DNA from: Lachnospiraceae bacterium UBA1818
Lineage (GTDB): Bacteria; Bacillota; Clostridia; Lachnospirales; Lachnospiraceae
DNA length: 64,000 bases
Reading direction: 5' to 3'
NCBI GenBank assembly: GCA_904419285.1
Contig: CAJFQZ010000006.1
Coordinates: 122,218 to 186,217, forward strand
Shown here: piece by piece, positions 1 through 64,000 of the stretch
How the letters are laid out: each line of letters opens with the position of its first letter
How positions within the stretch are numbered: position 1 is the first letter of the stretch
Position numbers and translations under genes: made by a program
Notes under the pieces: model-generated
Database searches by the model: none
Seen by the model: only the letters and a program-made list of their open reading frames with translations
What the model was told of the DNA's origin: nothing

Positions 1-1
1 C

Positions 2-439
2 TCCGGGCTGTTTTCCGGAAAGTCATACAATCTTGACAGCCTGACAGTAGGTACGACGGAGGACCCGACCGTGTCTAGGATGACGATCGCCACTGTCAGC
101 GATGACGAGACTTTTGAGCAGATCAAGAAGCAGCTCAACCGTATGGTAGAGGTCATCAAGGTCATTGATTTTACAGATATTTTTGTCAGGATGAAAGAGA
201 TCTTGTATGTCAAGGTGTTTAAGTGTACGCCGGAGGACAAGGTCGAGGTGTTCCAGATCGCTGAGACGTTCAAGGCGAAGGTCATCGACTACGGGAGGGA
301 CAGCGTCCTGGTAGAATTCGTCCAGACGGCGACAAAGAATGATGCAGTCGTAAAGCTGATGAAGGAAGAGTTCCGCACGATCGAGGTCGTCAGAGGCGGA
401 AGCGTCGGGATCGAGTCCATCAGTATGATGGAGAGGTAA
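2..439 (+). CDS. ilvN: Acetolactate synthase small (regulatory) subunit, 5' end outside window
   Basis: Regulatory subunit of acetohydroxyacid synthase, the first common step of valine, leucine and isoleucine synthesis; it binds valine and stimulates the large subunit in the cytoplasm. The frame is open from base 2, reading SGKSYNLDSLTVGTTEDPT and then SRMTI, which matches the end of the N-terminal ACT domain of IlvH/IlvN. A GTG inside it at 71 could be called a start, but the conserved residues upstream argue that the gene begins before the window. The rest is the C-terminal domain typical of the family. The gene ends with TAA at 437-439. ilvE follows 140 bases later behind its own promoter. 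Confidence 0.93.
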   Translation, partial: SGLFSGKSYNLDSLTVGTTEDPTVSRMTIATVSDDETFEQIKKQLNRMVEVIKVIDFTDIFVRMKEILYVKVFKCTPEDKVEVFQIAETFKAKVIDYGRDSVLVEFVQTATKNDAVVKLMKEEFRTIEVVRGGSVGIESISMMER

Positions 440-497
440 GGTAAGACGGAGAAAAACCGGCCGGAAGAGGTTCAAACATAAAAAACAGAGCGCACTC

Positions 498-526
498 TTG
501 ATTTTTCTTAATTATAGTATTATAAT
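498..526 (+). promoter_or_regulatory. Sigma-A promoter for ilvE
   Basis: TTGATT at 498-503 and TATAAT at 521-526 are separated by exactly 17 bases, a strong vegetative promoter about 50 bases ahead of the ilvE start. No T-box or other leader fits in the short 5' UTR, so ilvE looks transcribed independently of ilvN without amino-acid attenuation. Confidence 0.8.
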
Positions 527-578
527 GGCACCGTAGAAATTTAAGGAACTGCCAGGGCAGAAGAATGGAGGAGTTACA

Positions 579-1604
579 ATGGAGAAGAAAAACATTGACT
601 GGGAGAATCTCGGTTTCGGTTACATACCTACAGACAAAAGATATGTGGCAAATTATAAAGACGGTAAATGGGATGAGGGAGCGCTGATCGATGATCCGAA
701 TATCGTGATGAACGAGTGTGCCGGCGTTCTTCAGTATGCCCAGACTGTTTTTGAGGGTATGAAGGCGTATACGACTGAGGACGGACACATTGTAACCTTC
801 CGTCCTGACCTGAACGCATCACGTATGGTGGATTCTGCAAAACGTCTGGAGATGCCGGTGTTCCCGGAGGACCGTTTTGTTGATGCGGTGGTACAGACAG
901 TAAAAGCAAACGCAGCGTACGTTCCGCCTTACGGATCGGGAGCAACCCTGTATATCAGACCGTATATGTTCGGTATCAATCCGGTCATCGGCGTGAAACC
1001 GGCAGACGAGTATCAGTTCAGAGTGTTTACGACACCTGTGGGACCGTACTTCAAGGGCGGCGTGAAGCCGATTACGATCTGTGTTTCAGACTTCGACCGT
1101 GCGGCGCCGCATGGAACAGGACATATCAAGGCCGGTCTGAACTATGCGATGAGCCTTCATGCGATCGTGACAGCACATGCGAACGGATTTGATGAGAACA
1201 TGTACCTTGACTCTGCAACAAGAACAAAGGTCGAGGAGACAGGCGGAGCCAACTTCCTGTTTGTGACAAAGGACAACAAGATCGTGACACCGCACTCTAC
1301 GACGATCCTTCCGTCCATCACAAGAAGGTCGCTGATGTATGTGGCTGAGCATTATCTCGGACTTGAAGTTGAAGAGAGAGACGTTTACTTCGATGAAGTG
1401 AAAGACTTCGCAGAGTGCGGACTCTGCGGTACGGCAGCAGTTATCTCACCAGTTGGAAAAGTCGTGAACCACGGCGAAGAGATCTGTTTCCCGAGCGGAA
1501 TGGAAAAGATGGGACCGGTAACTCAGAAGCTGTACGATACACTGACAGGAATCCAGATGGGCCGTATCGAGGCACCGGAGGGATGGCTGAAAGTCATCGA
1601 GTAG
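579..1604 (+). CDS. ilvE: Branched-chain-amino-acid aminotransferase
   Basis: PLP-dependent fold-type IV transaminase that exchanges the amino group between glutamate and the branched-chain 2-oxo acids; last step of Val, Leu and Ile synthesis. The 341-residue length fits the longer (BCAT type II) branch. The PLP lysine is most likely Lys184 in a GHIKAGLNY segment, and the EETGGANFLFV and CGTAAVISPVG segments are typical of the phosphate-binding part of the site. GGAGGAG at 567-573 lies 5 bases before the ATG. It lies just downstream of ilvN, and a bidirectional terminator separates it from mgtE. Confidence 0.96.
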   Translation: MEKKNIDWENLGFGYIPTDKRYVANYKDGKWDEGALIDDPNIVMNECAGVLQYAQTVFEGMKAYTTEDGHIVTFRPDLNASRMVDSAKRLEMPVFPEDRFVDAVVQTVKANAAYVPPYGSGATLYIRPYMFGINPVIGVKPADEYQFRVFTTPVGPYFKGGVKPITICVSDFDRAAPHGTGHIKAGLNYAMSLHAIVTAHANGFDENMYLDSATRTKVEETGGANFLFVTKDNKIVTPHSTTILPSITRRSLMYVAEHYLGLEVEERDVYFDEVKDFAECGLCGTAAVISPVGKVVNHGEEICFPSGMEKMGPVTQKLYDTLTGIQMGRIEAPEGWLKVIE

Positions 1605-1653
1605 CAGGAAATCTGCAGGAGAAGAATCTGCAGAGAAATCTTATAAAATACAG

Positions 1654-1701
1654 AAAAAGGAAACGGCTGCGGGAAATAATTCCCACCGCCGTTTCCTTTT
1701 T
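1654..1701. terminator. Bidirectional terminator between ilvE and mgtE
   Basis: GGAAACGGC (starting 1659) pairs with GCCGTTTCC, extended by GCGGG/CCC(A)C. An A run lies on the left and a TTTTT run on the right (1697-1701), so the hairpin can end transcripts from ilvE on + and mgtE on -. Confidence 0.8.
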
Positions 1702-1705
1702 ATGC

Positions 1706-3037
1706 TCATAAGTTGAAAAGCTTGGTCGCGATATTGAAGTAGATCAAGATCGAGAAGATGTCCACCAGTGTCGTGATCAGAGGGGAGGCCATGATCGCCG
1801 GATCAAGGTGCACCCTGCTGGCAAGGAGCGGAAGCATACATCCGATCAGTTTCGACATGATGACTGTCCCGATCAGGGACAGCGCGATGACGAGCGCAAG
1901 ATTAAAATCATCGTACTGTATCATAATGCGGATTCCGTTGGTCACTGCCAGGACCGCGCCTACGATCAGCGAGATGCGGAACTCTTTAAAGATCACCCGG
2001 AAGATATCCCGGAAATGGATCTGGGAGAGAGCGATTCCACGGATGATCAGAGTGGAGCTCTGTGAGCCGCAGTTTCCGCCCGTGTCCATCAGCATTGGGA
2101 TGAACGAGACGAGAAGGGGAATCGCTGCAAATGCGTTTTCATATTTTGTGATGATCGTCCCTGTTATGATAGAGGTGAACATCAGGATGAGCAGCCAGGG
2201 GATCCTGTTCTTCGCGTGCGTAAAGACCGAAGTATCGAAATAGGTCTTTTCACTGGGGTTGATGGCAGCCATTTTCGTGATATCCTCGGTCGCCTCATCG
2301 ACCATGACATCCATCGCGTCATCAAAGGTGACGATACCGACCATATAGTCTTCTTCATCGAGGACAGGCAGCGCGATCAGATCGTATTTGGTAAAGAGTT
2401 TCGCAACCTCCTCCTGGTCTGTGTGGGTGCGCACAAAGATGAGTTCCGTCTCCATCAGTTCTTCGATGCGCATATTGTCGTCGCTTGTCATCAGCTCTTT
2501 TGCTGAGACAGTACCGACCAGTTTTCTCTGCTCCGTCACATAGCAGGTATAGATCGTCTCTTTATGTATCCCGGTCTTTTTGATATGAGCCATGGACTGT
2601 GCCACGGTCATGTCTCTGCGCAGGCTCACATACTCGGTCGTCATGATACTGCCTGCGCTGTCGTCCGGGTAGTTCAGAAGTTCATTGATCTTGACCCGGT
2701 CATCCGGTGAGACAGCGTCCAGGATCCGGCTGACAAGATTGGCGGGAAGCTCTTCCAGGATGTCCACTGTATCGTCCATATAGAGGTCATCCAGCAGTTC
2801 TTTCAGCTCTTTCTCTGTGAAGATCTCGACCAGATAGGACTGCATAGAGCCGTCCATGTTGGCAAACACTTCCGCAGCCTTGTCTTTCGGGATCAGACGA
2901 AATGCAAGCGCAAGCTCTTTATCGTCTAATTCGGAGAGCAGTGAGGCTATGTCCACTTCGTTCATTACATCCAAAATACTCCTCACAGCTTTGAACTGGC
3001 GCTGCTGGAGAAGTTTTACAAAAATATCCTTGTTCAT
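1706..3037 (-). CDS. mgtE: Magnesium transporter MgtE
   Basis: Homodimeric Mg2+ channel of the cytoplasmic membrane. Domain order in the 443-residue protein is an N-terminal superhelical MgtE_N domain (about 1-125, rich in acidic residues that sense cytosolic Mg), a tandem CBS pair (about 130-255) and a C-terminal five-helix membrane part (about 280-443) with the conserved GNCGSQSSTLIIRG pore region. Ribosome site AGAGAGGG lies 7 bases ahead of the ATG at 3037. Control is by an M-box riboswitch and terminator upstream, so transcription should rise when Mg is low. A short out-of-frame ORF with a better ribosome site overlaps the start. Confidence 0.96.
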   Translation of the reverse strand: MNKDIFVKLLQQRQFKAVRSILDVMNEVDIASLLSELDDKELALAFRLIPKDKAAEVFANMDGSMQSYLVEIFTEKELKELLDDLYMDDTVDILEELPANLVSRILDAVSPDDRVKINELLNYPDDSAGSIMTTEYVSLRRDMTVAQSMAHIKKTGIHKETIYTCYVTEQRKLVGTVSAKELMTSDDNMRIEELMETELIFVRTHTDQEEVAKLFTKYDLIALPVLDEEDYMVGIVTFDDAMDVMVDEATEDITKMAAINPSEKTYFDTSVFTHAKNRIPWLLILMFTSIITGTIITKYENAFAAIPLLVSFIPMLMDTGGNCGSQSSTLIIRGIALSQIHFRDIFRVIFKEFRISLIVGAVLAVTNGIRIMIQYDDFNLALVIALSLIGTVIMSKLIGCMLPLLASRVHLDPAIMASPLITTLVDIFSILIYFNIATKLFNL

Positions 3038-3107
3038 GATAATACCCTCTCTTTATGTGATTTTTTCCTTTTAAGCCGCACAAGTGATAACTGGCGCCAG
3101 AGTCCAT
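2922..3107 (-). CDS. Possible leader ORF overlapping the mgtE start, 62 codons
   Basis: On the minus strand AAAAAAGGAGGTGAGG is followed at ideal spacing by an ATG at 3107. This ORF runs in a different frame from mgtE (70 bases between starts) and would end 115 bases inside mgtE. The predicted peptide starts MDSGASYHLCGLKG and is not recognised; past the overlap its sequence is set by mgtE in another frame, so only the first about 24 codons could be free to evolve. It may be a regulatory leader peptide rather than a functional protein. Neither translation nor function is shown. Confidence 0.35.
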
Positions 3108-3190
3108 AACCTCACCTCCTTTTTTCATATAAATTATCCGGTACGGGCAGAGTCCTTTCCTGTGCAGGCTTCTCTGAGAGAAGCGCAATG

Positions 3191-3227
3191 AAAAAGACCC
3201 CGTCAATGCCTGAACAATGACAGAGTC
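3191..3227 (-). terminator. Riboswitch-controlled terminator ahead of mgtE
   Basis: On the minus strand GACTCTGTCA pairs fully (with three G-U pairs) with TGACGGGGTC across a 12-base loop and is followed by TTTTT. It lies about 30 bases past the end of the M-box aptamer, the expected place for a Mg-dependent intrinsic terminator. A second small hairpin (GCTTCTC/GAGAAGC, 3168-3184) follows. Confidence 0.8.
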
Positions 3228-3254
3228 CGCGCGGAATTCTTCCACAAAAAGCAA

Positions 3255-3415
3255 ATGCACCGTTCAAGCTTTAGTATCACAGGGCATATCAATTGCATTA
3301 GGCAGCGCCTTCACGACGCGGCCTGCTGACCAACACTTTGTGTCTCCACAATCTCGCGGCAGCAATCTTCGGGATAGACCCAATCCCTGTGGTAACCTCA
3401 CCTACCGAAATGATG
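3255..3415 (-). promoter_or_regulatory. M-box (ykoK-type) magnesium riboswitch
   Basis: Read on the minus strand this leader has the conserved blocks of the M-box in order: GGTAGGTGAGGTTACC, then GATTGCTGCCGC, then GGTCAGCAGGCC, then GGCGCTGCC, and finally GTGATACTAAAGCTTGAACG. High Mg2+ compacts such RNAs and favours the downstream terminator. The gene behind it is mgtE, one of the known targets of the class. Boundaries are approximate. Confidence 0.88.
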
Positions 3416-3433
3416 TATTCTTTTTACGTGAAT

Positions 3434-3462
3434 ATTGTAGTTCAGGAAAATGGCTGTGTCAA
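3434..3462 (-). promoter_or_regulatory. Sigma-A promoter for the M-box/mgtE transcript
   Basis: On the minus strand TTGACA (3457-3462) and TACAAT (3434-3439) are 17 bases apart, close to the sigma-A consensus, and sit just upstream of the riboswitch. Together with the leader features this accounts for the 3038-3462 stretch, which has no standard gene. Confidence 0.85.
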
Positions 3463-3515
3463 GAGGAAATATCGACCCAAACTGATGGATGACAGATGAT
3501 TTTCGCAGAGGAATC

Positions 3516-3524
3516 TGCTATAAT
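3516..3524 (+). promoter_or_regulatory. Extended -10 promoter for the dipeptidase gene
   Basis: TG-C-TATAAT (TATAAT 3519-3524) forms an extended -10 element about 58 bases ahead of the start codon; only a weak -35 match lies 17 bases further up. Confidence 0.55.
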
Positions 3525-3581
3525 CGTATGGTGGGATCGAAAAATGGTTCCAATAACAATTATGGAAAAGAGGATCAGATC

Positions 3582-5039
3582 ATGGAGTATAAGATCACGG
3601 GTTATAAACCTGAAAAATTATTTCACTTTTTTGAAGAGATCAGCGCGATCCCGAGAGGGTCGGGAAACGAGCAGGGAATCAGTGATTTCCTGGTTAAATT
3701 TGCACAGGACAGAGGCCTCTGGGTCTATCAGGATGAGGCGCACAATGTGATCATCAAAAAGGGCGGAAGCAAGGGCGCTGAGGATCGTCCGGCTGTCATG
3801 CTCCAGGGACATCTTGACATGGTGTGCGAGAAAGTCGCAGGGGTAGAGCATGACTTTGAGAAGGAAGGAATCGACCTTGTAGTGAAGGACGGCGTTCTCA
3901 CAGCAAACGGGACAACGCTCGGTTCAGACAACGGCGTGGCGGTCGCTCTCATGATGATGGTGCTGGATGACGAGGATATCGTGCATCCGCCGGTGGAGTG
4001 TGTATTTACGACAGAAGAAGAAGTGGGACTCAACGGAGCGAGAGCTCTTGACAAGTCTCAGATCTCGGCGCGCACGATGATCAATATGGATTCCGAGGAA
4101 GAAGGAATGGCGACCATCAGCTGCGCGGGCGGACTCCGAATCGAATGTACAAGACCAGTCACCAGGGAGACTGCTGAGGGAACACTGCTGTCGATCGAGA
4201 TCTCAGGACTCAAGGGAGGACACTCCGGAACGGATATTGATAAAGAGCGTCAGAATGCGATCCGCGTGATGGCGAGAGTGATCTATCAGCTTATGAAAAA
4301 TACGAATGGAAAACTTGTCTCCTTCGACGGCGGAAACAAGGACAACGCCATTCCGAGAGAGTGCTCTGCTTCTTTGATCTATGCGGATGCGGAAGAAGCG
4401 AAAAAGGCAGAAGAGCTGGCATGCAGCCTTGCTGAGACACTGGCAGACGAGAGCATGCCTTACGAGGAGAATTTTGCATGCGAGATCACTTCTGAAGAAG
4501 GAAGGACAGCAGATGCGATTCCGGCGGAAGATGCAAAGGCGTTTGTCACAGCGATGTATCTGGCACCGAACGGTGTACAGAGCCGGAACATGAAGCTGGA
4601 CGGCTTCATCGTTACTTCTGTCAATATGGGCGTTGTACGTTCTGAGGCGGATAAGCTTGTGCTCGTCTTCTCACCGCGCTCTTCTGTGGCGTCTCTTCAG
4701 GAGGAGATGAAGGAAAGGATCGGACTTCTGGCAGACACCTTCGGATTCACTGCCGATTTCAGCGGAGAATATCCGGGATGGAGCTACAGAGAAGTTTCTC
4801 CGATCCGGGAAGTGTTCTGCGAGAGCTACCGGGAGCTGTTTGGAGAGGAGCTTAAGACAGAGGCGCTTCACGCCGGACTGGAATGCGGCCTGTTCTCAGA
4901 TGCGATCCCGGGACTGGATGCGATCGCAGTGGGACCGACACTGAACAATGTCCATACTCCCGAAGAGAATCTTCCGCTGGATTCTTTCGAGAGATTTTAT
5001 GAGCTGCTGAAAGATGTGCTCAGAAGACTGGCTGAATAA
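3582..5039 (+). CDS. pepD: Aminoacyl-histidine dipeptidase, M20 family (PepD-like)
   Basis: Cytoplasmic di-zinc dipeptidase of the PepD (Xaa-His, beta-Ala-His) branch of M20; it splits small peptides imported by the cell. The frame is open further upstream, but the start taken here (MEYKITG) is the one that follows a ribosome site (AGAGGA) and gives 485 residues, the usual PepD length. Metal-site motifs are visible: GHLDMVCE, TLGSDNGVA, TTEEEVGLNGA, MDSEEE and, near the C-terminus, a His in NNVHTPEE. The GGHSGTDI segment belongs to the dimerisation domain. The gene stands alone, with the OPT peptide transporter a few kilobases away. Confidence 0.92.
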   Translation: MEYKITGYKPEKLFHFFEEISAIPRGSGNEQGISDFLVKFAQDRGLWVYQDEAHNVIIKKGGSKGAEDRPAVMLQGHLDMVCEKVAGVEHDFEKEGIDLVVKDGVLTANGTTLGSDNGVAVALMMMVLDDEDIVHPPVECVFTTEEEVGLNGARALDKSQISARTMINMDSEEEGMATISCAGGLRIECTRPVTRETAEGTLLSIEISGLKGGHSGTDIDKERQNAIRVMARVIYQLMKNTNGKLVSFDGGNKDNAIPRECSASLIYADAEEAKKAEELACSLAETLADESMPYEENFACEITSEEGRTADAIPAEDAKAFVTAMYLAPNGVQSRNMKLDGFIVTSVNMGVVRSEADKLVLVFSPRSSVASLQEEMKERIGLLADTFGFTADFSGEYPGWSYREVSPIREVFCESYRELFGEELKTEALHAGLECGLFSDAIPGLDAIAVGPTLNNVHTPEENLPLDSFERFYELLKDVLRRLAE

Positions 5040-5120
5040 TAAAGACAGCTGTCTGCACTGCTGTATTCAGGAACAGAAAGATGCGGCGGTCAGGTGCGGA
5101 CAGTGAACAAAAAAGAAAAG

Positions 5121-5175
5121 GAGTCCGCTTTATCAGGCACAGCCCTGGGCTGTATTCATCTGATAAAGCGGACTC
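5121..5175 (-). terminator. Terminator for the PqqD-like pair, long perfect stem
   Basis: GAGTCCGCTTTATCAG (5121-5136) and its exact complement (5160-5175) form a 16-bp stem. On the minus strand it is followed by CCTTTTCTTTTTTG, so it mainly ends the operon at 5176-5876; it also lies after the dipeptidase gene on the plus strand. Confidence 0.75.
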
Positions 5176-5532
5176 TTATCTGTTTAACCGGTATACGGTC
5201 CTGCCGTCCAGTTTTTCTTCCTTCACGATCCTCTGCTTTACCATATAGGGGAGGATGGAATCGAGAAATTTTTTTGCATCGGTCACGGCGATCTGCTCTC
5301 GGCTGAAAGGCTGTTTTGCAGTCAGTCCGCTCACGACCGGCTCCAGATCATTCCGTGTCATCGCTCCGTTTTTTCGGAGCGCTTTTTTGATTTTTGAGAC
5401 TCCCTTAGCGGAGAGCATGTTTGACAGATCCTGCTGCTGCCGCATGGAGCGCCAAAGTCCCCATGCATAGATAACTGCGGTGACAAGGGCAAACAGCAGT
5501 ACATACGGGATATAGTGAAGTATTACCTGCAT
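5176..5532 (-). CDS. Small membrane-anchored protein of unknown function
   Basis: 118 residues. One hydrophobic helix (about 5-24) is followed by a soluble basic domain of about 90 residues that looks helical with a final beta-turn (EEKLDGRTVYRLNR), the look of a winged-helix fold, though no DNA-binding residues can be assigned. It overlaps the end of the PqqD-like gene by 10 bases, so the two are translationally coupled and probably act together. No recognised function. Confidence 0.8.
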   Translation of the reverse strand: MQVILHYIPYVLLFALVTAVIYAWGLWRSMRQQQDLSNMLSAKGVSKIKKALRKNGAMTRNDLEPVVSGLTAKQPFSREQIAVTDAKKFLDSILPYMVKQRIVKEEKLDGRTVYRLNR

Positions 5533-5876
5533 TTTTCTCCTTTCCAGCGGATCAGATGATTGTCATGGAGGATCTCAAGAAATTTGATGAGCCGTGAAAG
5601 AGATTTCTCCATGCCCGGGAATTTTTCTTCCAGTTTCTTTGAAAGCTGATGTACATCGCTGACATCGTCAATGATGAGCCAGACGAAGCTGCCGTAGGTG
5701 TCCAGACGGATATCGCTCACCCTTGGGCGGTGGAAAAACCGCTGGGCGATCCTGTGATAGAAGCCTTTCCACTCGATCTCTACGGTGACGATCCCATCGC
5801 TGTCCGCGTGATACTGGACCTCAGGATTTTTTACGGGAACATAATCCAGATAGTTCTTTGACTGTTTGGCTTTCAT
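5523..5876 (-). CDS. PqqD-like (RRE-fold) protein
   Basis: 117 residues resembling the PqqD family, a small winged-helix fold that binds leader peptides in RiPP and PQQ maturation. The pattern DIRLDTYGSFVWLIIDD followed by a helical stretch ending KFLEILHDNHLIRW is the PqqD core. No radical SAM enzyme, precursor peptide or peptidase is seen beside it, so this is probably the stand-alone form found in many Firmicutes, whose partner is unknown. It is co-transcribed with the membrane-anchored protein downstream. Confidence 0.75.
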   Translation of the reverse strand: MKAKQSKNYLDYVPVKNPEVQYHADSDGIVTVEIEWKGFYHRIAQRFFHRPRVSDIRLDTYGSFVWLIIDDVSDVHQLSKKLEEKFPGMEKSLSRLIKFLEILHDNHLIRWKGEKCR

Positions 5877-5994
5877 TTATGTGCCGGGTCCTCCTTTCGA
5901 ACTCGCGCGCCGGCGGAGCTTTCTGCCGGCTTTCCGGTGAATATGGCATCTTCTGCCAATGTTTTTTATCCTCTATACTTTATCCTATAAAGAA

Positions 5995-6017
5995 GCAGCC
6001 TGCAAGCAGCAGGCTGC
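5995..6017 (-). terminator. Likely terminator of the OPT transporter gene
   Basis: GCAGCCTGC and GCAGGCTGC form a 9-bp stem with a 5-base loop. On the minus strand it is followed by TTCTTTAT, a weak U run, 30 bases past the transporter stop. Confidence 0.6.
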
Positions 6018-6046
6018 AACTAAATGCTGAAAAAACGTTAATTTTA

Positions 6047-7927
6047 TTATTTTTCTTTCTTCATACACACTCTGAACAGATAAGCCAGAAGCAGGATGAA
6101 GATGATAAGGCTTACAAACTGCGGGAGCGGCACCTCCAGTAATTTGATCCTGTCCGCTGCTCCAACAACGGCAAGGACTGCAAGGATGATTCCCATGATA
6201 CCTTCTCCGGCAATGAGTCCGGAGGTGAAGAGTACACCGCGGTCTCCGCGCGCCTTCTTTTCTGCGTCGCTTCCCTTGATCTTCTCAACGATGAAGCGGA
6301 CAGCACCGCCTGCCATGATACCTGCACTTAAGCTGAACGGCAGATACATACCGACTGCAAAAGGCATGACCGGAACTTTCAGGATCTCCGCTACAACTGC
6401 CACGAACACACCGATCAGGATCAGTGCCCACGGAAGGTTCGCATCCATGATACCCTCAACAAGAAGTTTCATCATGGTAGCCTGTGCTGCCGGGATCTTA
6501 TCGGTTCCGTAGCCCCATGCCTCGTTCAGAAGATAGAGCACGAATCCGATCGCCGCAGCAGAGACGACTACACCGAGCATTTCACCGATCTGCTGTTTCT
6601 TCGGTGTTGCGCCTACGATAAATCCGGTCTTTAAGTCCTGGGAAGTATCACCGGCGATAGCAGCCACGATACAGATGATGCCTCCGATCGCGATCGCGCC
6701 GACCATACCTGTTGTGCCGTCAGCTCCGGTCACTTTCAGAAGCAGCGTCGCGATGATGAGTGTCGCGATCGCCATACCGGATACCGGGTTGTTGGAAGAA
6801 CCGATCAGTCCTACCATACGAGAGGAAACGGATGCAAAGAAGAATCCGAAGACCACGATGATAAGAGCGCCGATCGGATTGACCGGGAAGGTAGGCACAA
6901 GCCAGATCAGGACTACGATCACCAGCATCATCACCAGCAGAAGAGGCATCGGAAGATCCTGCTGTGTACGCAGTACATTAGTATTGGCATGCTTCTTGGA
7001 CATGCTCTTCATTGCCTGTTTAAAGGTACGGATGATAAGCGGGAAAGTCTTGATCAGACTGATCACACCGCCCGCAGCCACCGCGCCGGCACCGATATAT
7101 TTAATATAACTTCCCCACAGATCGCTGGGAGCCATGGAAGAGATCGGATCAGTTCCCGGGAAGATAACGGCGTCTCCGCCGAACAGCGCGATCGCCGGCA
7201 TGAGTACGAACCAGCTTAAAGTACCACCCGCCAGCATGTAGCTGGAGATCTTCGGTCCGCAGATAAATCCTACGCCTGCGAGAGACGGAAGTACCTGGAT
7301 ACCGATCTGGGATCCTGCAAAGCCCTTGAAAGCATAGCCGATCTCGCTTGGGAACACGTTGAATCCGTCAGCGATGAGTTTATACACGGCTGCGATACCG
7401 AGACCTTTGAAGACAGATCCCGCTTTGCTTCCGCCTTCCTCACCTGCGAGGAGGACTTCCGCACATGCAGTACCTTCCGGGAAGGGAAGAGTCCCGTGCT
7501 CCTCAACGATCAGTGCCTGGCGGAGCGGAACCATGAAGCAGACTCCCAGGATACCGCCGAACAGTGCGATGAGGAAAATTGTCAGGATGCTTGGAAATTC
7601 GATTCTTCCTTCCTCAGCCCATAAGAATAATGCAGGCAGAGTGAAGATCGCGCCTGCCGCGAGTGACTCTCCGGCAGAACCGATCGTCTGTACCATGTTG
7701 TTCTCGAGAATTGAATCTCTGCGGAGAATGATACGGATGATACCCATCGAGAGAACAGCAGCCGGGATTGACGCTGATACGGTCATTCCGACGAGCAGTC
7801 CGAGGTAAGCATTCGCCGCGCCGAATACGATGGCGAGGATACAGCCGATCAGGACAGAAGTGACTGTAAATTCCGGGACGATCTTGTCCGCCGGAATATA
7901 CGGTTTGAACTCGTTCTTGTTGTCCAT
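6047..7927 (-). CDS. Oligopeptide transporter, OPT family
   Basis: Integral membrane transporter of 626 residues with about 14-16 hydrophobic helices, of the prokaryotic OPT family (annotated in relatives as an OPT/YSL-type transporter). The N-terminal EFTVTSVLIGCILAIVFGAANAYLGL segment and the GDTSQDLKTGFIVGATPKKQQ loop are family hallmarks. It probably imports oligopeptides or metal-ligand complexes by proton symport; the substrate cannot be read from the sequence. Single-gene unit, with AAAGGA 11 bases ahead of the ATG. Confidence 0.92.
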   Translation of the reverse strand: MDNKNEFKPYIPADKIVPEFTVTSVLIGCILAIVFGAANAYLGLLVGMTVSASIPAAVLSMGIIRIILRRDSILENNMVQTIGSAGESLAAGAIFTLPALFLWAEEGRIEFPSILTIFLIALFGGILGVCFMVPLRQALIVEEHGTLPFPEGTACAEVLLAGEEGGSKAGSVFKGLGIAAVYKLIADGFNVFPSEIGYAFKGFAGSQIGIQVLPSLAGVGFICGPKISSYMLAGGTLSWFVLMPAIALFGGDAVIFPGTDPISSMAPSDLWGSYIKYIGAGAVAAGGVISLIKTFPLIIRTFKQAMKSMSKKHANTNVLRTQQDLPMPLLLVMMLVIVVLIWLVPTFPVNPIGALIIVVFGFFFASVSSRMVGLIGSSNNPVSGMAIATLIIATLLLKVTGADGTTGMVGAIAIGGIICIVAAIAGDTSQDLKTGFIVGATPKKQQIGEMLGVVVSAAAIGFVLYLLNEAWGYGTDKIPAAQATMMKLLVEGIMDANLPWALILIGVFVAVVAEILKVPVMPFAVGMYLPFSLSAGIMAGGAVRFIVEKIKGSDAEKKARGDRGVLFTSGLIAGEGIMGIILAVLAVVGAADRIKLLEVPLPQFVSLIIFILLLAYLFRVCMKKEK

Positions 7928-7980
7928 TGAACTTTCATTCCTTTCTTTTGTTTTTAACGTTTTTTTAACACAGCCTTAGA

Positions 7981-7989
7981 ATTATACCA
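7981..7989 (-). promoter_or_regulatory. Extended -10 promoter for the OPT transporter
   Basis: On the minus strand TG-G-TATAAT makes an extended -10 element about 55 bases ahead of the start; the -35 is poor. Confidence 0.5.
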
Positions 7990-8071
7990 TTAAGTGTGGG
8001 GAAAAGGAAGTAAAAAAATCTACAATTCAGTGGAATAATGTGTTAAACTTTGGGGGTATGGAGGAATTCAG

Positions 8072-8860
8072 ATGGAAGCATACACCAGTTTTGCATCGGT
8101 CTATGATGTATTTATGGATAATGTCCCCTATGAAGAGTGGGGAAAATACCTCTGCGGACTGCTGAGAGAATATGGGGCGGAGTCAGGTCTGATCCTTGAT
8201 CTGGGCTGCGGAACGGGAGCAATGACAGAGATCCTCGCCGGCTACGGGTATGATATGATCGGAGTGGACAATTCCGAAGAAATGCTGGAACTGGCGATGG
8301 ACAAGAAGCTGGCATCAGGACATGATATCCTGTACCTGCTGCAGGATATGAGAGGGTTCGAACTCTACGGGACTGTCAGGGCGGCGGTCAGTGTCTGTGA
8401 TTCGGTCAATTATATTACGGAACCTGATGAACTGACGCAGGTTTTCCGTCTGGTAAACAATTATCTCGATCCCGGCGGGGTATTTATTTTTGATTTTAAC
8501 ACAGATTATAAGTACCGGGAGATACTCGGAGAGCAGACGATCGCGGAGGACCGGGGGGACTGCAGCTTTATCTGGGATAATTACTATTATGAGGATGAGC
8601 GGATCAACGAGTATGATCTGACGCTGTTTATCCGGGATGAGGAGAACTCCGGCGACGGGAGAGAATTGTACAGAAAGTACCAGGAGACTCATTACCAGAG
8701 AGGATATACGATCGATGAGATGAAGGATATCATCCAGAGGTCGGGACTTGAGTTTGTCACGGCATATGATGCATTTACCCGCAGCGCGCCGGGAGAGAAG
8801 AGCGAGCGGGTCTATGTGATCGCCAGAGAATCAGGGAAAACAGCGGTTAGGCGTGAATAG
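8072..8860 (+). CDS. Class I SAM-dependent methyltransferase
   Basis: 262-residue cytoplasmic Rossmann-fold methyltransferase. Motif I is LDLGCGTGAMTEILA (about 47-61), followed by the acidic residue in IGVDNSEEML and motif IV-V VSVCDSVNYI. The family is annotated broadly; target unknown. GGAGG precedes the ATG at good spacing. hslO starts 38 bases after the stop in the same direction, so they probably share a transcript. Confidence 0.85.
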   Translation: MEAYTSFASVYDVFMDNVPYEEWGKYLCGLLREYGAESGLILDLGCGTGAMTEILAGYGYDMIGVDNSEEMLELAMDKKLASGHDILYLLQDMRGFELYGTVRAAVSVCDSVNYITEPDELTQVFRLVNNYLDPGGVFIFDFNTDYKYREILGEQTIAEDRGDCSFIWDNYYYEDERINEYDLTLFIRDEENSGDGRELYRKYQETHYQRGYTIDEMKDIIQRSGLEFVTAYDAFTRSAPGEKSERVYVIARESGKTAVRRE

Positions 8861-8898
8861 TTACGAAAAAAGAAGAGATAGAAACGGAGAAAGACAGG

Positions 8899-9774
8899 AT
8901 GAAAGATTATATTGTAAGAGCAGCGGCGGCAAATACACAGATCAGGGCATTTGCCGCAGTGACGACAGAGCTTGTGGAAGAGGCGAGACAGCGGCACGGC
9001 ACCAGCCCGGTTGCGACGGCTGCGCTGGGAAGGCTTCTTACCGGAGGCGTGATGATGGGGAGTATGATGAAGAATGCAGATGATCTGCTGACGCTCCAGA
9101 TCCAGTGCTCCGGTCCCATCGGCGGACTTACAGTGACGGCGGACAGCCAGGGAAATGTAAAGGGATATGTGCATAACCCGGATGTGATCCTGCCGCCGAA
9201 GAACGGAAAGCTGGATGTGGGAGGAGCCCTGGGGCAGGGCGTTCTCACAGTGATCAAAGATATGGGGCTCAAAGAGCCATATTCCGGGCAGACGATCCTG
9301 CAGACCGGAGAGATCGCGGAGGATCTGACATATTATTTTGCCACGTCGGAGCAGGTGCCGTCCTCTGTCGGGCTGGGAGTCCTGATGGAGCGGGATAATA
9401 CGGTGCGGTGCGCAGGCGGATTTATCGTGCAGGTGATGCCGTTCATCGAGGATGAGGTGCTGAACAGGCTGGAGCAGAATATCCAGAATATTCAGTCAGT
9501 GACTTCCATGCTGGACAACGGGCACACGCCGGAGGAGATGCTCTCCCAGGTGCTGGAAGGCCTGGATCTTGAGATCACGGACACACTGCCGGCCAGGTTT
9601 TACTGCAACTGCTCCAAGGAGCGGATCGAGAAGGCAATCATCAGTATTGGAAGGAAGGATATTCAGTCCATGATCGACGATGGAGAGGATATTGAGGTGA
9701 AATGTCATTTCTGCAATACAGCATACAAGTACAGTGTGGATGAACTGAGAGAGCTGCTCAAAAAGAGCCGATAG
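8899..9774 (+). CDS. hslO: Redox-regulated chaperone Hsp33
   Basis: Cytoplasmic holdase that oxidative stress switches on by disulfide formation and zinc release. The 291-residue length is normal. The C-terminal zinc site is complete: a CNC pair (YCNCSKER) and a CHFC pair (VKCHFCNTAY). The N-terminal substrate-binding domain starts MKDYIVRAAAANTQIRAFAA, typical of the family. Confidence 0.95.
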   Translation: MKDYIVRAAAANTQIRAFAAVTTELVEEARQRHGTSPVATAALGRLLTGGVMMGSMMKNADDLLTLQIQCSGPIGGLTVTADSQGNVKGYVHNPDVILPPKNGKLDVGGALGQGVLTVIKDMGLKEPYSGQTILQTGEIAEDLTYYFATSEQVPSSVGLGVLMERDNTVRCAGGFIVQVMPFIEDEVLNRLEQNIQNIQSVTSMLDNGHTPEEMLSQVLEGLDLEITDTLPARFYCNCSKERIEKAIISIGRKDIQSMIDDGEDIEVKCHFCNTAYKYSVDELRELLKKSR

Positions 9775-9840
9775 AAGACGCGGTCCGGACCGCATAAAAG
9801 ATCAGTCTGCAGCCAGCAGGCAGGAAGGTGGAATTGGAAT

Positions 9841-11766
9841 ATGAAACATGGGTTTGTCAAGGTCGCCGCAGCGACTCCGGATATCCGGGTGGCGGATGTG
9901 GCGTATAATACAGAGAAGATACGGGAGGATATTGCTGAGGCATGTGATAACGGGGCAAAGATCCTTGTGTTTCCGGAGCTGTGCGTGACAGGATATACGT
10001 GCAGTGATCTGTTCACACATGACGTCCTGCTGTCAGCGGCGAGAAAAGCGCTTCTTGACCTGGCGGAGTTCACGGCAGATAAGGACGTCCTTGTGTTTGT
10101 GGGTGTGCCGCTGGATATAGAAGGCAAGCTGTACAATGTGGCGGCAGCACTGAACAGAGGGAAGATCCTCGGGCTGACGACAAAGACTTTCCTGCCCAAT
10201 TACGGCGAGTTCTATGAGATGCGGCAGTTTACGCCGGGGCCGTCCGAGGCAGGATATATCACGTTTGAAGGAGACAGGATCCCCTTTGGGCCGCAGATCC
10301 TTTTTCAGGCCACGGCCATGGAGAATCTGATCGTGTCCGCGGAGATCTGTGAGGATGTCTGGTCCCCGATCCCTCCCAGCATCGGTGCGGCATTGGAGGG
10401 AGCGACCGTGATCGTCAACTGCTCTGCCAGCGACGAGACTATCGGTAAGGACAGTTATCGCAGAGAACTGATCTCCGGACAGTCGGCACGGCTGATCGCA
10501 GGCTATATCTACGCCAACGCAGGAGAGGGCGAATCGACCACGGACCTTGTGTTCGGAGGCCATAATATCATTGCGGAGAACGGCACGATCTTAAAGGAAG
10601 CGAAGCGCTATCACAATGAGATCATTTACTCTGAGCTGGACATTCAGAGGCTTGCAGCGGAGCGGCGGAAGAATACCACATTCCAGACAGAGGAAGTCCG
10701 GACGCTGATCCGGGTGCCGTTTTATATCGAGAGTGAAAAGACACAGCTGACCCGCACATTTCCGAAGCGTCCTTTTGTTCCGGCGGATGATCAGGCGAGA
10801 GCACAGCGCTGTGAGGAGATCCTGACGATCCAGGCGATGGGACTGAAGAAACGTCTGGCGCACACTCATTCGAAAACAGCAGTAGTGGGAATTTCAGGGG
10901 GACTTGACTCCACGCTGGCGCTGCTGGTGACTGCCAGGGCGTTTGATCTGCTGGGGCGGGACAAGAAGGATATCATTGCAGTTACCATGCCCTGCTTCGG
11001 CACAACGGACAGGACCTACAACAACGCCTGCGAGATGTCGAGAAAGACAGGGGCAACTCTGAAGGAGGTGCGGATCGCAGACGCGGTAAACATTCATTTC
11101 CGGGATATCGGACAGGATCCGGAGGTCCATGACGTGACTTATGAGAATTCCCAGGCGAGAGAGCGCACCCAGGTGCTCATGGATATTGCCAACCGTACCG
11201 GAGGAATGGTGATCGGAACAGGGGATATGTCGGAGCTGGCGCTCGGCTGGGCGACTTACAACGGGGATCACATGTCCATGTATGGAGTCAACGCGTCTGT
11301 ACCGAAGACGCTGGTGCGCCATCTTGTCAAATATGCCGCGGATGATACGGAAGATCAGGAGCTGAAGCGGGTGCTCTACGATGTGCTGGATACCCCGGTC
11401 AGCCCGGAACTGCTGCCTCCGAAAGATGGTGATATCGCCCAGAGGACGGAAGATCTGGTGGGACCCTATGAGCTGCACGACTTCTTCCTTTACTATATGC
11501 TGCGTTTCGGATACGAGCCGAGCAAGATCTTCCGCCTCGCCGAGAGGGCATTTCGGGATGAGTACGATAATGTCACGATCCTGAAATGGCTGGAAACATT
11601 CTGCAGGAGATTTTTCTCCCAGCAGTTCAAGCGTTCCTGTCTGCCGGACGGTCCGAAGATCGGTACGGTCGCGCTTTCTCCAAGAGGCGACTGGAGGATG
11701 CCGAGCGATGCGTGTGTGGCGGTATGGCTGAAAGATCTGGGGAATATTTCCCTGATGGAGGATTAG
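9841..11766 (+). CDS. nadE: Glutamine-dependent NAD+ synthetase
   Basis: Final step of NAD synthesis: amidates deamido-NAD using ammonia channelled from glutamine. An N-terminal nitrilase-type glutaminase domain (about 1-270, with FPELCVTGY and the catalytic Cys in SAEICEDVW) is fused to a C-terminal NAD synthetase domain (about 325-641) with the ATP pyrophosphatase loop GISGGLDST. At 641 residues it is the full two-domain bacterial form. The next gene begins 3 bases after its stop. Confidence 0.96.
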
Positions 11767-11769
11767 AGG

Positions 11770-12786
11770 ATGAAGCTTATAAAAACAGAAGATGCAGTGG
11801 GGAGTGTCCTCTGCCATGATATCACGCAGATCATCCCGGGAGTCACGAAGGACGCTGTATTCCGCAAGGGACATGTGGTGAGGGAAGAAGACATTCCGGT
11901 CCTGCTTTCCGTGGGAAAAGAGAACCTCTATGTATGGGAGAAGCAGGAGGGAATGCTCCATGAGAATGACGCGGCGGAGGTGCTCCGCCAGGTCTGTCAG
12001 GGAGAACATATGAAGGCGTCAGAGCCCAAGGAGGGCAAGATCGAGCTGACTGCAGAGTGCAGCGGCCTTCTCAAGATCAACCGGGAGAAGCTGAACGCGG
12101 TGAACGCCATGGGGCAGATGGTGCTTGCATCCCGCCACGGTGATTTCCCTGTGAAGAAGGGGGACAAGATCGTGGGAATGCGGGTCGTCCCGCTGGTCAT
12201 TGAGGAAGAAAAAATGGACCGCGTCAAAGAAATCTGCGGTGGAGAGCCGATCTTCACTCTGCTGCCGTTCCGGAAGATGAAGGCCGGAATCGTGACAACA
12301 GGAAGTGAAGTCTACTACGGCAGGATCAAGGATCAGTTCACACCCGTCGTCAAAGACAAGCTGGAAGAGGCCGGCATGGAAGTGCTGGGAAATATTCTGT
12401 GCAATGATGAGTCTGACATGGTGACCGGTGCGATCCGTGAATGGATTGAAAAAGGTGCGGATGTGGTTGTATGTACAGGCGGGATGAGCGTAGATCCGGA
12501 CGACCGCACGCCGCTTGCGATCCGCAATGCTTCAGACGAGGTCATAACGTACGGGGCACCGGTGCTTCCGGGCGCCATGTTCATGCTGGCTTATGCGGGG
12601 AATATCCCGGTGATGGGACTGCCCGGGTGTGTGATGTATTCAAAGAGGACGATCTTTGACCTTGTGCTGCCGAGAGCTGCAGCGGGAGAGAGGCTTCGCG
12701 CGGAAGACTTTTCTGTGCTGGGGGAAGGCGGACTGTGCCTGAACTGTGAAGTGTGTACATTCCCGAACTGCGGGTTTGGGAAATAA
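11770..12786 (+). CDS. Molybdopterin-binding (MoeA/CinA-like) domain protein
   Basis: 338 residues. The middle holds a MoCF/MogA-type domain (about 170-300): GIVTTGSEVYYGRIKDQF, then VVVCTGGMSVDPDDRTP and GLPGCVMYSKRTIFD. The N-terminal part resembles a reduced MoeA. The tail is Cys-rich (CLNCEVCTFPNCGFGK), which suggests a metal or cluster site that classical MoeA lacks. Relatives are annotated as molybdopterin-binding proteins; cofactor insertion is inferred. No other Mo-cofactor genes lie nearby. It probably shares the nadE transcript. Confidence 0.8.
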   Translation: MKLIKTEDAVGSVLCHDITQIIPGVTKDAVFRKGHVVREEDIPVLLSVGKENLYVWEKQEGMLHENDAAEVLRQVCQGEHMKASEPKEGKIELTAECSGLLKINREKLNAVNAMGQMVLASRHGDFPVKKGDKIVGMRVVPLVIEEEKMDRVKEICGGEPIFTLLPFRKMKAGIVTTGSEVYYGRIKDQFTPVVKDKLEEAGMEVLGNILCNDESDMVTGAIREWIEKGADVVVCTGGMSVDPDDRTPLAIRNASDEVITYGAPVLPGAMFMLAYAGNIPVMGLPGCVMYSKRTIFDLVLPRAAAGERLRAEDFSVLGEGGLCLNCEVCTFPNCGFGK

Positions 12787-12936
12787 GAACCGGGCGTCAA
12801 TCTTGATTTTTCTCCTGTAATGCAATAAGATAATTTATGATGTATCAGGCAGTTCATACTGCCGATCTGAAAAAAAGAAAGTACTTAGGCTGAAGAACAA
12901 AAGCTGGATAAATAAAAGTACTGAAGGGAAAAAGTG

Positions 12937-14793
12937 ATGACAAAAGAGGTTAAGCAAAAAGGGTACGTGACGGGGGCAGGTGCGCTTTTGTATCTCACAG
13001 CCTGGCTCGTGACAGAGCAGTGTGATCTGGGAAGGAGCGGAGAGATCATCCTGTTTCTTCTGCCGTATGTGACGTTAGCGTTTTATACCTGCAGAGATTT
13101 TCTGAAAAAGATCGTGACGCTGCACTTCCTCGACGAAAATTTTCTGATGCTCATCGCGACGGTGGGGGCATTTTTCGTGGAGAGGTATAAGGAAGCGGTC
13201 GGGGCCATGCTTTTCTATCAGGCGGGCAGGCTGATTGAGGAAATCTCACTGAGCCGAACAAAAAAGTCGATCGCCGAGTTCATAGATATCCGGCCGGAAT
13301 ATGCGAATCTGAAAGAGGACGGTCAGGAGAGAGTGGTTTCTCCTGAGAACCTCCGGACAGGGCAGGTCATTGTCCTCAGGCCGGGAGAAAGGATCCCGGT
13401 AGATGCGGTAGTGACAGCCGGTTCAGGGACCGTGGATGAGAAGGCGCTGACGGGCGAGGCTGAACCGAGGACAGTGGAGCCCGGAGATCAGCTGTTCAGC
13501 GGAAGCATCAATCTGAACGGAGTCCTTGAGGCAGAGGTAGTAAAACATTACAGCGATTCAACCGCATCGAGGATCATGGAGCTTGTGGAAAATGCAAATG
13601 CCAGGAAGTCGGAGCGTGTTCTTTTTGCGGACCGGTTTACAAAGTATTATACGCCTATCGTGATCCTGATCGCACTGCTGACAGTCCTTCTTCCGCCTAT
13701 GATGTTCGCGGAGAACAGGAATGAATGGATCTACAGAGGGCTGATCATCCTGGTCGCAGCGTGCCCGTGCGGACTGATGGTGTCTGTGCCCCTGGCATTT
13801 CTGGGAGGCATCGGCGTTGCTTCCAGACAGGGCGTGCTGTTCAAGGGAGCAGCCTTTCTGGAGATCCTCCCCAGCGTGGATACGTTTGTGTTTGACAAGA
13901 CGGGAACTTTGACGGAAGGCGTCTTCCACGTGACAGAGATCGTTCCCTGCGGATGTACGGAGGAAGAACTGCTGGAGAAGGCTGTGCTGGGGGAGACCGG
14001 GTCCATGCATCCGATCGCTGTTTCCCTGAGGAATGCATACGGGAAAGAGGCGGACCGGTCGAGAGTAAAAGATGTGGAAGATTATCCGGGATACGGCCTT
14101 CGGGCAGAAATCGACGGAAAAACCGTTTATATAGGAAATTCCCGCCTGATGAGGCACCGGGGACTGACCTATCAGCCGGCCGAGGGGGCGGGCACAGCGG
14201 TCCATGTATCCGTTGAGGGAAACTACGCCGGCTACATATTGATCTCCGATGTAGTCCGTGAGGATGCAGGAGGACTCATCAAGTGGCTCCACAGGCACGG
14301 ACTTGGAACAGTCATGCTGACCGGAGATAATGAAAGGACCGCGGAAAAAGTAGCGAAGCAGCTCGGGATCGAGAGTGTGTGCGCTGAGCTGATGCCGGAA
14401 GATAAGGTGGAGCAGGTCGAAGAGTTCATGGAAAGCCAGACAGAGGGCGAGAAGGTGGCATTTGTGGGCGACGGGATCAATGACGCTCCGGTGCTCGCAA
14501 GGGCGGATATCGGGATCGCCATGGGAGGTCTCGGCGCGGACGCAGCGCTTGAGGCCGCTGATATCATCCTGATGGAGGACGAGCCGTCCAGGATCATCAA
14601 TGCGATCCGGATCGCAAAGGCCACACTGCGGTCTGTGAACCAGAACCTGATATTTGCGATCGGGATGAAGGTCCTTCTCATTCTGCTGGCATTTCTTGGA
14701 TATGTGACGATGCAGAATGCCATCCTTGCGGATATGGCGGTCATGCTGATCAACATACTGAATTCCTTCTGGATGCTGAAATATCCGGAATAG
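12937..14793 (+). CDS. Heavy-metal-translocating P1B-type ATPase
   Basis: 618-residue membrane pump of the CadA/ZntA type. Seen in order: N-terminal helices, actuator TGEAE (about 165), the intramembrane metal motif CPCG in AACPCGLMVS, the phosphorylation site DKTGTLTEG, the SMHP nucleotide-domain motif and GDGINDAP. There is no N-terminal HMA or CxxC metal-binding domain. The CPC motif suggests Zn, Cd, Pb or Cu-class substrates, and the Zn/Cd branch is favoured by overall look. A GTG three bases upstream is possible, but the ATG fits the AAGGG ribosome site better. Confidence 0.92.
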   Translation: MTKEVKQKGYVTGAGALLYLTAWLVTEQCDLGRSGEIILFLLPYVTLAFYTCRDFLKKIVTLHFLDENFLMLIATVGAFFVERYKEAVGAMLFYQAGRLIEEISLSRTKKSIAEFIDIRPEYANLKEDGQERVVSPENLRTGQVIVLRPGERIPVDAVVTAGSGTVDEKALTGEAEPRTVEPGDQLFSGSINLNGVLEAEVVKHYSDSTASRIMELVENANARKSERVLFADRFTKYYTPIVILIALLTVLLPPMMFAENRNEWIYRGLIILVAACPCGLMVSVPLAFLGGIGVASRQGVLFKGAAFLEILPSVDTFVFDKTGTLTEGVFHVTEIVPCGCTEEELLEKAVLGETGSMHPIAVSLRNAYGKEADRSRVKDVEDYPGYGLRAEIDGKTVYIGNSRLMRHRGLTYQPAEGAGTAVHVSVEGNYAGYILISDVVREDAGGLIKWLHRHGLGTVMLTGDNERTAEKVAKQLGIESVCAELMPEDKVEQVEEFMESQTEGEKVAFVGDGINDAPVLARADIGIAMGGLGADAALEAADIILMEDEPSRIINAIRIAKATLRSVNQNLIFAIGMKVLLILLAFLGYVTMQNAILADMAVMLINILNSFWMLKYPE

Positions 14794-14819
14794 TATATGA
14801 TTCGAGAGGAGTATTATAG

Positions 14820-15374
14820 ATGAAGAGGAAGAAAGCTGCAGCCGTGATCGCGGCGTTTTCAACAGCGTTTCTGCTGGCAGGATGTGCGAATGCGGTTAAG
14901 AGCGGGACAGAAGCGCTGGAGGCGAAGGATTATGAGACGGCCGCCGCAGAATTTCAGACAGCGGCGGATGATGAGGATAAGAAGACTTCGGCTGAAGGGT
15001 ACCGCGGCCTGGGAATCGTTTATTATGAGACCGGAGACTATGCGAATGCCCTTGAGGCATTTCGAAGTGCGCTGGACAACGGGGCAGAACAGACAGCTGA
15101 GCTCTATAACCTGATGGGAGTCAGCGCCATGCAGACAGGAGATTACGAAGCGGGACTGGAGTATATCCAGTCCGGCCTTGCCATGACGGACGCTGCATCA
15201 GGGGATGAATCCGCGGATGCCGATTTGGTCCGCGAGATGGAGTTCAATGAGATCATCTGCTGCGAGCAGCTGGCAGACTGGGAAAATGCGAAAGAGAAGG
15301 CAGACGAGTATATAAAGAAATATCCGGATGATGAAGCCGCACAGAAAGAGGCGGAATTCCTCCAGACAAGGTAA
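14820..15374 (+). CDS. TPR-repeat lipoprotein
   Basis: 184 residues with a lipoprotein signal peptide (basic start, hydrophobic helix, lipobox LLAGC, modified Cys about 22) followed by three or so tetratricopeptide helices (for example GYRGLGIVYYETGDYANALEAF). It should sit on the outer face of the membrane and serve as a protein-protein scaffold; partner unknown. It starts 26 bases after the metal ATPase and is probably co-transcribed. Confidence 0.85.
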   Translation: MKRKKAAAVIAAFSTAFLLAGCANAVKSGTEALEAKDYETAAAEFQTAADDEDKKTSAEGYRGLGIVYYETGDYANALEAFRSALDNGAEQTAELYNLMGVSAMQTGDYEAGLEYIQSGLAMTDAASGDESADADLVREMEFNEIICCEQLADWENAKEKADEYIKKYPDDEAAQKEAEFLQTR

Positions 15375-15422
15375 TCGTGTCAGGCAGGGAGCCGCGCAGG
15401 CAGCAGATGTCCGGAGCAGAGT

Positions 15423-15461
15423 GGGGCCGGGATCCTGTCTGAACGGATCCGGCCCCCTCTT
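15423..15461 (+). terminator. Probable terminator after the TPR lipoprotein
   Basis: GGGGCC-G-GGATCC and GGATCCGGCCCC form a very GC-rich stem of about 12 bp with one bulge. The following CTCTTT is a short, imperfect U run. Confidence 0.55.
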
Positions 15462-15495
15462 TCATCCGGAAGACGGAGAAAAGAGAGTAAAGAAT

Positions 15496-16068
15496 ATGGG
15501 AATAAGAGAAAAATATCAGATCACTGAATACTGCCACCGCTATCTGAGAGATTATATCAGAGAGGGAGATGTCTGTGTGGATGCCACGGCAGGAAACGGC
15601 GGCGATACAGAGTTCCTCTGCCGCATGGCCGGGGCGGGCGGCAGGGTCTATGCGTTTGATATTCAGGAACAGGCGCTGCGCAGCACCGCAGAACGGCTGG
15701 AACGAGCGGGACTGCGCGGACGGGCGGAGCTTATCTGCGCCGGACATGAGCAGATGCGGGAATATGTAAAGGAGCCGGCAGCCGCGGCGGTATTCAATCT
15801 CGGGTATCTGCCGGGCGGGGATCATACGCTGGCCACAAGGGCGGAGACCACGCTTGAGGCGGCAGGACAGGCCCTTGAGCTTCTGAGGCCCGGCGGAATC
15901 TTAAGTCTGTGCATCTACAGCGGAGGAGACACCGGCTATGAAGAGCGGGACGCGCTGCTCTCCTGGCTGAAGAAACTGGATACACGCAGATGGCTGGTCA
16001 TTGTGAACAGCTTTTATAACCGGAAGAACGATCCACCCCTTCCGGTGTTTGTCATCCGCCTTGAGTGA
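15496..16068 (+). CDS. mnmM: tRNA/rRNA methyltransferase of the MnmM (YtqB) family
   Basis: 190-residue SAM methyltransferase. The motif VDATAGNGGDTEFLC, the FNLGYLPGGDH segment and the end SFYNRKNDPPLPVFVIRLE are characteristic of YtqB, which was shown in Gram-positive bacteria to be MnmM, the enzyme that methylates 5-aminomethyl-2-thiouridine at the tRNA wobble base. The frame is open upstream, but MGIREKYQ is taken as the start because it gives the family length and a GAGAG ribosome site lies before it. hflX follows 48 bases later. Confidence 0.88.
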   Translation: MGIREKYQITEYCHRYLRDYIREGDVCVDATAGNGGDTEFLCRMAGAGGRVYAFDIQEQALRSTAERLERAGLRGRAELICAGHEQMREYVKEPAAAAVFNLGYLPGGDHTLATRAETTLEAAGQALELLRPGGILSLCIYSGGDTGYEERDALLSWLKKLDTRRWLVIVNSFYNRKNDPPLPVFVIRLE

Positions 16069-16116
16069 TGAGACGGGAGACGGACAGAAGAATCAGATAA
16101 CAGGAGGATCGGACAG

Positions 16117-17352
16117 ATGTATGAGATGGAAGAGATCAAAGAAAAGGTGATCCTCGTCGGCGTGGAGACCGGCGGCGACGAACCGGCGGAGTCTTCTCTT
16201 GACGAACTTGCGGAGCTCGCCCGGACAGCGGGCGCTGAGGTGGCGGGAAGACTGATCCAGTCGAGGGAGAGTATCCATCCGGGTACGTATATCGGAAAGG
16301 GCAAGCTGCTGGAGCTCAAGGATCTTCTGTGGGAGACAGATGCAACGGGGATCATCTGCGACGACGAGCTCACCAGCACCCAGCTCGGAAGCCTGGAGTC
16401 GGAGCTGTCCTGCAAGGTGATCGACAGGACGCTTTTGATCCTGGATATTTTTGCCGCCCGTGCAGTCTCCGGGGAGGGAAAGATCCAGGTGGAGCTGGCA
16501 CAGCTCCGTTACAGGGCGTCAAGGCTGGCGGGGCTTGGAAAATCCCTGTCCCGCCTGGGAGGCGGTATCGGCACAAGAGGCCCGGGAGAGAAGAAGCTGG
16601 AGATGGACCGGCGTCTTATCAGGGAGAGGATCAGCCGCCTGAAGCGTGAGCTGAAGGATGTGGAGAAGCACCGGGAACTGATCCGCTCCCAGAGAAAACA
16701 GTCCGGGCTGAAGACTGCGGCTCTGGTAGGATATACTTCAGCGGGCAAGAGCAGTCTTTTGAATGCGCTGACAGATGCAGGGATACTGGAGGATGCCATG
16801 CTGTTCTCCACGCTGGATACTACCACGCGGTCCCTGATGCTGGATAATACCCAGGAGATCCTGCTCACAGATACTGTGGGCTTTATCCGCAAGCTGCCCC
16901 ATCATCTGGTGGAAGCGTTTAAGAGTACGCTGGAGGAAGCAAGGTATGCTGATATCATCCTCCATGTAGTGGATGCATCCAATCCGAATATGGACATGCA
17001 GATGCATGTTGTGTATGAGACGCTGCGTGAACTGGGGGCAGAGGGAAAGTCTGTGATCACACTCTTTAACAAGCAGGACCTGCTGAAAGAAGAAGGGTAT
17101 CAGCGGGATTTCCAGGCAGAGTACTCCATCCCTGTGTCGGCGAAGACCGGACAGGGGCTTGAGGAGCTGAAACGCGCGCTTCTCGATGTCATCCGCAGGG
17201 ATCAGATTTATGTGGAGAGGCTGTATGATTTCTCAGAGGCGGGAAAGATCCAGCTCATCCGGACCAGGGGACAGCTTGTGTCTGAGGAGTACCTGCCCGA
17301 GGGAATCGAGGTCAAGGCATACGTACCCCGGGATATATACGGGAGGATTTAG
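16117..17352 (+). CDS. hflX: Ribosome-associated GTPase HflX
   Basis: 411-residue cytoplasmic GTPase that splits or rescues stalled 70S ribosomes under stress. The N-terminal HflX domain (about 1-185) includes GTYIGKGKLLEL and the GxGGxGTRGPGEKKLE region. The G domain has P-loop GYTSAGKSS (G1), DTVGF (G3) and NKQD (G4). Start is set by AGGAGG upstream. Confidence 0.95.
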   Translation: MYEMEEIKEKVILVGVETGGDEPAESSLDELAELARTAGAEVAGRLIQSRESIHPGTYIGKGKLLELKDLLWETDATGIICDDELTSTQLGSLESELSCKVIDRTLLILDIFAARAVSGEGKIQVELAQLRYRASRLAGLGKSLSRLGGGIGTRGPGEKKLEMDRRLIRERISRLKRELKDVEKHRELIRSQRKQSGLKTAALVGYTSAGKSSLLNALTDAGILEDAMLFSTLDTTTRSLMLDNTQEILLTDTVGFIRKLPHHLVEAFKSTLEEARYADIILHVVDASNPNMDMQMHVVYETLRELGAEGKSVITLFNKQDLLKEEGYQRDFQAEYSIPVSAKTGQGLEELKRALLDVIRRDQIYVERLYDFSEAGKIQLIRTRGQLVSEEYLPEGIEVKAYVPRDIYGRI

Positions 17353-17370
17353 AGAAAGGAGAAAGAGATC

Positions 17371-18162
17371 ATGGTTACGATAGACAGAGAAAAATGTATC
17401 GGATGCGGGCTCTGCGCGAAGGACTGCCCGGCAGGAAATATTGCTGTCAAGGAGGGAAAAGCAGTATATACACCGGAGTGTATCCAGTGCGGACACTGCG
17501 TGGCGGTCTGTCCGCGGGCAGCGGTGAGTATTCCGGAGTATGATATGGATGATGTGGAAGAGTACGATGCAGAGACATTCCGCATAGATCCGGAGCATTT
17601 CCTCCATGCGGTCAAGTTCAGGCGGAGTATCCGCAGTTTCCGTGACAGAAAGATTGACAGAGCGTGCATGGAGCGGATCCTTCAGGCGGGACGCTATACC
17701 CCGACTGCGAAGAACAGCCAGTCGTGCCGCTTTATCGTGCTGCAGGATGAGCTGGATGAGTTCAAGGATCTGCTGTGGGATCAGGTGCCGGAACTGGCAG
17801 AGAGGATGAAAGAAAAGATGCCTCACTATGCGATGATGTTCAAGTTCCTCCAGCGCAGGAGAAAAAAGGATCCCAAGGACGACGGTCTCTTCTTCAACAC
17901 GCCGTCCTGCATCCTGGTCGCGGCGGACAACCTGCTGGACGGAGGACTTGCGGCGGCGAATATCGAGAATATGGCGGCTGCTGAGGGCGCGGGAGTCCTC
18001 TACAGCGGCTATCTGACCCGGATCATAGAAGCTTGTCCCAGGCTGAAAGAATGGCTCGGCATCCAGGACACTACGCTTGTGTGCTGTATGCTTGCCGGAT
18101 ATCCGGCGGTTACATATAAGAGGACCGCGCCGAGGAAAAAGGCGGATATCGACTGGAGGTAA
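17371..18162 (+). CDS. Ferredoxin-nitroreductase fusion
   Basis: 263 residues. The N-terminal part carries two [4Fe-4S] motifs, CIGCGLCAKDCP and CIQCGHCVAVCP (about 9-50). The rest is an FMN-dependent nitroreductase-fold domain beginning KFRRSIRSF with FMN contacts in YTPTAKNSQS. Such proteins probably pass electrons from ferredoxin-type clusters to flavin to reduce an unknown substrate. It starts 18 bases after hflX, in the same operon. Confidence 0.9.
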   Translation: MVTIDREKCIGCGLCAKDCPAGNIAVKEGKAVYTPECIQCGHCVAVCPRAAVSIPEYDMDDVEEYDAETFRIDPEHFLHAVKFRRSIRSFRDRKIDRACMERILQAGRYTPTAKNSQSCRFIVLQDELDEFKDLLWDQVPELAERMKEKMPHYAMMFKFLQRRRKKDPKDDGLFFNTPSCILVAADNLLDGGLAAANIENMAAAEGAGVLYSGYLTRIIEACPRLKEWLGIQDTTLVCCMLAGYPAVTYKRTAPRKKADIDWR

Positions 18163-18179
18163 CGGACTTAAGCGGCGGA

Positions 18180-18914
18180 TCAGAGAAATCCGCCGTCCAG
18201 CCCGATGATCTGTCCGGTCAGATAGGAGGGCGCCTCGGCGAGCATGAGCGCCAGCCGGGCTGCTTCCTCCGGAGCGCCGAACCTGCCGGCGGGGACTTCC
18301 TCTGCCAGCGCCCGCCGTTCTTCTTCGTTCAGGCGGGCGTTCATCTCGGTGTCGATCACCCCGCATGCAATGGAATTTACCTGGATATTGCTGGGCGCAA
18401 GCTCCTTTGCGAGCGCGCGGGTCAGACCGTGTACTCCCGACTTGGATGCGGAGTATGCGGCTTCGCAGGAAGCGCCTGCGGTTCCCCACATGGAGGAGAT
18501 GTTGATGATCCTTCCGGATTTGCGGGAGACCATATACGGGACCGCGGCGCGGCAGCAATAGAAGACGGAGGAAAGATTCGTGTCCGTCACTGTGCGCCAG
18601 TCTTCATCCGACATGTCGGTGAGCAGCCCGAACCAGGCGGTCCCCGCATTGTTGATCAGTACGTCAAGCCCGCCGCAGGTATTTTCTATGATTTCAAAGA
18701 TGCGTCTCACCTCATCCGGATCACTGACGTCTCCCGGCACGGGAGTACATTTTCCCCCGGAAGCGAGGATCTCATGTTCCACTTCTCTGAGCTTCTCCAG
18801 AGATTCCCTGCAGTTGATAAATACATGCCATCCGGCGCCGGCGAACGCCAGCGCGCACGCGCGTCCGATTCCTCTGGAAGAACCGGTGATGAGAATTTTC
18901 TTTTTATTTTCCAT
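18180..18914 (-). CDS. Short-chain dehydrogenase/reductase (FabG-like)
   Basis: 244-residue classical SDR: NAD(P)-binding GSSRGIGRA, NNAG, catalytic Ser in INISSMWG and YxxxK in YSASKSG. It resembles 3-oxoacyl-ACP reductase, but with no fatty-acid genes nearby the substrate is open. An ORF extends 13 codons further up, but AAAGGAG is placed 7 bases before the ATG of MENKKK, so that start is chosen. It converges on the nitroreductase gene. Confidence 0.88.
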   Translation of the reverse strand: MENKKKILITGSSRGIGRACALAFAGAGWHVFINCRESLEKLREVEHEILASGGKCTPVPGDVSDPDEVRRIFEIIENTCGGLDVLINNAGTAWFGLLTDMSDEDWRTVTDTNLSSVFYCCRAAVPYMVSRKSGRIINISSMWGTAGASCEAAYSASKSGVHGLTRALAKELAPSNIQVNSIACGVIDTEMNARLNEEERRALAEEVPAGRFGAPEEAARLALMLAEAPSYLTGQIIGLDGGFL

Positions 18915-19027
18915 GAACATACTCCTTTCAGGTTCCTGCGTACACAGCAACACTTTTCAAGATATAAGCTGCCTGCAGAACGCTTTCGTCGGTCCGGACT
19001 GCATTCAGCGAAATATTTTTCGAAAGA

Positions 19028-19036
19028 ATTATATCA
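19028..19036 (-). promoter_or_regulatory. Extended -10 promoter for the SDR gene
   Basis: On the minus strand TG-A-TATAAT about 115 bases upstream of the SDR start; the -35 is weak. Confidence 0.45.
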
Positions 19037-19076
19037 TGTCCATAGAAAAGAATGCGATATTTTTCAGGGCTTTTCA

Positions 19077-19105
19077 TTGTGATTCCCTTTCCCTTGTGCT
19101 ATGAT
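19077..19105 (+). promoter_or_regulatory. Promoter for the HD hydrolase gene
   Basis: TTGTGA (19077-19082) and TATGAT (19100-19105) with 17 bases between and a TG ahead of the -10. It stands back to back with the SDR promoter. Confidence 0.6.
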
Positions 19106-19174
19106 TGCGGTATCAAAATAAATAATGTCAGTGGGTCAGCGTGAAGGCGCAGGCAGAATAACGGAGGTAAGCTT

Positions 19175-19753
19175 ATGATCAGTGAAGCCATGGAATTCGC
19201 GGCGAAAGCACATGAGGGACAGTTCAGAAAAGGGACGAGAAGACCGTATATCGTACATCCCAGAGAGGTATCGGCGATCGTTTCGACAATGACGGATGAC
19301 GAAGAGATCATCTCCGCAGCGGTGCTGCACGATACGATCGAAGACTGTGCGGGGGTCACCAGGGAGATGCTGGAGAGGCAGTTCGGACCGCGGGTCGCGG
19401 AGATGGTGGCGCAGGAGAGTGAGGACAAATCGCTGACATGGGAAGAGCGGAAGGGAGAGACGATACGTCGTCTCAGAACAGCGCCCCGGGAGGTGCAGAT
19501 GATCGGTCTGGCGGACAAGCTGTCCAATATGCGGGACATAGACCGTGATTATCCGGTGGAGGGAGAGAGTCTCTGGCTCCGTTTCCGGATGCAGAGCAGG
19601 CTGGCGCTGGCATGGTATTATAAAGGGGTAAGAGACGCGCTGAGGGAAGCATTCGAAGGAACAGAAGCTTATGAAGAGTACTGCAGGCTGATCGATAAGA
19701 ATTTCGGACCGGGTCCGGCTCCCTCCGACTGGAAGGAGGGCGGCCGCGGATAA
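19175..19753 (+). CDS. HD-domain hydrolase, small alarmone-hydrolase-like
   Basis: 192 residues consisting of one HD domain like the hydrolase half of RelA/SpoT: AAKAHEGQFRKGTRRPYIVHP, the metal dyad in AVLHDTIED, then LADKLSNMRDI. No synthetase, TGS or ACT domain is present, so it could be a stand-alone (p)ppGpp hydrolase (MESH1-like) or another nucleotide pyrophosphohydrolase. Strong GGAGG ribosome site. Confidence 0.82.
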   Translation: MISEAMEFAAKAHEGQFRKGTRRPYIVHPREVSAIVSTMTDDEEIISAAVLHDTIEDCAGVTREMLERQFGPRVAEMVAQESEDKSLTWEERKGETIRRLRTAPREVQMIGLADKLSNMRDIDRDYPVEGESLWLRFRMQSRLALAWYYKGVRDALREAFEGTEAYEEYCRLIDKNFGPGPAPSDWKEGGRG

Positions 19754-19768
19754 TGCCGGCAGAGCTGT

Positions 19769-20632
19769 CTAAGAGTTGTACCGGGCATATTTTTTCGGGG
19801 AGATCCCCACTGCCTTGGTAAATGCCTTGAGGTAATTGGTATAGTCGTTAAAGCCGCAGGCCTCGCACACTTCATTGACAGAATACCCCTGGCTCAGCAG
19901 GGATTTTGACAGGGTGATCCGTTTGGCGGTGATGTATTTATTGATCGTCGTGCCTGTGTCTGCCTTAAAGATCCGGCAGATGTAGGACTGGCTCAGGAAA
20001 AAATGAGAAGAAAGGCTCTCAAGCGTCAGATCTTCCCGGATATGCGTATTGATATAGGAGAGGATCTCATCCACTTTTGCATGGTGGGCGGAGGGCTCTT
20101 TTTTTTCTGCACTTTTATCCGAGCATCGGCTGTCAAAAGCACGGTTTAAGAAGACCATCAGTTCCAGGAATACCGTCTGATCCAGGATATCCTCCCCCAG
20201 CCCTTCGTTGGAGGAAAGTTTGTGGATAAAGTATACAAAGCGGGTCTGTTCCTCCTGGGTCAGGCGCATCCGGTGGGGCATTTCGGTATCGCGGAACCGG
20301 AAACAGCGGGTCAGGTCCGTGGCGCCGGTAGAGAGACGCTCCAGATATTCCGGATCGATGGACAGGATGATCCGCTCATGCTTCTGCTGATCGATCTGGG
20401 ACAGATAATGGCTTTCGAATTCATTGATCATGAAGATATCTCCGTCTTTGATGTCATAGAAGCAGTTGTCGATCAGGAACTGCTTTCCCCCTGAAATAGA
20501 ATAATAGATTTCATAGCAGTCATGGATATGCATATCCATGGCTTTTTCGTCGTTATACAGATGAGCGTAGGCAAAACTGTGGGTTTCCATGCAGCGGCGC
20601 ATGGATTCTTTGCAGGAAACACAGGCTTTCAT
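19769..20632 (-). CDS. AraC-family regulator of the glycosaminoglycan cluster
   Basis: 287-residue activator: an N-terminal cupin-type sensing domain (HIHDCYEIYYSISGG) and a C-terminal double helix-turn-helix (about 190-287) ending GFNDYTNYLKAFTKAVGISPKKY. MKACVSCK is taken as the start because GGGAGG lies 9 bases upstream, although the frame is open 12 codons further. It is transcribed away from kduI, and the kduI promoter has no -35, as expected for an activator-dependent promoter. The inducer is probably an unsaturated uronate or a product of it (inference). Confidence 0.88.
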   Translation of the reverse strand: MKACVSCKESMRRCMETHSFAYAHLYNDEKAMDMHIHDCYEIYYSISGGKQFLIDNCFYDIKDGDIFMINEFESHYLSQIDQQKHERIILSIDPEYLERLSTGATDLTRCFRFRDTEMPHRMRLTQEEQTRFVYFIHKLSSNEGLGEDILDQTVFLELMVFLNRAFDSRCSDKSAEKKEPSAHHAKVDEILSYINTHIREDLTLESLSSHFFLSQSYICRIFKADTGTTINKYITAKRITLSKSLLSQGYSVNEVCEACGFNDYTNYLKAFTKAVGISPKKYARYNS

Positions 20633-20679
20633 CAGATCTGACCTCCCTGAAAAATGATTACAGTACATGTTCTGGCTCC

Positions 20680-20708
20680 ATTATAGATACGGAGTTCAAA
20701 AATTGCAA
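20680..20708 (-). promoter_or_regulatory. Sigma-A promoter for the AraC-type regulator
   Basis: On the minus strand TTGCAA (20703-20708) and TATAAT (20680-20685) are 17 bases apart. Confidence 0.75.
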
Positions 20709-20749
20709 GAAACGAATCAAAAAAAACACAGGAAATGGAATAATACGAA

Positions 20750-20758
20750 TGCTATACT
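20750..20758 (+). promoter_or_regulatory. Activator-type promoter for kduI and following genes
   Basis: TG-C-TATACT forms an extended -10, with no recognisable -35 (AGGAAA in its place). The A-rich stretch 20695-20745 between the divergent promoters is the likely binding region for the AraC-type protein. Confidence 0.55.
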
Positions 20759-20791
20759 TTAAGAAAAGGACAGTTTAAGGAGGTACATACG

Positions 20792-21655
20792 ATGGAAGTA
20801 AGAACAGCTGCCTCACCGAGGGATGTGAAGCATTATACAACGGAAAGGCTCAGGGAGGAATTCCTGATCCAGGATCTGTTCCAGGCGGATAAGATCAATC
20901 TGGTCTACAGCCATATCGACCGAATCATTACAGGAGCGGCAGTGCCGGTGAGCGGAAAACTGGAACTGACAGCGGGAGATGAGCTCAGAGCCGAGTACTT
21001 TCTCCAGAGAAGAGAGATGGGCATCATCAACATCGGCGGCGACGGGATCATAACAGTGGACGGAAGAGTATATGAAGTGAACGCAAGAGAAGGCATGTAT
21101 ATCGGAAGAGGATCTAAAGAGATCACTTTCGAGAGCAGGGATGGAAGCACGCCGGCAAAGTTTTATCTGAACAGCGCGCCTGCACATGTGGCATACCCGA
21201 CTGTTCATATCAAACCGGAAGGAGAGCCGGCGCCGGGCGTCGTCATCATCAAGGATGAGAACAAGGTGGAGTTTGGAACTCTGGAAGACTCCAACCACAG
21301 GATCATAAACAAGTATATTGTCACAGGACAGGTGCAGAGCTGCCAGCTCGCCATGGGAATGACCCGTCTGATGCCGGGAAGCGTGTGGAATACCATGCCT
21401 GCGCATACCCATGACAGGAGAATGGAAGTCTACCTGTATTTTGACATGGCGGACGATGCTTTTGTCGTACATTATATGGGCGAGCCCCAGGAGACGAGGC
21501 ATATCATTATGCACAACGAAGAGGCGGTGATCTCTCCGAGCTGGTCCATCCACTCCGGATGCGGATCCAGGGCATATACATTCATCTGGGGAATGTGCGG
21601 AGAGAACCAGGACTACGATGATATGGACAATATTGCAAATAAAGATCTGAGATAA
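20792..21655 (+). CDS. kduI: 5-dehydro-4-deoxy-D-glucuronate isomerase
   Basis: Cupin-fold zinc isomerase that turns 4-deoxy-L-threo-5-hexosulose uronate, the product of unsaturated uronic acid cleavage, into 2,5-diketo-3-deoxygluconate. 287 residues, close to the usual 278. The metal ligands lie in PAHTHDRRMEVYLYFD plus a later His in SWSIHSGCGS. First gene of the degradation cluster, with a perfect AAGGAGG ribosome site. Confidence 0.95.
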   Translation: MEVRTAASPRDVKHYTTERLREEFLIQDLFQADKINLVYSHIDRIITGAAVPVSGKLELTAGDELRAEYFLQRREMGIINIGGDGIITVDGRVYEVNAREGMYIGRGSKEITFESRDGSTPAKFYLNSAPAHVAYPTVHIKPEGEPAPGVVIIKDENKVEFGTLEDSNHRIINKYIVTGQVQSCQLAMGMTRLMPGSVWNTMPAHTHDRRMEVYLYFDMADDAFVVHYMGEPQETRHIIMHNEEAVISPSWSIHSGCGSRAYTFIWGMCGENQDYDDMDNIANKDLR

Positions 21656-21759
21656 TAAGTCACTGTACACACCGTACCGGGGATAGGAAGATGCAGCGTC
21701 ATTCCTGCATGCTCCGGTTGAATAAACAGTAACGACAACAAAGAAAGGAAGAGGAGATC

Positions 21760-22551
21760 ATGGTAAATTTTTCACTGGAAGGTAAAGTGGCACTTGTGAC
21801 AGGAGGTTCTTACGGGATCGGATTCGCCATTGCATCCGCTTATGCGGAGGCGGGCGCGACCATCTGTTTCAACGGAATCCATCCGGAGAGCGTGGAGAGA
21901 GGGATCGCAAAGTATAAAGAAAAAGGAATCGACGTGCACGGTTATGTGTGCGACGTGACGGACGAGGAACAGGTGAAGAAGATGATCGCACAGATCAATG
22001 AGGAAGTGGGCGTCATCGACATCCTTGTCAACAATGCAGGAATCATCCTGAGAAAGCCGATGCTTGAGACTGAGGCGGACGAGTTCAGAAAGGTAGTGGA
22101 CACGGATCTGAACGCGCCGTTCATCGTATCCAAGGCAGTGCTCCCGGGAATGATCGAGAAAGGACACGGAAAGATCATAAACGTGTGCTCCATGATGAGC
22201 GAGCTGGGACGTGAGACGGTATCCGCTTATGCAGCAGCGAAGGGCGGCCTTAAGATGCTCACAAGAAATATCTGCTCTGAGTTCGGCGGGCACAATATCC
22301 AGTGCAATGGCATCGGACCCGGATATATCGCGACGCCGCAGACAGCGCCGCTTCGCGAGAAACAGGCTGACGGAAGCAGACATCCTTTCGATCAGTTCAT
22401 CATCTCCAAGACGCCGGCTGCAAGATGGGGAACGCCGGAGGATCTGCAGGGACCGGCAGTATTCCTGGCGTCAGACGCGTCTGACTTCGTGAACGGACAT
22501 ATCCTCTATGTAGACGGAGGCATCCTTGCATACATCGGCAAACAGCCGTGA
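21760..22551 (+). CDS. kduD: KduD-like 2-deoxy-D-gluconate 3-dehydrogenase / gluconate 5-dehydrogenase
   Basis: 263-residue SDR: TGGSYGIG cofactor loop, NNAG, Ser in NVCSMMSELG and YxxxK in YAAAKGG. By position directly after kduI it should reduce 2,5-diketo-3-deoxygluconate to 2-keto-3-deoxygluconate. Relatives are often labelled gluconate 5-dehydrogenase; streptococcal DhuD in hyaluronan clusters has this role. Substrate assignment rests on context. Confidence 0.87.
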   Translation: MVNFSLEGKVALVTGGSYGIGFAIASAYAEAGATICFNGIHPESVERGIAKYKEKGIDVHGYVCDVTDEEQVKKMIAQINEEVGVIDILVNNAGIILRKPMLETEADEFRKVVDTDLNAPFIVSKAVLPGMIEKGHGKIINVCSMMSELGRETVSAYAAAKGGLKMLTRNICSEFGGHNIQCNGIGPGYIATPQTAPLREKQADGSRHPFDQFIISKTPAARWGTPEDLQGPAVFLASDASDFVNGHILYVDGGILAYIGKQP

Positions 22552-22571
22552 TCGGACGGGGAGGTAAGTCC

Positions 22572-23699
22572 ATGGAGGAGAGAATGAATACAGGGAGCGC
22601 GCCTGCCTGGGCGGTGAAGGAGCTGGACAGGGTGTGCGCAGTCCTGGAAAAAGAGATGGAGAGATACGGGACCAAGTTTCCCTCTGCCTGCGCGGAAGGC
22701 GGAGTGTACAGTGTGGGGGAGAATGACGACTGGACCAACGGGTTCTGGACCGCCATGCTGTGGATGGCATATCAGTATACCGGAAAGGAGAAGTTCCGGG
22801 CGCTTGCTGAGGAGAATGTAAAAAGCTTTGAGAAAAGGCTTGAGGATCATATCGTCCTTGAACATCATGACATCGGATTCCTGTACAGCCTGTCCGTCTG
22901 GGCGGGATACCGGATTACCGGGGATGAGCATATGAAGAGCATTGTCCTCAGAGCGGCGGATGTGCTGGCGGACAGATATCAGGAGAAGGGCGGGTTCATC
23001 CAGGCCTGGGGGAAGAAAGGCGCCCCGGGGGAATACCGGCTGATCATCGATTCACTGATGAACCTGCCGCTCCTCTACCGAGCGTCTGAACTTTCAGGGA
23101 AACCAGTCTACCGGGAGATGGCAGAGAGTCATTATCAGAAGGTGATACAGAATATCGTCAGGGAGGACTGCTCCACCTATCATACTTTTTATTTCAATCC
23201 GGAGACAGGACTGCCGGACCATGGGGCGACCCATCAGGGATTCTCGGACCAGTCCTGCTGGGCGAGAGGGCAGGCGTGGGCGATCCTCGGCATGCCCCTT
23301 CACGCAAGGATTTCCGGAGACGGCATGTCAGAGGAGGAGAAGGAACTGTATGGAAAAATCGTGGACTACTTTGATTCCCATCTTCCTTCCGACGGCATGC
23401 CCTGCTGGGACTTGATCTTCGGCGAGGGATCCGATCAGCCGAGGGACAGCTCGGCGCTGGCGATCGCTGCCTGCGGAATGCTTGAGATGAAGGAAAACGA
23501 GAAGGCATGTGGAATGCTTAAGACGCTGATCAGCCAGGCGTCCACTGCGGCGGAGCCGGACAGCGAAGGATTTCTGCTCCATGGCGTGTACGCTTATGCG
23601 GAAGGCAAAGGAGTAGACGAACCGGATCTGTGGGGGGACTACTTCTATATGGAAGCACTCTGCCGTGTATGTGATCCGGACTGGACGCCTTACTGGTAA
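22572..23699 (+). CDS. Unsaturated glucuronyl hydrolase, GH88 family
   Basis: 375-residue cytoplasmic (alpha/alpha)6-barrel enzyme that removes the delta-4,5-unsaturated uronic acid from lyase-made disaccharides by hydrating the vinyl ether. The catalytic Asp region DDWTNGFWTAMLW and the second Asp region IIDSLMNLPLLY are present, as is the aromatic SCWARGQAWAI segment. The start is MEERMN, behind GGGGAGG, not the open frame 8 codons upstream. There is no signal peptide, so the disaccharide must be imported first. Confidence 0.92.
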   Translation: MEERMNTGSAPAWAVKELDRVCAVLEKEMERYGTKFPSACAEGGVYSVGENDDWTNGFWTAMLWMAYQYTGKEKFRALAEENVKSFEKRLEDHIVLEHHDIGFLYSLSVWAGYRITGDEHMKSIVLRAADVLADRYQEKGGFIQAWGKKGAPGEYRLIIDSLMNLPLLYRASELSGKPVYREMAESHYQKVIQNIVREDCSTYHTFYFNPETGLPDHGATHQGFSDQSCWARGQAWAILGMPLHARISGDGMSEEEKELYGKIVDYFDSHLPSDGMPCWDLIFGEGSDQPRDSSALAIAACGMLEMKENEKACGMLKTLISQASTAAEPDSEGFLLHGVYAYAEGKGVDEPDLWGDYFYMEALCRVCDPDWTPYW

Positions 23700-23727
23700 G
23701 AAGCAGAAAAGGGAGAGTTAAGAAAGT

Positions 23728-24519
23728 ATGGAAAAGATTAAAATAGAGGTATTGAACGCGGGCGGGGAAGTGCTCGCCGAGTACAGCGGAAGTGAAGAGG
23801 CTGCATTTGTCTACGACCGTCCTTACTGCGAAGGCGACAGGATTCGGATCGAGGCGGAGCCGAAGAACAGCTTCTGGTGGATTCAGGTTGACGACGCGGT
23901 CGGGAAATCCATGGTGTACCTCACCGGGACGATGGAGTATGTGATCCCCTTCGGCGAGCAGAAGCTGAACCTTTCTCCGAAGGCGTTTGAAGGAGACTGG
24001 CATCTCATCAGTGTGAGAAAAGCAAAAGCATTTGAGTACGGCGGATACCGCTGTCTGTCTGTGAACGTAAACGACCAGCACGGACAGGGAAACGCCTATC
24101 CGCACGCATCTGCCAATGTGGAGACGCGGGGAGAGTCAGTGTTCGCGGCTATGAACGCTATCGACGGAACGATCGTTCCTCAGTGCCACGGAAGATGGCC
24201 CTATGAGTCCTGGGGGATCAACCGCAGGGAGGACGCCGAGTGGCGGCTGGATTTCGGGAGAACAGTGAAAGCAGATAAGATCATCGTTTATCTGCGGGCG
24301 GATTTCCCGCATGACAACTGGTGGACAGAAGGAAAAGTGACATTTTCGGACGGGACAGAGATGATCCTTCCGCTGGAAAAAGGCGGACACGGGCAGGAGT
24401 TCTGCTTTGAGCCGAAGCAGATCGAGTGGCTGACGTTTTCCGACCTTAAGAAAGCGGACGATCCGTCCCCGTTTCCGGCACTGACACAATTTGAAGTTTA
24501 TGGGACAGAAGTGAAATAG
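23728..24519 (+). CDS. Discoidin-like carbohydrate-associated protein, function unknown
   Basis: 263 residues without a signal peptide. The N-terminal third is beta-rich; the C-terminal part (about 130-263) looks like an F5/8 type C (discoidin) fold: MNAIDGTIVPQCHGRWPYESW, then WRLDFGRTVKADKIIVYLRAD and the terminal ALTQFEVYGTE. Because it has no export signal yet lies between a cytoplasmic GH88 and an exported lyase, it may act on sugars inside the cell. I do not recognise a catalytic motif. Confidence 0.7.
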   Translation: MEKIKIEVLNAGGEVLAEYSGSEEAAFVYDRPYCEGDRIRIEAEPKNSFWWIQVDDAVGKSMVYLTGTMEYVIPFGEQKLNLSPKAFEGDWHLISVRKAKAFEYGGYRCLSVNVNDQHGQGNAYPHASANVETRGESVFAAMNAIDGTIVPQCHGRWPYESWGINRREDAEWRLDFGRTVKADKIIVYLRADFPHDNWWTEGKVTFSDGTEMILPLEKGGHGQEFCFEPKQIEWLTFSDLKKADDPSPFPALTQFEVYGTEVK

Positions 24520-24529
24520 GAGAGGAAGA

Positions 24530-27500
24530 ATGCACTATAAGAAAATGAAACGTGTGCTGGCTGCCGCATGTGCAGCGGCAGTGACGGCGTCCGGGTTCTG
24601 CCCTGCGGCGCCGGTGATGGCAGAGGAAGTGTACAGCGCAGAGGATGCTGCGGACAGCAGTGTGCAGCCGCAGGCATCAAAGGAGACAGAAGCGGAGGAC
24701 AGTACGGAAAATATGGTACTTTACTGGTCAGATGATCTGGAAGAGACGACGGCGGTAAGCGGAACAGCCGCAAATTACTGGTCAGGCGGAACAGCGGCGA
24801 AGAACTGGACCGGACTGTGGCAGGCAAAGGCATTCACGAACGAGAAGGCGGTGATTTCTCTGGACAGGGAGACCTTTGCGTCAGGGAGCCAGTCGGTTCA
24901 TTATTCGAGTACGGACGCATCGGGAAGGATCAGCGTATCGCTGGGCTCCGCGCTGCAGAATGTTGATTTTACAAAGAATTATATCCTCCGCGCCAGGGTG
25001 AAGGCGGAGAATGTGACGGTAAGCGGAAACAACGGTTTCTATATGAGAGGCAAAGCGAATAACGTGACGATCACACCGGAAGGGACAAGGGTGAACGGAA
25101 CGACAGACGGCTGGATCACATACGAAGTACCGCTCCGGAACCTGGCGGCAGTGGGCGGCGCGCAGAGCGGATCTCTTGCTCTGGAAATCTTCTTTGACTA
25201 TCTCACTGGCGATGTGTGGTTTGATTCCATCGAGCTGTGGCAGGATTACCAGATCAGCCTCAGCGAGACTGAGAAGACGATCAAGCCGGGAGAGAGCTTC
25301 CAGCTGGAAGTGGAGTGCGATTCAGAGGAAGTGGACCTGTCCAAAGTTACATGGTCTTCCTCCAATCCGGAGGCTGTTTCCGTAGATGAGAACGGAATGA
25401 TCACAGCGGAAAAGCTGGGCACTGCCGTCATCACGGCGAAGCTGGACGACAGCCACACCGCGACCTGCACCGTACAGGTGGACGACCCGGAGATGCTGGT
25501 GCCCCAGTATGCCAAGATGCGCAGCAGATGGACGGATCGCCTGACAGGAAACGGTTCTTCCATCACGGACGACGAGGACTTCCAGACAAGTATGGAATCA
25601 ATGGCGCAGGATGCAGAGGAAGCCATGGAGAATATGGCGGACATCCCTGCAGACGGAAGCCATGTGGACGCACTCTGGAGCGATCTTGACCTTGAGATCA
25701 AGTACGTGGCGACCTCTGACGCCTCCTACACAGAGGATCTGAATACGGCATATACCCGTCTGCAGGCGATGGCGACAGCATATGCGGCGGAGAACTGCAG
25801 GCTCTATCACGACGAAGACCTGAAAGAACGCATCCTGTACGCCCTTGAGTGGCTGTATGACAACGGATACAATGAAAACTATAATGTGGAGAAACAGCTC
25901 TACGGAAACTGGTGGCACTGGGAGATCGGCATCCCGCAGGCGCTGGGAAGCACAGTGATCCTGATGTACGACGACCTGTCCCAGGAGCAGATCGATAAGT
26001 TCTATGCAACGCTCTACCGGTTCAACCAGGACCCGACCATCGTATACAAGGTGCAGGGCTGGGGCACGATGGAGATGACAAGCGCCAACCTGATGGATAC
26101 ATCCCTTGTGGCAGCGCTTCGGAGCGCCATCGGCAATACGCAGGACGGGATCGGAGCTGCGGTCAACGCGCTTGGCACGGTGACCGGGTTCGTCACGGAG
26201 GGCGATGGCTTCTACGAGGACGGCTCCTGTATCCAGCACAGCAATCTCGCCTATACGGGAGGATACGGGCTTACGCTTCTGAAGGGGATCGAGCGCATCC
26301 TGCTTCTTTCGAATGACACGGCATGGCAGGCTTCAGCAGACGACCTGGAAAGCGTCTATACCTGGATATGGGAAGGATACCGCCCGCTGTTCGCAGACGG
26401 AGCCATGATGGATATGGTGAGCGGAAGAAGCATCGCGAGACCCAGCCATACAGAGCTTGAGACCGGCCGGGGAATCCTGGAAGCGGTCGTGCTTCTTGCA
26501 GACGGAGCGCCGGAGGACAGAAAAGAGCAGCTCTTAAGTTTTGCGAAGAAACAGGTGCTCGCCGGGGCAGAGAACCTTGATACATTCTACAGCGGAATGG
26601 AAGCGTCTTCCATGATCGCGGCAAAACAGCTCGCGGCGGACGAAAGCCTTGAAGCCGACGACGGAACGCCGTACACGAAGATCTTCGGCAGCATGGACAA
26701 GGCGGCGGTCCACAGAGAAGGCTATACACTGGGAATCAGCATGTTTTCCAGCAGGACCGGAAACTTTGAGTATATGAACAAAGAAAACTCAAAGGGCTGG
26801 CACATCTCAGACGGCGCTCTGTTCCTGTACAACGGCGATACAGGTCAGTTCTCCAACAATTACTGGAACACGATCGATCCGCACGGCCTGCCGGGAATCA
26901 CGACAGACCACACAGAGGGGACGAACTATGAGTCCGGTCTTGCGTACACAAGCGACAAAGATTATGCAGGCGGATCATCCGTAGACGACCTGTATGCGAC
27001 GATCGCTATGGACTTCCACGGACAGAACACAGATCTGACGGCGAAGAAGGCGTGGTTTGCTTTCGACGACGAAGTAGTGGCCCTTGGAACGGACATCAGC
27101 GGAATCACAAAAGATACAGAGACGATCATCGAGAACAAGCAGATCCGGGACGACGGATCGAACACACTCGTGGTTGACGGCGAAGAGGCGCAGGCAGAGC
27201 TTGGAGAGAGCGGCGCGGCAGGCGCGGAATATGCATGGATCGAGGGAAATAACGGCACGGACAGCATCGGATATTATTTCCCGGAAGGCGAAGATCTTGA
27301 GATCAAGAGAGAGGCGCGCACAGGAAGCTTCCAGGATATCAACGGAGCAGTGGCAGACGGCGCGGCAGGCTCAGAGGATGTGACAAGAGACTACTTAAGC
27401 CTTGCAGTGTCCCACGGAGACGGCACGGAAGAAGGCGTGGAAGACTACGCCTATGTCCTTCTGCCTGGCAGGACCGAGGAGGAGACAGCCGAGTATGCTT

Positions 27501-28801
27501 CCGCTTCAGAGATCAAGATCATCTCCAATACAGCCGAAGTGCAGGCAGCAGCAGACAGGTCCTCCGGCGCATCCGGATACCAGTTCTGGACAGCCGCAAG
27601 TGCGGGAAATGTCTCCGCAGACCAGGCGTCCTCTGTCACGATGAAAGAGGAGGACGGCACGCTGAAGCTCGGCATCTCAGATCCGTCCCAGACGCAGGAT
27701 TCCGTGACGATCCATGTCAGCGGATATAAGAACCTTCAGTACGTGGACGGGGATCAGGAAGTATCGGTGAATGTGACGGCGGACGGCGCGGACATTACCG
27801 TCGATACAAGCGCGGCGGCAGGAGAGAGCTTCGAGCTGACCCTGTCTTACGACGCGGAAAAACCGGAGACAGCCGTCTCAACAGCGCTGCTGGAGTACGC
27901 GATCGAGCTTGCAAAGGATGCAGACCTGACAGACGTTGTCCCGGCTGTCGTTGAGAAATTCAACGCGGCGCTCGCCAATGCAGAAGAGATCGTGGAGCAG
28001 GTGAAAGCCGGCGATACATCGGTGACGCAGGAGATGGTGGACGAGAGCTGGCAGGAGCTGGTACGCGCGATGCAGTACCTGTCGTTTAAGCAGGGTGACA
28101 AGACAGACCTGAACAAGGTGATCGCGATGGCAGAGAGCCTGGACCTTGACAGATATCTCCTGGCAGGACAGGACGTCTTTGCAGAGGCTCTGAGCAGCGC
28201 AGAAGCAGTGGCAGCCGATGAGAATGCGATGGAGAAGGAGATCGAGGAGGCTTGGAGAGAACTTCTCGCCGCGATGGGCAATCTCCGTCTGAAACCGGAT
28301 AAGGGGCTCCTCGAGGAGCTGATCAGCCAGGCGCAGTCTGTTGACACAGAGGCATATACGGAGGAGTCTGTACAGGCTCTCACAGCAGCGCTTGCAGATG
28401 CGGCCGCTGTATTTGACAACGATCAGGCGGACAAGGAGCAGGTAGAAGAAGCACAGTCCGCTCTCAAGGCTGCACTGGCCGGACTTACGGCGAAGACAGA
28501 AGCAGGCGGATCAGATACAGCCGGCGCTGATACAGATACAGGAAACAGCGGAACCGGCACAGCCGGCTCAGGAAACGGAACTGAAAGCACAGAAGCAGGC
28601 GGCAGGGACACAGGAAGTACGGGCTCAGGAAGCGCGGGAACTGTGAACAGCAGCGCGGACCGCGCGGTGAAGACAGGGGACAGCTCCCCGGCAGTACCGC
28701 TGTACGCAGCGGCGGCAGCCCTCGCCCTTGTATGCGCGGCAGGTTCAGGGCTTGGCAAACAGGCCGATCGCGGGCGGAAAGAAAGCAAAGACAAAGAATA
28801 G
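24530..28801 (+). CDS. Wall-anchored family 8 polysaccharide lyase (hyaluronate/chondroitin lyase type)
   Basis: 1423 residues, larger than typical PL8 enzymes (about 800-1070) because of added modules. In order: signal peptide (about 1-32), beta-sandwich CBM-like region (45-240), BIG2 domain (242-320), PL8 alpha/alpha toroid (about 330-700) and beta domains, three FIVAR-like helical repeats (about 1115-1322), a Ser/Gly/Thr-rich linker, and a sorting signal (VKTGD at 1380-1384, hydrophobic helix, basic tail). Catalytic residues are Asn520, His570, Tyr579, Arg633 and Arg637; their spacings (50, 9, 63 and 67 from Asn or His) equal those of the pneumococcal hyaluronate lyase site (Asn349, His399, Tyr408, Arg462, Arg466). 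An aromatic NWWHWEIG patch is at 460-467. It cleaves hyaluronan and/or chondroitin by beta-elimination; which one is not decidable here. Confidence 0.93.
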   Translation: MHYKKMKRVLAAACAAAVTASGFCPAAPVMAEEVYSAEDAADSSVQPQASKETEAEDSTENMVLYWSDDLEETTAVSGTAANYWSGGTAAKNWTGLWQAKAFTNEKAVISLDRETFASGSQSVHYSSTDASGRISVSLGSALQNVDFTKNYILRARVKAENVTVSGNNGFYMRGKANNVTITPEGTRVNGTTDGWITYEVPLRNLAAVGGAQSGSLALEIFFDYLTGDVWFDSIELWQDYQISLSETEKTIKPGESFQLEVECDSEEVDLSKVTWSSSNPEAVSVDENGMITAEKLGTAVITAKLDDSHTATCTVQVDDPEMLVPQYAKMRSRWTDRLTGNGSSITDDEDFQTSMESMAQDAEEAMENMADIPADGSHVDALWSDLDLEIKYVATSDASYTEDLNTAYTRLQAMATAYAAENCRLYHDEDLKERILYALEWLYDNGYNENYNVEKQLYGNWWHWEIGIPQALGSTVILMYDDLSQEQIDKFYATLYRFNQDPTIVYKVQGWGTMEMTSANLMDTSLVAALRSAIGNTQDGIGAAVNALGTVTGFVTEGDGFYEDGSCIQHSNLAYTGGYGLTLLKGIERILLLSNDTAWQASADDLESVYTWIWEGYRPLFADGAMMDMVSGRSIARPSHTELETGRGILEAVVLLADGAPEDRKEQLLSFAKKQVLAGAENLDTFYSGMEASSMIAAKQLAADESLEADDGTPYTKIFGSMDKAAVHREGYTLGISMFSSRTGNFEYMNKENSKGWHISDGALFLYNGDTGQFSNNYWNTIDPHGLPGITTDHTEGTNYESGLAYTSDKDYAGGSSVDDLYATIAMDFHGQNTDLTAKKAWFAFDDEVVALGTDISGITKDTETIIENKQIRDDGSNTLVVDGEEAQAELGESGAAGAEYAWIEGNNGTDSIGYYFPEGEDLEIKREARTGSFQDINGAVADGAAGSEDVTRDYLSLAVSHGDGTEEGVEDYAYVLLPGRTEEETAEYASASEIKIISNTAEVQAAADRSSGASGYQFWTAASAGNVSADQASSVTMKEEDGTLKLGISDPSQTQDSVTIHVSGYKNLQYVDGDQEVSVNVTADGADITVDTSAAAGESFELTLSYDAEKPETAVSTALLEYAIELAKDADLTDVVPAVVEKFNAALANAEEIVEQVKAGDTSVTQEMVDESWQELVRAMQYLSFKQGDKTDLNKVIAMAESLDLDRYLLAGQDVFAEALSSAEAVAADENAMEKEIEEAWRELLAAMGNLRLKPDKGLLEELISQAQSVDTEAYTEESVQALTAALADAAAVFDNDQADKEQVEEAQSALKAALAGLTAKTEAGGSDTAGADTDTGNSGTGTAGSGNGTESTEAGGRDTGSTGSGSAGTVNSSADRAVKTGDSSPAVPLYAAAAALALVCAAGSGLGKQADRGRKESKDKE

Positions 28802-29245
28802 CACCGCGAAGCAGGCTGTGAACAAATAAATAAGATTACGATACTGGCAGACGGCGGGCGATTCTCTCAGGACCCAGGCGGTTCGGAAAGCGATCAGCAC
28901 GCCGGCCAGGAACACTGCAATGTCGGCCGCGGGGAAACTGCGGCCGACAATTCCTTTATACGTGTAAAATGTCACGGGGATACTCAGAGTCCCCAGAAGA
29001 TTCCCCGCCAGGAGAGCGCCGGGCATGCAGGGATATTCCTCCTTAAAACGGGCTGCGAGAAAGACCGTGCATAGGAGCATGGGGAAAAAGATCAGCTTCA
29101 TGTGCTCCCATGTGGATTCGTTCACCGGGAAGAAGAGCGCGGCTATGGCGCCCCGCCCGGTCCAGTCATAGAGAAAATGCCAGATGGTCCCCAGCACGGC
29201 AGTGAAGAGGAAACCCAGGATCAGGTATAATTTCAATCGTTTCAT
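28745..29245 (-). CDS. DUF6512-like integral membrane protein
   Basis: 166 residues with five hydrophobic helices. The segment FFPVNESTWEHMKLIFFP after helix 1 is the family signature. Function unknown. Its last 57 bases overlap, on the opposite strand, the 3' end of the lyase gene, so no separate terminator exists between the two. GGGAG lies 7 bases before the ATG. Confidence 0.8.
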   Translation of the reverse strand: MKRLKLYLILGFLFTAVLGTIWHFLYDWTGRGAIAALFFPVNESTWEHMKLIFFPMLLCTVFLAARFKEEYPCMPGALLAGNLLGTLSIPVTFYTYKGIVGRSFPAADIAVFLAGVLIAFRTAWVLRESPAVCQYRNLIYLFTACFAVLFFVFAFFPPAIGLFAKP

Positions 29246-29326
29246 AGATAATCTCCCAGTTATAAAATCAGAATACAGCAGATTTCACCATAGTATATGC
29301 AGGCGGAAGAAAATTATGATTTTGTT

Positions 29327-29355
29327 TGCTTATCTGCATATTTTTGTGTTATAAA
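29327..29355 (+). promoter_or_regulatory. Promoter for the glucosaminidase gene
   Basis: TTGCTT (29327-29332) and TATAAA (29350-29355), 17 bases apart, about 39 bases before the start codon. Confidence 0.6.
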
Positions 29356-29393
29356 GGATAAATATGGTACAGGACAACTGAAAGGAGGACTGT

Positions 29394-30155
29394 ATGAAGC
29401 GGAAAAAAGAGCGCCTGAAATTATATATGGAAGCAGGACTTGCAGTCCTTCTGGTGATTGGGCTCGCCGCCGGCGGCCGCGCCGGTCTTTTTGAAAAGGC
29501 GGTGAATGCCTCGGAAGAACTGACCCAGACAGTTCAAGAGGATGCGGGGACAGACAGTGGATCCGAAGCGGAGAACAGCGCAGCAGATGCTTCTGCCGGG
29601 GCAGAAGAAGCGATCGCGGACGGGCAGTATCCGATCATGGGCAGCAGTTCTGTGACGACGCAGGAAATGGTGGATTACTTCAACGCCTCCGGCGAGACGT
29701 ACCCGTCGGAAGCGCTGTCCCAGGGCGGGGCGGACTCCATCGAGACGTTCTGCCAGATGTATTATGATGAGGCATGCGCAGAAGGCGTACGCCCGGAAGT
29801 CGCGTTCGCCCAGACAATGAAAGAGACGGGATTCCTCCAGTACGGGGGAGACGCGTCCATCGAGCAGTTTAATTTTGCCGGGCTGGGGACGACCGGAGGC
29901 GGAGTCCCGGGCAATTCGTACCCAGATGTGCGCACCGGGATACGCGCACAGATCCAGCATCTGAAGGCCTATGCCACCACAGACGCCCTTGCGCAGGAGT
30001 GTGTGGACGACCGGTACGAGTATGTGAAGAAGGGATCCGCGCCCTATGTGGAATGGCTGGGGCAGCAGGAGAACCCGGAGGGCGTCGGATGGGCGACGGG
30101 AGACAATTATGGATATGACATTGTCAGTATGATACGTGAGATGCGGGGTGGATGA
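29394..30155 (+). CDS. Exported N-acetylglucosaminidase domain protein (GH73-like)
   Basis: 253 residues: a basic start and one hydrophobic helix (about 10-30, signal or anchor), a low-complexity acidic linker (about 40-75), then a glucosaminidase domain with EVAFAQTMKETGFLQYGG carrying the likely catalytic Glu, FNFAGLGTTGGG and VRTGIRAQIQHLKAYA. It should trim peptidoglycan glycan strands outside the membrane. Single gene ahead of the valS leader. Confidence 0.85.
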   Translation: MKRKKERLKLYMEAGLAVLLVIGLAAGGRAGLFEKAVNASEELTQTVQEDAGTDSGSEAENSAADASAGAEEAIADGQYPIMGSSSVTTQEMVDYFNASGETYPSEALSQGGADSIETFCQMYYDEACAEGVRPEVAFAQTMKETGFLQYGGDASIEQFNFAGLGTTGGGVPGNSYPDVRTGIRAQIQHLKAYATTDALAQECVDDRYEYVKKGSAPYVEWLGQQENPEGVGWATGDNYGYDIVSMIREMRGG

Positions 30156-30187
30156 GCTGCCTAATATCTTAAGATTATCTAAACATC

Positions 30188-30216
30188 TTGACAAATCCGG
30201 ACCCGACCGCTATGAT
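30188..30216 (+). promoter_or_regulatory. Sigma-A promoter for the valS T-box transcript
   Basis: TTGACA (30188-30193) and TATGAT (30211-30216) at 17-base spacing; transcription should start near 30223, at the beginning of the T-box leader. Confidence 0.8.
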
Positions 30217-30222
30217 ATTCAG

Positions 30223-30520
30223 CAGAATGAAAAAGGTGTTGAGGAAGAGGAGTACATCATTACTTCCGCCAGAGAGAGCTGTCCGGGGCTGTCCCGGCTG
30301 GAAGGCGGCTTCGGGAAAGGATGATGGAAGGTAGCTTCTGAACCGGATATCTGAACGGACGGCATAAGACGGCAGAGTAGGATATCCCGAGTGGTCTGCG
30401 TTAAAAGACCTCAGAGGTATGTGCGGGAGCGGATGCTGTACATCATGCGAACGTATATATGAAATAAGGTGGTACCGCGGAAATTCGCCCTTTACATACA
30501 GATGTAAAGGGCGATTTCTT
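30223..30520 (+). promoter_or_regulatory. T-box leader, valine (GUA) specifier
   Basis: The leader carries the T-box sequence AAATAAGGTGGTACCGCGG (30462-30480) just before an intrinsic terminator. In stem I, GGAAG-GTA-GCTTCTGAACC places a GUA valine codon at 30331-30333 in the usual specifier context, matching the downstream valS. Uncharged tRNA-Val is expected to stabilise the antiterminator. This and the valS ribosome site fill 30156-30646. Confidence 0.93.
30486..30520 (+). terminator. T-box-controlled terminator
   Basis: CGCCCTTTACAT (30486-30497) and ATGTAAAGGGCG (30502-30513) form a perfect 12-bp stem with a 4-base loop, followed by ATTTCTTT. It competes with the antiterminator formed by the T-box sequence. 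Confidence 0.92.
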
Positions 30521-30646
30521 TGCAGAAAACTGTGAAGATTCCGTGAAACAAAATGCGGGTATAAGGCAGTCCCGGCGGACGGGTACGGCCAAATACCGCA
30601 GGACAGATACAAGTCTTGAACTATGAGGGTGAACAAGGAGGAAATC

Positions 30647-33292
30647 ATGAGCAGGGAACTGGAAAAGACTTACGATCCGAAGAAGATCGAGAAAAAGCTG
30701 TATGACAAATGGTGTGAGAGAAAATATTTTCACGCTGAGGTGGACAGGAGCAGAAAGCCGTTCACGACGGTGATGCCGCCTCCGAACATTACGGGAAAGC
30801 TCCATATGGGACATGCCCTTGACAATACGCTGCAGGATATCCTGATCCGCTATAAGAGGATGGAGGGATACAATGCACTTTGGATTCCGGGAACAGACCA
30901 CGCAGCCATTTCCACAGAGGTCAAGGTAACGAACCAGCTCAAGGAAGAGGGAATCGATAAGAAGGAACTTGGCCGCGAGGGATTCTTAAAGAGGACATGG
31001 CAGTGGAAGGAAGAGTATGCGGGAACGATCGAGAACCAGTTAAAGCAGCTCGGAATTTCCTGCGACTGGGACAGAGAGCGTTTCACCATGGACGAGGGAT
31101 GTTCCAAAGCTGTGGAAGAAGTATTCATCAATTTATATAAGAAGGGATATATTTACAAAGGGTCCAGGATCATCAACTGGTGCCCGAAATGTAAGACGTC
31201 TCTTTCCGACGCCGAGGTAGAGCACGAGGAGCAGGAAGGACACTTCTGGCATATTAAATACCCGATCGTGGGCACGGACCGATTCCTCGAGATTGCGACC
31301 ACACGTCCGGAGACCATGCTGGGAGATACTGCCATCGCGGTACATCCGGACGATGAGAGATATAAAGATCTGATCGGAAAGAACGTGATCCTGCCGCTGG
31401 TTGGAAGAGAGATCCCGATCGTTGCAGACTACTATGTTGACAAAGAGTTCGGAACCGGTGCGGTGAAGATCACGCCGGCACATGACCCGAACGATTTCGA
31501 GGTGGGCAAGCGCCACAACCTGGAAGAGATCAACATCATGAACGACGACGCCACGATCAATGAGAAGGGCGGCAAATACGCAGGAATGGACCGCTATGAG
31601 GCGAGAAAAGCCATCGTGAAGGACCTTGAGGAGCAGGGATATCTTGTAAAGGTGGTTCCCCACACTCATGCAGTGGGAACTCATGACCGCTGCGGTACGA
31701 CAGTGGAGCCGCTGATCAAGCAGCAGTGGTTCGTCAAGATGGATGAGCTTGCTAAGCCGGCGATCGCAGCCCTGGAAAAAGGTGAGCTGAAGTTTGTGCC
31801 GGAGAGATTCAACAAGATCTATCTGCACTGGCTGGAAAATATCAAGGACTGGTGCATCTCCCGCCAGATCTGGTGGGGACACAGGATCCCGGCGTACTAC
31901 TGTGACGAGTGCGGAGAGGTCGTTGTCTCCAAAGGAATGCCGGAGAAGTGTCCGCACTGCGGATGCACCCATCTGACACAGGATGAGGACACGCTGGACA
32001 CCTGGTTCTCCTCTGCTCTGTGGCCCTTCTCCACACTGGGATGGCCGGAGCACACCGAGGATTATGATTACTTCTATCCGACAGATGTGCTTGTGACAGG
32101 ATACGATATCATTTTCTTCTGGGTGATCCGTATGGTATTCTCCGGATATGAGCACACCGGAAAATCACCGTTCCACACCGTGCTGATCCACGGTCTTGTG
32201 AGAGATTCTTTAGGCAGGAAGATGAGCAAGTCCTTAGGAAACGGAATCGATCCGCTGGATATCATCGACAAGTACGGCGCGGACGCATTAAGGCTTACCC
32301 TGGTCACGGGAAATGCGCCGGGCAATGATATGCGCTTCTACAATGAGAGAGTGGAGGCGAGCAGGAACTTTGCGAATAAAGTGTGGAATGCGTCACGGTT
32401 TATCCTTATGAATATGAAGGAAAATGTGATCGAAAGACCGGATGAGAAGCTGCTCACACCGGCTGACCGCTGGATTCTGTCCAAGGTGAACACGCTGACG
32501 AAGGATGTCACCGAGAACATGGATAAGTTCGAGCTGGGGATCGCGGTGCAGAAAGTCTATGATTTCATCTGGGATGAGTTCTGCGACTGGTATGTGGAGC
32601 TTGCAAAATACCGTATTTACCACGCAGAAGAAGACCCGGCTGCAGCAGACTGTGTGCTCTGGGTGCTGAAGACTGTGCTCGGACAGGCGCTCAAGCTGCT
32701 GCATCCGTTCATGCCGTTTATCACAGAAGAGATCTACAGCGCGCTTGTACCGGAGGAGGAGTCCCTGATGATATCTTCATGGCCGAAGTACACGGAAGAG
32801 CTGTGCTTCCCGGCGGACGAGAATGTGATGGAGCATGTGAAGGCGGTCACAAGAGGGATCCGCAACATGCGTTCTGAGATGGATGTGCCGAACAGCAGGA
32901 AGACGAAGGTCTACATGATCTGCGGAGACGCTGCGATCTGTGAGGGGATCGAGAGCTTTAAAGAGTCTGTCATGCCGCTGATGATGGCGAATGATATCAT
33001 TATCCGTCCGACGAAGGAGGGCGTGGACGATAATGCAGTGTCCATTGTAGTTCCGGACGCAGTAGTCTATCTGCCGCTGGACGAACTGGTGGATCTGGAA
33101 CAGGAAAGAGAGAGATTGACAAAGGAAGAAGAGAGACTGAACAAAGAGATCAGGAGAGCAGAGGGGATGCTGTCTAATGAGAAATTTGTGAGCAAGGCGC
33201 CTGCGGCAAAAGTGCAGGAAGAGCGTGACAAGCTGGAGAAATATACACAGATGCTTGCTCAGGTGAAAGAGAGAATGGCGGGCCTGAACTGA
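30647..33292 (+). CDS. valS: Valyl-tRNA synthetase
   Basis: 881-residue class I synthetase charging tRNA-Val, with a CP1 editing domain. Signature sequences: [14 protein letters not shown] (HIGH-type), KMSKS in [10 protein letters not shown] and a C-terminal coiled-coil arm (about 815-881, rich in Glu and Lys) that binds tRNA. A Zn-type CDECG/CPHCG pair is also visible (about 423-445). The frame opens 8 codons earlier, but AAGGAGG is correctly spaced for the MSRELEK start. Confidence 0.97.
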
Positions 33293-33329
33293 CAGGACCG
33301 CCTGAATGAAAAAAGAAGAGAGGTCACAG

Positions 33330-35549
33330 ATGAAACGCATTCATATCAGGAAACCTGATATCAAGGGATTCTTTGTCAAAATCAGAAATCTGAAGAAAGA
33401 AGATATCAAGAGACATTTTCAGGAAAAGAAGGAACGGCGCCGGCGCATTCTGGAGGAGCGGCGCAGCAGCAGGTTCGCGAGAAAGATGCAGCCGGTGTAT
33501 AAATGGATGAACCGTTTGTCACTGCCGCTTCATTTTCTGCTTGCCTGCGTGATCAATTTTCTGATCGAACTGATCTCCAGACTCTCCTTTTTTGAAGCAT
33601 GGGATTATATGGTGGGAACACCGCTGGTGTTCCTGTACAATGCGTTTTTGATCTTCGCCACATTTTCCATTGTGTACCTGGTGCGGCGGAGAGTGTTTGC
33701 CAGAATACTGATCAGTGTGTTCTGGGTATTCTTAGGGACCTGCAACGGATATCTCCTTACAAAGAGGGTGACGCCGTTCAATGCCCAGGACTTAAAGGTT
33801 CTGTCGGACGCACTTGAGCTGACAGGAAACTATTTTAATACATTTGAGCTGATCATGATCATCATCGGTGTTGTGGCTCTGATCCTGTGGATCGTGTCCA
33901 TGTGGCGCCGCGGCGGCCAGTTTACCGGAAAGATGCACCGGATCATCGCGCTGGGCGGTGTTGCAGTCTCCTTTGGAGCGTGCGCGTTCCTGACAGACGC
34001 GGCGGTTGACCAGAGGGTTATCTCCAATTATTTCGGAAATATCGCCTTTGCATATGAAGATTATGGTTTTCCGTACTGCTTCTCTGCCAGCCTGTTCAAC
34101 ACAGGGATCAACGAGCCGTCCGGTTACAGCGAGGAGACGATGGCGGAGATCAGCAATAACGGTGCGATCACAAAGAGCGAGACCGGGAGATCCGAGGATG
34201 AGCTGCCGAATATCATGTTTGTGCAGCTGGAGTCTTTCTTTGACCCGACAGAGGTGGAATGGCTCCGGTTCTCTGAGGATCCGATCCCGAATCTGAGAAA
34301 ACTGTTCAATGAATATTCCACCGGGTATTTCAAGGTGCCGTCCGTGGGAGCCGGTACGGCGAACACGGAGTTTGAGGTGCTGACCGGCATGAGCATGCGT
34401 TTCTTCGGGCCGGGGGAATATCCGTATAAGACTTATGCCAAGACAAAGGTACTGGAGAGTGCTGCAACGGCTCTTACGAGCCTGGGTTACGGAGCGGAGG
34501 CGCTTCACAACAACGGAGGAAACTTCTACAGCCGCGCGCAGGTATTCAATAACATGGGCTTTGATCACTATACGAGTAAAGAGTTCATGAATATCCTTCA
34601 TACAACGCCGAAGGGATGGGCGACGGATGATATTCTTGTCCCGAACATCATGGAGTCCATGGATACGACGGAAGGGCAGGATTTTGTCTTTACGATCAGC
34701 GTCCAGGGCCACGGGGATTATCCTACCGAGCCGACACTGGAAAATCCGGAGATCATCGTGAGCGGCGTGGAGGATGAAGGAAAGCGGAATGCCTGGGAAT
34801 ACTATGTGAATGAGGTCCATGAGATGGATAAGTTTGTGGGCGAGCTCATCAATGCAGTGGAGTCGAGAAATGAGCCTACAGTGCTGGTGTTCTACGGGGA
34901 TCATCTTCCGACCATGGATCTGGAGGCAAAGGACTTAAAGAGCAAATATCTCTATAATACGAACTACGTGATCTGGGATAATATCGGACTTGAGAAGCAG
35001 GACGGCAACCTGGCGGCATATCAGATCATGGCGGAAGTGTTCGACCGGCTGGACATCCACTCCGGTACGGTGTTCAACTATCATCAGCAGAGACGCCAGA
35101 CGAAGAACTATCTTGCTGACCTGGAGCTGCTCCAGTATGATATCATGTACGGCAGGCAGTATGTCTATGAAGAGAGCGGCGCTCCGATCACAGAAGGACA
35201 TATGGTCATGGGAGTCAAGGATGCCGGGATCACAGAGGTCGTGTCTCAGCTTGACGGCTCCTACAGCATCTATGGAAGCAATTTTACGAAGCAGAGCAAG
35301 GTTTATATCAACGGTGAGAAACAGACTACAAAATTCCTGAACAACACGCGGCTTGATCTGGAAGAGTCGGAGCTGAACGATGGAGATACCATCATGGTGG
35401 CCCAGGTCGGGTCAAGTAATACGATCTTCCGGACGTCGAAAACCTATGAATACCGGGATGGAAGTCTGACAGAGGTGCCCGAAGCTCCGGATGCGGTGGA
35501 AAACGGCAGGCAGGCGTTTGTGACTGAGGAAGAAGAAACGGAAGAATGA
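33330..35549 (+). CDS. LTA synthase-like membrane sulfatase-fold protein
   Basis: 739 residues: basic N-terminus, about five membrane helices (about 60-220), then an extracellular sulfatase-fold domain resembling LtaS. The candidate nucleophile Thr lies in AGTANTEFEVLTG, metal residues in FVQLESFFD, the substrate loop has HNNGGNFYSR, and GDHLPTM is the C-terminal metal motif. Such enzymes transfer glycerol-phosphate from phosphatidylglycerol to lipid or wall polymers. A C-terminal beta extension (about 610-739) is extra. The start MKRIHIR follows GAGAGG; folC overlaps the stop by ATGA. Confidence 0.88.
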   Translation: MKRIHIRKPDIKGFFVKIRNLKKEDIKRHFQEKKERRRRILEERRSSRFARKMQPVYKWMNRLSLPLHFLLACVINFLIELISRLSFFEAWDYMVGTPLVFLYNAFLIFATFSIVYLVRRRVFARILISVFWVFLGTCNGYLLTKRVTPFNAQDLKVLSDALELTGNYFNTFELIMIIIGVVALILWIVSMWRRGGQFTGKMHRIIALGGVAVSFGACAFLTDAAVDQRVISNYFGNIAFAYEDYGFPYCFSASLFNTGINEPSGYSEETMAEISNNGAITKSETGRSEDELPNIMFVQLESFFDPTEVEWLRFSEDPIPNLRKLFNEYSTGYFKVPSVGAGTANTEFEVLTGMSMRFFGPGEYPYKTYAKTKVLESAATALTSLGYGAEALHNNGGNFYSRAQVFNNMGFDHYTSKEFMNILHTTPKGWATDDILVPNIMESMDTTEGQDFVFTISVQGHGDYPTEPTLENPEIIVSGVEDEGKRNAWEYYVNEVHEMDKFVGELINAVESRNEPTVLVFYGDHLPTMDLEAKDLKSKYLYNTNYVIWDNIGLEKQDGNLAAYQIMAEVFDRLDIHSGTVFNYHQQRRQTKNYLADLELLQYDIMYGRQYVYEESGAPITEGHMVMGVKDAGITEVVSQLDGSYSIYGSNFTKQSKVYINGEKQTTKFLNNTRLDLEESELNDGDTIMVAQVGSSNTIFRTSKTYEYRDGSLTEVPEAPDAVENGRQAFVTEEEETEE

Positions 35550-36782
35550 GATACGAAGAAGCTGTAAAATATATACTCGATATTCCGAAATTCACGAAAA
35601 AGAATGATGGGGATCATACAAGAAAATTTCTGGAATATCTTGGGAACCCGCAGGAGGGCCTGAAGGTCCTCCATGTGGCGGGAACCAACGGAAAAGGTTC
35701 CGTGTGCGCCTATCTGGACGGCATGCTCCGCTCAGAGGGGAAGCGCACGGGACTGTTTACGTCTCCCCATCTGGTGAAGATCAATGAGCGTATCGTCCTG
35801 GACGGAGAAGAGATACCGGACGACAGATTCTGTGAAGTGTTTGAGCGGACACTGACTGCGGTGAAAAAAATGGAGGGAGAGGGACTGGCCCATCCGACGT
35901 TTTTTGAGTTCCTGTTCGGCATGGCGATGCTGGCGTTTGCTGAGGGAGGGATGGAATATGCTGTTCTGGAGACCGGCCTGGGCGGCCGGCTTGACGCCAC
36001 CAATGCGGTGGAGCAGCCGCTCGTCTCAATCATCACCTCCATCGGCATGGACCACATGGAATATCTGGGAGATACGATCGGAGAGATCGCTTCGGAGAAG
36101 GCAGGGATCATCAAATCCGGCGTGCCTGTGTTCTATGCGCAGACAAGTGAAGAGAGCGATGAGGTGATCCGGCAAAAGGCGGAGGAGCTTCATACTTTCT
36201 GTAAAAAAATCGGGAAAGATGCGTACGAAATTCTCGGAATTGAGGACAAACATATTGCATTTTCCTGTTCAAATGCTTATTATGGAAATACCACGTGGAG
36301 TCATGCGTTATCTCTTCGGAGAAGCCGGCCATCCGCAGAGATGGCGGCAGGTTCTGGCAGAACTGAAGTGGGCCGGAAGGATGGAAGAGATCCTGCCGGG
36401 GGTGTACATTGACGGGGCGCACAACATAAGTGCCGTGGAGGCATTTGCAGAGAGTGTCCCTCAGAATGAAAAAGGAAATATCATACTGTTTTCGGCAGTG
36501 CGCGACAAGGAGTATGAGGCGATGATCGAATGCCTGTGCCGGAGAGTGCAGGCGGATTTTTATGTCGTCACCCTTATATCGGACCGCCGCGCCGCAGAGG
36601 CCGGAACACTTGGAAAACTGTTTGAAAAATATACCGACAGACCGGTCGTTGTGATAGAGTCGGCAGAAGAAGCGCTGCGATATGTGCTTTCACACCGCGG
36701 GGGGCGGACAGTATACTGTCTGGGATCGCTCTATCTGACCGGGATGATCAAGAGTCTGATTCAGGAGGTCATATCATGCTGA
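35546..36782 (+). pseudogene. folC: Folylpolyglutamate/dihydrofolate synthase gene, broken by internal deletion and frameshift
   Basis: FolC adds glutamates to folates (and in many bacteria makes dihydrofolate). Here the first frame (35546 on) encodes the N-terminal part: ATP loop GTNGKGS (46-52), SPHLVKINERI, ETGLGGRLDATN and SIGMDHMEYLG, up to NAYYGNTTW near 36297. The rest continues in another frame from about 36300: VMRYLFGEAGHPQRW, WAGRMEEILPGVYIDGAHN and the C-terminal domain to 36782. The piece linking the two domains in FolC, normally including the YQ-x-x-NA segment, is absent: roughly 18-25 codons seem deleted with a shift. The first frame stops at 36412 after an unrelated tail. It may be a true lesion or a sequencing or assembly error. 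Confidence 0.88.
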
Positions 36783-36910
36783 ATTATGAAGAAGAAATCA
36801 AAAAATTCAAACCGTGCCTTGAGGTGGAGGACATTGAAGAGGCTGTCTATCAGGAGGACCTGTCGGATATGACGGATCTTCTGAGAGAGGTCATGGATAA
36901 GAAGAAATGA
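36776..36910 (+). CDS. Small acidic protein, 44 residues
   Basis: An ATG at 36776 overlaps the end of the folC frame and sits behind AGGAGG. The protein begins MLNYEEEIKKFKPCLEVEDI and ends REVMDKKK, very rich in Glu and Asp and probably helical. No known function. Its tight coupling to folC and the clear ribosome site support a real gene. The TPR protein starts 44 bases later. Confidence 0.6.
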   Translation: MLNYEEEIKKFKPCLEVEDIEEAVYQEDLSDMTDLLREVMDKKK

Positions 36911-36954
36911 TACGGTACAGATGAACTGCAACAGAAAGATAGTGGTGGGTATAA

Positions 36955-38295
36955 ATGAATTATACGAAGAAGATATTATATCAGTCCAACTACTGGTATA
37001 ATGACGGTCTGTGCAAGGCGCAGATCAGGGATATGTCGGGGGCGATCCTGTCTCTGCGCAGAAGTCTGCAGTATAACAGGGAGAATATTGCGGCTAGAAA
37101 TCTGCTGGGACTTGTCTATTATGGGGTTGGAGAAGTTGCGGAAGCGCTGGTGGAGTGGATCATCAGCAAGAATTTCCGCCCCCGGGACAACATTGCAAAT
37201 GAGTATATAAACAAAGTACAGTCTGCGGCGAATGAGCTTGAGATCATCAACCAGGCTGTAAAAAAATACAATCAGTGTCTGGTATACTGCCAGCAGAACG
37301 GGGAGGATCTGGCTGTGATCCAGCTGAAGCAGGTTATCGCATCCCATCCGACTTTTCTCAAAGCGTATCAGCTTCTGGGGCTGCTCTATTTACATACAGA
37401 GCAGTACTCGAAAGCGAGACAGGTGCTGCGTACCGCGAGAAAACTGGATACGACAAACGAGATGACTCTCCGGTATCTGCATGAACTGACGAAGCAGAGA
37501 GGCAGACGGGGAAAGAAGGAAAAGAAACGGGATGACGCCGTAGAGTACAGTCTCGGGAATGAGACGATCATACAGCCGCGCTATTCCGCCGCAAAGGAGC
37601 TGGCCGGGCGGCTGGCAGTGGCGAATCTTTTTGTCGGAGCTGTGATCGGAGCGGCGATCATCTGGTTCCTTGTAGCACCTGCTGTAAACCAGTCCAAGTC
37701 AGAACGCATGAACAACCAGATGCGGGAGTACAGCGCCCAGATCAACTCTCTGGAAGCCCAGATCAGCGCCCAGACAAGGACGCTGGACGAGTATCGCGCG
37801 GCAGGTGAGAATTCGGAGTCGGAGGCACAGCAGGCAGCCGCAAGATCGGAGAGCTATGAGAACCTGCTCAATGCGGTCACCCAGTATGAGTCGAGAGAGT
37901 ACAGCGATTCTGATATTGCCCAGGCGCTCCTGACCGTGCAGAGAGACCTGCTTGGCACCAACGGGCAGAACAGCTATGATACGATAGCGAACGATGTGTT
38001 CCCGGACGCATGCGATGATCTCTTCCCGACGGGTGAGTATTATCTGCAGACCGGAAGCTATCAGGATGCGATCTCCACACTGTCCATGGTCGTGACGATG
38101 AATGAGTCCTACTATGACGGGGAAGCGCTCCTGCGTCTTGCGCAGGCATACCAGGGCAGCGGAGACACGGCAAATGCGACAACGTATTTTAACCGTGTGA
38201 TCGAGCTGTTCCCTGACAGCGACTACGCTGCTGACGCTCAGGACGGGCTGAATGAGATCAACGGGACAGCGGCTTCTGATGATGACGGAGAATAG
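36955..38295 (+). CDS. TPR-repeat membrane protein
   Basis: 446 residues. N-terminal cytoplasmic TPR-like helices (about 10-180), a basic linker (RGRRGKKEKKR), one transmembrane helix (about 222-243, VANLFVGAVIGAAIIWFLVA), a coiled coil (about 250-305) and C-terminal TPRs outside (about 355-430, for example YYLQTGSYQDAISTL). It probably scaffolds a complex across the membrane; partner unknown. Last gene before the terminator at 38409. Confidence 0.85.
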   Translation: MNYTKKILYQSNYWYNDGLCKAQIRDMSGAILSLRRSLQYNRENIAARNLLGLVYYGVGEVAEALVEWIISKNFRPRDNIANEYINKVQSAANELEIINQAVKKYNQCLVYCQQNGEDLAVIQLKQVIASHPTFLKAYQLLGLLYLHTEQYSKARQVLRTARKLDTTNEMTLRYLHELTKQRGRRGKKEKKRDDAVEYSLGNETIIQPRYSAAKELAGRLAVANLFVGAVIGAAIIWFLVAPAVNQSKSERMNNQMREYSAQINSLEAQISAQTRTLDEYRAAGENSESEAQQAAARSESYENLLNAVTQYESREYSDSDIAQALLTVQRDLLGTNGQNSYDTIANDVFPDACDDLFPTGEYYLQTGSYQDAISTLSMVVTMNESYYDGEALLRLAQAYQGSGDTANATTYFNRVIELFPDSDYAADAQDGLNEINGTAASDDDGE

Positions 38296-38408
38296 GCCGA
38301 AACTGTGGAAAAAGTATGGACGCACCGCTGCAGAAGCCGGAGAAGAGCACAGATACAGGCCGGACAGCCCGAATTAAAGAAGAAGTGAATCAAGAATATA
38401 CGAAAGAT

Positions 38409-38440
38409 AAGGATATGCTGAAAATGCATATCCTTTTTTC
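38409..38440 (+). terminator. Terminator after the TPR membrane protein
   Basis: AAGGATATGC and GCATATCCTT form a 10-bp stem around a 7-base loop, followed by TTTTC. It closes the upstream operon ahead of the spoIIA genes; no clear sporulation promoter was identified in 38441-38556. Confidence 0.85.
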
Positions 38441-38556
38441 TTTGCCCGAAAAGGGCACGGCGCAGTCCGCCGGAGCTGTGGCGCAGATGCAGATCCGGCG
38501 GCGGGAGAGCCGGGAAAGCAGGGACGGTGTGTCCCGTAGAGGAGGAGTAGGATAAT

Positions 38557-38871
38557 ATGAAATATCAGGTCCAGGAGAACTGTCTGACGATCTATCTGCC
38601 CCGCGAGGTGGACCATCACAATGCAGAGGAAATGAAGCGGGAGGCGGATGCGGTGATCGACAGAAACCATATCAAGTATGTGATCTTTGATTTTGAGAGA
38701 ACAGATTTCATGGACAGTTCTGGAATAGGGGTTATCATGGGAAGGTATAAGACGATCTGCCTGATCGGAGGAGAAGTATGGGCGGTTCATGCGAATGCGC
38801 GGATCAAGAAGATCCTGACACTGTCGGGAGTGACAAAAATAATGAAGATATATGAGGAGGACGAATCATGA
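38557..38871 (+). CDS. spoIIAA: Anti-sigma-F factor antagonist
   Basis: 104-residue STAS-domain protein. When dephosphorylated it binds SpoIIAB and frees sigma F in the forespore. The phosphorylatable Ser lies in FMDSSGIGVIMGRY. GGAGGAG precedes the start; it overlaps spoIIAB by four bases. Confidence 0.95.
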   Translation: MKYQVQENCLTIYLPREVDHHNAEEMKREADAVIDRNHIKYVIFDFERTDFMDSSGIGVIMGRYKTICLIGGEVWAVHANARIKKILTLSGVTKIMKIYEEDES

Positions 38872-39323
38872 GAAATACGAATGAAATGGAGATCAGATTT
38901 GACGGGAGATCGGCAAACGAGGGATTTGCCAGGGTGGCGGTGGCATCTTTCATGACTCAGCTCAATCCGACAGTGGAGGAAGTGGCGGATGTCAAGACCG
39001 CTGTGTCCGAGGCGGTGACAAACGCGATCATCCACGGGTATGAGAACGAGGTGCATAAGGTGAGCATCCACTGCCGGATCGATGAGAATGTCTTCACGGT
39101 CGAGGTCAGCGACAAAGGGAAGGGAATCGAGGACATCGAGGAAGCGATGCGCCCGATGTACACGACCAAGCCGGAACAGGACCGCTCCGGTATGGGCTTC
39201 GCCTTTATGGAAGCCTTCATGGACAGTGTGGAGGTTGAATCGGAGCCGGGAAAAGGCACGAAGGTGAAGATGAAGAAGACCATCGGAAAAGGAAGGGAGA
39301 TATGGACCACACAATCGCTTTGA
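38868..39323 (+). CDS. spoIIAB: Anti-sigma-F factor, serine kinase
   Basis: 151 residues, GHKL-type ATPase that holds sigma F inactive and phosphorylates SpoIIAA. Motifs: AVSEAVTNAIIHGY (N box), DKGKGI (G1) and RSGMGFAFM (G2). The last 22 bases overlap the start of sigF, so the three genes are translationally linked as in other spore-formers. Confidence 0.95.
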   Translation: MRNTNEMEIRFDGRSANEGFARVAVASFMTQLNPTVEEVADVKTAVSEAVTNAIIHGYENEVHKVSIHCRIDENVFTVEVSDKGKGIEDIEEAMRPMYTTKPEQDRSGMGFAFMEAFMDSVEVESEPGKGTKVKMKKTIGKGREIWTTQSL

Positions 39324-40018
39324 TCAGGAAATCACACGATGGAGATAAAGAAGCGAGGGAACAGCTTGTAGAAGAAAATGTGGGGCTGGTCTGGTGCGTT
39401 GTCAGACGTTTCTACGGCAGGGGCACAGAGGCGGAGGATCTCTTCCAGATCGGGAGTATCGGCCTTCTGAAGGCGATCGACAAGTTCGATCTGTCCTATG
39501 ATGTGAAGTTTTCTACCTATGCGGTCCCCATGATCTCGGGCGAGATCAAGCGCTTCCTGCGGGATGACGGGATGATCAAGGTCAGCCGGTCGCTGAAAGA
39601 GCTGGCTGTCAGGAGCCTTCAGACAAGGGAGAAGCTGACAGACCGGCTCGGCAGAGAGCCGACTCTGGAAGAGCTTGCCGGAGAGATGGGAGTGGACAAG
39701 GAGGAGATCGTGCAGGCAATGGAGGCGGGAAGCGAGGTGGAATCTCTCTACCGCCCCATTCACCAGAAGGAGGGCAGTGAGATCCGCCTGCTGGACAAGA
39801 TCGAGGAAAAGGAGCGCAAAGAGGACCGGATCCTGGACCGTATGGTATTAAAGCAGCTTCTGGAGACGCTGGAGCCGAAAGAGAGACAGCTCATCTATCT
39901 CAGATATTTTGCAGAAAAAACACAGTCTGATGTGGGCAGGATCATGGGAATCTCCCAGGTCCAGGTGTCCAGGCTGGAGAAGCGGATCCTGGAGGATCTC
40001 CGAAGACGCGGAAGATAA
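39302..40018 (+). CDS. sigF: Sporulation sigma factor F
   Basis: 238-residue sigma-70-type factor, the first forespore-specific one. Region 2 with ENVGLVWCVVRRFYGRG and DLFQIGSIGLLKAIDKFD, region 3, and a region 4 helix-turn-helix ending KTQSDVGRIMGISQVQVSRLEKRIL are complete. Confidence 0.95.
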   Translation: MDHTIALIRKSHDGDKEAREQLVEENVGLVWCVVRRFYGRGTEAEDLFQIGSIGLLKAIDKFDLSYDVKFSTYAVPMISGEIKRFLRDDGMIKVSRSLKELAVRSLQTREKLTDRLGREPTLEELAGEMGVDKEEIVQAMEAGSEVESLYRPIHQKEGSEIRLLDKIEEKERKEDRILDRMVLKQLLETLEPKERQLIYLRYFAEKTQSDVGRIMGISQVQVSRLEKRILEDLRRRGR

Positions 40019-40213
40019 ACCCGCAGATGATGAAAGCGGGCAGGGCGTGCACCGCAGGGAAACAGCGCGTTCCAGGGCGGCGGTCCCGGATATGCAGAAA
40101 AACAGTTTGAAAAATCGACACATAATTTCATCCGATCTTCGGATACTACAGTAGTGAAAAATATGTGTCCGGCGCAGAGTCAGGCGCTGCGGGAGAAAGG
40201 TCGGGTGAAAGAC

Positions 40214-40369
40214 ATGGATGAAGGAAAGAAAAAAGTGTGGATCTGTCTGCTGATCGCCGTGCTGGCGGCGGTTGTGATCGGGATCCTCTATTATCTGAGC
40301 GCGCCTTCGCAGCAGAGCAGTGAAGGATTTCTTATTCTTGCTCCGGAGGTGATAGAATATGCCGGCTGA
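40214..40369 (+). CDS. Small single-span membrane protein, 51 residues
   Basis: A basic N-terminus (MDEGKKKVW) is followed by one hydrophobic helix (about 9-28) and a short outer tail ending VIEYAG. It sits in the interval between sigF and spoVAA, overlapping the spoVAA start by 11 bases, so it is probably co-translated with spoVAA. I do not recognise the family; by position it may be a sporulation protein. A longer in-frame start at 40154 is less likely. Confidence 0.55.
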   Translation: MDEGKKKVWICLLIAVLAAVVIGILYYLSAPSQQSSEGFLILAPEVIEYAG

Positions 40370-41024
40370 GAAAGCAACTCTCTACATCAAAGGAGACTGC
40401 GATGTGGAGGTCACAAAAAAGGATATCACTCTGGGAGATATCCTGACAATGGAGTGCGGGGACAGGACAGTCATTCCGAAGATCAAGGCTCTGAAGCTGA
40501 TGAAAGTACCGCAGCAGGGAAAACAGAGATTCGTCGTCTCTGTATTGAAGATTATATCCTGTATCCATGAGAAATATCCGAATATCGAAGTGCAGAATCT
40601 GGGAGAGGCGGATATTATCATTACTTACGAGGATCAGAAGACTCCCGCAAAGTTCTGGCATCTTCTGAAAGCAGTGTTTGTCGCTCTGGTCACATTCTGC
40701 GGGGCAGCGTTTTCCATCATGGCGTTCAACAACGACGTCGATGTGACAAAACTGTTCGCGCAGATCCATGAACTTGTGACCGGTCAGGAGACGAGCGGGT
40801 TTACGATCCTGGAGATCGCATATTCTTTCGGGCTGACAGTGGGGATCCTGATCTTTTTCAATCATTTCGGAAAGAAGCGGTTCACGGTGGATCCTACTCC
40901 CATGGAAGTTCAGATGCGGCTCTATGAAAATGATATTCAGACGACGCTGATCGAGGACTCTGCGAGAAAGGGGGAGGAGATCGATGTGGGCAGCTCAGGT
41001 GCTCCTGGCAGTCATCGGAATTAG
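40359..41024 (+). CDS. spoVAA: Stage V sporulation protein AA
   Basis: 221 residues: a soluble N-terminal domain (about 1-95) and two to three hydrophobic helices (for example AVFVALVTFCGAAFSIMAF). It resembles SpoVAA of the spore membrane channel complex that moves Ca-dipicolinate; Bacillus SpoVAA is about 206 residues. It overlaps spoVAB by 41 bases. Confidence 0.85.
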   Translation: MPAEKATLYIKGDCDVEVTKKDITLGDILTMECGDRTVIPKIKALKLMKVPQQGKQRFVVSVLKIISCIHEKYPNIEVQNLGEADIIITYEDQKTPAKFWHLLKAVFVALVTFCGAAFSIMAFNNDVDVTKLFAQIHELVTGQETSGFTILEIAYSFGLTVGILIFFNHFGKKRFTVDPTPMEVQMRLYENDIQTTLIEDSARKGEEIDVGSSGAPGSHRN

Positions 41025-41400
41025 CGCTGGCATGGCAGTGGCGGCGGGGCTTTTCTCTTTCATTGTCGAGCTGGGCGTCATCGCGGACTTTGCCGACAGG
41101 ACGCATACAGGGGAAAAGATCCTGTTCTATGAAGACTGCGTAGCTTTAGGCGGGATCGTCGGAAATATCATATACGTGTTCCATATCGGCGTCCCTCTAG
41201 GGACAGCTCTCCTGGCAGTGTTCGGACTGTTTGCAGGGATTTTTGTAGGATGTTGGGCGATGGCTCTGGCGGAGATTCTGAATGTGTTCCCGGTGTTTAT
41301 GCGCCGGGCGCGGATCGTGAGATATCTGACGGCCTTTGTGATCAGCATGGCATTGGGAAAGGGGATTGGAGCGTGCCTGTTCTTCTTCCGGGGATGGTGA
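40984..41400 (+). CDS. spoVAB: Stage V sporulation protein AB
   Basis: 138-residue protein of four or so membrane helices, with typical segments GIVGNIIYVFHIGVPLG and GIFVGCWAMALAEILNV. Partner of SpoVAA in the dipicolinate uptake and release machinery. Last gene of the plus-strand sporulation block; the following 268 bases hold no gene that I can support. Confidence 0.88.
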   Translation: MWAAQVLLAVIGISAGMAVAAGLFSFIVELGVIADFADRTHTGEKILFYEDCVALGGIVGNIIYVFHIGVPLGTALLAVFGLFAGIFVGCWAMALAEILNVFPVFMRRARIVRYLTAFVISMALGKGIGACLFFFRGW

Positions 41401-41646
41401 CAGGGACAGTTTTATACAGAGGCTTTCTGAAAATGCAAAATGAAAGCGTTCTATTCAGTTCTCCGGAATCTGACAACTTCCTTTTTCGCCCTCCAGGCTC
41501 AGCCGTAGAGAGATGAAATAATTTCCATCCACATACTGAAAAACGAATTTCCATCCTGCTTAAGTTATGCAGTCAGAATGGGGCTTTGTTGTCTCAGTCT
41601 TTCTATAAAATATGTATCACAATCAAATGTTTCGCTGACACATCGT
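41401..41646. other. Intergenic stretch between spoVAB and inverted spoVAC
   Basis: No convincing gene, promoter or U-tract terminator is visible. An A-rich run (GAAAATGCAAAATG near 41429) is repeated inverted with one mismatch on the far side of spoVAC (near 42380-42393), a weak match given its composition. Confidence 0.4.
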
Positions 41647-41671
41647 AGAGGGAGCCCATCGGCTCCCTCTA
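41646..41671. other. Perfect hairpin at the 3' end of spoVAC
   Basis: TAGAGGGAGCC and GGCTCCCTCTA form an 11-bp stem with a 4-base loop that includes the spoVAC stop codon. Neither side carries a U run, so it may be a protecting 3' end or a non-classical terminator. Confidence 0.55.
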
Positions 41672-42130
41672 GTTCAGCAGTGTCCACACCCAGTAGAGCA
41701 GGCCCAGCGCCCAGCTTGTGACGATTCCGTACAGGATGACGGGACCGGCGATGGTGAAGATCTTGCAGCCGATGCCGAAGACCTGTCCTTCCTTTTTATA
41801 TTCAATGGCGGGCGCTGCCACGGAGTTGGCGAACCCGGTGATCGGAACGAGGGCTCCGGCGCCGCCCCATTTCGCCAGACGGGGATAGATTCCTGTTCCG
41901 GTGAGGAGTACGCTGATGAGGACCAGGAGCAGAGAGGTCCAGCTGCTGCATTCGTCGGCAGAGAGCTTCTGCATCTCACAGTAGTGATAGATCACCTGTC
42001 CGAGAAAGCAGATTGTCCCGCCAAGGAGAAATGCCTTGAGCATGTTGAGCCATACATTGTGCCGGGGCGTTTTCTTTTTTACATAGTCTTCATACTGTTT
42101 CTGTTGTTTCATGCGCTGCACTTTATCCAT
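41669..42130 (-). CDS. spoVAC: Stage V sporulation protein AC, inverted relative to its neighbours
   Basis: 153 residues, the mechanosensitive-channel subunit of the dipicolinate complex. The family signature is clear: basic start (KTPRHNVWLNMLKAFLLGGTIC), LLTGTGIYPRLAKWGGAGALVPITGFANS and GCKIFTIAGPVILYG. The start MDKVQRM follows AAAGGAGG at 8 bases; the open frame upstream is not used. In known clusters spoVAC, D and E are co-directional; here C lies on the opposite strand between spoVAB and spoVAD and so needs its own promoter. Confidence 0.93.
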   Translation of the reverse strand: MDKVQRMKQQKQYEDYVKKKTPRHNVWLNMLKAFLLGGTICFLGQVIYHYCEMQKLSADECSSWTSLLLVLISVLLTGTGIYPRLAKWGGAGALVPITGFANSVAAPAIEYKKEGQVFGIGCKIFTIAGPVILYGIVTSWALGLLYWVWTLLN

Positions 42131-42157
42131 GATGAGTGCCTCCTTTTGTTTTTGAGT

Positions 42158-42187
42158 GCGCCGGTTATCCTCCGGCGCTTCTTTTTT
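42158..42187 (+). terminator. Plus-strand terminator-like hairpin behind the spoVAC start
   Basis: GCGCCGG (42158-42164) and CCGGCGC (42172-42178) form a stem, followed by TTCTTTTTT. It would stop plus-strand transcripts that run antisense through spoVAC from the spoIIA/spoVAA side. No gene directly precedes it on that strand. Confidence 0.65.
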
Positions 42188-42586
42188 GTGATGGAGGCGG
42201 GCAAAAGTCCGGCTCCACCTAAGACTTTGACGAGGGCTGCGTGATTTTTCATCTGCGGCGGCGTGCAAATCGATGCCGCCGCTGCGCCTCATTCCTTCGG
42301 CCTGCATATGAAGAAATCATTCTGCGCGATGCTAACCAGTCATTTATTAAGTATCTGACAAACAGCTCAGATTATACTGCATTTTCCATTTTCTGCAGTT
42401 TTTGCAGGTATATTTTAGGAACAGGAGGAAGATAATAACTCTCAAAGCAGTCCTCCAGCGCGTTGGCTCCGAAATTGACTAACTGACGGAGTGGGACAAG
42501 ACGGATCCGGGGAAGGCGGGCCGGATAAATAAAATGACCGGATAAAATGGCGTGCCGGAGGATGAATCAGAAATGGAGACGGGATT
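42188..42586. other. Structured intergenic region between spoVAC and spoVAD
   Basis: Holds several stems: AAAGTC/GACTTT (42204-42228), GATTTTTCAT paired with ATGAAGAAATC (42243-42252 with 42308-42318) enclosing GCGGCGGC/GCCGCCGC (42255-42282). A minus-strand TATAAT (42371-42376) could start a leader of about 230 bases for spoVAC. The plus-strand ORF 42241-42435 looks spurious. 42440-42586 precedes spoVAD, with only a GGAG ribosome site evident. Confidence 0.45.
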
Positions 42587-43597
42587 ATGGATCAGGTAAG
42601 AGGAAGTCAGAGCATTGTGTTTTCGCAGGCTCCCTATATTATCAGCGCGGCGTCGGTGGCGGGGAGCAAGGAGGCGGAGGGTCCGCTGGCGAAGCTGTTC
42701 GATATGGTGAATCAGGACGATCTGTTCGGCGCGCAGACCTGGGAGGAAGCGGAAAGCAATATGCAGAAGGAGGCGTGTACGCTGGCACTTGGAAAGGCGC
42801 ATGTGAAAGCGGAGAAAGTGAGGTATCTGTTCGGCGGGGATCTGCTCAGGCAGGGTATCGCCACCTCCATGGGCGTGGAGGCGCTGCAGATCCCCATGTT
42901 CGGGCTGTATGGGGCATGCTCCACATCCGGCGAGGCGCTCGCGCTGGCTGCAATGAGCACAGCGGCGGGGTACGGAGAGTATATGCTTGCCGTGACGTCC
43001 AGCCACTTCGGGAGCGCGGAGAAGGAGTTCCGTTTCCCTCTGGGCTATGCCAGCCAGAGACCGCTGTCCGCCCACTGGACCGTGACCGGAAGCGGCGCCT
43101 TCCTGGTCGGGACGAGGAAGAGCCATGTGCGGATCACAGGCGTTACGGTGGGAAAGATCGTGGACTACGGACTGAAGGATTCACAGAATATGGGGGCGTG
43201 TATGGCGCCGGCAGCGATGGATACGATCGTTCAGAATCTGCATGATATGGAGCGGGAGCCGGAGGAATATGACCGGATCGTCACGGGTGATCTGGGATAT
43301 GTGGGTCAGTCGATCCTTCTGGACCTTGTGAAAGGAAAGGGATATGATATCCGGAAGCTCCATATGGACTGCGGGATGACGATCTTTGATCAGGAGACTC
43401 AGGATACCCATGCAGGAGGAAGCGGGTGCGGATGCGCGGCAGTGACGCTGGCGTCGTTTATCCTTCCGAAGATTGAGAAGGGGGAATGGAAGAGAGTGCT
43501 CTTTGTCCCCACCGGCGCGCTTATGTCCACTGTAAGCTACAATGAGGGAGCCAGTGTGCCGGGGATCGCCCACGGGATTGTGCTGGAGCACTGCTGA
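42587..43597 (+). CDS. spoVAD: Stage V sporulation protein AD
   Basis: 336-residue thiolase-fold protein that binds dipicolinic acid at the spore inner membrane. Family segments: GSQSIVFSQAPYII, YGACSTSGEALALAA, THAGGSGCGCAA and GALMSTVSYNEGASVPGIAHGI. The two Cys-containing loops sit where thiolases keep catalytic Cys, but SpoVAD is a binding protein. spoVAE follows 52 bases later. Confidence 0.95.
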   Translation: MDQVRGSQSIVFSQAPYIISAASVAGSKEAEGPLAKLFDMVNQDDLFGAQTWEEAESNMQKEACTLALGKAHVKAEKVRYLFGGDLLRQGIATSMGVEALQIPMFGLYGACSTSGEALALAAMSTAAGYGEYMLAVTSSHFGSAEKEFRFPLGYASQRPLSAHWTVTGSGAFLVGTRKSHVRITGVTVGKIVDYGLKDSQNMGACMAPAAMDTIVQNLHDMEREPEEYDRIVTGDLGYVGQSILLDLVKGKGYDIRKLHMDCGMTIFDQETQDTHAGGSGCGCAAVTLASFILPKIEKGEWKRVLFVPTGALMSTVSYNEGASVPGIAHGIVLEHC

Positions 43598-43649
43598 GAG
43601 GACGGATAAGATAGAAGGATAAGACAGGGCAGATAAGGAGGAAGAAAGT

Positions 43650-44006
43650 ATGGATTATGTGGTTTCATTTCTGATCGGAGGGCTCGTCTGCGCCGCAGTG
43701 CAGATCCTGCTGGACCGGACGAAGCTGATGCCCGGACGGGTGATGGTGCTGCTCGTGTGCACTGGCGCGGTACTGGGATTCTGCGGCCTCTATGAGCCGT
43801 TTAAGGAATTTGCAAAGTCCGGCGCCTCAGTGCCGCTGCTCGGCTTCGGGAATACGCTCTGGCAGGGGGTGAAGGACGCCGTGGATGAGAACGGGTTCAT
43901 CGGGATCTTCATGGGCGGATTCAAGGCGAGCGCGGTGGGGATCTCAGCAGCGCTGATCTTCGGGTATCTGGCGTCCTTTATCTTTGATCCGAAGATGAAA
44001 AAATAG
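43650..44006 (+). CDS. spoVAE: Stage V sporulation protein AE
   Basis: 118 residues, three to four membrane helices, family segments GLVCAAVQILLDRTKLMPGRVMV, SVPLLGFGNTL and GGFKASAVGISAALIFGYL. Component of the dipicolinate channel with SpoVAC and SpoVAD. Strong AAGGAGG ribosome site. Confidence 0.93.
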   Translation: MDYVVSFLIGGLVCAAVQILLDRTKLMPGRVMVLLVCTGAVLGFCGLYEPFKEFAKSGASVPLLGFGNTLWQGVKDAVDENGFIGIFMGGFKASAVGISAALIFGYLASFIFDPKMKK

Positions 44007-44080
44007 GGATTGTGGAGGACAGCGCTGCGAGTGCGCATGAGGGCAGAGGTTAAGTGTGCACAGTTACAACAGGCGCCGGC

Positions 44081-44136
44081 TTTACGAAGATTTAACAGAA
44101 TCGAAGATGCGGTCCTGCTTTCCCCTCTGGTATAAT
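44081..44136 (+). promoter_or_regulatory. Promoter with PhoP-box-like repeat ahead of the RpiR-type gene
   Basis: TTTACG (44081-44086) and TTAACA (44092-44097) repeat with an 11-base period, like PhoP-binding TT(A/T/C)ACA repeats. TG-G-TATAAT (-10 at 44131-44136) follows with a poor -35. The distance from repeat to -10 (50 bases) equals that ahead of pstS (49), which argues for PhoP activation. Confidence 0.6.
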
Positions 44137-44173
44137 GAGACAGAAGAAAAATCTATCAGAGAGAGGAAAGATT

Positions 44174-44188
44174 TGTAGAAAATCTACA
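44174..44188. promoter_or_regulatory. Palindromic operator 1, TGTAGAAAATCTACA
   Basis: Perfect palindrome (TGTAGA-AAA-TCTACA) in the 5' UTR, 8 bases before the start of the RpiR-type gene. The same core occurs again at its 3' end. Likely the operator of that regulator. Confidence 0.65.
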
Positions 44189-44196
44189 GGGAGATC

Positions 44197-45099
44197 ATGA
44201 AGAACGGAATCGCGAAGCAGATCATGTCAGGGTACGGAGACCTGAGAAAATCGGAGAAAAAGGCGGCGGATTATATCCTGAAAAATATGGAGCAGGCGGC
44301 GGAACTGTCCATTGACCGCCTGGCAGAAGCGGCGGGGGTGAGCAAGCCCACCGTGCTCAGGATGCTCCGCGCGTTCGGGTTTTCCGGGTATAAGGATTTT
44401 AAGTATCAGCTTGTATCTGAGCTGGCGCAGTCGGAGGCGGAACAGCAGGGTGAGGCGGAACCGATGTTCGGCTATACACTCAGGAAGCAGGATACGCTGG
44501 AAGAGATTCCTTCCTACATGACTGCCACGGCGGCGGGGATGATGGAGGAGACTTTGAAGAACTTTTCCGTCAAGACCTATCGGAAGACGGTAGAAGCCAT
44601 CAGGAAAGCGCGTCTGATCGATATCTACAGTGTGGAGAATTCAGGCGTTGCGGCGCAGGATCTGCTGGCGAAGCTTCTCTATCTCGGCCTGCCGTGCAGA
44701 TATTTCAGCGATTCTTATTATCAGAGGATCTCAGCGGGAAGCCTGACGGATGAAGATGTGGCGGTGGGTATCTCCTATTCCGGCGCGTCGAAGGATACGG
44801 TGGACGCGATGCGGACGGCGAAGCGGTCTGGTGCTGTGACGATTGTCATCACAAATTTCCGGGATTCTCCGATCTGCAGATACGCGGACATCCTGATCTG
44901 CACCAGCCAGGAGCAGTTTATTTACGGAAACGCCATCTATTCGAGGATGACGCAGCTTCTGATCGTGGACATGATCTATATGGGGATCATTGCCTCAGAT
45001 TACGAACACTATGTGGGACTTCTGGATCAGGGAGAGAAGATCGTGCGGGAGAGGGCGTACCCGTACGGAGCAGAGAAAAGGAAAAAGAAGAAACCGTAG
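44197..45099 (+). CDS. RpiR/MurR-family regulator, probably of the AEP genes
   Basis: 300 residues: N-terminal helix-turn-helix of RpiR type (about 1-80, SIDRLAEAAGVSKPTVLRMLRAFGFSGYKDFK) and a C-terminal SIS domain (about 120-280) with GISYSGASKDTVDAMRTAK. Such proteins sense phosphorylated compounds; here a phosphonate or a metabolite of it is likely by context. Placed immediately ahead of the AEP transport and breakdown genes. Same-type palindromes flank it. Confidence 0.88.
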   Translation: MKNGIAKQIMSGYGDLRKSEKKAADYILKNMEQAAELSIDRLAEAAGVSKPTVLRMLRAFGFSGYKDFKYQLVSELAQSEAEQQGEAEPMFGYTLRKQDTLEEIPSYMTATAAGMMEETLKNFSVKTYRKTVEAIRKARLIDIYSVENSGVAAQDLLAKLLYLGLPCRYFSDSYYQRISAGSLTDEDVAVGISYSGASKDTVDAMRTAKRSGAVTIVITNFRDSPICRYADILICTSQEQFIYGNAIYSRMTQLLIVDMIYMGIIASDYEHYVGLLDQGEKIVRERAYPYGAEKRKKKKP

Positions 45100-45109
45100 A
45101 TTTTCTACA
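45095..45109. promoter_or_regulatory. Palindromic operator 2, CGTAGATTTTCTACA
   Basis: Shares the 13-base core GTAGATTTTCTAC (the reverse complement of operator 1) and overlaps the regulator stop codon. It lies ahead of the terminator and promoter of the transporter operon. Confidence 0.6.
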
Positions 45110-45121
45110 ATTGAACATACG

Positions 45122-45170
45122 TTAAGCCTGTGTAAAGTTTACCATCCCTTTACACAGGCTTAATTTTTTC
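45122..45170 (+). terminator. Terminator after the RpiR-type gene
   Basis: TTAAGCCTGTGTAAA (45122-45136) and its exact complement (45149-45163) form a 15-bp stem, followed by TTTTTT. Strong intrinsic terminator. Confidence 0.92.
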
Positions 45171-45204
45171 TTGATAGAAAAGCGAAAAATATTCTGGTTA
45201 TAAT
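45171..45204 (+). promoter_or_regulatory. Possible promoter of the AEP transport operon
   Basis: TATAAT at 45199-45204. TTGATA at 45171-45176 is 22 bases away, too far for a normal -35, so the promoter is either weak or activator-dependent. The leader 45205-45324 shows no further clear signal. Confidence 0.4.
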
Positions 45205-45324
45205 CTCTCGTGCAGGCGGCCGGAGAGAGCGGAAAGCCGACGGCATCCTGCGGGACACTCTGCAGGAAATGAAACAGGCTCGAAATCGTAGAATGTTTCT
45301 GAAAAGTAAAGAGGAGTAAGTGTT

Positions 45325-46095
45325 ATGCTTGAGTTGAAAAATGTAAAGAAAAGCTATGACGGCACAGTCGTGCTGAAGAATATCAGCCTTGATATCGGGG
45401 AGGGAGAGATCGTTTCTATCTTAGGACCGTCCGGGTGCGGCAAGACGACGCTGCTGAACCTGATTCTCGGGATCGTGGACGCGGACGGCGGCAGGATCAT
45501 TTTCAATGGGGAGGACCTTACGGATGTGCCGATGGAGAAGAGAGGTTTTAACATTGTATTTCAGGACTATGCCCTGTTCCCGAACCTGAACGTATACCAG
45601 AACATTACATACGGCCTCAGAAACAGGCCGGAGATCTCTTCCAGAGAGGAAGTAGAGGAACTGATACGGCTGCTGGGGCTCGAGGAACATCTGACCAAGC
45701 GGATCGGACAGCTTTCCGGCGGACAGAAGCAGAGGGTTGCACTTGCAAGGACAATGGTGATGAAGCCGAAGATCCTTCTGCTCGACGAGCCCTTAAGCGC
45801 GCTGGACGGCGTGATCAAGGAGTCGATCAAAGACAGGATCAGGACGATCGCCAAGGAATACAATCTGACGACCATCATCGTTACCCATGATCCGGAGGAA
45901 GCGCTGACGCTTTCCGACAGAGTCATGATTATTAACGACGGAGAGATCGCGCAGTTCGGAAGACCGGAGGAGATCATCGAGAGACCGGAGAACAATTTTG
46001 TGAAGAAATTCATCCTGAACCAGCTTGAGATCAAGCGGAATAATATCTACACCCTGTTCGCAGGACAGCTGCAGGCACGGGCTCAGGTCTGCTGA
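45325..46095 (+). CDS. AEP ABC transporter, ATP-binding protein
   Basis: 256 residues, PotA/FbpC-type ATPase: Walker A GPSGCGKTT, Q loop FQDYALF, signature LSGGQKQR, Walker B LLLDEPLSALD and the H loop VTHDPEE. It lacks a long TOBE domain. It energises import of 2-aminoethylphosphonate together with the permease and binding domains just downstream (14 bases); substrate is inferred from phnW and phnX. Confidence 0.9.
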   Translation: MLELKNVKKSYDGTVVLKNISLDIGEGEIVSILGPSGCGKTTLLNLILGIVDADGGRIIFNGEDLTDVPMEKRGFNIVFQDYALFPNLNVYQNITYGLRNRPEISSREEVEELIRLLGLEEHLTKRIGQLSGGQKQRVALARTMVMKPKILLLDEPLSALDGVIKESIKDRIRTIAKEYNLTTIIVTHDPEEALTLSDRVMIINDGEIAQFGRPEEIIERPENNFVKKFILNQLEIKRNNIYTLFAGQLQARAQVC

Positions 46096-46108
46096 AGAGG
46101 AGAGTGCC

Positions 46109-48769
46109 ATGAGAAAGAACAGAGAGATTAAACTTATCTTTGTGCTGCTGGCGGTCTTTTTTGCCGGATTCCTGGCAGTGCCCATGCTCAGTGTGGTGGT
46201 GAAGTCCTTCACCGGGGACGGAAGCGGCATCTCGCTTGCTCATTATGCTGAAGTGCTCACTGGCAGAGGATTCCTGCGCGCGATGGGGAACAGCCTTCTG
46301 ATCTCCGTGTGCAGCGCGCTGATCACAACGGTGCTTGCCTTTATCCTGGCATACACGATCCACTACACGAATCTGGGAAAACGGTATAAGGGATTTATCA
46401 GCAGGGCGGCGGTCCTGCCCATGCTCCTTCCCACGATCACATATGGGTTCGCGATCATCTATTCCTTCGGAAAGCAGGGGCTTCTGACACAGCTTTTCGG
46501 CAGACAGCTTTTTAATATTTACGGATTTAACGGACTGCTGCTGGGCTATGTGGTTTATACGCTCCCCATTGCGTTTACGCTGATCAACAATGCAATGGGA
46601 TATATTGACAAGCGGTTTATGATCGTATCCAGGCTGATGGGGGATTCACCTCTGCAGACCTTCCGCATGACGATCCTGATCCCGCTGCTGGGGACACTGG
46701 CGACTTCGTTTATCCAGACCTTCTTCCTCTGCTTTACGGACTTCGGGATCCCGGCTTCTGTGGGCGGACAGTTTGAGGTTGTGGCAAGTGTCCTCTACAC
46801 AGAGATGCTGGGAAGTGTACCGAACTTCGGCAACGGCGCGGTGGTGGCTCTTGTTATGATCATCCCGTCGGTGGTGAGCATCACAGTGCTGCACATTCTG
46901 GAGAAATACAATGTGAGATATAACAGGATCTCTCCGATCGAGATCAGAAAGAGTGCGAAGAGAGACGTGGCTTTCGGGATACTGAGTGCGGTTATCCTTG
47001 TGTGCATGCTCTGCATGTTCCTTGTGATGTTTATCGTGCCCTTTATCGAAGAATGGCCCTATCGGATTAATTTTACAATGGAACATGTGCAGGCGGTATT
47101 CGGGGACAGACAGCTGTACGGTGTGTATCTTAACTCACTGATGGTGGCGGTGATCACAGCGCTGGCCGGTACGCTGATGTCCTACGGTGCGGCGCTGGTG
47201 ACGGCAAGGAGCACGGTCAGCGGGAAAGTGAAAAAAGTGATCGACAGCATCGCACTTGTGACAAACACGATCCCGGGCATGGTCATCGGTCTTTCCTACC
47301 TGTTTGTGTTCACGGGGACGCCGCTGCAGAATACTTTTCCCATCATCATCATATGCAACATCGTGCATTTCTTTTCCACGCCGTATCTGATGATGAAGAA
47401 CTCACTCTCCAAGATGAACGCATCCTGGGAGACAACGGCAATGCTCATGGGGGACAGATGGATCAAGACTATTGTCCGGGTGGTCACGCCGAACGCAGTG
47501 TCCACGCTGCTGGAGGTGTTCAGCTACTATTTTGTAAATGCAATGGTAACGGTCAGCGCGGTCATCTTTATCGCCGGTGCGCGGACCATGGTCATCACGA
47601 CCAAGATCAAGGAACTGCAGTATTTTAATGAATTTAATGAGATCTTTGTCCTGTCGCTTCTGATCTTATTCACGAATCTGATCGCCAGGGCATTGTTCCA
47701 GAAGCTCGCTGAGAGGAGCAGGAGAAAGGAGAATATAACAGATATGAAGAAAAAAGTGAGAAAAACAGGGTTCAAGAGAGCTGCAGCATTCACACTGGCA
47801 GCAGCAGTGGCAGTGACAGGCTTCGGCCTGACCGGATGCGGCGCAGGTTCTTCCGAGGATCAGGTGATCATTTATTCCAACGCCGACGAGGAAGCGATCA
47901 CGGCAATGGAGAATGCGCTGGACAAGAATGGATATGAAGGAAAGTACATGTTCCAGACATTCGGGACATCCGAGCTGGGAGGCAAACTGCTGGCAGAGGG
48001 GAAGGATATTGAAGCCGATATGGTGACAATGAGTACATTTTATTCTGAGAGTGCCCAGGAGCAGAATGAGATGTTCCAGGATCTGACATTTGATGTGGAT
48101 ACGATCGACGAGTTCCCGTCCTACTGTGCGCCGATCACTTCCCAGGAAGGAACGATCATCGTGAATACGGAGATGATGGAGGAGAATGATCTGCCGATGC
48201 CTACATCTCTGAAGGATCTGGCTGACCCGGTTTACAAAGGATTCGTCTCTGTGACGGATATCTCCGCCTCCTCCACAGCGTGGCTGCTGATCCAGGCGCT
48301 TGTGTCCGCATACGGCGAGGACGGCGCGAAGGAAGTGCTGACAGGCATCTATGAGAATGTGGGAGACCACCTGGAGGATTCCGGATCCGCTCCGCTCAAG
48401 AAAGTGCGCGCCGGCGAGGTTGCCATCGGCTTCGGACTCCGGCAGCAGGCGGTTGCGGATAAAGAAGACGGTCTTCCTATTGATTTTGTAGATCCGGAGG
48501 AGGGCAATTTCAGCCTGACAGAGTCGGTTTCCGTGGTGGATAAGGGAGACGATACGAATCCACTTGCCATGGAGATGGCGCAGTGCATCATAGAGAATGG
48601 AAGGGAAGAGCTCCAGTCCTACTACCCGAATGCGCTGTACAACGGAGAGAGCACAGACGCCGCGAATAAATCTGCCAATCCGAAGGTATTTCCGGAGAAG
48701 CTGACCGTGGATCTGCTGGAGAAGCACCAGGAGCTCTCGGAGAAGTGCAAAGAGGCAGCGGGAATGTGA
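46109..48769 (+). CDS. AEP transporter permease fused in frame to its substrate-binding lipoprotein
   Basis: 886 residues in one frame. Residues 1-545 are a double permease (PhnU2 type): two six-helix halves each with an EAA-type loop (SRLMGDSPLQTFRMTILIP and AMLMGDRWIKTIVRVVTP). Residues 546-886 are a complete binding protein with its own signal sequence (MKKKVRKTGFKRAAAFTLAA), lipobox LTGC (Cys577) and a PBP2 domain. GGAGAAAGGAG stands before the internal ATG at 47744, so the binding protein can also be started on its own. No stop codon lies between the halves. It should sit in the membrane with the binding domain outside. Confidence 0.88.
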   Translation: MRKNREIKLIFVLLAVFFAGFLAVPMLSVVVKSFTGDGSGISLAHYAEVLTGRGFLRAMGNSLLISVCSALITTVLAFILAYTIHYTNLGKRYKGFISRAAVLPMLLPTITYGFAIIYSFGKQGLLTQLFGRQLFNIYGFNGLLLGYVVYTLPIAFTLINNAMGYIDKRFMIVSRLMGDSPLQTFRMTILIPLLGTLATSFIQTFFLCFTDFGIPASVGGQFEVVASVLYTEMLGSVPNFGNGAVVALVMIIPSVVSITVLHILEKYNVRYNRISPIEIRKSAKRDVAFGILSAVILVCMLCMFLVMFIVPFIEEWPYRINFTMEHVQAVFGDRQLYGVYLNSLMVAVITALAGTLMSYGAALVTARSTVSGKVKKVIDSIALVTNTIPGMVIGLSYLFVFTGTPLQNTFPIIIICNIVHFFSTPYLMMKNSLSKMNASWETTAMLMGDRWIKTIVRVVTPNAVSTLLEVFSYYFVNAMVTVSAVIFIAGARTMVITTKIKELQYFNEFNEIFVLSLLILFTNLIARALFQKLAERSRRKENITDMKKKVRKTGFKRAAAFTLAAAVAVTGFGLTGCGAGSSEDQVIIYSNADEEAITAMENALDKNGYEGKYMFQTFGTSELGGKLLAEGKDIEADMVTMSTFYSESAQEQNEMFQDLTFDVDTIDEFPSYCAPITSQEGTIIVNTEMMEENDLPMPTSLKDLADPVYKGFVSVTDISASSTAWLLIQALVSAYGEDGAKEVLTGIYENVGDHLEDSGSAPLKKVRAGEVAIGFGLRQQAVADKEDGLPIDFVDPEEGNFSLTESVSVVDKGDDTNPLAMEMAQCIIENGREELQSYYPNALYNGESTDAANKSANPKVFPEKLTVDLLEKHQELSEKCKEAAGM

Positions 48770-48830
48770 AAAAACTGTGAAAGGGGACGTAGTCAAATTC
48801 AATTTTACTACGTCCCCAATTGAAAGAAAG
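48763..48830. repeat. 68-bp palindromic repeat, copy 1
   Basis: Matches 53683-53750 at 65 of 68 bases. The centre is an inverted repeat (GGGGACGTAGT and ACTACGTCCCC around an AT-rich loop with CAAATTCAATTTT). It starts at the stop codon of the AEP permease/binding gene and ends just before the phnW ribosome site. It looks like a REP/RAYT-type or MITE element, as no coding capacity is present. Confidence 0.85.
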
Positions 48831-48844
48831 AGAGGAATTCTACG

Positions 48845-49951
48845 ATGAAATCATACAAACTTCTTACACCGGGACCGCTCACCACAACGGACACGGTAAA
48901 ACAGCAGATGATGTTCGACCATTGCACATGGGACGATGATTACAAGCAGATCACACAGGAGATACGCAGAGGGCTGTTAAAGCTGGCCCATGTCTTTGAG
49001 AATGAGTACACGGCAGTACTCATGCAGGGCAGCGGAACGTCCGGAGTGGAGTCTGTACTTACAAGTGTCATTGGCTCCGGGGACGAGCTGCTGATCTGCG
49101 CCAACGGGGCGTACGGAGAGCGCATGGCAGACATCGCGGAGCACGCGGGGATCAAGTATCAGATCTACAAGGAGCATTACAATAAAGTGCCGAATGCGCA
49201 GAAGGTGGCGGAGCTGCTCGACGCTGACCCGGCGGTTACCCATGTCGCGATGGTGCACAGCGAGACCACATCAGGCATCCTCAACGACATTGAGGCGGTC
49301 GGAAAGGCAGTGAAGGAAAAAGGCAGAGTCTTTATCGTGGACGCCATGAGCAGTTTTGGAGGCATGGATATTCCGGTGAAGGACTGGGGCATCGACTTCA
49401 TCATCAGCAGCGCCAATAAGTGTATCCAGGGCGTGCCGGGATTCTCTTTCATCATTGCAAGAAGAGATTTGCTGGAGGCAAGCGCAGGGAAAGCAAGAAG
49501 CCTGTCACTTGATCTGTATGACCAGTGGAAGACTATGGAAGTGGATGGTAAATGGCGGTTTACCTCGCCGACTCACGCAGTTCTTGCATTTGCACAGGCA
49601 ATGAAAGAGCTGGAGGAAGAGGGCGGCATTGAGGCGAGAAACAGACGCTACACAGAGAATAATCAGCTGCTGATCAGGAGAATGTCGGAAATGGGATTCC
49701 GGACGTATATCGATGACACACATCAGAGTCCGTTTATAACAACATTCTTCTACCCGGAGAACTGCTCCTTCACATTTTCCCGGATGTATGATTATATCAA
49801 AGAGAGAGGATATGCGATCTACCCTGGGAAGCTGACCGAGGCTGATACATTCCGCATCGGAAATATCGGAGAAATCTATCCGGAGGATATCGAGAAGGTG
49901 TGCGCGATCATAAAAGAATTTCTGGAGGAATACAACCATGAAGAAAATTAA
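48845..49951 (+). CDS. phnW: 2-aminoethylphosphonate-pyruvate transaminase
   Basis: 368-residue class V PLP aminotransferase that turns AEP plus pyruvate into phosphonoacetaldehyde plus alanine. PLP lysine is Lys192 in SSANKCIQGVPG; start LLTPGPLTTTDTVK and QGSGTSGVESVL are family features. It overlaps phnX by 14 bases. Confidence 0.96.
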   Translation: MKSYKLLTPGPLTTTDTVKQQMMFDHCTWDDDYKQITQEIRRGLLKLAHVFENEYTAVLMQGSGTSGVESVLTSVIGSGDELLICANGAYGERMADIAEHAGIKYQIYKEHYNKVPNAQKVAELLDADPAVTHVAMVHSETTSGILNDIEAVGKAVKEKGRVFIVDAMSSFGGMDIPVKDWGIDFIISSANKCIQGVPGFSFIIARRDLLEASAGKARSLSLDLYDQWKTMEVDGKWRFTSPTHAVLAFAQAMKELEEEGGIEARNRRYTENNQLLIRRMSEMGFRTYIDDTHQSPFITTFFYPENCSFTFSRMYDYIKERGYAIYPGKLTEADTFRIGNIGEIYPEDIEKVCAIIKEFLEEYNHEEN

Positions 49952-50711
49952 GGCAGTGATCTTTGACTGGGCGGGGACGACAGTAGACTTCGGATGTATG
50001 GCGCCGGTCCAGGCATTTGTGGAGGTCTTTAAGCAGTACGGCATCGAACCGACGATGGAAGAGGTGCGCGGACCCATGGGCATGCTCAAGATCGATCACA
50101 TCCGTACTATGCTGCGGATGGACCGGATTCGGACATGCTGGGTGCAGAAATATGGAAAGGAGCCCGGTGAGGAAGAGGCACAGGCACTCTATCAGGTCTT
50201 CGAGGAGAAGCTTCTGAGCATCCTTCATCTCTATGCCGATCCGAAGCCGGGCGTGGTGGAGACGGTGAACCGTCTGAGAAGAAATGGGTTCAGGATCGGC
50301 TCCACGACGGGATACACGGACAAGATGATGGAGATCGTCGTCCCAGCGGCAAAGGAGAAGGGATATGAGCCGGATGTGTGGTTCAGCCCGGATTCCACAG
50401 GACAGAAGGGACGCCCGTACCCGTATATGATTTTCCGCAATATGGAGGCGCTGGAGATCAAGAAGGTGCGCCGCGTGCTGAAAGTGGGGGATACAGTGTC
50501 TGACATCAAGGAAGGCAGGAATGCCGGCGCCTGGTCCGCGGGAATCGTGGTAGGAAGCTCCGAGATGGGACTGAGCCTTTCCGAGTACGAAGCGCTTGAA
50601 CAGGATGAAAAAGAACGCTTCTGCAGGATCACGGCTGACAGATTTTTAGAAGCAGGCGCCGATAAGGTGTTCTATACTATGGAAGATCTCGGGGAATTCC
50701 TTCTCGGATAA
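49938..50711 (+). CDS. phnX: Phosphonoacetaldehyde hydrolase
   Basis: 257-residue HAD-family enzyme that cleaves the C-P bond of phosphonoacetaldehyde into acetaldehyde and phosphate through a Schiff base. Nucleophile Asp10 in FDWAGTT, Schiff-base Lys51 in GMLKIDHI, and GDTVSDIKEG as the metal motif. With phnW it gives AEP use as a phosphate source. Confidence 0.96.
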   Translation: MKKIKAVIFDWAGTTVDFGCMAPVQAFVEVFKQYGIEPTMEEVRGPMGMLKIDHIRTMLRMDRIRTCWVQKYGKEPGEEEAQALYQVFEEKLLSILHLYADPKPGVVETVNRLRRNGFRIGSTTGYTDKMMEIVVPAAKEKGYEPDVWFSPDSTGQKGRPYPYMIFRNMEALEIKKVRRVLKVGDTVSDIKEGRNAGAWSAGIVVGSSEMGLSLSEYEALEQDEKERFCRITADRFLEAGADKVFYTMEDLGEFLLG

Positions 50712-50752
50712 GAAAAGCATCGTTTAATTTAGATGAAAATATCTGGAAAAAG

Positions 50753-50795
50753 AGAGCTCTATTTTGTGCAAAACAGCGTAAAATAGGGCTTTTTC
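50753..50795 (+). terminator. Terminator after phnX
   Basis: AGCTCTATTTT (50755-50765) pairs with AAAATAGGGCT (50780-50790), with one G-U pair, followed by TTTT. It separates the phn and pst units. Confidence 0.85.
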
Positions 50796-50799
50796 GGAC

Positions 50800-50854
50800 T
50801 TTACACAGATTTAACATTCTGCTGATTTTACATTTAACATTGCCCCTATATGAT
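50800..50854 (+). promoter_or_regulatory. Pho-box promoter of pstS
   Basis: TTTACA (50800-50805) and TTAACA (50811-50816) with an 11-base period, then TTTACA (50827-50832) and TTAACA (50834-50839); TATGAT (50849-50854) is a candidate -10. Several TT(A/T/C)ACA repeats upstream of pst match PhoP-type control. Confidence 0.75.
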
Positions 50855-50912
50855 GAATACCGTGGTCAAAAACAACACACAATAATCGAAATGAAAAAGG
50901 AGATTATCGAAA

Positions 50913-51815
50913 ATGAAAATGAAAAAGTTTATCGCAGTATTATCTATCGCAAGTATGATGGCAGTTGCGGCAGTTGGATGCGGAAGCAGCAACAGCGACA
51001 ACGCAGGCTCTGATAATGGCTCTGATACAGCATCAGGCTGGGACGCAGCAAGCGCGATCACAGTTGTATCCCGTGAGGAAGGTTCAGGAACAAGAGGAGC
51101 TTTCACAGAGCTGTTCGGCGTAGTCGATGAAGACGATAACGATATGACAACAATGGATGCTCAGGTTACGAACAACACATCCGTTATGATGACAACTGTA
51201 TCAGAGAACGAGTATGCGATCGGATACATATCTCTCGGATCTCTTGATGAGTCTCTTGTGAAGGCTGTAAAGATCGACGGAGCAGATGCTACAGCAGAGA
51301 ATATCGAGAACGGATCCTACAAAGTATCCAGACCGTTCAATGTGGCGGTGAAGAAAGATCTTGACAACGCTGTCGCAACGGATTTCATGAGCTTTATCAT
51401 GAGCACAGAGGGACAGGAAGTGGTTTCAGAAGAAGGATACATCCCGGTATCTGACGTACAGGCTTACGCAGGAAGTGCACCGTCAGGAAGCTGCGTGGTA
51501 GGTGGATCTTCTTCTGTATCTCCGCTGATGGAGAAACTGATCGAGGCTTACAAAGCAGTAAACCCGAACGCATCTATTGAGCTTCAGACATCTGATTCTA
51601 CAACAGGTATGACATCCGCCATCGAGGGAAGCTATGACATCGGTATGGCATCCAGAGAGCTGAAGGATGAGGAAGCGGCAGAGCTTAACGGAACAGTGAT
51701 CGCTACAGACGGTATCGCTGTTATCGTAAACCAGGAGAACCCGACAGATGATCTGTCAGTAGATCAGGTAAAATCCATCTACATGGGCGATGTTACAACA
51801 TGGGATGCGATCTGA
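50913..51815 (+). CDS. pstS: Phosphate-binding lipoprotein PstS, circularly permuted
   Basis: 300 residues with a lipoprotein signal (lipobox AAVGC, Cys23) and a Ser/Asn/Asp linker. The domain order is unusual: residues about 43-180 match the second half of PstS (VVSREEGSGTRGAF, YAIGYISLGSL, SYKVSRPF, GYIPV), while residues about 193-300 match the first half (GGSSSVSPLMEKL, YDIGMASRELKDEEA, DGIAVIVN, VKSIYMGDVTTWDAI). All parts needed for a phosphate site are there in swapped order. Captures phosphate for PstCAB at the outer membrane face. Confidence 0.93.
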   Translation: MKMKKFIAVLSIASMMAVAAVGCGSSNSDNAGSDNGSDTASGWDAASAITVVSREEGSGTRGAFTELFGVVDEDDNDMTTMDAQVTNNTSVMMTTVSENEYAIGYISLGSLDESLVKAVKIDGADATAENIENGSYKVSRPFNVAVKKDLDNAVATDFMSFIMSTEGQEVVSEEGYIPVSDVQAYAGSAPSGSCVVGGSSSVSPLMEKLIEAYKAVNPNASIELQTSDSTTGMTSAIEGSYDIGMASRELKDEEAAELNGTVIATDGIAVIVNQENPTDDLSVDQVKSIYMGDVTTWDAI

Positions 51816-51885
51816 TCAGATCCTTGAGGACTGAAGATACGACACAGAAAAAATTGTAAAGTGAGAGACTTTCCGCTTTGAATGT

Positions 51886-51924
51886 ATGAGCCGGGCAGAT
51901 ATGAGATATGTCTTCCCGGCTCAT
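51886..51924 (+). other. Hairpin between pstS and pstC
   Basis: ATGAGCCGGG (51886-51895) and CCCGGCTCAT (51915-51924) form a perfect 10-bp stem right before the pstC ribosome site, without a U run. It may protect the pstS message or hold pstC expression down, giving more binding protein than permease. Confidence 0.6.
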
Positions 51925-51936
51925 TAGGAGGAAAAA

Positions 51937-52830
51937 ATGAAATCAAAAGCATGGACTGAGAAATTCATGCAGGGAGTATTTTTCGTTGCCGCGTGTGCAT
52001 CCGTGCTGGCGGTAGCCCTCATCTGCATCTTCTTGTTTGCAAATGGTATCCCTGCAATGAAGGAAATTGGATTTATAAAATTTTTGACAGGGGAAATCTG
52101 GAGACCGGGCAGTGATCAGTTCGGCATCCTGCCGATGATCGTCGGAAGCCTTTATGTGACTGCTGGAGCGATCATCTTCGGAGTACCGATCGGGATCCTG
52201 ACTTCTGTATTCATGGCAATGTACTGTCCGAAACAGATCTACAAGCCGCTGAAGGCAGCGACAGAGCTTCTTGCCGGAATCCCTTCGGTTATCTACGGTT
52301 TCTTCGGTCTGGTGGTCGTTGTGCCGCTGATCCGCAATCTGGGAACAGCGCTGTATAAGGCAAACATTGTGGATAATCCGGGAAACGGAAACAGTATCCT
52401 GACCGCATCCCTGATCCTTGGAATGATGATCCTGCCTACGATCATCGGGACAACAGAGAGTGCGATGCGGGCGGTTCCTTCTCATTATTATGAAGGATCT
52501 CTTGCGCTGGGTGCGACGAAAGAGAGAAGTATCTTCCGTGTCATCATTCCGGCTGCAAAGTCCGGTGTGATCACAGGAATCGTGCTGGGAATCGGACGCG
52601 CAATCGGCGAGACGATGGCAGTTATCATGATCGTCGGAAACCAGGCACGTCTCACAAACAGTATCCTTCAGGGAATCCGTACCCTGACCGGTAATATCGT
52701 TATCGAGATGGGGTATGCGACAGGCCTGCACCGTGAGGCGCTGATCGCAACAGGAGTTGTTCTCTTTGTGTTTATCCTGATCATCAACTTATGTGTAGCA
52801 ATGTTAAAGAGGGGGACGGATCATGAGTAA
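51937..52830 (+). CDS. pstC: Phosphate ABC transporter permease PstC
   Basis: 297 residues, six membrane helices, with the typical ELLAGIPSVIYGFFGLVVVVP and EAA loop LGATKERSIFRVIIPAAKSGVI. Forms the phosphate channel with PstA, whose gene it overlaps by 8 bases. Confidence 0.95.
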   Translation: MKSKAWTEKFMQGVFFVAACASVLAVALICIFLFANGIPAMKEIGFIKFLTGEIWRPGSDQFGILPMIVGSLYVTAGAIIFGVPIGILTSVFMAMYCPKQIYKPLKAATELLAGIPSVIYGFFGLVVVVPLIRNLGTALYKANIVDNPGNGNSILTASLILGMMILPTIIGTTESAMRAVPSHYYEGSLALGATKERSIFRVIIPAAKSGVITGIVLGIGRAIGETMAVIMIVGNQARLTNSILQGIRTLTGNIVIEMGYATGLHREALIATGVVLFVFILIINLCVAMLKRGTDHE

Positions 52831-53683
52831 TAAGACAACGATCGGCGATAAGTTCAAAACTTATCTGAAACATCCGGGTTCATTTATAATGATGCTTCTG
52901 ATCATGCTGGCGGCGATCATCACTTTCGCTGTGTTGATCTTCCTGATCGCCTACATCCTGATCAACGGAGTTCCGCATATTACACCGTCTCTTTTCTCGT
53001 TGGAATATACGTCGGAAAATGCGTCGGTAATACCGGCTCTTGTCAATACGATCATTATGACAGTGCTGTCTCTGCTGATCGCGGTTCCTTTCGGTATCTT
53101 TTCCGCGATTTTCCTTGTGGAGTATGCGCCAAGAGGAAATAAATTTGTAGAAGTGATCCGTTTGACGACAGAGACGCTTCAGGGCATTCCGTCTATCGTA
53201 TATGGTCTGTTCGGTATGCTGCTCTTTGTTAACGCGCTGGGATGGGGCTTCTCCCTTCTGGCAGGCGCATTTACAATGGCGATCATGATCCTTCCTCTGA
53301 TCATGAGAAATACAGAGGAGGCGCTCAAAGCCGTACCGGATTCCTACCGTGAAGGAAGCTTCGGACTGGGGGCAGGAAAACTCCGTACCGTGTTCCGCAT
53401 CGTACTTCCGTCAGCAATCCCGGGAGTTCTGGCAGGTATTATTCTCGCGATCGGACGTATTGTTGGTGAGACGGCAGCTCTGATGTACACATCAGGTACT
53501 GTAGCGCAGATTCCGGACAGCATCATGGGATCCGGCCGTACGCTGGCGCTTCATATGTACAACCTCTCCAGTGAGGGACTTTACATGGATCAGGCGTATG
53601 CGACGGCAGTTATCCTGCTTATACTTGTAGTAGGTATCAATGCATTGTCAAGTTTCATTGCGAGAAAACTTACGAAAGCATAA
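52823..53683 (+). CDS. pstA: Phosphate ABC transporter permease PstA
   Basis: 286 residues, six helices; [19 protein letters not shown] and the EAA loop [24 protein letters not shown] are characteristic. Its TAA lies at 53681-53683, exactly at the edge of the second 68-bp repeat. Confidence 0.95.
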
Positions 53684-53750
53684 ATGTGAAAAAACTGTGA
53701 AAGGGGACGTAGTCAAATTCAATTTCACTACGTCCCAAATTGAAGGAAAG
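53683..53750. repeat. 68-bp palindromic repeat, copy 2
   Basis: Differs from copy 1 at three positions (T/C, C/A, A/G). Sits between pstA and pstB inside one operon, directly after the pstA stop. The two copies are direct repeats 4920 bases apart, which puts phnW, phnX, pstS, pstC and pstA between them. The hairpin could modulate the pstB level. Confidence 0.85.
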
Positions 53751-53759
53751 GTAGAGAAA

Positions 53760-54509
53760 ATGTCAAAGATTAGTATAAAGAATCTTGATTTATATTATGG
53801 AGACTTTAAGGCTCTCAAGAATGTAAATCTGGAAATCGAATCCAACAAGATCACCGCTTTCATCGGTCCTTCCGGATGCGGTAAATCTACTCTCTTGAAG
53901 TCCATTAACCGTATGAATGACCTTGTTGAGGGGTGCCGTATCGACGGTCAGATCCTGCTTGACGGACAGGACATCTTCAAAGGTATGGACGTGAATGTGC
54001 TGAGAAAGCGCGTCGGAATGGTGTTTCAGAAGCCGAATCCGTTCCCGATGAGCATCTATGATAATATTGCTTACGGTCCGAGGACCCATGGTATCCGTTC
54101 AAAGGCAAAGCTGGATGATATCGTGGAGAAATCCCTGCGAAACGCAGCAATCTGGGACGAGTGCAAGGATCGTCTCAAGACGAGCGCGCTGGGAATGTCC
54201 GGCGGTCAGCAGCAGAGGCTCTGCATCGCGAGAGCCCTGGCAGTGGAACCGGAAGTCCTGCTGATGGATGAGCCTACATCGGCACTCGACCCGATCTCCA
54301 CGTCCAAGATCGAAGACCTTGCGATGGAGCTGAAAAAAGATTATACTATTGTCATGGTCACACACAACATGCAGCAGGCAGTTCGTGTTTCCGATAATAC
54401 GGCGTTCTTCCTCCTTGGAGAGGTCGTGGAGTACAACGAGACAGAAAAATTATTCTCTATACCTGCAGATAAAAGAACAGAAGATTATATCACAGGGAGG
54501 TTTGGCTAA
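53760..54509 (+). CDS. pstB: Phosphate ABC transporter ATP-binding protein PstB
   Basis: 249 residues: Walker [24 protein letters not shown], signature [14 protein letters not shown], Walker [13 protein letters not shown] and H loop VTHNMQQA, all typical of PstB. The frame is open 40 codons upstream through the repeat, but MSKISIKN after AAGGAAAGGTAGAG is the family start. Confidence 0.96.
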
Positions 54510-54512
54510 ACT

Positions 54513-55181
54513 ATGCGTAATAAATTTGATGAGCAGCTTCACAGTCTTGATGAGCAGCTTACACATATGGGAGAGCTGTGCGAGACAGCGATTGCTAAGG
54601 CGACACAGGCGCTGAAGGACGGAAGTAAGGAACAGGCGAAGATCATTATCACAGAGGATGAAGAGATCGACCAGATTGAGAAGGACATTGAGAGACTCTG
54701 CCTCAAGCTCCTCCTGCAGCAGCAGCCGGTGGCAAAGGATTTAAGAAGAATCTCAGCTGCCTTGAAGATGATCACAGATATGGAGCGTATCGGAGATCAG
54801 ACCTCTGATATCGCAGAGATCATTCTTTCTTCTAAAAATGATGTTGCGGCGGATGATATCCATGTGATCGGAACCATGGCTTCCGAGGTCAGCAAGATGG
54901 TGCGCAACAGTGTAACCGCTTATGTGAACAGAGATCTTGAGCTTGCCCGCGACGTGATGAAAGCGGACGACGCGATCGACCAGTACTTTGAGGAAGTCAG
55001 GGATGAGATGATCGACTTTATAAAAGAAGAGAAGGGCGAGAACGGAAAGAAGATCTTTGACCTGATCATGGTGACGAAATATCTGGAGAGAATCGGGGAT
55101 CACGCTACAAACATTGCCGAGTGGGTAGAGTTTTCTATCACTGGCGTACACAAAGACAGTGCGATCATGCACGAAGGTTAA
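54513..55181 (+). CDS. phoU: Phosphate signalling protein PhoU
   Basis: 222-residue protein of two three-helix bundles; DEEIDQIEKDIE and MERIGDQTSDIAE with ERIGDHATNIAEW carry the metal-binding E/D-x-x-x-D repeats. Links Pst transport to PhoR signalling as a negative regulator. Confidence 0.95.
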   Translation: MRNKFDEQLHSLDEQLTHMGELCETAIAKATQALKDGSKEQAKIIITEDEEIDQIEKDIERLCLKLLLQQQPVAKDLRRISAALKMITDMERIGDQTSDIAEIILSSKNDVAADDIHVIGTMASEVSKMVRNSVTAYVNRDLELARDVMKADDAIDQYFEEVRDEMIDFIKEEKGENGKKIFDLIMVTKYLERIGDHATNIAEWVEFSITGVHKDSAIMHEG

Positions 55182-55228
55182 GATACGGCGGACTTGAGTT
55201 TAAGCCGCCGGAACCTGATGGAAATAAA

Positions 55229-55277
55229 GAAAGAAGATCGCCGGGCAGAAGAGAAAGGACTCTCTGCCTCGGCGGTC
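55229..55277 (+). other. Large hairpin between phoU and phoP
   Basis: GATCGCCGGGCAGAAGAG pairs imperfectly with CTCTCTGCCTCGGCGGTC across a 6-base loop. There is no U run, so it may be a processing or attenuation site that lowers phoPR expression compared with pst. Confidence 0.45.
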
Positions 55278-55310
55278 ATAAAATATGGAGACAAAAGGAG
55301 AGCTTGAAGG

Positions 55311-55985
55311 ATGATATATTGCGTGGAAGACGACGATAACATTCGTGAACTTGTGATATATACATTGGAGACGACAGGGCTCAAGGCAAAAGGATTCGCA
55401 GACGGTTCTGCTTTTATGGAAGCTTTGGCATTTGATACGCCAGAGCTTATTTTGCTTGATATCATGCTCCCCGGAGATGATGGCCTTGAGCTTCTGAGAA
55501 AACTGAAATCTTCACAGAAGACGAGAGGGATTCCGGTTATCATGGTGACCGCCAAAGGTTCTGAATATGACAAAGTCGTGGGACTCGATTCGGGTGCTGA
55601 CGACTATGTCACGAAACCATTCGGCATGATGGAACTGGTATCCAGGATCAAGGCGGTTCTGCGCCGGAGCGGAAAGGTGGAAGACCGCCTGGATATGGAT
55701 GTCTCCGGTGTCCATGTCAATGTGAAGAAACATGAGGTTACGGTCAACGGGAAAGCGGTTTCCCTGACGCTGAAAGAGTTTGAACTGCTGGAAAAGCTGA
55801 TGCGCAACCAGGGCATTGTACTTACAAGAGATCAGCTTCTCGCTGAGATCTGGGGATATGATTTTGACGGGGAGACACGCACGGTAGACGTACATATCCG
55901 TACCCTTAGACAGAAGCTGGGAGAGAAAGGCGAGATCATCCAGACTGTCCGCGGCGTGGGATATCGCGTAGGGGGAGATGCATGA
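55311..55985 (+). CDS. phoP: Phosphate regulon response regulator PhoP/PhoB type
   Basis: 224-residue OmpR-family regulator: receiver domain with Asp50 phosphorylation site in ILLDIMLPG and Lys in DDYVTKPFG, and a winged-helix C-terminal domain (about 125-220) ending TVRGVGYRVGG. Overlaps the kinase gene by 4 bases. Likely activates pst and perhaps phn through the repeats noted. Confidence 0.93.
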   Translation: MIYCVEDDDNIRELVIYTLETTGLKAKGFADGSAFMEALAFDTPELILLDIMLPGDDGLELLRKLKSSQKTRGIPVIMVTAKGSEYDKVVGLDSGADDYVTKPFGMMELVSRIKAVLRRSGKVEDRLDMDVSGVHVNVKKHEVTVNGKAVSLTLKEFELLEKLMRNQGIVLTRDQLLAEIWGYDFDGETRTVDVHIRTLRQKLGEKGEIIQTVRGVGYRVGGDA

Positions 55986-57301
55986 AATCCAGAATTCAGA
56001 GAAGCATGGTGCTGATCATATCCATTACCCTGGTCCTGTTCTATGCGATCCTCGCCGTCATCCTGTACAACCGGAATATGAACATTCTGGAGAGCGAGGT
56101 ACAGCAGGAGGCAAAGTACATTCAGAAAGCCATTGACATTGCAGGGACCCGATATCTCGAGGAGATGGCTTCCGTGGACTGGAGCGCCAGAGTTACCTGC
56201 ATCACGCCCGACGGCGAGGTGCTGTATGATTCACGGAGAAACGGCGAGGATCTGGAAAACCACAGCCAGAGGGCAGAAGTCAGAGAGGCGCTGGCCAGCG
56301 GTGAAGGCGAGGACGTCAGGATGTCTGATACAGTCGGCCGGGAGATGTATTACTATGCACTGCTTCTTGACGACGGCTCTGTCCTCCGTGTCGCGCGGGA
56401 GATGGACGGCCTTGTGAGGACCGCGCTGAATGTGCTGCCGGTCATGGGCGGTCTTGCGGTCCTGATGGTCGTGTTTGCCCTGTTCCTCGCCAGATGGCAG
56501 ACAAAACGCCTGATCAAGCCGATCAATGAGCTGGATCTGGAGCATCCACTAGACAATTCTGTCTATCCTGAGCTGACTCCGCTTCTGGAGGCCATGGACC
56601 GGCAGAATAAGGAGAAGGAAGCTGTGTCGAATATGCGAAAGGAATTCTCGGCAAACGTGTCCCATGAGCTGAAAACTCCGCTCACGTCCATATCCGGATA
56701 TGCGGAGATCATGATGAACGGTCTGGTGCGTCCGGCAGATATCCCTCTTTTTTCTGAGAGAATCTACAAGGAGGCGCGACGGCTGATCACGTTGGTGGAG
56801 GATATCATCAAGCTGTCGAAGCTGGATGAGGAGTCTGTGGAGCTTGAAAAAGAAGAAGTCAATCTGTATGAGCTGACGAGAGAAATCGTCAGCAGGCTCT
56901 CTCCACAGGCGTCCCAGAAGAATATCAGGATGGAAGTGACGGGCGAGCCTGTCCTGTGCAAGGGGATCCGTCAAATCCTGGACGAAATGGTCTACAATAT
57001 CTGTGAAAATGCGATCAAATACAACAACGACAACGGACGCGTCACGGTATGGGTGGGGGACACATTGAACGGTCCGAAGATCAGTGTTACAGATACCGGG
57101 ATCGGCATCCCGAAAGAGCACCAGGAGAGGATCTTTGAGAGATTCTACCGTGTGGACAAGAGCCACTCCAAGGAGAGGGGCGGCACCGGACTTGGGCTGT
57201 CCATTGTCAAACACGGCGCGATCCTCCACGGGGCAAAAGTGAATGTTGAGAGTGAGCCGGGAAAAGGAACGAGGATGGAGATCCTTTTCCCGCAGAATTA
57301 A
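55982..57301 (+). CDS. phoR: Phosphate sensor histidine kinase PhoR
   Basis: 439 residues: two membrane helices (about 10-30 and 145-165) flanking an extracellular sensing region, a short linker, the phosphorylated His228 in SANVSHELKTPLTSI, and an ATPase domain with NAIKYN, DTGIGIP and GTGLGLSIVKH. Partner of the preceding regulator. Confidence 0.93.
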   Translation: MKSRIQRSMVLIISITLVLFYAILAVILYNRNMNILESEVQQEAKYIQKAIDIAGTRYLEEMASVDWSARVTCITPDGEVLYDSRRNGEDLENHSQRAEVREALASGEGEDVRMSDTVGREMYYYALLLDDGSVLRVAREMDGLVRTALNVLPVMGGLAVLMVVFALFLARWQTKRLIKPINELDLEHPLDNSVYPELTPLLEAMDRQNKEKEAVSNMRKEFSANVSHELKTPLTSISGYAEIMMNGLVRPADIPLFSERIYKEARRLITLVEDIIKLSKLDEESVELEKEEVNLYELTREIVSRLSPQASQKNIRMEVTGEPVLCKGIRQILDEMVYNICENAIKYNNDNGRVTVWVGDTLNGPKISVTDTGIGIPKEHQERIFERFYRVDKSHSKERGGTGLGLSIVKHGAILHGAKVNVESEPGKGTRMEILFPQN

Positions 57302-57304
57302 ATG

Positions 57305-57339
57305 ATCCGGACTGCCGGCAGCGGCGGCCCGGATTTTTT
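57305..57339 (+). terminator. Terminator after phoR
   Basis: ATCCGG and CCGGAT flank an inner GCCG/CGGC stem; TTTTTT follows (57334-57339). End of the phosphorus island. Confidence 0.8.
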
Positions 57340-57340
57340 C

Positions 57341-57369
57341 TTGCCCTGGAGAGAATGCTGTGCTATTAT
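57341..57369 (+). promoter_or_regulatory. Promoter for the GntR-clpC operon
   Basis: TTGCCC (57341-57346) and TATTAT (57364-57369), 17 bases apart with TG ahead of the -10. Confidence 0.65.
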
Positions 57370-57405
57370 GGGTATAACACAGCGCAGAAAGGGAAAGGTG
57401 AGGAT

Positions 57406-57774
57406 ATGCTGATAGAAGTTGATTTTAACAGTGACGAAGCAATCTATGTACAGCTCTGCAACCAGATCATCCTTGGAATCGCGACTTCCGTGATCCGGGA
57501 GGGGGATTCTCTTCCCTCGGTCCGTCAGCTGGCGGATATGATCGGGGTAAACATGCACACAGTGAACAAGGCGTACAGTGTGCTCAAGAGAGAGGGGTAT
57601 ATCAGCCTTGACAAGAGAAGGGGCGCTGTGATCTCGCTGGATATTGACAAGATGGAACAGCTGGAAGAGATGAAGAACCAGCTGAGGATCGTGCTTGCGC
57701 GGGGATGCTGCAAGAATATTTCCCGGCAGGAAGTCCATAATCTGGTAGACGAGATTTTTGATGACTATGAATGA
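57406..57774 (+). CDS. GntR-family regulator, YtrA-type
   Basis: 122 residues: a winged helix (about 10-75, LPSVRQLADMIGVNMHTVNKAYSVLKREGYI) with only a short C-terminal tail, the layout of the YtrA subfamily. The start MLIEVDF follows AAAGGTGAGG; an earlier ATG is open but lies at the -10. clpC begins 18 bases later, so this protein probably controls the clpC transcript in place of CtsR (inference). Confidence 0.85.
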   Translation: MLIEVDFNSDEAIYVQLCNQIILGIATSVIREGDSLPSVRQLADMIGVNMHTVNKAYSVLKREGYISLDKRRGAVISLDIDKMEQLEEMKNQLRIVLARGCCKNISRQEVHNLVDEIFDDYE

Positions 57775-57791
57775 TCTGACAGGAGGATTTT

Positions 57792-60233
57792 ATGCAGATA
57801 CCATACACAAAACAGGCTGAGAATGCCATTAAGTATGCCGGCAGGAGAGCCAGGGAGCTCGGACACCCCTATATCGGGACGGAGCACCTTCTCCTCGCAC
57901 TCAGAAAGGAGTACACAGGAGTCGCCGGACAGGTGCTGGCTCAGAACGGCGTGGAGGAGGAGAAGATCCTTCATCTGATGGATGAGCTGATCGCGCCGGC
58001 GGATGATATGCTGAAAGGCAGGAAGCCGGAGCAGAGTCCGAGATTCGGATATATTCTGGAGAACAGTGAGAAAGAGGCGGGACGGCTTCATACTTCTGCG
58101 GTGGGAACGGAGCATCTTCTCCTCTCTATGATCAGGGATGTGGACTGTGTTGCCACGAGGATACTGATCACACTCAACATCAATCTTCAGAAGATCTTTC
58201 AGGATATTCTGAGTGCGGCCGGAATCGATCCGAAAGAGTATCAGGAAGAGATACAGGAAGAGACAAAAGGAGGCCGCTCCATGGTGGAGCAGTTCTGCAC
58301 GGATATGACAGCACGCGCCGGGGCCGGAAAGCTGGATCCGGTCGTGGGCCGGGAGCAGGAGATGTTCCGGCTTATGGAGGTCCTGAGCAGGCGCACCAAG
58401 AACAATCCGTGCCTGATCGGCGAGCCCGGTGTGGGTAAGACCGCCATTATCGAAGGACTTGCCCAGCGGATCGCGTCCGGTGTGGTGCCGGAGAAGATGA
58501 AGGGAAAAAGGATCTGCACACTGGACCTTCCCGGGCTGATCGCCGGGTCAAAATACAGGGGCGAGTTTGAAGAGAGGATGAAAGGGCTGATCTCGGAAGT
58601 GGAGGCGGACGGGAATATCATCCTGTTTCTTGATGAGATCCACACCATGATCGGAGCCGGAGGTGCAGAGGGCGCCATCGATGCGTCCAGTATCCTCAAG
58701 CCTTCGCTGGCGAGAGGAGAACTGCAGCTGATCGGGGCCACTACGATCGCGGAATACAGAAAATATATTGAGAAGGATGCCGCACTGGAGCGGCGGTTCC
58801 AGCCTGTATCCGTGGAGGAGCCCACAAAGGAGCAGTGTCTGGAGATCCTGCGGGGGCTGCAGGATAAGTATGAGAAGCACCATCGGGTCGGAATCAGTGA
58901 AGAGGCTCTGGAAGCAGCGGTCCGCATGTCGGAGCGGTACATCACTGACAGGAATCTGCCGGATAAAGCGATCGACGTGCTGGATGAGGCGTGCTCCAAG
59001 GTCAGCCTGAGAGGCTACAGAGTGCCGGAGAATCTCACAGCACTGGAAGCCGCGGTAAAGGAACTGGCGGAACAGAAAGAAGACAGCATCAGGGAAGGTG
59101 ATTTCGCTGAGGCTTCCCTGATCCAGAAGGAGCAGGAAGCGGCGGAGCAGAAACTGGAGTCTGTAAAAAAGCGGTTCCAGAAGAAGAGTGCATCTCTGAA
59201 TCCGACTGTCGGTGAGGACGATATTGCAGAAGTTGTGTCCGCATGGACCAAGATCCCTGTGCGGAAGCTTGCAGAGAGCGATGCAGACCGGTTGAAAAAG
59301 CTCGAGTCTGTACTTCACAGAAGGGTGATCGGGCAGGAGGAGGCTGTCAGCGCGGTGGCGCGGGCAGTTAAGAGGGGCAGGATCGGCCTGAAGGATCCGA
59401 AGCGGCCCATCGGTTCGTTCCTCTTCCTCGGACCGACCGGCGTTGGCAAGACAGAGCTGTCAAAGGCGCTTGCAGAGGCGCTTTTCGGAAGTGAAGAATC
59501 CATGATCCGGGTGGATATGTCGGAATATATGGAAAAGCATTCAGTGGCTAAGATGATCGGTTCGCCTCCGGGATACGTGGGACATGAGGAGGGCGGACAG
59601 CTCAGTGACAGGGTACGGACTCATCCCTATTCTGTAGTCCTTTTCGATGAGATCGAGAAAGCGCATCCGGATGTGTTCAACATCCTGCTGCAGGTGCTGG
59701 ATGACGGTCATATTACAGATTCACAGGGAAGGAAGGTTGATTTTTCCAACACTGTGATCATCATGACTTCCAACGCCGGCGCTAAGGCGATCGTGGATCC
59801 GAAGAAGCTTGGATTTGCAGCGAAAGAGGATCCTGCCGGGGACTATAAGCGGATGAAGCAGAACGTGATGGATGAGGTCAAGATGATCTTCCGTCCGGAG
59901 TTCCTGAACAGGATCGACGAGATCATTGTGTTCCATTCGCTGGATAAATCTCACATGAAGAAGATCGTGACGCTGCTGTGCCGCAGCTTTACAAAACGTC
60001 TGGAGGAACAGATGAATATCCATCTCACACTCCGGGATTCTGCGAAAAATCTGATCGTGGAGAAGGGCACGGATGCGAAGTACGGCGCCAGACCGCTGCG
60101 CAGAGCCCTGCAGACGGAGCTGGAGGACAGACTCGCCGAGGCGATCCTGAACGGAGAAGTCAAGGCGGGAGATCATGTGGAGGCAGGAGTCTCCAAAAAA
60201 GAGATAAAGTTTATTGTCAGTGAAAATAAATAA
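57792..60233 (+). CDS. clpC: Clp protease ATP-binding subunit ClpC
   Basis: 813-residue AAA+ unfoldase feeding ClpP. N-terminal double Clp-N repeat (about 1-145, GTEHLLLAL twice), first AAA+ with GEPGVGKTA, a middle domain with a UVR-like helix pair, and a second AAA+ with GPTGVGKTE. It works in protein quality control. Unlike in Bacillus, ctsR, mcsA and mcsB are not next to it. Confidence 0.94.
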   Translation: MQIPYTKQAENAIKYAGRRARELGHPYIGTEHLLLALRKEYTGVAGQVLAQNGVEEEKILHLMDELIAPADDMLKGRKPEQSPRFGYILENSEKEAGRLHTSAVGTEHLLLSMIRDVDCVATRILITLNINLQKIFQDILSAAGIDPKEYQEEIQEETKGGRSMVEQFCTDMTARAGAGKLDPVVGREQEMFRLMEVLSRRTKNNPCLIGEPGVGKTAIIEGLAQRIASGVVPEKMKGKRICTLDLPGLIAGSKYRGEFEERMKGLISEVEADGNIILFLDEIHTMIGAGGAEGAIDASSILKPSLARGELQLIGATTIAEYRKYIEKDAALERRFQPVSVEEPTKEQCLEILRGLQDKYEKHHRVGISEEALEAAVRMSERYITDRNLPDKAIDVLDEACSKVSLRGYRVPENLTALEAAVKELAEQKEDSIREGDFAEASLIQKEQEAAEQKLESVKKRFQKKSASLNPTVGEDDIAEVVSAWTKIPVRKLAESDADRLKKLESVLHRRVIGQEEAVSAVARAVKRGRIGLKDPKRPIGSFLFLGPTGVGKTELSKALAEALFGSEESMIRVDMSEYMEKHSVAKMIGSPPGYVGHEEGGQLSDRVRTHPYSVVLFDEIEKAHPDVFNILLQVLDDGHITDSQGRKVDFSNTVIIMTSNAGAKAIVDPKKLGFAAKEDPAGDYKRMKQNVMDEVKMIFRPEFLNRIDEIIVFHSLDKSHMKKIVTLLCRSFTKRLEEQMNIHLTLRDSAKNLIVEKGTDAKYGARPLRRALQTELEDRLAEAILNGEVKAGDHVEAGVSKKEIKFIVSENK

Positions 60234-60257
60234 GTAGAAAAACCGGAATGTTTATTA

Positions 60258-60263
60258 TATAAT
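60258..60263 (+). promoter_or_regulatory. Likely promoter -10 for the conserved 137-residue protein
   Basis: TATAAT in a very AT-rich stretch 35 bases before the start; -35 not clear. Confidence 0.45.
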
Positions 60264-60297
60264 AACGGTAGCTTAATTACTTAGGAGGAAATAGATA

Positions 60298-60711
60298 ATG
60301 GCAGCTGTGAAAGAATTATTGCGTGCAGAGAATGACGGCACACTTAGTTTTGGAGACTACACTCTCTCTTCCAAGACAAAGAAGGACAACTATGAATTTG
60401 AGGGAGATCTCTACAAGGTAAAGACATTTTCCGAGATCACGAAGCTTGAGAAGAACGGGATGTTCGTATATGAGTCCGTTCCGGGAAGCGCGGTGGAGAA
60501 TTTCCGGGAGACAGATGCAGAAGTGTCATTCACTGTGTCGGCTCCGGGAGACGTTCAGTTCACTCTGGAACTGGAGCCGGAGAGCGAGTATGAGGTTCTG
60601 ATCGACGGCACATCGGCGGGAAAGATGTCAACGAACCTGAGCGGAAAGCTCAGCGTCAGCGTAGAGCTGAGTGCAGGACAGAGCGCGCAGATCAAGGTTG
60701 TCAAATGCTGA
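60298..60711 (+). CDS. Conserved small protein of unknown function
   Basis: 137 residues, no signal peptide, probably beta-rich in the second half (EVSFTVSAPGDVQFTLELEPESEYEVLIDG). Relatives in gut Firmicutes are sometimes labelled endosialidase, but no catalytic motif for that is visible. Very good ribosome site (TTAGGAGG) and own promoter suggest high expression. Confidence 0.75.
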   Translation: MAAVKELLRAENDGTLSFGDYTLSSKTKKDNYEFEGDLYKVKTFSEITKLEKNGMFVYESVPGSAVENFRETDAEVSFTVSAPGDVQFTLELEPESEYEVLIDGTSAGKMSTNLSGKLSVSVELSAGQSAQIKVVKC

Positions 60712-60779
60712 TAAGAGACAGGTTTGCTGCGGGGTGGATGATGCATCCACCCCGTTTCTGATTTCGGAAAGGATAAGGA

Positions 60780-62156
60780 ATGGCAAAAGGAAAGAAAAGT
60801 ATATTTTTCTGTCAGAACTGCGGACATGAAGAATCAAAATGGCTCGGTCAGTGCCCGGCCTGCGGAGAGTGGAATACATTTGTTGAGGAGCGGATTGACA
60901 GCGGCGTCACAAAGGGAACGGCAGCTGCGTCCCGGGCGGTCAGAGATTCTGTGAGGGAGGCAAAGGTCATGCCCCTCACTGAGGTGACGGCGAATGATGA
61001 TGAGCGGTGTGAGACCGGCATCCGCGAGCTGGACAGAGTGCTGGGAGGAGGGATCGTGCCGGGCTCTCTCGTGCTCGTGGGAGGGGATCCCGGAATCGGG
61101 AAATCCACTCTTCTTCTGCAGGTCTGTCAGAGGATGGCGCGGATGAAGAAGATCCTCTATATTTCCGGAGAGGAGTCCCAGGCTCAGATCAAGCTGAGGG
61201 CGAACCGTATGGGAAAGTTCACGCCGAATCTTCTGCTCCTTTGCGAGACGAATCTGGAGACGATCCGCGGCGTGATCGAGAAGGAGCGTCCCGAACTGGT
61301 GATCATTGATTCGATCCAGACAATGTACAGCGAGGATGTGTCTTCTGCTCCGGGAAGTGTATCGCAGGTACGGGAGTCTACCAATATTTTCATGCAGCTC
61401 GCAAAGGGGCTGTGCATTCCGATCTTTATCGTCGGGCATGTGACCAAGGAGGGAACTGTGGCGGGTCCCCGTGTGCTGGAGCATATGGTCGATACGGTAC
61501 TGTATTTCGAAGGCGACAGGCACGCATCCTACCGTATCCTCCGGGCAGTGAAGAACCGATTCGGATCCACAAATGAGATCGGAGTGTTTGAGATGCGGCA
61601 GGACGGGCTTGCGGAGGTAGAAAATCCCTCCGAGTATATGCTCAGCGGGAAACCTGAGAATGCGTCCGGCTCTGTGGTCGCATGTTCCATGGAAGGGACC
61701 CGTCCCATCCTGATCGAGATCCAGGCGCTCGTCTGCAGAAGTAATTTCGGAATGCCCCGACGGACAGCTGCGGGCACGGATTATAACCGAGTCAACCTGT
61801 TGATGGCGGTGCTGGAGAAGCGGCTGGGGCTCTCTCTTGGAAATTGCGACGCCTATGTCAATATTGCGGGAGGAATCCGGATGAACGAGCCGGCCATCGA
61901 TCTCGGTATCGTGATGGCGATCATGTCAAGCTACCGGAACCGGCCCATCGACGAGAAGACGATCGTGTTCGGAGAGGTCGGACTCAGCGGCGAGGTGCGG
62001 GCGGTCAGTATGCCGGAACAGCGTGTGAACGAGGCGAAGAAGCTGGGGTTCGAGACCTGCATCCTGCCGGAGGTATCCCTGAAGATGGTGAAGGGAATCA
62101 GCGGGATCCGGCTGGTCGGAGTGAAGACGATCAATGATGTAGCAGGGTTTATCTGA
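60780..62156 (+). CDS. radA: DNA repair protein RadA
   Basis: 458 residues: N-terminal zinc finger (CQNCG at 11-15, CPACG at 26-30), RecA-like core with Walker A GDPGIGKST, the RadA-specific KNRFGSTNE motif, and a Lon-like C-terminal domain (about 300-455). Helicase-like recombination mediator. Confidence 0.96.
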   Translation: MAKGKKSIFFCQNCGHEESKWLGQCPACGEWNTFVEERIDSGVTKGTAAASRAVRDSVREAKVMPLTEVTANDDERCETGIRELDRVLGGGIVPGSLVLVGGDPGIGKSTLLLQVCQRMARMKKILYISGEESQAQIKLRANRMGKFTPNLLLLCETNLETIRGVIEKERPELVIIDSIQTMYSEDVSSAPGSVSQVRESTNIFMQLAKGLCIPIFIVGHVTKEGTVAGPRVLEHMVDTVLYFEGDRHASYRILRAVKNRFGSTNEIGVFEMRQDGLAEVENPSEYMLSGKPENASGSVVACSMEGTRPILIEIQALVCRSNFGMPRRTAAGTDYNRVNLLMAVLEKRLGLSLGNCDAYVNIAGGIRMNEPAIDLGIVMAIMSSYRNRPIDEKTIVFGEVGLSGEVRAVSMPEQRVNEAKKLGFETCILPEVSLKMVKGISGIRLVGVKTINDVAGFI

Positions 62157-62188
62157 TGGATTTTATGAGTGAAAGGAATGAATATACA

Positions 62189-62608
62189 ATGAAGGACTAT
62201 ATCAGGACGGCAAAATATTATGAGACAGACCAGATGGGAGTCATCCATCACTCCAACTATATCAGATGGATGGAGGAAGCACGTGTGGACATGCTGAACC
62301 AGCTGGGATATCCGTATCGGAGATTCGAAGAAATGGGATATATCAGTCCGGTGCTCCATGCAGAGTGTGAATATAAGAAAAGCGTGCGGTTTGACGATGA
62401 GGTGAGGATAACCGTGACCCTCAAGGAACTTGGAAGAGTCAAGTTCACACTGAGATATGATATCTACAATCTGTCAGAGGGCGGTGAACTGAGCGCATAC
62501 GGTACGACGACGCACTGCTTCCTGAAGAAGGATGGAAGACCAGTGCTGATCGATAGAGAGATGAAAGAGTTCTCTGAAACGCTCAGCTCGCTGCAGAAGG
62601 CGGAATGA
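62189..62608 (+). CDS. Acyl-CoA thioesterase, YbgC/4HBT type
   Basis: 139-residue hot-dog-fold thioesterase: YYETDQMGVIHHSNYIRWMEEAR holds the catalytic Asp/His region. The frame is open from 62156, overlapping the radA stop, but the start MKDYIRTAKYYETD is preceded by AAAGGA and gives the usual length. Probably cleaves short or medium acyl-CoA. Confidence 0.85.
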   Translation: MKDYIRTAKYYETDQMGVIHHSNYIRWMEEARVDMLNQLGYPYRRFEEMGYISPVLHAECEYKKSVRFDDEVRITVTLKELGRVKFTLRYDIYNLSEGGELSAYGTTTHCFLKKDGRPVLIDREMKEFSETLSSLQKAE

Positions 62609-62742
62609 TGCAGAGATAAGTCCGGCAAAATGGCAGCAGGACCTCTGCGAGGCGGATTATGGAACAGAGCCGGGAGAGGCCGCGGGCAGGAGGAAAAACG
62701 AGAGCTGATAGTGATGTGATCAAATGTTGAGGAGGGGATCCT

Positions 62743-63936
62743 ATGGATAAGCAGGAACAGAAAACGATCACGCGGAGACTCCGCACTTTCCATTACACGG
62801 AGTGCGGCGCGTTTGAGGAGTATCTGCGCCGGATGTCGATGAAAGGGCTGCATTTCCGCGGATGGAAAGCGGGAATGATTTTTGAAAAGGGGGAACCGGA
62901 AGAAACGGTTTATTCGGTGGAGGTCTTTGACCGGGGGAAAGAAACAGATCTCCGTCCAGAGCCTGATGCGGAAGAGTTCGCTGGCAGCTGTGAGGCAGCA
63001 GGATGGGAGTTCATTGACGGAAACCGTCGGTTCTGTGTGTTCCGCAGAAGATCGGAGAATGCGGTCCCGATCATGTCAGAAGAGGAGCGTTTCTCTGCGG
63101 TCAGACGGGCAGAGATAAGAGGAGCGGTCAGATATACGAGCGTATATCTCATCCTGAATCTTATTTTCGGTGTAATCGCCTATCTATATCCGGAGCTGTG
63201 GATGTTCTCTGATACTTATATGCTTGTTATTCTGCTCATACCGTTTATGCTGCTTATGAATTTGGGGGAATATATCTCCCTCTTTCTCTGGTATGTAAGG
63301 GGAAAGATGAGGCTTTCGTCCGGAGAAGGAGTCATGTATCCAAGCAGGCTGTGGTATACTGCGGAGAACATTCTGATCACGGCAGCTCTGCTTGTCATTA
63401 TTCTGTGGATGGCAGCTGAGAGGCAGTGGTATGATCTTCTCTTTGTTGCCATTATAGCGATTCTTCAGACTGGTTCGCGTTTCAGGATAAATTATATCCG
63501 TCCTTCCAGGGAGGAACAGAAGTGGTATTCTTTATGGGCGGTTATAGCGGTCGCGGCAGTAGTCTTTCTCCTGAATGTAATGCGCCCAGCGGAAGATTAC
63601 AGCTGGGCGGGAATGGAAACCAGTATCCTTGGAACGGCAGAACAGGGATATATCAATATCAGTTCAGACAGAGAAGAAATGACAGATTATGATTATAAGC
63701 TCTACCGCTCAGAGTATCCAGGGGTTATCCGCGTGGTGTGGTGGAGCCAGTCGAGAGATATGAAAGCTCCGGCCGGAATTGGCGGCGGCTGGGATGCAGA
63801 AGAAGTGACCTCTGACGATGCTTACAGCTGCAGGATTTTTGTGCGGTATGATGACGCGGTACTGGTACTGTACGGGAGTGAGGAACCGGGAGAGCGGGAG
63901 ATCCGCATACTTCGAGATCGTCTCGGACTGAGCTGA
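62743..63936 (+). CDS. DUF2812-like membrane protein
   Basis: 397 residues. N-terminal cytoplasmic domain (about 1-120, LRTFHYTECGAFEEYLRRMSMKGLHFRGW, the DUF2812 signature), three to five membrane helices (about 135-280) and a soluble C-terminal domain. Often found with PadR regulators; none is visible here before the window ends. The last 64 bases hold no recognisable feature. Confidence 0.8.
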   Translation: MDKQEQKTITRRLRTFHYTECGAFEEYLRRMSMKGLHFRGWKAGMIFEKGEPEETVYSVEVFDRGKETDLRPEPDAEEFAGSCEAAGWEFIDGNRRFCVFRRRSENAVPIMSEEERFSAVRRAEIRGAVRYTSVYLILNLIFGVIAYLYPELWMFSDTYMLVILLIPFMLLMNLGEYISLFLWYVRGKMRLSSGEGVMYPSRLWYTAENILITAALLVIILWMAAERQWYDLLFVAIIAILQTGSRFRINYIRPSREEQKWYSLWAVIAVAAVVFLLNVMRPAEDYSWAGMETSILGTAEQGYINISSDREEMTDYDYKLYRSEYPGVIRVVWWSQSRDMKAPAGIGGGWDAEEVTSDDAYSCRIFVRYDDAVLVLYGSEEPGEREIRILRDRLGLS

Positions 63937-64000
63937 AAAGAAAGGAGAAATTTAGATTCTGTAAAGCAAGTAAATAGTTGAAAGTTCTTTTCTCTGCCCT

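What the first reader, a model, noticed from the sequence alone, without database searches (positions are those of the whole stretch)
46109..48769. ABC permease and its binding lipoprotein in one reading frame
Seen: no stop codon between a two-module permease (545 codons) and a full binding protein that keeps its own signal sequence, lipobox and a strong internal ribosome site (GGAGAAAGGAG before the ATG at 47744). The cell could make both a tethered 886-residue protein and free lipoprotein from one gene, which would give a self-contained importer with extra free receptor. In the usual AEP systems these are separate genes. A membrane-embedded internal lipobox at Cys577 also raises the question of whether signal peptidase II cuts the fusion.
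Basis: partly seen in the sequence, partly recalled or inferred. Interest (0 to 1): 0.75.

Follow-up and report, generated by a model that had tools for sequence, protein, structure and literature searches.

The report
Transporter fused to its own receptor
In some gut bacteria one gene encodes both the membrane channel and the outside receptor of a nutrient importer, and in this genome the gene also keeps a second start signal from which the receptor alone could be made; related species appear to show intermediate and final stages of receptors becoming permanently attached to their transporters.

Summary
Observation confirmed: 46109-48769 is one uninterrupted 886-codon frame joining a 12-helix ABC permease (PhnU2-like) to a complete binding protein (PhnS2-like) that keeps its own Shine-Dalgarno, ATG (47744), signal peptide and lipobox (Cys577), in an operon with ATPase, phnW and phnX. 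An assembly error is very unlikely: of 104 distinct assessable junctions in related loci 42 are open in frame, a complete chromosome included; in a first set of 89 loci the permease-SBP junction was open in 30, ATPase-permease in 1 of 84, SBP-PhnW in 0 of 83. Open junctions are of two kinds: 26 (this window included) keep an SD-backed ATG and lipobox; 15 have neither, and a more hydrophobic, probably permanent 13th helix; one is discordant. In the second kind the tethered receptor seems to be the only close one. Best reading: one gene, two outputs, a permease-receptor chain plus free lipoprotein from the internal start; whether signal peptidase II cuts the chain is open. Receptor-permease fusions are known (OpuA, OpuF, EgtU); the kept internal start, the single-chain permease and the series of states make this a new variant. 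Substrate (2-AEP) is inferred from neighbours. No protein data.

The parts
46109..48769 (+). single open reading frame, 886 codons + TGA: permease-receptor fusion (calculated 97.4 kDa)
46109..47743 (+). permease part, 545 codons, two modules, 12 predicted membrane helices, PhnU2-like (TIGR03262, 354 bits, below its curated cut-off of 593)
   Evidence: PF00528 with two stretches
47721..47731 (+). internal Shine-Dalgarno GGAGAAAGGAG, 12 bases before the ATG; duplex energy -12.7 kcal/mol with the 16S tail (tail sequence recalled)
   Evidence: same SD core and distance are the only SD-backed start of the separate receptor gene in L004
47744..48769 (+). receptor with its own ATG: 341 codons, PhnS2/AfuA/FbpA-like solute-binding protein (calculated 36.8 kDa as precursor)
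   Evidence: structure model of the mature part pLDDT 95.7, best PDB matches VcA0625, AfuA, P5PA
47783..47839 (+). signal-peptide core that is also the 13th membrane helix in the fusion (residues 559-577), ending in the lipobox LTGC with Cys577
   Evidence: helix 552-576 in the low-confidence fusion model
45325..46095 (+). ABC ATPase gene of the same importer (PhnT2-like, 302 bits, below cut-off 458)
48845..49951 (+). phnW, 2-aminoethylphosphonate--pyruvate transaminase (over the curated cut-off)
49938..50711 (+). phnX, phosphonoacetaldehyde hydrolase (over the curated cut-off)
44197..45099 (+). RpiR/MurR-type regulator (HTH_6 + SIS), possible regulator of the operon (inference from position)

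Best explanation
One gene with two translation starts encodes the membrane half and the receptor of a phosphonate (probably 2-aminoethylphosphonate) importer. Ribosomes that start at 46109 read through into the receptor and make a single chain: 12 permease helices, a positively charged cytoplasmic loop, then the receptor's former signal peptide as a 13th helix that places the receptor outside, 8 residues from the membrane. Because both permease modules are on one chain, each transporter would carry one tethered receptor. Ribosomes that start at the internal SD/ATG (47744) make a free receptor, exported and lipid-anchored at its lipobox. SHOWN by sequence: the open frame, both start signals, lipobox, charge pattern, recurrence in relatives, and relatives that lack the SD-backed start and lipobox and have a more hydrophobic helix. 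INFERRED: that both products are made here, that at least part of the chain stays uncut, and the substrate.
For: Open frame and exact internal signals. Of 42 open junctions, 26 have an ATG with SD energy of -9.1 kcal/mol or stronger 24-45 codons before the receptor's first conserved motif, and a lipobox; 15 have neither; 1 is discordant (L106: a C-box before the hydrophobic core, ATG without SD). In the 15 the best 19-residue hydropathy (2.14-2.59) does not overlap that of the 26 (1.58-2.07; Mann-Whitney U = 0, p 1.4e-7, not kinship-corrected): it looks like a cleavable signal turned into a lasting anchor. Of six genomes with a start-less junction that were searched (L106 counted), four hold no other receptor of this family at E 1e-5 and two hold only 27-30% relatives, so there the tethered form is the only close receptor. 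SD is stronger in the 26 than in the 62 separate-gene loci (median -10.45 vs -9.4, p 0.0008). The same SD core and distance start the separate receptor in L004. OpuA has the same layout: anchoring helix plus an 11-residue linker (PMC11065425, passages).
Against: No protein or ribosome data. The lipobox is intact and the helix less hydrophobic here (1.66) than in the start-less group, so signal peptidase II may cut the chain. L040, one of the 15, has a GTG with a strong SD (-9.7) 47 codons upstream, just outside the rule, and no lipobox. The state flips often (13 changes, 96 rows). The coupling of start loss and hydropathy gives only 3 phylogenetically independent pairs (median p 0.25). Synonymous-codon control of the internal SD is weak: 4 of 23 loci with p < 0.05, the window's own p 0.39. 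The full-length model is of low confidence (pLDDT 67.6; 541-583 under 50).
Confidence: 0.5

Rival explanations
1. Polyprotein: the full chain is made but Lgt lipidates Cys577 and signal peptidase II cuts it, giving separate permease (with a helical tail) and lipoprotein in 1:1 ratio, while the internal start tops up the receptor. The fusion is then a way to couple expression, not a tether.
For: Intact LTGC lipobox and signal-peptide-like core in the window, and a lipobox in each of the 26 loci of its kind (this is part of how the kind is defined); 12 K/R in the loop before the helix give the signal-peptide orientation.
Against: If cutting of the chain were what the lipobox is for, it should persist when the internal start is lost; it is absent in 15 of the 16 open junctions without an SD-backed ATG. 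I know of no case in which a lipoprotein signal behind a 12-helix protein is processed (recalled; not searched for by itself).
Confidence: 0.3
2. Near-neutral read-through: the permease stop was lost by chance, the receptor is made almost wholly from its own strong start, and the fused chain is a minor or degraded by-product.
For: Frequent switching between states (13 changes on 96 rows); apparent reversal inside the genus by an inserted 3' tail with a stop; SD and lipobox kept in the window.
Against: No stop codon lies between 46109 and 48767 in this frame, so a ribosome that completes the permease goes on into the receptor: permease without receptor should not be made. In-frame fusion is concentrated at this junction (30 of 89, against 1 of 84 and 0 of 83 at the neighbouring junctions). 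Several lineages have only the fused form.
Confidence: 0.17
3. Sequencing or assembly error removed a stop or shifted the frame.
For: Many congeners do have a stop at the junction.
Against: Separate assemblies share the open frame at 87-92% identity (L002, L003, L056), as do a complete genome (L038) and named-strain genomes (L039, L053).
Confidence: 0.02

Closest known systems
OpuA of Lactococcus lactis (OpuABC) and OpuF of Bacillus
   Same: Receptor in one chain with the permease; in OpuA held by an anchoring helix and an 11-residue linker (PMC11065425 passages); 8 residues here. OpuF known to me only from its title in a reference list.
   Different: OpuA uses two OpuABC chains, so two receptors per transporter; here both modules are on one chain, so one. 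Internal SD, start and lipobox kept here; in the passages seen nothing of that kind is said of OpuA or OpuF. Other receptor family.
EgtU (ergothioneine importer, Streptococcus pneumoniae)
   Same: Receptor domain (residues 232-503) in the same chain as the membrane domain; the paper states that Gram-positive receptors are either lipid-anchored or fused (PMC9732360 passages).
   Different: Other family; here both modes would come from one gene.
PhnS2-PhnT2-PhnU2 / PhnSTUV / AepXVW 2-AEP importers
   Same: PhnS2, PhnT2 and PhnU2 are the best-scoring 2-AEP models for the three parts; phnW and phnX next door.
   Different: Scores are below the curated cut-offs; the receptor is described as a separate protein in PhnCDE, PhnSTUV and AepXVW (PMC8316502 passages).
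Bacterial genes with internal in-frame starts giving a shorter second product (CheA, IF2, ClpB; recalled)
   Same: Two products from one frame by a second SD and ATG.
   Different: There both products stay in one compartment (recalled); here they would differ in membrane attachment.

Membership tests
Receptor-permease chimeric ABC importer (OpuA kind) | Receptor and membrane domain in one reading frame | tested here: met
Receptor-permease chimeric ABC importer (OpuA kind) | Receptor C-terminal behind an anchoring helix and short linker | tested here: inconclusive
   Hydropathy and charge agree, but the helix also carries a lipobox and the model is weak there
Receptor-permease chimeric ABC importer (OpuA kind) | No separate start or lipid anchor for the receptor | tested here: not met
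   SD, ATG and lipobox present in the window; SD-backed ATG and lipobox both absent in 15 of 42 open junctions of relatives
Receptor-permease chimeric ABC importer (OpuA kind) | Fused protein present and active | not testable with these tools
   needs protein data
PhnS2T2U2 2-AEP importer (TIGR03261/03265/03262) | Scores over the curated cut-offs | tested here: not met
   100 < 393, 302 < 458, 354 < 593 bits
PhnS2T2U2 2-AEP importer (TIGR03261/03265/03262) | Operon with 2-AEP degradation genes | tested here: met
   phnW and phnX over cut-off; PhnW found next to the receptor in 83 of 89 loci, not seen in the held DNA of 6
PhnS2T2U2 2-AEP importer (TIGR03261/03265/03262) | Transports 2-AEP | not testable with these tools
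   receptor fold nearest to VcA0625, AfuA and P5PA, which bind phosphate esters, compatible only
Lipoprotein solute-binding protein | Signal peptide with lipobox behind a start codon with SD | tested here: met
Lipoprotein solute-binding protein | Lipidated and cut at the cysteine | not testable with these tools
   needs protein data

The most novel reading that the evidence does not exclude
A lipoprotein signal peptide here does double duty: start region and cleavable signal for the free receptor, and 13th transmembrane helix of a single-chain importer, so that lipidation and cutting at Cys577 would set the ratio of tethered to free receptor. Gut Lachnospiraceae and their relatives would hold the whole path from separate genes, through dual-output genes, to obligate fusions, taken several times independently and sometimes reversed.
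Probability: 0.35. Interest if true: 0.68.

Novelty: new variant of a known kind. Interest (0 to 1): 0.52.

Why it matters
How a freely exchanging receptor becomes a permanent part of its transporter, and what a cell gains, is an old question for ABC importers. This family offers natural before, between and after states at about 50-90% identity, some in named, cultured strains, so the effect of tethering (local concentration, stoichiometry, need for free receptor) can be tested with closely related parts. It also warns annotators: one gene call can hide a second probable product, and a split gene call can hide a fusion.

Tried and rejected
Assembly error: rejected. Chance open frame: rejected with the neighbouring junctions as control. 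Synonymous-codon control for selection on the internal SD: weak; reported as such. Phylogenetically independent pairs for start loss against hydropathy: only 3, no significance possible. Full-length structure model: too weak to judge docking of the receptor; the receptor alone is good. Rfam: nothing at gathering scores in 42000-52000. Consensus promoters and terminators in 44000-51000: 6 and 6 found, 5.9 and 4.9 in shuffles. A second receptor gene of this family in the window's genome: none at E 1e-5. Script slips: two loci (L038, L067) were mis-anchored and called start-less, corrected; searches counted one locus twice (L145 and L152), so their 105 junctions and 63 separate ones are 104 and 62, and the 96-row tree holds that one duplicate. 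Rows left out: 36 of 184 loci not assessable at the junction (many are only distant permeases; L092, start-less, and L012, with a shortened permease and shifted frame, are among them) and 44 repeats; 9 of 105 rows too short for the second tree, 13 of 89 for the first. Print search: nine searches of the open library (some lists were cut, e.g. 15 of 131 and 25 of 109); I saw listings, and passages of five papers. No listing described a receptor-permease fusion in a 2-AEP or FbpB-like importer, or one with a retained internal start. Subscription papers are mostly not held; [quoted passage not shown]

Full report
What is there. The frame 46109-48769 translates to 886 residues with one stop at its end. 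Residues 11-541 match the 2-AEP permease model TIGR03262 and residues 572-842 the receptor model TIGR03261, both clearly but below the curated cut-offs (354 of 593 and 100 of 393 bits). Pfam finds two stretches of the permease domain in the first part and solute-binding domains in the second. Hydropathy gives 13 helices: 12 in the permease and one at 559-577, which is the receptor's signal-peptide core; 12 Lys/Arg lie in the loop before it, as expected for a cytoplasmic loop. The internal GGAGAAAGGAG lies at 47721-47731, 12 bases before ATG 47744, and Cys577 ends the lipobox LTGC. The operon reads ATPase (45325), fusion, phnW (48845), phnX (49938); the last two pass their curated cut-offs. A 2-AEP importer is therefore the natural inference, not a tested fact.

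The receptor. Its mature part, modelled with an alignment of 65 rows, reaches pLDDT 95.7; the best solved relatives by fold and by sequence are glucose-6-phosphate binding VcA0625, sugar-phosphate binding AfuA and the pyridoxal-phosphate binding protein P5PA, which fits a phosphonate ligand. The full-length model has pLDDT 67.6 and is under 50 at 541-583, so it does not tell how the receptor sits on the permease.

Relatives. Searches of genome collections and places taken by coordinates gave 184 loci. In a first pass 89 distinct permease-receptor loci were assessable, 30 of them scored open in one frame (later showed that L078 and L123, scored separate there because the permease is interrupted elsewhere, are open at the junction too). 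In the same loci the ATPase-permease junction is fused in 1 of 84 (L055, where deletions seem to have occurred) and receptor-PhnW in 0 of 83. In the full set 104 distinct junctions were assessable; 62 have a stop or a frame break, 42 are open (recount). The open state occurs in a complete chromosome (Claveliimonas bilis, L038) and in named strains (L039, L053).

Two kinds of open junction. The rule: an ATG with SD energy of -8 kcal/mol or stronger, 24-45 codons before the receptor's first conserved motif, and a lipobox. Kind one, 26 loci with this window: ATG 34 to 40 codons before the motif (32 in L078), SD energies from -15.2 to -9.1, lipobox. Kind two, 15 loci (Blautia hansenii, B. caecimuris, Candidatus Mediterraneibacter excrementigallinarum and others): no such ATG, no lipobox; within the rule's distance the SD energies before any ATG, GTG or TTG reach only -6.8. 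One of the 15, L040, has a GTG with an SD of -9.7 at 47 codons, outside the rule; it has no lipobox. One locus, L106, is discordant: it has a C-box, but before the hydrophobic core, and an ATG without SD. The hydrophobic stretch of kind two (2.14-2.59) is more hydrophobic than that of kind one (1.58-2.07; window 1.66) with no overlap. Three Blautia-type loci look like steps of decay: an ATG without SD in L135, GTG in L059, neither in L050. Of six genomes with start-less junctions that were searched (those of L040, L049, L050, L059, L106, L111) four have no other receptor of the family at E 1e-5 and two have one further relative each, at 27-30% identity. There the tethered receptor probably does the work, if the importer works at all.

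History. On a tree of 96 rows (one locus twice) the open/closed state changes 13 times; well-supported branches force at least 8 changes for the separate state and at least 4 for kind two (quick search, some long branches, so approximate). Within the window's genus the fused members share their linker (RKENxxxM) with fused outgroups (Claveliimonas, Merdimonas), while separate-gene members in the alignment carry an extra 3' tail; L004 keeps the old SD and distance behind that tail. So fusion is probably ancestral there and was split again in some species. This is an inference from one alignment and a partly resolved tree.

How it most likely works. A ribosome that finishes the permease runs into the receptor, so permease without receptor should not be made; the internal start can add free receptor. 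The OpuA literature gives the physical frame: an anchoring helix and 11-residue linker hold the receptor at an apparent concentration of about 4 mM (PMC11065425, passages). Here 8 residues lie between Cys577 and the first strand. A tethered receptor at such concentration would mostly outcompete a free one, so either free receptor is abundant, or it captures substrate for hand-over, or the chain is cut at Cys577 (inference). That lipobox and SD-backed start are absent together argues that the lipobox serves the free product rather than cutting of the chain. I put 0.5 on two outputs with a chain at least partly uncut, 0.3 on a cut polyprotein, 0.17 on a near-neutral by-product.

Compared with what is known. 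Receptor-permease fusion as such is known (OpuA, OpuF, EgtU). Not found in nine searches of an open-access library (listings, some cut; passages of five papers) are the fusion in this importer class, a single-chain permease with one tethered receptor, the retained internal start and lipobox, and the graded series. Hence a new variant of a known kind. The curated 2-AEP transporter models are not passed, so I do not file it as a proven PhnS2T2U2 member.

Noticed in passing
window 48783-48817 and 53703-53737: A 35-bp interspersed palindrome GGGGACGTAGT...ACTACGTCCCC; 23 places in the genome within 3 mismatches, 0 in the reversed-pattern control. The genome has one Y1 transposase match (PF01797, C40:1824-2153), and two copies flank it (C40:1643-1677 and 2606-2640): looks like a REP/RAYT pair. 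The first window copy lies between the receptor and phnW; the inner pattern occurs in 9 of 184 fetched loci, repeats counted.
   Followed up: partly
window 50913-51815: PstS-like phosphate-binding protein is circularly permuted: its first half matches the C-terminal half of an ordinary PstS and its second half the N-terminal half (4q8r), while it is collinear with PstS2 4h1x, which has the same order.
   Followed up: partly
L055 4236-7917 (Sellimonas caecigallum): ATPase, permease, receptor and a C-terminal part that resembles PhnW in one 1227-codon frame, apparently through two in-frame deletions, in a contig of 129 kb. Real decay or assembly collapse not settled.
   Followed up: partly
window 45124-45204: Terminator-like hairpin (AAGCCTGTGTAAAG...CTTTACACAGGCTT, then a T-run, read) after the RpiR-type regulator gene, directly followed by a 10-of-12 promoter-like site at 45175-45204: possible start of the importer operon.
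   Followed up: no
L135, L059, L050 junctions: Apparent stepwise decay of the internal start in Blautia-type loci: ATG without SD, then GTG, then neither.
   Followed up: partly
L004 and other separate-gene congeners, 3' end of the permease: Separate permeases of the window's genus share an extra tail of the form TAKxYxF..KKAA before the stop, absent from the fused congeners and the two fused outgroups aligned: looks like a fission by insertion.
   Followed up: partly
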